From IMG/VR virus record IMGVR_UViG_3300013131_000249, positions 1-23,384 of that record: a stretch of DNA of 23,384 bases. One strand, given 5' to 3'. This document shows, piece by piece, positions 1 through 23,384 of the stretch. Every line of letters begins with the position of its first letter. The stretch's first letter is position 1. Source of the stretch: a virus. The notes under the pieces are model-generated. The model searched no databases. It was not told the origin of the DNA and saw nothing but the letters and a program-made list of their open reading frames with translations. The position numbers were made by a program, and so were the translations under genes.

Positions 1-999
1 ACAGGATCTGCTGCTTTTGCTGCAAATGGAGAATTCGGATTCACTTCAGGAGGACACTTTGTTGCCTCTCTTGCAGGCGGAACGGGCGCACATGGTGCAT
101 CTGCTCAAGTAAACTTGTTCGATGCAGGTAAGGGATATGATCTCTTCAGCGATGCAGAAACATTTGATTGCTCGTTGCTTCTTGGTGGTCCGATTGGAAC
201 ATCAACTCTACCTGCCGCAACATTTGGTGTTTTTCTGAAGGATATCGCAGATGACCGCAAGGACTGCGTTGCTTTCATGTCTACGCCAAACTTCAATGCA
301 AATGTTACAGAAGAAGTCAAGAAGAATACGGCAATCACTTTCAGAAACGCAATCGGATCTTCCTCATATGTCGTAATCGACAGCGGTTGGAAGTATCAAT
401 ACGATACCTATAATGATAAGTACCGCTATATTCCGCTAAACGGAGATATCGCAGGACTTTGTGTACGCACAGATATTACAAATGATCCTTGGTGGTCACC
501 CGCAGGTTTCAATCGCGGTCAAATCCGTAGCGTAGTCAAACTCGCATTCAATCCTTCGCTTTCGTTCAGAGATGAACTCTACAAGAACAATATCAATCCT
601 GTGGTAGTATTCCCAGGAGAGGGTGCAGTTCTGTACGGTGACAAGACTGCTCAAGCCAAACCATCAGCATTCGACCGCATCAATGTGCGCCGTCTGTTTA
701 TCGTGCTTGAGAAGGCCATTGCTACCGCTGCTAAGTACAGCCTCTTTGAATTCAACGATTCGTTCACTCGCGCTCAGTTCAAGTCGCTTGTCGAACCATT
801 CCTTCGTGATGTGCAAAGCCGAAGAGGTATCATCGATTTCCGTGTAGTGTGTGATGATAGAAACAACACCCCACAAGTTATCGATAGTAACCGTTTCGTG
901 GCCGACATTTATATCAAGCCGAATCGTAGCATCAACTTCATTCAGTTGAACTTTATTGCTACGCGCACGGGTGTGTCGTTTGAGGAAGTTGGAGCCTAA
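1..999 (+). CDS. 18: Tail sheath protein, C-terminal part (gp18-like), truncated by window start
   Basis: This is the contractile tail sheath subunit, which forms the outer tube around the tail tube and shortens to drive the tube into the host. The frame is open from base 1, so the 332 residues seen are only the C-terminal part and the true start lies upstream. The TTG at 115 is not a credible start because open sequence precedes it. The recognisable part is the conserved C-terminal domain: 'RINVRRLFIVLEKAI', then 'FEFND', 'FLRDVQSRRGI', and a final beta-rich stretch with 'DIYIKPNRSINFIQLNF'. These are the usual marks of T4-type sheath C-termini that join neighbouring subunits. The tail tube gene follows 34 bases later on the same strand, the standard 18-19 order. 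Codon use favours CGT/CGC for arginine, as in the major capsid gene, which suits high expression. Confidence 0.95.
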   Translation, partial: TGSAAFAANGEFGFTSGGHFVASLAGGTGAHGASAQVNLFDAGKGYDLFSDAETFDCSLLLGGPIGTSTLPAATFGVFLKDIADDRKDCVAFMSTPNFNANVTEEVKKNTAITFRNAIGSSSYVVIDSGWKYQYDTYNDKYRYIPLNGDIAGLCVRTDITNDPWWSPAGFNRGQIRSVVKLAFNPSLSFRDELYKNNINPVVVFPGEGAVLYGDKTAQAKPSAFDRINVRRLFIVLEKAIATAAKYSLFEFNDSFTRAQFKSLVEPFLRDVQSRRGIIDFRVVCDDRNNTPQVIDSNRFVADIYIKPNRSINFIQLNFIATRTGVSFEEVGA

Positions 1000-1033
1000 A
1001 TCCGAACAATACATAGATTAGGAGACCTAACAA

Positions 1034-1666
1034 ATGGCTTATAGTCAGTTCAGCCTCGACGCATTTCGCGCAAATCTCATCAACGGTGGAGCAAGAGATA
1101 ACCTCTACCTTGTGAGTGGTAATTTTCCTGGTGGAGCATCGTCTGCAATTAACGCTGCTGCCGGTGCAGCAGGTGCAATTTTCGGTGGTGCTGCTGCTAA
1201 CGCAGTAAGTGCTATCGGAAGTGCCATCGGGGGTGGAAGCCCAAGCGCATCGATTCAGTTTCTGTGCAAAGCGGCTCAAATTCCTGCCGCAAAGGTAGGA
1301 CTCTTGACCCACAGTTACATGGGCAGATCCTTCAAAACCGCAGGTGATCGGGAATTCGCAGATTGGAGTATCAGCGTTTACAACGATGGAACCTATGGTC
1401 TTCGTAAGGCATTTGAATCTTGGTCAAATCTACTCAATACCTTCGAAGGAAATGTCGGTCCAAACGCCGTGAACTCTTACCTCACGGACTGGTTTGTTTC
1501 TCCGCTTACTCGCGAAGGAAATCCGATCACCACATACAAATTATCAGGATGCTTCCCATCAGAAGTTCAATCGCAAGAACTATCATTCGAATCCAAAACA
1601 ACACCTTCGGAATTCAAAGTTACTATGACCTATCAGTACTTTACGGTCGCAGGAACAACAACCTGA
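1034..1666 (+). CDS. 19: Tail tube protein (gp19-like) with an Ala/Gly-rich insertion
   Basis: Subunit of the inner tail tube through which DNA passes. The 210 residues align with T4 gp19 (163 residues) by 'FLCKAAQIPAAKVG' (T4 'FQCKATALPAG'), 'GRSFKTAGDREFADWSISVYND' split over the central strands (T4 'NVAGDRTFDDWTVTVMND'), and a C-terminal 'FKVTMTYQYF' strand. An AGGAGA ribosome site at 1020-1025 supports the ATG at 1034. The excess length is mostly one insertion at residues 31-72, almost entirely Ala, Gly, Ser, Ile and Asn. It sits between the first two beta strands of the domain, where T4 has a short loop. The insertion could be a helix or flexible loop at a subunit interface, or on the surface facing the sheath or lumen. 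Position directly after 18 and before 20 is the canonical T4 order. Confidence 0.93.
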   Translation: MAYSQFSLDAFRANLINGGARDNLYLVSGNFPGGASSAINAAAGAAGAIFGGAAANAVSAIGSAIGGGSPSASIQFLCKAAQIPAAKVGLLTHSYMGRSFKTAGDREFADWSISVYNDGTYGLRKAFESWSNLLNTFEGNVGPNAVNSYLTDWFVSPLTREGNPITTYKLSGCFPSEVQSQELSFESKTTPSEFKVTMTYQYFTVAGTTT

Positions 1667-1698
1667 GTCGAAGCAAAACAAAGGAGATATTCTAAACC

Positions 1699-3201
1699 AT
1701 GGGACTGTTTGGCTTTCAACTCAAGAAATCGAAGGAACAAAAAGAAACCTTCAAGGCACTAAAATCGTTCGTAGTCCCAACTACGGACGATGGTGCTATT
1801 CCAGTAGAAGCAGGTGGATTTTACGGACAATATGTCGATCTTGACGGTGCTGTCAGAAATGACTACGAACTAGTGGCGAAGTACCGTGAAATGAGCATGG
1901 ATCCTGTAGTAGAGACTGCAACTGATGATATTGTCAATGAAGCAATTATTACAGAAATGAAAAGACAACCTGTAAAGATTTTGTTCAATGCAGATCTTCA
2001 GGCATCAGACTCTATCAAAGAAAGAATCCATGAGGAATTCAAAAATATTCTCAGAATTCTTTCTTTTGATACCAAGGGTTATGAAATATTCAGACGATGG
2101 TATGTTGACGGCAAGATTTACTTTCACCTTATTGTGGATGACGATAATCCTAAGAAAGGTATCTTGGAGGCAAGATATGTCGATCCTCTCAATATGCAGA
2201 AGATTCGCGAGTTCAAGAAAGAGACTCGTCCTGATGGTAGCAAGATTATCACAGGCTATCGCGACTTTTATCTCTACAACAAGGATAACCCGAGAGTCGG
2301 AAGTCCCACGGGATTGAAAATCAACGAAGATGCAATCTCTTTCTGCTCTTCTGGTCTGTTTGACACAAGATATCGAAGAACAGTTGGATTTTTGCATAAG
2401 GCAATCAAACCACTCAATCAGTTGCGAATGATGGAAGATGCAGTTGTCATTTATCGTATCTCTCGCGCACCTGAGCGTAGAATTTTTTACATCGATGTCG
2501 GTAACTTGCCAAAAACAAAGGCAGAGGCTTATGTAAAAGATCTCATGAACCGTTACAGAAATAAACTGGTTTACGAGGCAAGCACGGGCGAAATTAGAGA
2601 TGATCGAAAATTTATGTCCATGCTTGAGGACTATTGGCTTCCGCGTAAAGAAGGTTCAAAAGGTACAGAAATTCAAACACTTTCGGGAGCGCAGAATTTA
2701 GGCGAACTTACCGATGTTTTGTACTTCCAAAAGAAGTTGTATAAGGCACTCAATGTGCCTGTATCTCGTCTAGAACAGGATAAAGGCTTTCAGTTGGGCC
2801 GTGCTGCTGAAATTAGCAGAGACGAATTGAAATTCAACAAGTTCGTCAATCGTCTTCGTGCCAAGTTCAACGAACTATTTTATGACCTACTGAGAAAGCA
2901 ACTTATTCTCAAAGAGGTGATCAAACAAGATGAGTGGAGTATGTTCAAGGAACACATTTTCTTTGACTATCTGAAGGATAGTCACTTCGTTGAACTGAAG
3001 AACGCTGAACTACGCAGGGGACAATATGAAGAACTGAATAGTATTGAAAAATACATAGGTAAGTACTTTTCACATAATTATGTTCGCACCCAAATACTTG
3101 GTCTCAGTGAGAACGAAATGGTTGAAATGGATCGTCAAATCAAAAAGGAACGCAATCAGGGTCTGTATGCACCAGACAATACCTCGTTTGGTTTGCAATA
3201 A
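1699..3201 (+). CDS. 20: Portal vertex protein (gp20-like)
   Basis: The portal is the dodecameric ring at one capsid vertex. It nucleates head assembly, is the channel for DNA packaging, and joins the tail. Length (500 residues) is close to T4 gp20 (524). Conserved features include the N-terminal 'MGLFGF' start, 'SMDPVVETATDDIVNEAI' near residues 67-84, 'RAPERRIFYIDVGNLPK' in the middle, 'EDYWLPRKEGSKGTEI', and 'LGRAAEISRDELKFNKF' in the C-terminal half. All are typical of the T4 portal family. An AAGGAGATAT ribosome site precedes the ATG. The gene lies between the tail tube gene and the prohead core genes, as in T4. I see no frameshift or missing block. Confidence 0.95.
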   Translation: MGLFGFQLKKSKEQKETFKALKSFVVPTTDDGAIPVEAGGFYGQYVDLDGAVRNDYELVAKYREMSMDPVVETATDDIVNEAIITEMKRQPVKILFNADLQASDSIKERIHEEFKNILRILSFDTKGYEIFRRWYVDGKIYFHLIVDDDNPKKGILEARYVDPLNMQKIREFKKETRPDGSKIITGYRDFYLYNKDNPRVGSPTGLKINEDAISFCSSGLFDTRYRRTVGFLHKAIKPLNQLRMMEDAVVIYRISRAPERRIFYIDVGNLPKTKAEAYVKDLMNRYRNKLVYEASTGEIRDDRKFMSMLEDYWLPRKEGSKGTEIQTLSGAQNLGELTDVLYFQKKLYKALNVPVSRLEQDKGFQLGRAAEISRDELKFNKFVNRLRAKFNELFYDLLRKQLILKEVIKQDEWSMFKEHIFFDYLKDSHFVELKNAELRRGQYEELNSIEKYIGKYFSHNYVRTQILGLSENEMVEMDRQIKKERNQGLYAPDNTSFGLQ

Positions 3202-3210
3202 GGAGAGTAA

Positions 3211-3780
3211 ATGGAAAATCTACGGAAGGCAATCGATGCAATCGGAAACAAAGAGAGTGTCCTCTTCAAAGAGGTCATCTCTGATGAATTGGTTCGTCGC
3301 CTTCGCGAGTCTCTCCTAAAAAACCAAGCAGAAACAGCAAATCACATTCTTGTTTCTGAGGTAAATGTCGGCGCTCCTTCTGCACCCCCTTCAACAAGTC
3401 CTTCTAAGAAAATGGTTGCTCCTCAATCTCCTGCCGCAGGAGTAGAAACAGCCATGGAGGGAGATGAAGAACTGATGAAAGAACTACAGGCAGCATTCGG
3501 TTTAGGTGCAAAAGCAGATGCAGAAAAGCCTGTAGCAAAAGACGATGATATTTCATTAGATCCAAACTTTGAGAAGGAATATCTCTCAAAGAGTATATCA
3601 CTTGATGGTCATAAAATCCAACTAAAACAAATCGGTCTTGGTCTTTCTAAGCCAGTTCGTGTTTATGTTGATGGACAGAGATGGGAACTATTTCCAGGTC
3701 CAGAATCAGCAATGAAAGCACTAAAGCCTTATCTGAAAGAACTTGACGCAGAGAAACTAAAGAAGAACGAAGGAGCCTAA
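3211..3780 (+). CDS. Prohead core-like protein with shared N-terminal motif
   Basis: A 189-residue protein in the place where T4 has the small prohead core genes 67 and 68. Residues 1-47 ('MENLRKAIDAIGNKES', then 'FKEVISDELVRRLRESL') match the start of the next protein in spacing of charged and aliphatic residues. Both fit a helical motif I recognise from prohead core proteins of marine T4-like phages. The middle (about 50-85) is rich in Pro, Ala and Ser and is probably a flexible linker. The C-terminal part contains 'VRVYVDGQRWELFPG', a small beta-type module. An AGGAGA site precedes the ATG, and the gene starts 9 bases after the portal stop. I infer that it enters the prohead scaffold; the exact T4 counterpart is not certain. 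Confidence 0.6.
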   Translation: MENLRKAIDAIGNKESVLFKEVISDELVRRLRESLLKNQAETANHILVSEVNVGAPSAPPSTSPSKKMVAPQSPAAGVETAMEGDEELMKELQAAFGLGAKADAEKPVAKDDDISLDPNFEKEYLSKSISLDGHKIQLKQIGLGLSKPVRVYVDGQRWELFPGPESAMKALKPYLKELDAEKLKKNEGA

Positions 3781-3787
3781 TAAAGTC

Positions 3788-4879
3788 ATGGGAAATCTAA
3801 ACAACGCTATCAATGCAGTCAGCGATAAAGAAGCAGTTCAATTCAAAACTGCAATAATCAACGAACTATCTCGTCGCTTGTACAACGCACTTGAAGAATC
3901 TCGTTCTTCTGTTGCAAATGAAACATTCAACAACACAGAGGATATGCACTTCGTAGAAGAAGATAATATCGAAGAGCAAATTACTAACGAAGCGGTTGTT
4001 GATTACAAGTACATGAATGGGAAACTCCACAAGAGAATCGACAAAAAGTTCTGGAAACCAGAAACCAGAAATATGGAATTCAAGAAAGTTGGCTCTACAA
4101 CTTACTATCGTATCGACAAGGCATCATGGTTGCCTTTGCGGAAGGGTATGAATTTTATCGAATCGACCGAAGTAGAGGGCGATGATATCCAAGAGAGTAG
4201 TTTTGCTGTCCGTGTCAAGACCAGAGAAGGCGATGAGGCGGGTGACAAGATTCGATTCTCGTCTAAGAAAGATGCTCAAGACTACGCAAATATGGAAAAG
4301 AAGGCTGTTGCAAAACAAGTTGCTTCTAAAGGAAAGAAACCACAAGACATCGTTTCGTGGAAAATTGTAGATTCTCTAGAGAGACCAACCCACTCCTTTA
4401 GTAATAGAAAGTTGACTCCTATCAAGGAGGATTTTGACATCCAAGAGAAGGTCGATATCGACGGAAGAACCTCATTGTACCGTAATACGGTTGCTCGTAT
4501 CGAACAGGCTCGTAAGATGCGTACAGAGAAAACAAATAAATCCTCTACCGAAATCGAAGAAGACAATGAAAAATTCGATGGTCTTTATGACGATGGCTCT
4601 GGCCGTGGCGCAAGAATTCCAAAACCTCTTGACATAAACCCAAATCGTTTTGCTCATATCACCAAGGAATCGATTGATATCAATGAGTACGACGAAGCCG
4701 TGACTATGAAGGGCGGCAAGTACACGATGAAGGAAGAAGAACTTTCTCCTAAGCAAAAAGAGTATAGAAAATTCTTTGACGCGGCACTAAACAAATTCAA
4801 GGCAAAATCGCCAGCAGATTTGGATGACGCGAAGAAGAAAGAATTCTTCAACTATGTCAAGCAGAACTGGAAAGGCTGA
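3788..4879 (+). CDS. Prohead core-like protein, longer paralog, with FFNYV C-terminal module
   Basis: This 363-residue charged protein starts with 'MGNLNNAINAVSDKEAVQFK', then 'INELSRRLYNALEESRSSVA'. This is clearly related to the first 47 residues of the preceding protein, although the rest of the two proteins differs. Residues about 75-190 contain paired short basic-aromatic segments ('KRIDKKFWKPETR', 'YRIDKASWLPLRK'), which look like an internal duplication. The last 40 residues ('YRKFFDAALNKF', 'SPADLDDAKKKEFFNYV', 'NWKG') are a small C-terminal module I know from other marine phage structural proteins. The gene starts 7 bases after its neighbour ends and its stop overlaps the next start (TGATG). 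I infer a virion or scaffold role from position and the shared motif, not from a known domain. Confidence 0.6.
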   Translation: MGNLNNAINAVSDKEAVQFKTAIINELSRRLYNALEESRSSVANETFNNTEDMHFVEEDNIEEQITNEAVVDYKYMNGKLHKRIDKKFWKPETRNMEFKKVGSTTYYRIDKASWLPLRKGMNFIESTEVEGDDIQESSFAVRVKTREGDEAGDKIRFSSKKDAQDYANMEKKAVAKQVASKGKKPQDIVSWKIVDSLERPTHSFSNRKLTPIKEDFDIQEKVDIDGRTSLYRNTVARIEQARKMRTEKTNKSSTEIEEDNEKFDGLYDDGSGRGARIPKPLDINPNRFAHITKESIDINEYDEAVTMKGGKYTMKEEELSPKQKEYRKFFDAALNKFKAKSPADLDDAKKKEFFNYVKQNWKG

Positions 4880-5331
4880 TGCCAAAACTATCTATCACAT
4901 TCAAAACAGAGGGTAAGGCGAAGGAGTTTCTAAAACACTTCTCAAGTCTTTCTCTTTCTGCTACAGCATCCATAATGAAAGGGAAAACTCCCAAAGTGGT
5001 TGTGAATGTGTCTGATGAAGAAGAAACAAAAATAGTAAAGTCACTAATTGCGGACATCAAGGAACAAGCATTTCAAGCAAAAGCATCGGCAATACTCATA
5101 GCGTCTATAAAGAACTGCGTTACCGAGGGTAAGGCAAGAAATTTAGTATTACGAGATGGTGCTGTTGTTCGTCTGATACCGAATCGTGCTAAGTCCTTTA
5201 TGGATGTACATGATCAAATCTCAGAAGAAAATCAGAAAATTATGAGAAGAATGGTGATCGAATCCGCAGATGCATTTTCGAACATCATGAACTTCTGTAA
5301 ACAAAGGAGCAAATCAAATGGGATCATTTGA
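4879..5331 (+). CDS. Unknown 150-residue protein in the prohead gene cluster
   Basis: I do not recognise this protein. It starts at an ATG overlapping the preceding stop, which implies translational coupling. The N-terminal 60 residues alternate beta and helix ('KLSITFKTEGKAKEFLKHF', 'KVVVNVSDEEETKIVKSL') and look like a small alpha/beta domain. The C-terminal half is helical and charged. There is no signal peptide or membrane segment. Its place between the core-like genes and the protease gene suggests a prohead component, and it could stand where T4 has gene 68. That is a guess from position only. The stop at 5329-5331 lies inside the next gene. Confidence 0.55.
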   Translation: MPKLSITFKTEGKAKEFLKHFSSLSLSATASIMKGKTPKVVVNVSDEEETKIVKSLIADIKEQAFQAKASAILIASIKNCVTEGKARNLVLRDGAVVRLIPNRAKSFMDVHDQISEENQKIMRRMVIESADAFSNIMNFCKQRSKSNGII

Positions 5332-5719
5332 GTATCTCGTATCTTCTCAAAAGCGTTGTTTAGTAAAAGTCACTACCGATGGAAGTGCAACTACATTCGG
5401 TCTAACTGCGAGTGCATGGGGTGGGGCTGCCGGTTTTGCCGTGCCTACACATGAATGGACAATGCCAAAAGCAAATGAGATTCATTTGTCTCAGATATTT
5501 TACGGATTGAGTGGAGCGGGTGCAGTTCTGTCTTATGGATTGAATCCAGGTGGCGTATCTCTTACTGCTTACTATGTTCCTAACAATTCGGAGGGACACA
5601 TTGTATTTGAGAGATCCACTATTCCGTTCTCTACAGGTGGAAACAACATTACAGGCGCACAATTCACCGTAACTACCACTGCAAATCCAGGTGTGGTTAT
5701 TATGGAATTTGTACGCTAA
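5318..5719 (+). CDS. Unknown small beta-rich protein, possible virion component
   Basis: A 133-residue protein I cannot assign. The ATG at 5318 is supported by an AAAGGAG site at 5303-5309 and overlaps the end of the previous gene by 14 bases. The sequence is rich in Gly, Thr, Ser and aromatic residues, with short alternating segments ('LVKVTTDGSATTFGLTASAW', 'GAQFTVTTTANPGVVIMEFV'). It lacks long helices or lysine-rich tracts and probably forms a beta sandwich or barrel. Location among head genes and the beta-rich composition would suit a capsid decoration protein. No family motif supports this, and the flanking genes are scaffold or protease related. Confidence 0.5.
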   Translation: MGSFEYLVSSQKRCLVKVTTDGSATTFGLTASAWGGAAGFAVPTHEWTMPKANEIHLSQIFYGLSGAGAVLSYGLNPGGVSLTAYYVPNNSEGHIVFERSTIPFSTGGNNITGAQFTVTTTANPGVVIMEFVR

Positions 5720-5737
5720 CCAAAGGAGCATTTACAG

Positions 5738-6385
5738 ATGAAACTATTCTGTGACATCAACGAGGATATACAGGTTCTTACCGAAGAGGTTACACCTGGT
5801 CAAAAGAACTACTTTATCGAAGGCGTGATGCTTCAGGCAGACATCAAGAATCGGAACAACAGAGAATATCCGATGGAAGTTCTTGAGCCTGAAGTGAAGC
5901 GTTATAGCGAATCATTTGTCAAACAAAAGAGAGCATTCGGAGAACTAGGACACCCCGAAGGTCCTGTTATCAACCTAGAGCGTGTCAGTCATATGATCGT
6001 AGATCTCAGACGAGAGGGCAAAAACTTCATCGGTAGAGCAAAGATCATGGATACACCATACGGCAAGATTGTAAAAAATCTGATCGATGAAGGTGCCAAA
6101 TTGGGTGTGTCTTCTAGAGGAATGGGAACCCTTGAACAAAAAGAGGGTAGATCTTTCGTCAAGAACGATTTCCAACTGGCTACAGCCGCAGATATTGTAG
6201 CAGATCCATCCGCTCCTGATGCATTTGTTAGAGGCATCATGGAAGGCAAGGAATGGGTTTGGGATAACGGTATTCTCAAGGAAAAGACCGTAGAACAACT
6301 ACAAAGAGAAATCAAACAAGCATCATATCGCAAGTTAGAAGAAACCAAAATCCGCGTATTTGAGAAGTTTTTACGGAACCTTTGA
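5738..6385 (+). CDS. 21: Prohead maturation protease (gp21-like)
   Basis: Serine protease of the herpesvirus/HK97-type fold. It sits in the prohead core and cleaves the scaffold and capsid proteins before DNA packaging. Length is 215 residues (T4 gp21 is 212). The catalytic histidine is visible in 'FGELGHPEG' (His72) and the nucleophile in 'LGVSSRGMG' (Ser125 or Ser126). The family's conserved 'DIVADPSAPDAFV' follows at 152-164. Likely target sites of the form (L/I)-x-E before a small residue are present in gp22, gp23 and the ParB-like protein of this window, and 'VLTEE' near its own N-terminus could be a self-cleavage site. An AAAGGAG ribosome site precedes the ATG. Confidence 0.95.
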   Translation: MKLFCDINEDIQVLTEEVTPGQKNYFIEGVMLQADIKNRNNREYPMEVLEPEVKRYSESFVKQKRAFGELGHPEGPVINLERVSHMIVDLRREGKNFIGRAKIMDTPYGKIVKNLIDEGAKLGVSSRGMGTLEQKEGRSFVKNDFQLATAADIVADPSAPDAFVRGIMEGKEWVWDNGILKEKTVEQLQREIKQASYRKLEETKIRVFEKFLRNL

Positions 6386-6390
6386 AAACG

Positions 6391-6397
6391 CTAAATA
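6391..6397 (+). promoter_or_regulatory. Putative late promoter box CTAAATA before gene 22
   Basis: The heptamer CTAAATA lies 5 bases after the protease stop codon and 32 bases before the gene 22 start. It resembles the T4 late -10 element TATAAATA recognised by gp55. Transcription would be expected to begin about 6 bases downstream, giving a short leader that contains the AGGAGA ribosome site at 6415-6420. It could supply extra transcripts for scaffold and major capsid protein. Confidence 0.6.
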
Positions 6398-6429
6398 TCA
6401 AAGCACAGTCAATTAGGAGAATCATCCAA

Positions 6430-7551
6430 ATGGATTCATTCAACAGCCACGATAACGACGAGATTCTTGAGGAAGAAATCCTTGAGGACGAGACCGAACT
6501 TACTGATGAAAATGTTATCACAGATGAAGATGATGACTTTTTCATTGAAGACGAGAGCATCGAAGAGGCCAATGCTTCTATCGACTCTGCTAAAAAGCAA
6601 TCTGCTAATCTCAAGACCGCTGCCGCCATGGGCGAGGGTGGTCTGACCAAGAAGGTTGCAGGCGCATCTAAGGAATCACCAAAGTACAAGGGAATCTATA
6701 AGTCCGTTGGTGGCGGTGCTGTTGTTCCTGAGCCAGTGGAGACTGATGTCTCTGCATCGGGCGATAAGCAGAAGAAAAATCTTGACAATAAGCGTATGGC
6801 TAAGGAAGACCTCGATCTTCACATGGGTGCCATGTTTGAAGGAGAGGAACTCAGCGAAAACTTCAAGAGCAAGGCAACAACCATTTTTGAAGCCGCTGTA
6901 AATGAGAAGGTCTCTGCTATTGAAGCAGAAATGAACGAAGAGTTCAATGTCCGTCTTACCTCTACAACAGAGGAAATCAAGACAGAGATGACCGAACACC
7001 TTGATTCCTATCTTTCGTATGTTATTGAGCAGTGGATGGAAGAGAATAGATTGGCTGTCGAGAAGGGTCTTCGTACAGAAGTCGCTGAACAGTTTATCGA
7101 AGGTCTCCGTAACCTGTTCCTTGAACACAACATCGAAGTTCCTCAAGCAAAGACTGATCTTCTTGACGAAATGGCTAACAAGGTTGAAGAAGTCACCGCT
7201 GCTCTCAACGAAGAGATGAATAGAAATATCGAACTTGCTAACAAGGTTTCGCTTCTTGAGCGTAAGGAAATCATCGGCAACCTCTCAGACGGACTCACCG
7301 AAACAGAGAAGGAGCGTTTTGCTTCTCTCGCAGAAAGTGTGTCGTTTGAATCGAATGCAGACTTCCTCTCAAAGGTAGAAACTATTCGTGAGTCGTATTT
7401 TGGTAATGGTGAGGTTTTGACCGAAGCAGTCGATGCCTATACCGAAGCCGAACTCGACACGGACAATAACGAAACTACAACAGAAAACCTAAACGAGAAC
7501 ATGAGCGTTTATTCGCAAATGCTTTCGCGCATGAACCGCAACCGCAAGTAA
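6430..7551 (+). CDS. 22: Prohead scaffolding core protein (gp22-like)
   Basis: The main internal scaffold of the prohead, degraded by gp21 after assembly. I place the start at the ATG at 6430 because AGGAGA lies at 6415-6420 and the late box lies just upstream. An upstream in-frame start at 6382 would run through the promoter and has no ribosome site. The protein is 373 residues, very acidic at the N-terminus ('EILEEEILEDETELTDE'), and has a long alpha-helical, coiled-coil-like region from about residue 130 to 310. Several LxE or IxE sites followed by small or polar residues ('SIEEAN', 'ELSENF', 'VLTEAV') fit the cleavage preference of T4 gp21. The gene is longer than T4 gene 22 (269 residues). 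Position between 21 and 23 is diagnostic. Confidence 0.88.
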   Translation: MDSFNSHDNDEILEEEILEDETELTDENVITDEDDDFFIEDESIEEANASIDSAKKQSANLKTAAAMGEGGLTKKVAGASKESPKYKGIYKSVGGGAVVPEPVETDVSASGDKQKKNLDNKRMAKEDLDLHMGAMFEGEELSENFKSKATTIFEAAVNEKVSAIEAEMNEEFNVRLTSTTEEIKTEMTEHLDSYLSYVIEQWMEENRLAVEKGLRTEVAEQFIEGLRNLFLEHNIEVPQAKTDLLDEMANKVEEVTAALNEEMNRNIELANKVSLLERKEIIGNLSDGLTETEKERFASLAESVSFESNADFLSKVETIRESYFGNGEVLTEAVDAYTEAELDTDNNETTTENLNENMSVYSQMLSRMNRNRK

Positions 7552-7592
7552 AATTGCATTTTCAACCCATAACTCCATAGGAGAAATCAATA

Positions 7593-8996
7593 ATGGACCT
7601 AACAATTTCAGAATCACTTCAGAGGAAGTGGAAGCCAATTCTTGAGCATCCGGAACTTCCGGAAATTAATGACCCGTATAAGAAGGCCGTGACCACGGTT
7701 CTTCTTGAGAATCAAGAGCAATATCTCACAGAAGCCTCACCGGCTAACTTTGCAGGAACCATGCCTGACACCGGTGGAGTTGCTAAGTGGGATCCGATTC
7801 TCATCTCGCTCGTTCGTCGTGCAATGCCAAACCTTATTGCTTACGATATCTGCGGCGTTCAGCCGATGAGCGGACCAACCGGTCTTATCTTTGCTCTCCG
7901 TTCGCGTTACAACTCGCAGGGTGGTCCAGAGGCTCTCTTCCAAGAAGCCGATACGAACTTCTCCGCAACATCGAACGCTTGGTCGGCACTTCAGAATACC
8001 GCTGGCTACACTGGTGTTGGTTACACTGGTGGCGTTACCGCAGGTGGCATGTTCGCAGAGAACAACACACCTGCTACTGATCCGTTCTATGGTGACAGCA
8101 ACATGGGTCCTGTGGCCTTTTCGTCTGCTGCTACTGGTGGTCTTACCACACTTCAGGGCGAATCACTTGGTCAGGGAAGTGCGGATGGACAGTTCTCGCA
8201 AATGGCATTCAGCATCGAAAAGACCACGGTTACTGCAAAGACTCGCGCTCTCAAGGCAGAGTACACGATGGAACTTGCTCAGGATCTAAAGGCAATTCAC
8301 GGACTCGACGCAGAGACCGAACTTGCCAACATCCTCTCAAGCGAAATCCTTGCAGAAATCAACCGCGAAGTCGTTCGCACGATCTACCGCAACGCTCGTC
8401 TTGGCGCTCGTACCGGTACTACGCAGACCCGTGGCGTGTTCGATCTCAATGTTGACTCGAACGGTCGTTGGTCGGTAGAGAAATTCAAGGGCTTGCTCTT
8501 CCAGATTGAGCGTGAATGCAATCAGATTGCTAAGGACACCCGTCGTGGCAAGGGCAACTTTGTCCTCTGCTCTTCGGATGTTGCTTCGGCACTCGCTATG
8601 GCAGGCGTTCTCGACTACGCTCCTGCTCTCAGCACGAATTTGAATGTGGATGATACAGGCAACACCTTCGCAGGTGTTCTCAATGGTAAACTCCGCGTTT
8701 ACATTGATCCATATTCATCGTCATCCGTGACGCACGAATTCTTCTGCGTTGGATACAAGGGTTCGTCTCCATATGACGCAGGTATGTTCTACTGCCCATA
8801 TGTTCCGCTACAAATGGTCCGCGCAGTTGGTGAGCAATCATTCCAACCGAAGATCGGATTCAAGACCCGCTACGGCATGGTCAACAATCCTTTCGTTGTC
8901 GGAACGAATAACCAAGCAATTGCCGATGTTGATGCGTCAAACGCTGCTCGTAGCAACCAGTACTACCGCATCGTCAAGGTAAACAACCTCTTCTGA
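7593..8996 (+). CDS. 23: Major capsid protein (gp23-like)
   Basis: HK97-fold capsid subunit that forms the head shell. The 467 residues align with T4 gp23 (521) through 'RKWKPILEHPELPEI' (T4 'NKWKPLLEGEGLPEI'), 'LVRRAMPNLIAYDICGVQPMSG' split around residues 70-91, and 'GPTGLIFALRSRY'. 'YLTEAS' at residues 44-49 matches the T4 'FLTEAE' maturation site, so the mature protein should begin at Ala48. An AGGAGA site lies 8 bases before the ATG. Arginine is encoded almost only by CGT or CGC, and CTC is common for leucine. This differs sharply from the AGA-rich giant gene downstream and fits very high expression. A strong hairpin terminator follows the stop. No gene 24 paralog is present next to it, unlike T4. 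Confidence 0.97.
   Translation: MDLTISESLQRKWKPILEHPELPEINDPYKKAVTTVLLENQEQYLTEASPANFAGTMPDTGGVAKWDPILISLVRRAMPNLIAYDICGVQPMSGPTGLIFALRSRYNSQGGPEALFQEADTNFSATSNAWSALQNTAGYTGVGYTGGVTAGGMFAENNTPATDPFYGDSNMGPVAFSSAATGGLTTLQGESLGQGSADGQFSQMAFSIEKTTVTAKTRALKAEYTMELAQDLKAIHGLDAETELANILSSEILAEINREVVRTIYRNARLGARTGTTQTRGVFDLNVDSNGRWSVEKFKGLLFQIERECNQIAKDTRRGKGNFVLCSSDVASALAMAGVLDYAPALSTNLNVDDTGNTFAGVLNGKLRVYIDPYSSSSVTHEFFCVGYKGSSPYDAGMFYCPYVPLQMVRAVGEQSFQPKIGFKTRYGMVNNPFVVGTNNQAIADVDASNAARSNQYYRIVKVNNLF
7722..7736 (+). other. Predicted gp21 cleavage site in the major capsid protein
   Basis: The codons for Tyr44-Leu-Thr-Glu47-Ala48 correspond to the T4 gp23 maturation site (Leu-Thr-Glu before Ala). 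Cleavage after Glu47 would remove the N-terminal delta peptide once the prohead is complete. The site is 18 residues nearer to the N-terminus than in T4, so the removed peptide is shorter. Confidence 0.75.
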
Positions 8997-9025
8997 TCGT
9001 TAGTTCTGAATATGAAGCACTTAGG

Positions 9026-9060
9026 GGGGCGGGATCGAAAGATCTCGCCCCTTCTTATTT
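9026..9060 (+). terminator. Rho-independent terminator after gene 23
   Basis: An 11-base stem (9026-9036 with 9041-9051, one G-T pair) closes on a GAAA tetraloop and is followed by the T-rich tract TTCTTATTT. It lies 29 bases after the capsid gene stop. The GC-rich stem and stable tetraloop make this the clearest terminator in the window. It would separate head gene transcription from the following tail and recombination genes. Confidence 0.9.
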
Positions 9061-9062
9061 CT

Positions 9063-9069
9063 CTAAATA
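9063..9069 (+). promoter_or_regulatory. Putative late promoter box CTAAATA directly before a start codon
   Basis: The box follows the gene 23 terminator and ends 5 bases before the ATG at 9075. With the usual spacing of T4 late promoters, transcription would begin at or within a base or two of the ATG, giving an mRNA with no leader. It restarts transcription for the tube-paralog operon. Confidence 0.6.
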
Positions 9070-9074
9070 CTCAT

Positions 9075-9614
9075 ATGTCAAAAGACTACGGGATACCTCC
9101 ACAGGCAAACAATAGACTTACAGGACAACCTACACAAACAAACCTGACGAATGCCACAAATTTCAGGTTCATGTTGCCGAAGGTTCCAAATTCTGTGTAT
9201 TTTTGTCAATCCGTTTCTTTTCCCAACTTTTCCTGTCCACATATTGCCATACGAACAGGCAGAGGTGCTGCCCTGAAAGTTCCTGGCACCGAAGTAAGTC
9301 ATGGTGACCTAAGTATGACCTACATCGTCAATGAGGATATGAGTAATTACAGAGAAATGCAAGGATGGTTCACGAAAATGTCAGCATTTACTGACGGATT
9401 CAATGGACTTCTCAGTACCCGCGATTGGATGAGTGAACAAGGTCAATTGATGATACTTACAAATCGAAAAACACCAGTGGTCAGAATAACATTCAGCGGA
9501 CTATTCCCTACAAATCTATCCGCGATAGAATTTGACAATACAGATACAGAGGGTAAGGTCACGGTGGCAACTGCAACTTTAGGCTTCACATATTACACGA
9601 TGGAGGCCATATGA
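9075..9614 (+). CDS. Tail-tube-fold virion protein, first of a tandem pair (gp19/gp54-like)
   Basis: A 179-residue protein with the layout of the T4 tube family: 'NFRFMLPKVPNSVYFCQSVSF', 'ALKVPGTEVSHGDLSMTYIVNEDMSNY' over the middle strands, and 'PVVRITFSGLFPTNLSAIEF' near the C-terminus. It is paralogous to the next gene (shared 'KDYG(I/L)P', 'NEDMSNY/NSDLSNY', 'GLFPTNLS/GIFPTELS'). The start at 9075 is preferred because 'MSKDYGIP' matches the start of that paralog. An upstream in-frame ATG at 9012 would begin in front of the terminator hairpin and encode it. No ribosome site precedes 9075, and the late box ends only 5 bases upstream. Probable role: a tube initiator, baseplate-proximal or minor tube protein; T4 gp54 has this fold. 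Exact assignment is uncertain. Confidence 0.75.
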   Translation: MSKDYGIPPQANNRLTGQPTQTNLTNATNFRFMLPKVPNSVYFCQSVSFPNFSCPHIAIRTGRGAALKVPGTEVSHGDLSMTYIVNEDMSNYREMQGWFTKMSAFTDGFNGLLSTRDWMSEQGQLMILTNRKTPVVRITFSGLFPTNLSAIEFDNTDTEGKVTVATATLGFTYYTMEAI

Positions 9615-10159
9615 GTAATTTTGCACCCAAAGACTATGGTTTACCTACAAGTCTGTTGAACGGGATTCTTCAACAGAATCCTGCAAATAAAGACCTATTT
9701 CTACAGACTAATTTCACTATCAGCATCAAACGATGTCCATCCTTTTCTTACTTTACACAGACTGTTTCCCTATCCGAACTGGGCGGGGATCCTATGGAAG
9801 CAGAATATGCTATAGGTCCTAAAGTCAAACTACCTACAGTTGCTGCTGTATTCAAGGACTTTACGGTAAAGTTTCTAGTAAACAGTGATCTTAGTAACTA
9901 TTACGAGATAATCAAATGGATGCGTGAGGGTACTCCCTACAGAGACCTATCAGAAATCAGACCATTGAACGAAGTTTGGTCAGAGGCGTTCATTATAGTC
10001 TCTTCTAATAAGAAGAAGCCTTTACTAAAACTGACATTCCGTGGCATATTCCCAACAGAACTTTCAGGTTTGGAATTCAAAGCGACAGAAACTGACACAT
10101 CCCCTTTGACTGCTACAGTCAAATTTACCATCACTCAAACTGTAGTGGAGACACTTTGA
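9611..10159 (+). CDS. Tail-tube-fold virion protein, second of a tandem pair
   Basis: The 182-residue paralog of the preceding gene; the ATGA overlap and GGAGG site (9602-9606) indicate translational coupling. Shared marks are 'KDYGLP' at the start, 'CPSFSYFTQTVSL', 'FLVNSDLSNYYEIIKWM', 'KPLLKLTFRGIFPTELSGLEF' in pieces, and a final beta strand. The pattern fits the T4 gp19-type domain without the Ala/Gly insertion seen in the main tube protein of this window. The two copies have diverged widely, so they probably have separate places in the tail rather than being recent duplicates. Candidate roles are tube initiator, tube terminator-proximal ring or baseplate component. Confidence 0.72.
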   Translation: MSNFAPKDYGLPTSLLNGILQQNPANKDLFLQTNFTISIKRCPSFSYFTQTVSLSELGGDPMEAEYAIGPKVKLPTVAAVFKDFTVKFLVNSDLSNYYEIIKWMREGTPYRDLSEIRPLNEVWSEAFIIVSSNKKKPLLKLTFRGIFPTELSGLEFKATETDTSPLTATVKFTITQTVVETL

Positions 10160-10191
10160 TGAGATCATTTACCACCTACCTCTATGAGGCA
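10159..10191 (+). other. Putative capsid-targeting sequence with gp21 cleavage site
   Basis: Codons for residues 1-11 ('MRSFTTYLYEA') match the spacing of the T4 targeting peptide: Met, basic residue, hydroxyl residue, aromatic, two variable positions, aromatic, aliphatic, any, Glu, Ala. The predicted cut is between Glu10 (10186-10188) and Ala11. Confidence 0.5.
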
Positions 10192-11214
10192 AAAGGAAAT
10201 TGGATTAGACCCGACGATGCGTCTATTCGCAAAGAATATCAGATAGAGTACAAAAAGCATCTCATACACACACTTTCCAAGGACATTTTTCCCACAGAGG
10301 ATTCTTTTGTAAAGGCAGTAAAGGCATCTTCTACAGTAACTGTCAATCGCTCTGCTGATGCAAAAATATCAAACAGAAGCCGAACATCCGATATGGAATC
10401 TTTGTTGGATCTTATCAAAGGGTATAGATCTTATCCTCAATTCCGAAACGAAAAAACACTCAAGGATCTAGAGAAAAGAATCGTTGAAGGAAAACCAACC
10501 GATATGCCTATTGTGGTCAAATTTCCTAATGGACTTATGCGAATTTTTTCAGGAAATACCAGAATGGATATAGCGTTCATGCATGATATCAATCCAACAG
10601 TAATTCTCCTAGACCTGACTCAATATCTCAAGGAAAGTAAGGAAGAAATCCAAGAGGCAAACCGTGGTGTCAATAAGGAAAAGAACAAGTGGGTAGACCT
10701 AAAAGCCGATCAGGTTCGTGGAAACAAAAACATTCAGAAAGATATCTACGACATTATTCGTGCGGCCTATGCACCCGTGGGCGGTCACCACGATTTTCCA
10801 TCACCCTCTTCTGTGCCTCATGACCAAGACTCCATCCAAATTGTAGATGTAGATAATCCTGATGATGTAGACGCTACACTTTTATCCAAGAACACTGCTC
10901 ATGGAAAAAAGATCACAACATTGGGATCAGATGGAGGCACAGAGGCAAAAAAGCAATTACTGTTGAAAGCAATAAAACTGGTCAACAGCAACGGCAACTA
11001 CATGGAAGTTTCAGGAAAGATTGCAGACATACTTATATCAAGAGGCGCACCCACCGTAAATAAGGAAGATACGGTACGGAAGGTATTGCAAGGTAAAGAA
11101 ATTACATGGCACGGTAAACATCCAGATGGATCTGTCGCGGTGCAGGGGTGGTATACACGAATGATCGGCGGTCAACCTAAGACAAAAATTATGATCGGAA
11201 AGCCTAGAACCTAA
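10159..11214 (+). CDS. ParB-like domain protein with a capsid-targeting-like N-terminus
   Basis: The ATG at 10159 overlaps the preceding stop (TGATG) and has GGAG at 10147-10150; a TTG one codon earlier is less likely. The 351 residues begin 'MRSFTTYLYEAKGNW'. This resembles the capsid-targeting sequence of T4 internal head proteins ('MKTYQEFIAEA'), with a gp21-type site after Glu10. Residues about 113-152 ('MPIVVKFPNGLMRIFSGNTRMDIAF') resemble the ParB/sulfiredoxin fold, with 'SGNTR' at 131-135 in the place of the ParB G-N-x-R motif. This fold includes nucleases, CTPases and DNA-binding proteins. The C-terminal part is unassigned; 'WHGKHPDGSVAVQGWYTRM' looks like a small beta module. My inference is that it is packaged in the head and may be injected with the DNA. 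Confidence 0.6.
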   Translation: MRSFTTYLYEAKGNWIRPDDASIRKEYQIEYKKHLIHTLSKDIFPTEDSFVKAVKASSTVTVNRSADAKISNRSRTSDMESLLDLIKGYRSYPQFRNEKTLKDLEKRIVEGKPTDMPIVVKFPNGLMRIFSGNTRMDIAFMHDINPTVILLDLTQYLKESKEEIQEANRGVNKEKNKWVDLKADQVRGNKNIQKDIYDIIRAAYAPVGGHHDFPSPSSVPHDQDSIQIVDVDNPDDVDATLLSKNTAHGKKITTLGSDGGTEAKKQLLLKAIKLVNSNGNYMEVSGKIADILISRGAPTVNKEDTVRKVLQGKEITWHGKHPDGSVAVQGWYTRMIGGQPKTKIMIGKPRT

Positions 11215-11244
11215 CTTGATTTTGCTATTTGGAGTGATAGAATT

Positions 11245-11688
11245 ATGACTATGAACTTTGAGCGCATAAGAGAAATGGCGGAAAAAGATCTGTCCATCGA
11301 CAACACAGAATTGGGTACGGAAAGCACTCGCATTCCGCAACTTCACAATAAGTATCTGAATTTTTTCTACGATTCTCGTCTCACACTAAAGAAGTTAGAG
11401 ACAGACTTCGCAACCCTTCGTCTAGACAAAATTATGTGGTTGTCTGGCAAAATGTCAGAGGAACAATTGGATGCGCGTGGATGGGAAGCATGTCAACTCA
11501 GAATTCTTCGGGCAGACATGGACATGCATCTGTCCGCAGATCCGGAAATCAAGGAAATGCAAGCCAAGATATCTCTACAAGAGGAGAGAATCGCTTACAT
11601 AGAGTCGATACTAAAGATGTTAGCCAACAGACATTGGCAAATCAGAAACGCTATTGAGTGGCGTAAGTTCACTAGCGGAGTATCGTAA
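11245..11688 (+). CDS. uvsY: Recombination mediator UvsY
   Basis: UvsY loads the phage recombinase UvsX on single-stranded DNA covered by gp32. The 147 residues match the T4 protein (137) in layout: 'KDLSIDNTELGTES' near the N-terminus (T4 'KDVFIDSTKLQYEA'), a 'KYLNFFYDSRLTLKKLE' helix (T4 'KWLNKHSSIKKEMLRIE'), 'LSADPEIKEM' (T4 'LSADKDVLKV') and a C-terminal helical oligomerisation region ending 'HWQIRNAIEWRKF'. GGAGTG at 11231-11236 supports the ATG at 11245; a second ATG at 11251 is possible. It is the direct upstream neighbour of uvsW, close to the T4 arrangement. uvsX is not in this window. Confidence 0.85.
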   Translation: MTMNFERIREMAEKDLSIDNTELGTESTRIPQLHNKYLNFFYDSRLTLKKLETDFATLRLDKIMWLSGKMSEEQLDARGWEACQLRILRADMDMHLSADPEIKEMQAKISLQEERIAYIESILKMLANRHWQIRNAIEWRKFTSGVS

Positions 11689-11712
11689 GAGTTTACGCGA
11701 AAACTCAGTATT

Positions 11713-11743
11713 CAGACAGCCTCTAAATAAGAGGCATTGTCTG
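11713..11743 (+). promoter_or_regulatory. Inverted repeat with embedded late promoter box at the uvsW start
   Basis: Two 6-base arms on each side (11713-11718 with 11738-11743, and 11719-11724 with 11730-11735, with a 2-base bulge) fold around the loop AAATA. The late box CTAAATA (11723-11729) spans the inner arm and loop. The TTG start codon of uvsW (11737) is in the outer right arm. In read-through RNA from uvsY the hairpin could act as a weak terminator or hide the uvsW start. RNA initiated at the late box would lack the left arms. Confidence 0.6.
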
Positions 11744-13239
11744 TTATTAGGGTACATTATCACAACTCTGTTCATGTTCGCGTTTCTTGCGAGGCAGGTA
11801 TCGCCCGTGAAATTCAAGAGTTTTTCACATTCGATGTTCCTGGTGCGCGGTTTATGCCATCTTACCGCAACAAAATGTGGGATGGCAAAATGCGATTATT
11901 CACACCATTCAATCCTCTGCTATACACAGGACTCCTTGATCACTTGGCAGAGTTTGCAAGCGGTAGAGAATATACACTTGAAGTTTCTTCTGAGTTGGTA
12001 GACAAAGGAGACAAATTATCAAAGGATGAGTTGTTATCCTTTATGTCATCTCTGTCTCTGACCGCAGCAGGCAAGGCAATAACACCTCATGATCATCAGT
12101 TAGATGCTATTTTGAGAGCGATCAATAGAGATAGATGTCTTTTGCTATCTCCTACGGCAAGCGGCAAAAGCCTTGTCATCTATTCTCTCATTCGATACTG
12201 GCTAGAATCAATACAGCCACATCGAAAGATTCTTGTGATCGTTCCTACGATCTCTCTTGTATCTCAGATGATATCAGATTTCAAAGAATATAGCCATGCA
12301 AATGGATGGAATGTCGATGAAAATGTACATGGTATATTCGGAGGCGAAGAGAAAATCACAGACTGTAGAGTGATTGTATCAACATGGCAATCGATTTATA
12401 AACTACCCAAGGGGTATTTTGATCAGTTTGAGGCAGTCATAGGCGACGAGGCTCATCTGTTCAAGGCACAGAGTCTATCAGGGATCATGGGAAAATTAGT
12501 AGATTGTCCATATCGTATTGCATTGACGGGAACTCTTGATGGTACAAAAACTCACAAACTAGTGATCGAAGGTCTATTTGGTCCCACACTGAGAGTTACA
12601 ACCACCAAGGACCTCATAGAGAAAAATCTACTGTCCACATTAGAAATCGATTGTCTTCTATTGACCTATCCCGAACAAGATTGCAAACTGATGAAGGGAA
12701 TGGAATACAAAGACGAGATCGATTGGTTGGTCACTGATCCTAGACGAAACGCTTTGATCACAAAGGTAGCATCGTCCGTAAAAGGAAATACGCTCGTATT
12801 GTTTCAATTCGTAGAAAAGCATGGTAAACCTCTGTACGAAATGATCAAGAAAAGCACAGACAGAACCGTGTTCTATGTCAGCGGAGAAACAGAGGCAGAG
12901 ATAAGAGAAGAGATTAGAACTATCACAGAGAAAGAGGACAATGCGATAATAGTAGCCTCTTTCGGTACATTCAGTACGGGCATCAATATACGAAGCCTAA
13001 AGAACATCATATTTGCATCTCCAAGTAAGAGCAGAATTCGTGTACTTCAAAGTATTGGTAGACAACTAAGAAAGTCAGACCGCAAGGACAAAGCAAGACT
13101 TTATGACTTCGCAGATGATCTACACTGGAAGAGTAGCAAGAATCACACGCTGAAACACTTCATCGAAAGAGTGCGTATATACTCAGAGGAACAGTTTCCG
13201 TATCGCATGATAAAACTCCCCATAAAGGATTCAAGATGA
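11737..13239 (+). CDS. uvsW: UvsW-like RNA-DNA/branched DNA helicase
   Basis: Superfamily 2 helicase that unwinds R-loops and branched DNA, switching T4 from origin-dependent to recombination-dependent replication. Length is 500 residues, close to T4 UvsW. Motif I 'SPTASGKS' has Lys144; motif II is 'DEAH' at 237-240; motif III-like 'ALTGTLDG' follows; 'QSIGRQLRKSDRK' is motif VI. The N-terminal domain also matches T4: 'VHYHNSVHVRVSCE' against 'VHFHDFSHVRIDCE', and 'MWDGKMRL'. The frame offers no ATG at the start. TTG at 11737 is the best fit to the T4 N-terminus, with AGAGG only 2 bases upstream; ATT at 11746 is the alternative. A late promoter at this spot agrees with late expression of uvsW in T4. 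Confidence 0.93.
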   Translation: MSVIRVHYHNSVHVRVSCEAGIAREIQEFFTFDVPGARFMPSYRNKMWDGKMRLFTPFNPLLYTGLLDHLAEFASGREYTLEVSSELVDKGDKLSKDELLSFMSSLSLTAAGKAITPHDHQLDAILRAINRDRCLLLSPTASGKSLVIYSLIRYWLESIQPHRKILVIVPTISLVSQMISDFKEYSHANGWNVDENVHGIFGGEEKITDCRVIVSTWQSIYKLPKGYFDQFEAVIGDEAHLFKAQSLSGIMGKLVDCPYRIALTGTLDGTKTHKLVIEGLFGPTLRVTTTKDLIEKNLLSTLEIDCLLLTYPEQDCKLMKGMEYKDEIDWLVTDPRRNALITKVASSVKGNTLVLFQFVEKHGKPLYEMIKKSTDRTVFYVSGETEAEIREEIRTITEKEDNAIIVASFGTFSTGINIRSLKNIIFASPSKSRIRVLQSIGRQLRKSDRKDKARLYDFADDLHWKSSKNHTLKHFIERVRIYSEEQFPYRMIKLPIKDSR

Positions 13240-13697
13240 AACCACTAGGTCATATGATGATAAAACTGACAACAGGTGAATTGGTAGTAGCCAGTGTTAC
13301 CGTGTTGGCAAACGACTATCTACTTGAAAATCCGATGGCAGTGATGTTCATCCCTCAAACTAATAAAAAGGGAGAGATCATCAATACGAACATTCTATTC
13401 AATCAGTGGATAGAGTTCTCAGTTGATACTCATCTAAAAATACCCAAGAGCAGTGTGATTACGATTGCCACACCAGACAGTCAAATGGTTCAGGACTATC
13501 TACTATCGGTAAAGAATCAGGAAATCCAATGGATGCAGACTGAATTCAATACTCTGTTTGATAGTCTGGAAGCACAGGAAATACTGCAAAACGATCAGAA
13601 TCCTAATGACAAAGAAGTCGATATGGAGTATAATGATCCAAATCAACTTCCCTTAGATGAACCTGATGAATCAGAGGATACAGAAGACACTAATTAA
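13236..13697 (+). CDS. Small Sm/SH3-like phage protein with acidic tail
   Basis: The ATG overlaps the uvsW stop (ATGA), indicating coupling. Residues 1-95 follow a pattern shared with the 106-residue protein at 20707: 'IKLTTGELVVASV', then '(E/D)NP', a 'P...G.I' stretch, and 'I...TPDSQMVQDYL'. I recognise this small beta-barrel-like type from T4-like marine phages, where it is usually of unknown function. The last 40 residues are strongly acidic ('DPNQLPLDEPDESEDTEDTN'), which is absent from the paralog and could mimic nucleic acid or bind a basic partner. No catalytic motif is visible. Confidence 0.6.
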   Translation: MKPLGHMMIKLTTGELVVASVTVLANDYLLENPMAVMFIPQTNKKGEIINTNILFNQWIEFSVDTHLKIPKSSVITIATPDSQMVQDYLLSVKNQEIQWMQTEFNTLFDSLEAQEILQNDQNPNDKEVDMEYNDPNQLPLDEPDESEDTEDTN

Positions 13698-13772
13698 TAA
13701 GTAACTTCTGAAACCGAACACTGCTATTTAGACTCACCTACGCGAGGTACCCTTCAACAAAATTGCCAGATT

Positions 13773-14339
13773 TTGGCAGAAAGTCGAGATTTCGTGAGTA
13801 GTCATTATATTGACAACAAGACATTTCTGAAGGAAATTATTGCCTACAAGAAAACAGTACGGTCTGCAAAATCTAAAAACCTACCCAAGCCAGGTGTCAG
13901 TAACTACATCGGACAGTGCTTTCTTGATATTGCAAACAATTTAGCAAAGAAACCAAATTTTGCAAATTACCCATTCAAGGAAGAGATGATCGGAGACGGG
14001 ATTGAAAACTGCATTCAATATACCGATAACTTCGATCCTAAAAAGTCATCAAATCCATTCGCTTTCTTCACGCAGATTATTTACTACGCATTTATCCGTC
14101 GTATACAGAAGGAGAAGAAGCAACTGTATGTGAAAATGCGTTGTTTTGAAGAGAACGACCCAACAGGTAGATTTAGAAATTGGCTGAAGGACTCGTTTGA
14201 GGAGACAGAAAACCCCTTCCAAGAAATTCTTGCTCTTGAAGAGAAAAATGCAGCGACCCCGACCCCCAAAGCAACTAAAAAGAAGGGCAAGAAACCAAAT
14301 ACAGAGGCTCTAGATGTCTTCATGGAGGACAAGTCTTGA
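13773..14339 (+). CDS. 55: Late-transcription sigma factor (gp55-like)
   Basis: Sigma-family subunit that directs host RNA polymerase to late promoters with a TATAAATA-like box. Similarity to T4 gp55 (185 residues): 'HYIDNKTFLKEIIAYKK' against 'NYVNNKELLQAIIDWK', 'KEEMIGDGIENCIQYTDNFD' against '[20 protein letters not shown]', 'NPFAFFTQIIYYAFIRRIQKEKK' in pieces against '[23 protein letters not shown]'. Length is up to 188 residues. The C-terminal tail is Lys-rich and ends 'EALDVFMEDKS', which may correspond to the T4 clamp-binding tail 'SLDFLYE'. No ATG is available. TTG at 13773 or GTG at 13794 must serve as start, and neither has a good ribosome site. TTG lies in a 5-base inverted repeat (13764-13768 with 13774-13778). 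Confidence 0.92.
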   Translation: MAESRDFVSSHYIDNKTFLKEIIAYKKTVRSAKSKNLPKPGVSNYIGQCFLDIANNLAKKPNFANYPFKEEMIGDGIENCIQYTDNFDPKKSSNPFAFFTQIIYYAFIRRIQKEKKQLYVKMRCFEENDPTGRFRNWLKDSFEETENPFQEILALEEKNAATPTPKATKKKGKKPNTEALDVFMEDKS

Positions 14340-15376
14340 AGATTGCAATCGTAGCAGATACACATTTTGGGGCTAGGAATGATTCGCCCGTGTTTCTGCA
14401 CCATTTCTGTAAGTTCTTTGATGATGTCTTTTTCCCGACATTAGACGAACGAGGAATTACTCAGGTCATTCACTTGGGTGACCTCATGGACAGAAGGAAG
14501 TTTGTAAATTTCGGAACTTTGAATGCCACCCGAAAGCATTTTGTTGAACCTCTTCTAAACAGAGGCATAGTTCCTTACATCATTTTGGGAAACCATGATG
14601 TGTATTTTCGAAACACTAACTCTGTAAATTGTGTTAGGGAATTGTTCGATACAGAGATGAATCTGATCGATGTTCCACGGGTTGTTAATTTTGACGGGTT
14701 GCCGATTGCTATGTTGCCTTGGATCAACAAAGAAAACGAGGCAGATTCCCTTAATTTTGTGAATACCTGTAAATCACCTATCTTGATGGGACATCTTGAA
14801 CTAATGGGGTACGAGGTTTTACGAGGTGTTGAATCCCACGAAGGCATGGATTCGGCCCCATTCAGTCGCTTTGAGGCTGTTTATAGCGGACACTACCACT
14901 GTAAGCATACCAAGGGAAATATCCATTACCTAGGAACTCCATATCAGATTACTTTTGGTGATCTTTATGAACCGAAGGGATTTCATATCCTCGACACTCA
15001 AACAAGGGAAATTGAGTATGTAAGAAACCCACTAAGCATGTTCAACTGTATTGAGTATGATGATACCAAAAACGACTATTTTACTGAATTGCCTGAATTT
15101 GGTACATACGGCAACACCTTTGTTCGCGTGATTGTGAAGAACAAAAACAATCCTCTCATGTTCGACCGATTCATCGATAAACTAAACGAATCTAAGGTTT
15201 ATGGGGTGAATCTGTTACAGGACAAGGATCTTGGCATTCAGGGAGGCGAAGAAATTGATGCATCCAAAGACACTCTAAGTCTAATCAACCTTGAGATAGA
15301 CAACCTGAAGATTGAGAATCCTGTAAAACTCAAGCAAATCCTAAGAGATTTGTACAATGAGGCTCTTTTTAGTTGA
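14336..15376 (+). CDS. 47: Recombination nuclease subunit gp47 (Mre11/SbcD-like)
   Basis: Metallophosphoesterase subunit of the gp46/gp47 complex that resects DNA ends for recombination-dependent replication. Metal-binding motifs are visible: Asp8 and His10 in 'IVADTHFG', Asp49 in 'HLGDLMDRRK', Asn86-His87 in 'LGNHDVY', His153 in 'MGHLEL', and His186/His188 in 'SGHYHCK'. Length 346 matches T4 gp47 (339). The start is TTG at 14336: it overlaps the gene 55 stop (TTGA), GGAGG lies at 14324-14328 with ideal spacing, and the protein then begins 'MKIAIVADTHFG' like T4 'MKILNLGDWHLG'. Tight coupling to 55 and separation from 46 are notable. Confidence 0.95.
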   Translation: MKIAIVADTHFGARNDSPVFLHHFCKFFDDVFFPTLDERGITQVIHLGDLMDRRKFVNFGTLNATRKHFVEPLLNRGIVPYIILGNHDVYFRNTNSVNCVRELFDTEMNLIDVPRVVNFDGLPIAMLPWINKENEADSLNFVNTCKSPILMGHLELMGYEVLRGVESHEGMDSAPFSRFEAVYSGHYHCKHTKGNIHYLGTPYQITFGDLYEPKGFHILDTQTREIEYVRNPLSMFNCIEYDDTKNDYFTELPEFGTYGNTFVRVIVKNKNNPLMFDRFIDKLNESKVYGVNLLQDKDLGIQGGEEIDASKDTLSLINLEIDNLKIENPVKLKQILRDLYNEALFS

Positions 15377-15380
15377 TCTT

Positions 15381-15387
15381 CTAAATA
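15381..15387 (+). promoter_or_regulatory. Putative late promoter box CTAAATA before the giant gene
   Basis: The box lies 4 bases after the gene 47 stop and 30 bases before the next ATG. It marks the giant gene as a separate late transcription unit. Its last three bases form the beginning of the left arm of the start-codon hairpin at 15385-15419. Confidence 0.65.
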
Positions 15388-15419
15388 CCCGTATCACCAC
15401 ACATCGGAGGCACGGGTAT
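15385..15419 (+). promoter_or_regulatory. Start-codon hairpin overlapping the late promoter
   Basis: ATACCCGT (15385-15392) pairs perfectly with ACGGGTAT (15412-15419), an 8-base stem. The GGAGG ribosome site (15406-15410) is in the 19-base loop and the first two bases of the ATG (15418-15420) are in the stem. RNA reading through from gene 47 would carry both arms. RNA starting from the CTAAATA box, expected around 15393, would lack the left arm and be free for translation. T4 genes such as e and soc use this arrangement to block translation of early transcripts. Confidence 0.6.
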
Positions 15420-18400
15420 GACCATTTATGGGTTTGATCAAGGATATTACTTCTACGCTAAAAAGACAAGTGATGCTGATTTTACAGTAGGAGAGATCCT
15501 AGACCTACAGAACGCAGACGATAGTCGCGCAAATGCCAATCTGATGTACTGGTACCTAACAGCCATAGAGGATATCGAAGGCTCAAATGTAAAGAAGTAC
15601 AAGATTTACCCTATACGCAAGAGTGGAGACAATACTGGAAACTATGTGATGTATCCTGATTTCCGTTTGCTTTCCTCCATGTTTCTTGTTGGATTAGCAA
15701 GTGGAGCAAAGGCGCAATTGAGAGGTCCTTACCTAGGAGGAAGGATTCTCACGGATACAGAAGCGTCGGGTAATCTTATCGTCACAATAGGAGAATCTGA
15801 CTACGAACCCACTCGCCATGATTTGTTCACATATCAAGATGATACTAAGGTGTTTGTCACAACACAGGGAGATCCGTTCAATGCTAACTTCATGAGCGAT
15901 ACTCCTTTCTCCGCAGAAACTTTGAACTACTCTTGTGTACCGATTCTAGACCGACAAGAATTGGCTGTCCCTTATGTCGGAGTTTTTACGGAAAAAAATA
16001 GATGCGGTGGTGCTTTGCTTACACCATGGCATGTGGTGACTGCAAATCACTACCCTATAAACGCAGTTGAAACACAACTTACTTTTTATAATCAAGCAAG
16101 TGATACTAGAATAACGAAAGGTATTTCTGGATCTTTGCCTGTTTCTTGGTATGACATATATGCAAACCTAGGAATAACTTGGCTAAAGAATAATGCAGGA
16201 GCAACCAATGAAGAAAAATATCTCTGGACGCATCAAACGCTAACGACTTACTATAGTCAGAATTACGGAAGCGACATAGCCAATAGATTTCTTGAGGGAC
16301 TAAATGACCTTCGCGTATTGCTATTGAACTCTGCCGTGTCTTTGGCAGTAAAACCTGCCAAGTTGCCTAAGTTTACAGATGACATTTATTCCAAATTGGG
16401 TTATGGAATAATAATCGACCAAAATCAAAGAGGGTATCTCACACCTCTCAAAGACAATGTTGCAAATCAATCGGTGAGACCCACAGGCGGTTCTTCTGTT
16501 CTTTCGCAATATGCATCCCAATCTACCCTTCCGAATGGAACAAGATATGGAGATATATTCAGAAACATAGTGAGTGGCGATTCATCATCTCTCGTATTGT
16601 CATCTTATGCAGGAGAGACGATATTTTTAGGAACAATCAATGGTGCTAGTAGCGTTTTAGAACCTCAGATCAATGTTGTTGACGGTTTACCGACAACAGA
16701 TGTTCCTCTAGGAAAGTCAAATCCTGCGGGATCTACCTACGAGAATGGTTGTAAACTCTGGATGTACCTAGGTATTGAAATTCCTGTAACAGTGTTATCC
16801 GATGAGTTCCCTAATCCATGGTATCAAAATCAAGATCTAGTCGATAACCCTGCATCTTACCCACCGTTTATACTTGATCTGTACAATCAACCATATCTAA
16901 CAGATTTCCCTGATGTTCTTCGCAATCCATTTGCGATGATTCAAACTTACATCAATAATTGGTCAAGATCACAAATAGCAGAATACCCATCAACTGATGT
17001 TGAATTTGATGTGATTGATATTGTTGATGATTGTCCTTGGTTTCCGTGTCCTGATTGGAAATACTACTATCGAACTAGTGTAAATCAATCGGTTGTCGCT
17101 GCTGATTTGTTTCAATATGACAGAGCGCCAAGAGAAAGGGTAAATCTAGGTACAAGACGGTCTCCTATCACTACTACAAGAATATTTGATTACTCAACTA
17201 ATCCTGGTTCTCAGAGAGCATCGACAAGAGTAAGTCCTTACTACGCTCTTGTCAGAATCAATGACGAAGATGCTACTGGATTTTGGAATGGTTGGGGGGA
17301 CAAAGAAGTTGCTCTTTACAGAGGAAATCCTGCAACAGGTACTCGCGCATACGCATGGGAGAGTAATCCTGCTGTTCCTAGTAGATCAAGTCCGTGGCAC
17401 AATATCATATATGAACACACCATTGGTCTGTATTCTTGGGGTTTCCGTTCGTTCATGCTTCATCTACCTTATAGTTCTTTGAGCATAGGATCTGCACTCA
17501 CCTATGAAAACATGGTGAATGAATACGATGGAGATTATTACGGAAGTCCTTATTATGCAGATTATCATTCAACTTCAGATCTAACTCCTCAAATAACGAT
17601 GGGGGTAAACTATCCATCAAGATGGAAGGGGTTTTTCGAATCACTTGAGGCTCTTGCTTTAGGACAAATGTATCCTGAAGGCAAAGAACCGATTTCAGAA
17701 CCGACCAGCGTAATGATTTATTTGCCATCTCTTGTTGCACCAAACACAACAGCAAGAACATCATCTCAATCTGATTATGAACGATTGGGTGAGACAGAAT
17801 GGCTGAGAAGAATAGATTCTCTTGCTAATCGGTTTATCAATCTGCATAACAAGGTAAAAGATAGATCTAGATTTGCGGTTGCTTTCGATAGCGTATCCAA
17901 CAGCCATACTCCAAATACATCAAGTGATGTGTTTGAACTTGGAGATTGGAGATTACTCAATACTTTGAAACAAGCAGGTGTAAATGTATATGTTACTCCG
18001 AGACCAAATGCTAACAGCGAATGGGCTGATTTTGATTTATGGAGCGATGAATACGATTTGTTTGTTGATGCTGCAACAGAGGGCAAATCTACAGATAAGA
18101 GTCTGAATAATGTGATGCGTGGAGCGGTAAGAAGATTCCCAATACCTAGCAATCTCGATCCGTATGGAACCCTATCAACTGTAAAAGGCTCACCATTATC
18201 ATCAACAGAAAATCAAAGAAATACTCCACACTATGCATTGTTTTCGCTATACGCTCTTTCTGATCACTACAGAGAAGACAATAGATGGGAAGGTTACAAG
18301 TTCATAAGGCCAAGTGAAATCATGGTAGATCCTGTGATATTCACTGACGCACCTCTAGTCTCCATAGACTCAAATGGAAAGTATCTCAGAATACCAGCAC

Positions 18401-20673
18401 AGGCTTTTCATTCAAGAACCGCATACGATGAAGCCAGGATAGAAAATGCATACTGTGAAGGTAGAGGTCAAACCATATCTGGTTATAGTGCAGGTTATTG
18501 GTTCCCCGACACAATCACAGAGTGGGATGTGGGAGTTAGAAGAAGTAGTATTTCGGAATTTGTAGACATGATAGAAAATTTCACCGATTCGGCTGGACCG
18601 ATAAACACTTCAAGTCAAAACCAATATCCTAATGATACTTTATCTACCAAGATCATTCCTTCCGTACTAAAAGAGCCTTTCCGTCCTGACCTGTATACAG
18701 TCGTGACTATTCCTGCTCTGGGCGATTTAAATAACGATAACACTATTGATGCCAGGGATCTCGCAATAGTCCTGCAAAACTTTGCTTCGATGACTGCATC
18801 CGGTGATGTTAACGGTAGTGGCTATGTAGATGCAGCGGATTTGTCTATTATTCTTAGCAATTGGGGACAAACTGAAGAACAAGTGACAACCTGTACGGCA
18901 CAAGTTATAAGTGACCCTGTTCATGATCCAAGTAAGTCTGCGAATTATGAAATATTTGGTGTGATTCATAAAGCCGGAACACAACCTAATGATATTCCAT
19001 TTGATGTAGAATCTATCGTTTCTACTGTATTTCCTGGACTTGCTGCAAATGGTGACACTTCTTCATCTTATAATCGTGCGGGAATAACAGCAGGTCTAAG
19101 CGAAGATAGAATGAATGCATTTGCAGAAGAACTTCTGAAAATACCTTCTGGTAGAAGAGTCATAGATCCTCGATATTGGGGTTGGGGTACTATGTCGTTA
19201 GGATTAAGAGAATATGAGGATTATTACAAAAATACCACTGACAAAATTACATATTCTCAAAATGATTCAAGTTGCGTCCCGCCCGATACATCGGATCCAA
19301 ATACAGCCGACTTTGTAGGTCCCTGGCAAGAAAACAATGCTAATGATACTGAGCAATCGTGGAGAAATTTCTTAATTCAATGTTCAAATTCTGGATTAAC
19401 ATTTGACTATATTTCAGATGATGTTGGTATTATGGAAAATGGTGATGGGTTGTTGATGAATACTATAACCAATATCTTTACTGCTTTTTACGGACCTCAA
19501 TTTGATCCCGTTACAGGTGACCCTATTGTACATCCATGGATGTCGAAACCAGATGCAAGGAGATTTGCAGCGATAGTTAGAGATTCAAGATTTACAAGTC
19601 AAACAAACACATATAACGGCAGAACATTTGCTGATAATCTAGTTTACAAGTATAAACAATCAGTTCAGTCTGATGATCCTCAGATTACTCATCTAACCTT
19701 AATGAGTCCTTTTATTTGTCCTCAAAATTATGTGGATTTTGTTAATATTGATTATGTTACCTTAGATTTAGAACAATCTTGGGATGGTTGTGTTAGAGAC
19801 ATATTTGTCGGTGAGAGAGAGAACAAATACAGAAAAGTACTTGAAGAGTTTCCCGATCATGTACATACAAAATACGCCTCTTATCAGTTTTATCCATCTC
19901 AGTTCGAAGATGCTAGATTTGTATTGAACAACAATGGAAAAACAAGATTGATACCTTGGCCTTCAACATGGACCATGTCGCCAGTATGCTACGCAGAACC
20001 AACAGATTATTTCTCAGAGAATTTCGGAATTAAAACAAGTGCAACCACAGAAGAAGAAAGAAAAACTTGGTTTCATAGAAACTCTGTGTCACCAAATGAC
20101 TTATTCATACCTTCTAGGCAATGGATAGGATTTTTGCAGGATATAGCCCGTGTAAGAATGTGTGCAAAAAACACACCAAACGGAAGTAATGTAGAATTGG
20201 CACCATGGATCATACCACCAGGAGGATTTCTTGCATGGGCGCTCGGTGAAGGTCCTGCTCAGTATATAAAAGAGCACATGTTTCATATATGTTTACATGG
20301 AACTCTGTATTTTAATGTGTGGGCTAATACGGGATATGGACATAGATTGAAATATGTTGACTCTGTTTTGAAGGAGTGGAAAACTATCTCAGGTAATTCA
20401 AGATGTCAGCCTGAAGACAGAAAGTTGGTCGATTTGGTAACTGCATGTACAAAGACACTTATTAGTGGCGGAAAACTGATGAGTGGAGTGAACTCAGGAT
20501 TATATCTGTGGAGAATAACTATACCTCCACATCTATTCAATGAAAATCAATCAACAAATCTTATTCCTAGTAGCGAATTAGGTAGTCGCGGACCTCTTGT
20601 TGTACCACAAGGTGAAGTAGGTTTGTGGATTCTGGATGCTATAAGCACTCCCCCTCAATATGAAGTAGGATAA
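15418..20673 (+). CDS. Giant secreted-enzyme-like protein: trypsin-like protease domain plus dockerin/EF-hand doublet
   Basis: A 1751-residue protein, by far the longest in the window, with GGAGG before its ATG and its own late promoter. No named phage family is recognised. Residues 173-410 carry the signs of a chymotrypsin-fold serine protease: 'CGGALLTPWHVVTANHY' (His211), 'GLNDLRVLLL' (Asp297) and 'SGDSSSLV' followed by 'GETIFLGTING' (Ser389). Residues 1103-1150 hold two Ca2+-type loops (D-x-N-x-D-x-x-x-D-x-x-D) typical of a dockerin. Between and after them are large aromatic-rich regions, for example 'RFAVAFDSVSN', 'LLNTLKQAGVNVYVTPRP' and 'LTFDYISDDVG'. These might be alpha/beta-barrel enzyme domains, but that is a guess. 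No coiled coil or fibre repeat is visible and there is no signal peptide. Arginine is mostly AGA and the second half is AT-rich, unlike gene 23. A virion-attached host-surface enzyme is the simplest idea. Confidence 0.8.
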   Translation: MTIYGFDQGYYFYAKKTSDADFTVGEILDLQNADDSRANANLMYWYLTAIEDIEGSNVKKYKIYPIRKSGDNTGNYVMYPDFRLLSSMFLVGLASGAKAQLRGPYLGGRILTDTEASGNLIVTIGESDYEPTRHDLFTYQDDTKVFVTTQGDPFNANFMSDTPFSAETLNYSCVPILDRQELAVPYVGVFTEKNRCGGALLTPWHVVTANHYPINAVETQLTFYNQASDTRITKGISGSLPVSWYDIYANLGITWLKNNAGATNEEKYLWTHQTLTTYYSQNYGSDIANRFLEGLNDLRVLLLNSAVSLAVKPAKLPKFTDDIYSKLGYGIIIDQNQRGYLTPLKDNVANQSVRPTGGSSVLSQYASQSTLPNGTRYGDIFRNIVSGDSSSLVLSSYAGETIFLGTINGASSVLEPQINVVDGLPTTDVPLGKSNPAGSTYENGCKLWMYLGIEIPVTVLSDEFPNPWYQNQDLVDNPASYPPFILDLYNQPYLTDFPDVLRNPFAMIQTYINNWSRSQIAEYPSTDVEFDVIDIVDDCPWFPCPDWKYYYRTSVNQSVVAADLFQYDRAPRERVNLGTRRSPITTTRIFDYSTNPGSQRASTRVSPYYALVRINDEDATGFWNGWGDKEVALYRGNPATGTRAYAWESNPAVPSRSSPWHNIIYEHTIGLYSWGFRSFMLHLPYSSLSIGSALTYENMVNEYDGDYYGSPYYADYHSTSDLTPQITMGVNYPSRWKGFFESLEALALGQMYPEGKEPISEPTSVMIYLPSLVAPNTTARTSSQSDYERLGETEWLRRIDSLANRFINLHNKVKDRSRFAVAFDSVSNSHTPNTSSDVFELGDWRLLNTLKQAGVNVYVTPRPNANSEWADFDLWSDEYDLFVDAATEGKSTDKSLNNVMRGAVRRFPIPSNLDPYGTLSTVKGSPLSSTENQRNTPHYALFSLYALSDHYREDNRWEGYKFIRPSEIMVDPVIFTDAPLVSIDSNGKYLRIPAQAFHSRTAYDEARIENAYCEGRGQTISGYSAGYWFPDTITEWDVGVRRSSISEFVDMIENFTDSAGPINTSSQNQYPNDTLSTKIIPSVLKEPFRPDLYTVVTIPALGDLNNDNTIDARDLAIVLQNFASMTASGDVNGSGYVDAADLSIILSNWGQTEEQVTTCTAQVISDPVHDPSKSANYEIFGVIHKAGTQPNDIPFDVESIVSTVFPGLAANGDTSSSYNRAGITAGLSEDRMNAFAEELLKIPSGRRVIDPRYWGWGTMSLGLREYEDYYKNTTDKITYSQNDSSCVPPDTSDPNTADFVGPWQENNANDTEQSWRNFLIQCSNSGLTFDYISDDVGIMENGDGLLMNTITNIFTAFYGPQFDPVTGDPIVHPWMSKPDARRFAAIVRDSRFTSQTNTYNGRTFADNLVYKYKQSVQSDDPQITHLTLMSPFICPQNYVDFVNIDYVTLDLEQSWDGCVRDIFVGERENKYRKVLEEFPDHVHTKYASYQFYPSQFEDARFVLNNNGKTRLIPWPSTWTMSPVCYAEPTDYFSENFGIKTSATTEEERKTWFHRNSVSPNDLFIPSRQWIGFLQDIARVRMCAKNTPNGSNVELAPWIIPPGGFLAWALGEGPAQYIKEHMFHICLHGTLYFNVWANTGYGHRLKYVDSVLKEWKTISGNSRCQPEDRKLVDLVTACTKTLISGGKLMSGVNSGLYLWRITIPPHLFNENQSTNLIPSSELGSRGPLVVPQGEVGLWILDAISTPPQYEVG
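15934..16647 (+). other. Chymotrypsin-like serine protease domain in the giant protein
   Basis: Approximate domain limits (residues 173-410). The His-Asp-Ser order and spacing (His211, Asp297, Ser389) fit the trypsin family. The local motifs are variants: 'TANHY' for the usual 'TAAHC' and 'GDSSS' for 'GDSGG'. 'FLGTING' after the serine occupies the place of the usual 'LVGI.S' strand. Confidence 0.7.
18724..18867 (+). other. Dockerin-type doublet of Ca2+-binding loops in the giant protein
   Basis: First loop: Asp1103, Asn1105, Asp1107, Thr1109, Asp1111, Asp1114. Second loop: Asp1130, Asn1132, Ser1134, Tyr1136, Asp1138, Asp1141. Each is followed by a short aliphatic helix, the second ending 'ILSNWGQ'. 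The form 'GDVNGSGYVDAADLSIIL' is like the dockerin-like repeats that are very numerous in Planctomycetes. Confidence 0.85.
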
Positions 20674-20706
20674 TCGTCTACATACAACTACCAATGGAGG
20701 TATACA

Positions 20707-21027
20707 ATGGATATCAAGATCGTAAGACTGTCTAGTGGCGAAGAAATCATCTGCAACTATAAAGAAGAAAATGAAGGGCTGATTGTAATCAATGACCCAG
20801 GAATTATTATTCCTGTTGGTCAAGGTGAGATTGGTATCATGCCTTGGCTTGCTTATGCAAAGACCAAAGATGGTATTGTTGTGGATAAGCGTTTTGTCGT
20901 ATTTGTCGTAGAGCCGCAAACTGATTTTGCAAATCAATACAAAACACAGTTTGTTCCTGCAATGTCAGGTCTAGTCACTCCACCGCAGAAGAAAGTTCTC
21001 ACCCCATCACTCAAACTAGCCGACTAA
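20707..21027 (+). CDS. Small Sm/SH3-like phage protein
   Basis: A 106-residue protein with GGAGG 5 bases before its ATG, 33 bases after the giant gene stop. 'VRLSSGEEIICNY', 'VINDPGIIIPV', 'GIMPWLAYAK', 'VVFVVEPQTDFANQY' and 'SGLVTPP' are hallmarks of a small beta-barrel-like protein common in T4-like marine phages. It is related to the N-terminal 95 residues of the protein at 13236 but lacks the acidic tail. Function is unknown. Its last 17 bases overlap the end of gene 46 on the other strand, so the two messages are complementary at their 3' ends. Confidence 0.65.
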   Translation: MDIKIVRLSSGEEIICNYKEENEGLIVINDPGIIIPVGQGEIGIMPWLAYAKTKDGIVVDKRFVVFVVEPQTDFANQYKTQFVPAMSGLVTPPQKKVLTPSLKLAD

Positions 21028-22729
21028 AATTGTTGCGTTTGACGAATGAGATCTGTCGTTCGAACTTACTTTCAAGTAGTTCCTTCGGCTTGTGACTGAT
21101 GACAAACACATTGATAGAGCGGTCGAATCCCTTGAGAATTTCTAGGAATGATTCGACCGCTGTGTCATCTAACGAACCATCTAGGATTTCATCCATGATC
21201 AGCAGATTAGTAGACACGGAGTTCTTCATCGATGCGATATTTCTCCATCCAAACAACAGCGCAAGATCAATTTTCTTCTTCTCTCCCTCGCTAAAAGATG
21301 TGTAAGTGAAGATATCACGGTGTCTAGACTTTATGGTTTCGTTGAATTCTTCGTCTAGAGTAAAATTCACAAACAAACTCATCTGTGACAGGTATCGATT
21401 GATGGTTCTGTTGATGATGGGGATGTAGTGCTTGATGATTCTTCCCTTGATCCCGCTGTCCTTTAGAAGATTGGCAGCAATACCATAGTAGTGCTGATCA
21501 TCAACCATCACTTCGCGCTCTCTTGCCATCTCGTCAGCGTCTTGTTTTAGTTTCTCTGTTTCCGCTTCTTCTTTAGCGTGAGATTCTTGTCTCTGTTTGG
21601 AAAGTTCGGACAGAATTTTTTCGTTTTTGTCAATAGACTTACGGATACCTTTTATTGATGCATCCTTTTCTACTGCGAATGTTTCTAGCGAACGAATGGA
21701 TTTCAAAACATCCGTTATTTCAATCATGCGAGTCTGTGCCATCTGAACGGATTGCTGTATCTCTTCAACTGCGGTGTTTACTTCTTCTAATTTTGACCTC
21801 TTGGTAGAGGTAACCTGATCCTTGAACAAAGAATCGATTTTCTGAGAGCAGGTTGGACACTTATCATTGTTTTCGTAGAACTCTATATCAGATCCTATGG
21901 ATTTGATTTTACCTTTCAACTGTCGAGTAATTGTATCCATGTCAATGATGCTCTTGGAGACATTGTCTTTGTCCGTAATTTGCTCCAAGAGAGCATCGAT
22001 CTTCAGTCTAATTTCTTCGACTTGCGTAGAAAGAATTTCAATATTGCTGTTTTCTTCTTTGATTTGCTCTGTGATTTCATTTTCTCTTTGTTTTGTATCC
22101 TTTGACTTGTTCTGAAGATACTTTTCGTGGAGAGCAATCTTTTGTTTGATGATAGCGAGTTGACCCTCTATGTCAGACAGGTCTTCCTTATTAGAGGCAA
22201 CCTTAGCCTTCAGTAGAGTATTCATTGTGCTGAAAATGTTGATGTCTAGGATAGCCTCTACGACCGATCTACGATCTGCTGCACTGAGACGCATGAAAGG
22301 TACATAATTGGCGGATCCAAGTATGACCACCTGACAAAATGCTTTGTAGGACATACGAAGCACAGTCTCCTCAAAGAGTTTCTGATAGTCCTTGTTTTTT
22401 GCCTCTTGGTCAATCAGTACACCATTTTTGAAAACTTCAAACAGGCGAGGAGCAAGTCCCCGTCTAACCTTATAGGTGTCATTTGCTATCTTGAATTCTA
22501 TTTCTACAAGACAGTCTTTTTCGTTTACAGTATTGACCAGTTGAGGAATATTGATGTTTCGGTAAGGTTTACCAAAAAGAACGAAGCAGATTGCATCCAA
22601 CATTGTGGACTTACCTGCTCCGTTTTCGCCCGATATGAGCGTTGTGTTAGCCTTGGTGAACTGAATCTCTGTCCAATACTGTCCTGTGCTTAGAAAATTC
22701 TTCCATCGGACTTTATCAAAAACGATCAT
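21011..22729 (-). CDS. 46: Recombination nuclease ATPase subunit gp46 (Rad50/SbcC-like)
   Basis: ATPase partner of gp47. Length 572 is close to T4 gp46 (560). Walker A is 'GENGAGKS' (34-41), and the Q-loop region is around 'FCQVVILGSANYVPF' (131-145). The zinc hook is 'CPTC' (291-294) between two coiled-coil arms of about 120 residues each. The ABC signature is 'FSEGEKKK' (479-486), Walker B 'NLLIMDE' (508-514), D-loop 'DGSLDD' and switch His in 'VISHKP'. All functional motifs are intact. GAGG lies before the ATG on the minus strand. In T4 the genes 46 and 47 are near neighbours on one strand; here 46 is inverted and separated from 47 by the giant gene. It is probably cotranscribed with the small membrane protein gene upstream. 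Confidence 0.96.
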   Translation of the reverse strand: MIVFDKVRWKNFLSTGQYWTEIQFTKANTTLISGENGAGKSTMLDAICFVLFGKPYRNINIPQLVNTVNEKDCLVEIEFKIANDTYKVRRGLAPRLFEVFKNGVLIDQEAKNKDYQKLFEETVLRMSYKAFCQVVILGSANYVPFMRLSAADRRSVVEAILDINIFSTMNTLLKAKVASNKEDLSDIEGQLAIIKQKIALHEKYLQNKSKDTKQRENEITEQIKEENSNIEILSTQVEEIRLKIDALLEQITDKDNVSKSIIDMDTITRQLKGKIKSIGSDIEFYENNDKCPTCSQKIDSLFKDQVTSTKRSKLEEVNTAVEEIQQSVQMAQTRMIEITDVLKSIRSLETFAVEKDASIKGIRKSIDKNEKILSELSKQRQESHAKEEAETEKLKQDADEMAREREVMVDDQHYYGIAANLLKDSGIKGRIIKHYIPIINRTINRYLSQMSLFVNFTLDEEFNETIKSRHRDIFTYTSFSEGEKKKIDLALLFGWRNIASMKNSVSTNLLIMDEILDGSLDDTAVESFLEILKGFDRSINVFVISHKPKELLESKFERQISFVKRNNFSRLV

Positions 22730-22779
22730 GTTTTAGACCTCAATTTGAAATTTTTGGATCGGATTCAGCCCTGTGTTGG

Positions 22780-22893
22780 TCACTTATTCCAAGGCAGTTT
22801 GGTCGAGACCCACTTCCACAGCGGAGCGCCAATAAGCGCACCTGCTACGAACATGAGAACGGACCACCACATGGTTCCAAGAATGTGTTCCAT
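22780..22893 (-). CDS. 37-residue single-span membrane protein
   Basis: A very short gene: 'MEHILGTMWWSVLMFVAGAL' then 'IGAPLWKWVSTKLPWNK'. Residues 6-26 form one hydrophobic helix, and the C-terminus is basic (three Lys) and Trp-rich, suggesting it faces the cytoplasm. Support for reality: AGGAGA (minus strand of 22901-22906) 7 bases before the ATG, and a CTAAATA box 21 bases before the ATG. It lies 50 bases upstream of gene 46 on the same strand. Function is unknown. A holin or other lysis-timing protein, or an envelope-modifying protein, is possible, but nothing specific shows this. Confidence 0.65.
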   Translation of the reverse strand: MEHILGTMWWSVLMFVAGALIGAPLWKWVSTKLPWNK

Positions 22894-22914
22894 AGGGTGT
22901 TCTCCTTTCAAAGG

Positions 22915-22931
22915 TATTTAGGTCATAAATA
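22915..22931. promoter_or_regulatory. Divergent pair of late promoter boxes in a palindrome
   Basis: TATTTA (22915-22920) and TAAATA (22926-22931) are perfect inverted repeats separated by 5 bases. The minus strand reads CTAAATA (22921 to 22915) toward the membrane protein and gene 46. The plus strand reads CATAAATA (22924-22931) toward the kinase-like gene, 27 bases before its ATG. Confidence 0.55.
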
Positions 22932-22958
22932 GACAGTACTAGCCAAGGAACAAGCCAA

Positions 22959-23384
22959 ATGTATTCAACTCTTTCAGATCTGAGACAAACTCTAGAGGAA
23001 AAACTCCTTATCGTAGGAAATAATAAAAAGTACGGTCAGGTTGTCTTTCTTGCGGGTGGAGCCGGTAGCGGAAAAGGATTCGCAATTTCAAATTTGATCG
23101 GAATGGGAAATCCTCCAAAGATATTTGATCCTGATGCCATGAAGACAGCATTCATTCGGTGGAATACTCAAGCGATGAAGCATCCAGAAATCGCTGCAAT
23201 TTGCAATCCCGATGGCAAACCAACCGAAGACAAACCGTGCATGAAAGACCCAAAGGTCACCGAGAAACTACACGGTGTACTCTTAAGTCTAGGATGGGAT
23301 GACAAGAGTATCAATCAATTTCTCATGACCAAGAGATCTCCTGATCTGTTGCCCAATATCGTATTCGACAGAACTTTCAGAAAC
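22959..23384 (+). CDS. P-loop kinase-like protein (zeta-toxin/NMP-kinase type), cut by window end
   Basis: The 142 residues seen start at the ATG at 22959 (AAGGAA lies at 22945-22950) and the frame is open to the window end, so the protein is incomplete. 'VVFLAGGAGSGKGFAISNL' (28-46) is a Walker A loop after a beta strand. Gly follows the Lys, as in nucleotide kinases (G-K-G-T), though here Phe replaces Thr. 'KIFDPDAMK' could be the acidic strand and substrate region, and 'LPNIVFDRTFRN' a second strand with the Asp after it. This type resembles zeta-toxin/AAA-33 kinases found in many T4-like phages. Likely a small-molecule or polynucleotide kinase; substrate is unknown. Confidence 0.7.
   Translation, partial: MYSTLSDLRQTLEEKLLIVGNNKKYGQVVFLAGGAGSGKGFAISNLIGMGNPPKIFDPDAMKTAFIRWNTQAMKHPEIAAICNPDGKPTEDKPCMKDPKVTEKLHGVLLSLGWDDKSINQFLMTKRSPDLLPNIVFDRTFRN

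Follow-up and report, generated by a model that had tools for sequence, protein, structure and literature searches.

Leader hairpins that confine translation to late transcripts have been described for the T4 genes e, soc and 49, for I-TevI to III and segB, and for mobE of phage Aeh1 (PMC3014915, PMC2988022). The hairpin of T4 e cuts lysozyme synthesis from long transcripts about 100-fold (PMC3014915), and I-TevI acts as an operator-binding repressor over its own late promoter (PMC2988022). A further late-promoter product of T4, UvsW, unwinds origin R-loops, and its late appearance contributes to the switch from origin-dependent to recombination-dependent replication (PMC3016281).

Here we analyse a 23,384-base fragment of a T4-like phage (hereafter, the window), in which the initial annotation had proposed a silencing hairpin at the start of a giant gene. 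The logic of such hairpins is already known from T4 (e, soc, 49, I-TevI), and the giant gene would at best be one more case. The hairpin at 15385-15419 is real, and support for a switch is moderate; we give a probability of a little over 40% to its being a functional T4-type late-only translation switch for the giant gene.

The window and its genes

The window encodes a tail sheath, tail tube, portal, head protease, scaffold, major capsid, UvsY, a UvsW-like helicase, gp55, gp47, an ORF of 1751 amino acids and gp46. The UvsW-like helicase (11737..13239, plus strand) was identified by PHROG phrog_16 (2.3e-100) and by tblastn to annotated uvsW genes. Downstream on the same strand, PHROGs agrees with the names 55 and 47 that had been given to the two genes preceding the giant ORF, that is, the late sigma factor gp55 (13773..14339, plus strand, 5.8e-58) and the SbcD-like gp47 (14336..15376, plus strand, 2.1e-95). 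The giant ORF (15418..20673, plus strand) carries a dockerin type I domain (Pfam, 2.7e-7) and is otherwise without assigned role: a trypsin-like match at residues 182-215 is weak and sub-threshold, and no known phage family was matched. Neither the DNA of the region joining gp47 and the giant gene nor, at the protein level, the giant protein had a match among cultured phages. The gp46 gene (21011-22729) lies on the minus strand, with the giant gene between it and gp47; many related contigs instead have an SbcC-like ORF immediately after gp47. Two listed ORF starts, 9012 and 6382, are probably wrong, with ATG 9075 favoured over the former by homologues and a late box, and ATG 6430 over the latter, in the scaffold gene, by a Shine-Dalgarno (SD) sequence.

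A hairpin at the start of the giant gene

The perfect 8-base stem noted at the start codon was recovered by folding (-13.9 kcal/mol), its left arm ATACCCGT (15385..15392, plus strand) pairing with the right arm ACGGGTAT (15412..15419, plus strand); of the AUG (15418-15420), the A and U alone lie inside it. Two further 2-bp steps, UC/GG and CC/GG, lengthen the stem and leave the SD sequence GGAGG (15406..15410, plus strand) mostly paired (4/5 bases). The left arm does begin, as had been reported, inside a late-promoter box, TCTAAATA (15380..15387, plus strand), which is a variant of T4 TATAAATA. The C at -12 is found in 35 of the 49 late boxes of relatives, and late boxes of Aeh1 show a similar variant (PMC2988020). 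Since T4 late boxes begin at -13 (PMC2988020), with their last base at -6, late transcription is predicted to start at 15393 on the plus strand, the first base 3' of the left arm.

From sequence and computation, read-through RNA from the gp55-gp47 region would fold the strand of the promoter box onto the SD sequence and start codon, and RNA initiated 6 nt past the box would be without the left arm and keep the start region open. For this to act as a switch, the read-through RNA would be made early, the box would be an active gp55 promoter, and the hairpin would lower early synthesis of the giant protein. Several features fit a T4-type arrangement: the box is directly upstream in a phage that encodes gp55 (promoter activity being predicted), the left arm lies upstream of the predicted late start, and the SD sequence and the AU of the AUG are sequestered in the long RNA. 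No terminator-like site was found on the plus strand from 12,417 to 16,000. A sigma-70-like site at 13606 (11/12, also in L006) was rejected as evidence of an early promoter because it sits within a conserved coding peptide, YNDPNQLP.

The strength of the effect was taken as the cost of opening the start region (-15 to +3) in RNA with upstream sequence compared with RNA from the predicted late start, and T4 late promoters carrying an exact TATAAATA box served for calibration. The top scorers in this set were I-TevII (+13.3 kcal/mol) and the two boxes of gene e (+12.7 and +12.4), a ranking that agrees with the literature; soc was missed, perhaps because its RNA in fact starts at a different base from the one assumed. 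For the giant gene, opening costs 9.8 kcal/mol in read-through RNA versus 4.7 in late RNA, an effect of +5.1, under half of the T4 e value, and the start region is freed for any 5' end from 15391 onward. The idea that late RNA lacks the left arm and upstream RNA carries both arms fits the geometry and energetics with the predicted start at 15393, but the effect reaches only p 0.03-0.16 depending on the stretch shuffled (p 0.157, 0.037, 0.030, 0.063, 0.11 and 0.100 for upstream shuffles of 10, 15, 20, 30, 40 and 60 nt), compared with p below 0.01 for T4 e and I-TevII.

Chance complementarity, in which the late promoter and SD sequence would be genuine and used and the 8-bp match would have no role, is nearly as probable as a switch, and these p values count towards it. 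Fourteen of 200 dinucleotide shuffles of the 60-nt fold were as good (z -1.56). The hairpin was also picked by eye from about 20 gene starts in the window, where a closed start is unexceptional: 17% of random 18-nt sites reach the same degree of closure, which two other listed starts exceed. On the other hand, a stem of such length at this exact place is found in 0.2-3% of shuffles (0.2-0.5% for 8 Watson-Crick pairs joining the segment from box to start site with that of the SD sequence and AUG; 1.8-3.3% once G-U pairs are allowed), and the stem covers the SD sequence and AUG and stops at the predicted start site. Among 49 late-promoter leaders from environmental T4-like loci, that of the window ranks 8th (p 0.033). 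As many as 18% of these leaders reach p<=0.05 versus 5% expected, in loci that are related to each other, which suggests that start closing may be a fairly frequent arrangement among these phages. In L137, L141, L032 and L006, several late boxes directly follow TCTCC or a similar sequence complementary to the SD; such bases before late boxes would give weak start-closing hairpins in read-through RNA.

A different role for the same stem would be translational coupling, in which ribosomes ending gp47 melt it and allow the giant gene to be translated on read-through RNA, so that the giant gene is tied to gp47 and not silenced. The gp47 stop codon (15374-15376) ends 9 nt upstream of the left arm, which begins at 15385. 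An arm at this distance past a stop codon should be within reach of a terminating ribosome. However, the 3 nt that separate the gp47 stop from the late box are equal to the gap in T4 gene e, where the hairpin is still about 100-fold repressive (PMC3014915), and we regard coupling as improbable. Finally, an inverted repeat serving as a DNA site or a protein-binding RNA site, such as an operator over the late promoter as for I-TevI (PMC2988022), would explain its overlap with the promoter box but is very improbable, as the giant protein has no sign of a DNA-binding autorepressor and the 19-nt spacer would be unusual for a dimeric operator.

The giant-gene leader in relatives

Orthologues of the giant gene were found in L006 and in two near-identical contigs, L001 and L002 (the same contigs as L085/L086 and L291/L292), with none further in scans of viral contigs and genomes. 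The leader is unchanged in L001 and L002, which are too close to the window to inform. Between the window and L086 (the same contig as L002, 95% identical) there are zero substitutions from 15284 to 15460, whereas the flanks differ; this pattern fits constraint or recombination, the hairpin being inseparable in it from the promoter and SD sequence.

The only diverged relative, L006, has a gp47 that is 72% identical to that of the window, the same gene order, a late box directly after gp47, a retained SD sequence and a giant protein related to that of the window, with 27-32% identity at the N terminus. Its leader, CTAAATATCAAGAACTAGGGAGACACGCTCATG, forms no stem between the box strand and the start, and its score for start-region opening does not rise above chance (p 0.80-0.93). 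On sequence comparison, this leader is replaced and not point-mutated, so that the hairpin is absent in the relative and there is no broken stem. An alternative L006 fold (z -2.9), in which the end of gp47 pairs around codon 7, was rejected as an equivalent, its start-region effect being no higher than in shuffles by the same test. A pattern scan of viral contigs with TAAATACCC-N-GGGTATG was also set aside, as its matches (at least 120) came mainly from unrelated phages and were dominated by chance. None of the compensatory changes for which relatives had been suggested as a check is present among these leaders, two being identical to that of the window and the third having the box without the hairpin.

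The absence of a box-to-start stem in L006, together with its score, makes the giant-gene hairpin at most lineage-specific, and lineage-specific is how it appears from these leaders; the same absence counts in favour of chance complementarity. Pairing kept in a diverged orthologue, which L006 does not show, supports membership of the T4 type without strictly defining it, several T4-like phages being devoid of the e hairpin. With the pairing absent from the sole diverged relative and the p values given above, membership of the T4 type is not established. The view that the window reproduces T4 e and soc logic in independent sequence thus holds for the layout and for the stop-to-box spacing, which are as in e, but not for the effect, which is far weaker and absent in L006.

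A start-codon hairpin at uvsW

Start-closing logic is better supported at uvsW than at the giant gene. The uvsW hairpin of the window, CAGACA-GCCTCT-AAATA-AGAGGC-AT-TGTCTG (11713..11743, plus strand), encloses the TTG start codon (11737-11739, plus strand) on its 3' side, and a late box TCTAAATA (11722-11729, plus strand) runs from its left arm into the loop. The hairpin is kept in L006 (490-519) as CAGAC-CCCCTA-CATA-TAGGGG-TTAT-GTCTG around an ATG: all six inner pairs form in both phages, and four of the six are changed on both sides and hence compensatory. L006 has no exact late box at uvsW, which indicates that retention of the hairpin does not depend on the promoter box.

We surveyed 134 uvsW starts in environmental T4-like loci, 60 of which (28 distinct) have TAAATA 5-11 nt upstream. 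Half of the distinct leaders (14/28, with 1.4 expected) form a better hairpin than with the left arm shuffled (p<=0.05), the loci being related and the events not independent. A pair count in fixed register over seven short uvsW leaders gave 73% of cells paired versus 17-51% when slid, but letter shuffles were as good in 83 of 500 cases; the count does not exceed letter shuffles because the stem register shifts between phages, and per-sequence shuffles were used instead for this reason. No such box was present at the annotated uvsW start of nine cultured relatives (Melnitz-3, syn9, S-PM2, DLP6, C48C1, P-SSM4, SmaM_Ps15, phiM9, S-SCSM2R). In CC31 a late box lies further upstream of uvsW, with a normal leader, and in T4 a late box lies ahead of segE. 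Given that T4 UvsW is late and unwinds R-loops, its silencing in uvsY read-through RNA would make sense where uvsY and uvsW share a strand.

Late boxes close to start codons

At 26 of the 28 distinct box-bearing uvsW starts, TAAATA lies 5-8 nt from the start codon. The same holds for the window gene at 9075 (MSKDYGIP..., tail-tube-like): in its start region (9061..9077, plus strand), the late box has TAAATA at 9064-9069, which leaves 5 nt to the ATG. Across all loci, TAAATA is never 3 or 4 nt from the ATG of an ORF; 14 cases are at 5, 8 at 6, 8 at 7 and 2 at 8, followed by a broad spread. There are 32 cases at 5-8 nt, whereas the hexamers AATAAT, TTAAAA and AAATTA, taken as controls, give 2, 7 and 8; ATAAAT, also tried as a control, overlaps the box and is not clean. 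In the 28 loci, these boxes belong to 32 of 192 ORFs examined. Of the 32, 27 are uvsW, and at least three of the remaining five are similar to the tail-tube-like gene at 9075.

With T4 spacing, a distance of 5 places the first RNA base on the A of the AUG, and any shorter distance loses the start codon, so that leaderless late mRNAs are predicted. This prediction covers uvsW and the 9075 gene, with promoter activity, start sites and translation all putative. No description of leaderless late mRNAs in T4-like phages was found in the open-access literature. More broadly, we see about even odds that in this environmental T4-like group the boxes 5-8 nt before the starts of uvsW and the tail-tube-like gene produce late mRNAs that start on the start codon or no more than 3 nt away from it, that for roughly half of the uvsW genes the box sits inside or beside the loop of a start-closing hairpin in uvsY read-through RNA, so that the R-loop helicase would be made late only, and that the giant-gene hairpin is the ordinary, leader-bearing version of this arrangement.

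Discussion

Should the giant-gene hairpin be a switch, early silencing of the T4 kind would extend to a 1751-residue gene of unassigned role in uncultured phages. Of wider interest is the uvsW element, in which a hairpin and a leaderless late start would together form a compact timing device where uvsY and uvsW are on one strand, and which makes a sharp prediction for RNA 5' ends.

A comparable structure is a hairpin at 6880-6945 of L130, an uncultured T4-like phage. As in the window, the late box is in the left arm, the SD sequence and AUG are in the right arm, and gp47 is in the neighbourhood; unlike the window hairpin, it has 18 bp, z -5.6 and an effect of +16.9 kcal/mol, and is far stronger. 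It precedes a gene between gp47 and gp46, a layout known for T4 homing endonucleases; the gene product is HNH-like by eye, and Pfam gave no HNH match.

With T4 gene e the window shares an upstream stop codon followed after 3 nt by a late box that continues ...AAATACC, a left arm in and after the box, a right arm at the SD sequence and AUG, and a late RNA without the left arm (PMC3014915). The two differ in gene and sequence, which are unrelated, in the size of the effect (+12.7 kcal/mol in T4 e versus +5.1 in the window), in the number of late promoters, of which T4 e has two, and in the right arm, which in T4 is located before the AUG. The T4 e hairpin was demonstrated by experiment, whereas that of the window is known from its sequence, which together with the identity of the genes also distinguishes it from T4 soc, 49, I-TevI/II/III and Aeh1 mobE. 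What the window is predicted to share with all of these is a late gene placed within an early or middle transcription unit, whose start region is closed in the long RNA only (PMC3014915, PMC2988022).

Follow-up and report, generated by a model that had tools for sequence, protein, structure and literature searches.

Enzymes that phages carry on their tails to breach cell surfaces are known mostly for acting on sugars or peptidoglycan, and dockerins are typical of secreted bacterial enzymes. A trypsin fold within a large extracellular assembly has been described for the umbrella particles of Streptomyces, in which the trypsin-like domain of UmbA, lacking a complete triad, holds a partner in its cleft and does not cut it; a trypsin fold can thus serve purely as a connector (PMC11062931). 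Among T4-like phages, the cyanophages P-HM1 and P-HM2 carry genes for S8 peptidases, T4-GC518 (PMC3037559).

We analyzed a 23,384-base virus record with a T4-like late block, referred to below as the window, in which one gene encodes a protein of 1751 residues that contains a candidate trypsin-like domain and a dockerin. The protein resembles S1 peptidases in its near-canonical His block (CGGALLTPWHVVTANHY), its Asp strand (NDLRVLLL) and its GDS motif, in the His-Asp-Ser order of these elements, and in having compact relatives that are modeled as trypsin folds. It differs from them in that it scores below the Pfam cut-off, has about 40 additional residues inserted between His and Asp, has GDSSS in place of the usual GDSGG, and carries the domain within a 1751-residue phage chain. 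Like the S8 peptidases of P-HM1 and P-HM2, it would be a peptidase other than the maturation enzyme, and both occur in T4-like phages of one broad group; those enzymes, however, belong to the subtilisin rather than the trypsin family, and the passage describing them reports neither a dockerin nor a related C-terminal module (PMC3037559).

A giant gene between gp47 and an inverted gp46

The late block of the window comprises genes for sheath, tube, portal, gp21, gp22, gp23 and tail-tube-like proteins, uvsY, uvsW, gp55, gp47, the giant gene, a gene for a small protein, and gp46. The capsid protein is closest to those of the Pelagibacter phages Mosig and HTVC008M (61%), and in a gp47 tree the window clusters with L001, L013 and L012 (the L002 contig) as a deep uncultured lineage. 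The features of the giant gene and its surroundings are as follows.

14336–15376, + strand: gp47, SbcD-like nuclease subunit (phrog_100, E 2.1e-95), the 5' neighbor that marks the insertion site
15381–15387, + strand: CTAAATA, candidate gp55-type late promoter element, from its position and its conservation in L013
15406–15410, + strand: ribosome-binding site GGAGG, from the sequence
15418–20673, + strand: giant open reading frame, 1751 aa, with homologues in L001, L002 and L013
15418–15792, + strand: N-terminal region (residues 1–125), found only in the lineage of the window, L001, L002 and L013
16804–18708, + strand: middle region (residues 463–1097), 92% identical to L001
21011–22729, – strand: gp46, SbcC-like (phrog_77, E 7.6e-164), inverted relative to gp47

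The frame at 15418–20673, given in an earlier note on this DNA as a protein of 1751 residues, comprises 1751 codons without internal stops. Of the 73 records that have gp46 in the vicinity of gp47, 71 carry both genes on one strand, with gp46 following gp47, in most cases immediately; a giant gene between gp47 and an inverted gp46 occurs only in the window and L001 among these 73. The nearest homologues of the giant protein are those of L002 (99%, partial), L001 (73%) and L013 (32%, partial). No signal peptide is evident at its N-terminus, and its middle region has no family match. A likeness between this middle region and a 1030-aa protein of G055 comes down to one short motif and is not claimed here.

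Outside its own lineage the protein appears isolated. It matches no PHROG, virion protein families included, the six cultured relatives encode no protein resembling it, and the named phages searched gave no match for the whole protein (E 0.01), for the trypsin region (E 10) or for the C-terminal module of L001 (E 10). No relative turned up in pattern scans of 84,980 bacterial and archaeal genomes; scans with exact patterns reach close relatives only, so that an origin in bacteria is still conceivable.

The gene is likely expressed late, as the earlier note had proposed; support for this part of the proposal is modest and comes from the CTAAATA element. The heptamer precedes the start codon by 36 bases and lies at a similar distance in L013, where it is kept although the surrounding DNA has diverged; it is identical to the proposed late promoter of the T4-like phage Aeh1 (PMC1524935), and the late promoter of S-PM2 has the form NATAAATA (PMC2984593). 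Because CTAAATA is not enriched across the whole window (6 seen vs 3.2 expected), the promoter assignment draws only on position and conservation. An RNA hairpin at the start of the giant gene scored no better than in shuffled sequences.

Several other features of the window were recorded. Upstream of uvsW, positions 11700–11760 form a strong predicted RNA hairpin (z –6.0), with CTAAATA between GCCTC and GAGGC arms. Two adjacent genes (9012–9614 and 9611–10159) both encode relatives of the tail tube protein (phrog_45). The small proteins encoded at 13236–13697 and 20707–21027, one of which has a weak Sm-like match, belong to the same PHROG group (527/431/483) and flank the gp55-gp47-giant gene stretch. 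Positions 22959–23384 contain the beginning of a gene that is cut off by the window end; it weakly matches a zeta-toxin-like P-loop (E 0.017). The earlier note had not included the dockerin domain, the modular C-terminus or the site of insertion between gp47 and gp46.

A candidate trypsin-like domain

The elements of the putative protease domain are listed below.

15934–16677, + strand: trypsin-like domain (PA clan, S1-like), residues 173–420, from Pfam, PDB and the model of the related family
16048–16050, + strand: His211, candidate catalytic His, aligned with the trypsin His and with the invariant His99 of relatives
16306–16308, + strand: Asp297, candidate catalytic Asp and the least certain, located on the strand most like the trypsin Asp strand
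16582–16584, + strand: Ser389, candidate nucleophile in GDSSS, aligned with the invariant Ser223 (GDSGSP) of relatives

The three residues that had been proposed as a complete triad are present at these positions and do not vary in the homologues with 73% and 99% identity. Their order is that of trypsin; the proposed trypsin-like spacing holds only loosely. The distance between Asp and Ser (92 residues) is close to that in trypsin (93), whereas His and Asp are 86 rather than 45 residues apart, which implies the insertion of about 40 residues mentioned above. The strand after the GDSSS motif resembles that following the trypsin serine.

A Pfam search, which had been suggested as a check, matched the His block (residues 181–214) to the Trypsin profile with E 0.0028, and its 18.0 bits fell short of the family cut-off of 20.6 bits. 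When residues 173–227 were searched alone against the PDB, chymotrypsinogen C ranked first (E 0.0066) and trypsins made up most of the entries after it; of the 36 matches, the majority were S1 peptidases or an S1 homologue. The same search with segments 280–330 and 370–425 alone returned no trypsin. For the Asp, we compared the protein with the corresponding strands of bovine trypsin and chymotrypsin. Nowhere in the protein is the trypsin Asp strand matched better than by the strand containing Asp297 (NDLRVLLLNSAVSL). Its score was reached by 3 of 2000 shuffled versions of the region when trypsin served as reference and by 18 of 2000 when chymotrypsin did.

Taken jointly, the His, Asp and Ser blocks of the related family described below gave the window domain a score above all of 1000 shuffles, and the profile of these relatives scored 18.5 bits against it, with a maximum of 10.9 bits in 2000 shuffles. 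The Asp block of this family selected residues 271–279 of the giant protein, with the pick at residue 271–272 and not 297, and Asp297 is therefore the least certain member of the triad. In an hhalign comparison of the window domain with the family only the His half aligned (probability 37%). Residues 173–420 plausibly form a trypsin-fold domain with the candidate complete triad His211-Asp297-Ser389, in which the assignments of His211 and Ser389 are supported and that of Asp297 has moderate support.

A compact phage family modeled as a trypsin fold

In structure prediction, the other check suggested for the domain, residues 140–462, modeled by AF2 from an alignment of three near-identical sequences, reached a pLDDT of only 30, which we count neither for nor against the fold; a trypsin fold was predicted for compact relatives. 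The first of these, a 358-aa trypsin-like and dockerin protein of G003, was found through the records behind related contigs. A scan of viral contigs with this protein identified 20 loci, the most distant at 32% identity; 19 of their records were searched again, and all matched. These compact proteins consist of the trypsin-like domain and a dockerin, and no cargo is attached. With the window they have in common P-x-x-H-D near the domain start, the catalytic H-Y, and GDS-x-S, and their triad (His99, Asp137 and Ser223) is invariant in eight aligned members.

The AF2 model of the compact family, for which the alignment included window rows, has a mean pLDDT of 61, rising to around 90 in the core blocks, and a pTM of 0.69. 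Its best Foldseek matches were trypsins (E 1.2e-7, probability 1.00), and 653 PDB chains matched at E ≤ 0.001, the matches listed being S1 peptidases or their homologues. A second structure aligner gave Z-scores up to 13.9, with Z ≥ 8 for 998 of 1000 chains. In the predicted structure, the compact phage family folds as a trypsin, and the homology of the window domain to this family is supported by sequence comparison. The earlier suggestion of a chymotrypsin-fold domain in the giant protein is supported to that extent.

These fold comparisons also bring in another explanation. The trypsin fold might have been retained for binding or assembly, with protease activity absent or not needed. UmbA provides the precedent, a trypsin fold that forms part of a large particle binding to target cells: its trypsin-like domains bind UmbB and are inactive (PMC11062931), and chain 8w20_C of the Umb1 particle ranks among the top fold matches of the compact family (Z 13.7). 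The GDSSS motif and the uncertain Asp of the giant protein would fit such a role, and the L013 homologue has no His in the aligned region, with its contig ending soon after. Since this partial homologue lacks the catalytic His, proteolysis cannot be assumed, and a role in binding without catalysis has to be taken seriously as a rival. The UmbA triad, however, is incomplete and no activity was detected (PMC11062931), whereas all three candidate residues are kept in the window, L001 and L002, the His being missing only in the partial L013. In addition, the triad of the compact family does not vary even at 36% identity, which is hard to explain without catalysis. We consider a purely binding function rather unlikely.

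The dockerin and the C-terminal module

Two further elements complete the giant protein.

18718–18852, + strand: dockerin type I domain, residues 1101–1145 (PF00404, E 2.7e-7), with two calcium-loop repeats
18865–20670, + strand: C-terminal module, residues 1150–1751, 42% identical between relatives and common to giant proteins in tail clusters of other phages

The dockerin scores 31.1 bits against a Pfam cut-off of 22.9 and, with its two calcium-loop repeats, is like other type I dockerins; unlike them, it belongs to a probable virion protein and not to a cellulosome enzyme, and no cohesin was found in the near relatives L001, L002 and L013. Across 21 related records there was no cohesin (PF00963) above the cut-off, and three near-identical records had a weak match. 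In these three (G052, G053 and G054), a trypsin-dockerin gene (L180:8606–9703 in G054) is followed by a gene (L180:10080–11330) whose 416-aa product has an apparent signal peptide and matches cohesin with 10.1 bits, below the cut-off (E 0.04 in G054 and 0.0125 in the near-identical G052); the two genes possibly encode a dockerin-cohesin pair of phage origin. At another locus, the gene (L104:9326–10081) after the compact trypsin-dockerin gene (L104:8001–9077) encodes a 251-aa protein with an apparent signal peptide, a C-terminal Phe and an outer-membrane beta-barrel-like character, and with no Pfam match. Dockerin repeats also occur in a protein resembling T4-like fibers (L181:8322–9179, L170), among the tail-fiber genes of G003, and are fused to subtilisin-family (S8) proteases with signal-peptide-like N-termini in G004 (L099:4584–5996) and G038 (L103:139–1653), which belong to the same T4-like group.

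Some of these observations would fit a captured bacterial secreted protease with its dockerin, released by the phage and acting after lysis or in the periplasm: the dockerin is of a kind typical of bacterial secreted enzymes, the subtilisin-dockerin proteins of related phages begin like secreted proteins, and the gene after one trypsin-dockerin gene encodes a protein with an apparent signal peptide and weak similarity to cohesin. The giant protein itself has no evident signal peptide, the exact-pattern scan of 84,980 bacterial and archaeal genomes yielded no relative, and the kin of its C-terminal module sit within tail clusters. A released enzyme of host origin is, on this evidence, very improbable.

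Between the window and L001, identity is about 90% or above over the first 1097 residues and about 42% from the dockerin onward, a drop that marks a modular boundary. A conserved N-terminal part joined to a diverged C-terminal part is a pattern seen in many receptor-binding proteins. The module following the dockerin recurs in several architectures. G055 encodes it in a 2923-aa protein (L179:3581–12352), located between baseplate wedge genes and containing RCC1 repeats as well as a beta-helix, which interrupts the common module; directly downstream are a gene for the 1030-aa protein, which starts with a trypsin-like domain, and then a baseplate wedge gene. G012 encodes a 664-aa protein (L184:3919–5910) in which a PAAR domain precedes the module, upstream of gp6. 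In G001 and G003 the corresponding proteins comprise 1208 and 1446 aa, respectively, the latter with a tail-fiber match. Tail families in PHROGs are carried or adjoined by these C-module kin only and not by the giant gene, which lies between gp47 and gp46, off the baseplate cluster, unlike the arrangement in G055.

The giant protein is placed on the tail mainly because the kin of its C-terminal module and the dockerin-repeat protein neighbor tail genes; judged from this sharing of modules, it is most likely a tail component of the virion. In having a C-terminal module that is found behind a PAAR domain and in the tail-cluster giants of its relatives, it is comparable to tail-spike depolymerases and PAAR-tip proteins. 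Known depolymerases are mainly active on sugars, whereas the giant protein has a protease-type domain.

The separability of the N- and C-terminal parts, which correspond to separate genes in G055, and the location of the domain close to one terminus of so long a multidomain chain, which we take as a common layout for autoprocessing, raise the alternative that the protease acts on phage proteins, processing the giant chain itself or cleaving virion proteins during assembly. The phage already has its own head maturation protease, gp21 (phrog_207), and the compact relatives carry no attached cargo. Such a role appears improbable.

Proposed role of the giant protein

The reading we prefer, to which we give about an even chance, is that the giant protein belongs to the tail or baseplate and uses its trypsin-like domain to cleave a protein of the host surface or of the virion. 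The gene product, made late, would be built into the phage particle and come into contact with the host envelope. There its trypsin-like domain could cut a protein on the host surface or on the particle itself, as a proteolytic analogue of tail-spike depolymerases. The dockerin would act as a calcium-dependent connector between the front part and the C-terminal module, which would form the distal or tip part of the tail component. In this scheme we infer late expression, a place in the virion, catalysis and substrate, whereas the domain content, the kinship with a trypsin-fold phage family, the modular C-terminus and the insertion between gp47 and gp46 are computed results. The targets that the earlier note had suggested, a host surface layer, the protein itself or other virion proteins, are candidates. 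It is also conceivable, though doubtful, that certain T4-like and other phages display trypsin-family proteases on their tails, assembled through dockerins, and that infection by them includes proteolysis of a host surface protein by an S1-type enzyme of the virion.

No trypsin-dockerin tail protein was found in the named phages, in PHROGs or in the open papers searched. What would be new here is a tail-borne enzyme that combines this protease family with this connector. Whether dockerins serve as calcium-dependent connectors within phage virions is a testable question. The trypsin-fold domain recurs in about 20 uncultured phage records and is absent from PHROGs and the named phages searched. 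The smaller or rearranged versions of the giant protein in at least 19 related phage sequences suggest that some phages may cut proteins, and not only sugars, on host surfaces. If true, this would add a protein-cutting entry step to the phage repertoire and would hint at hosts with protein coats.
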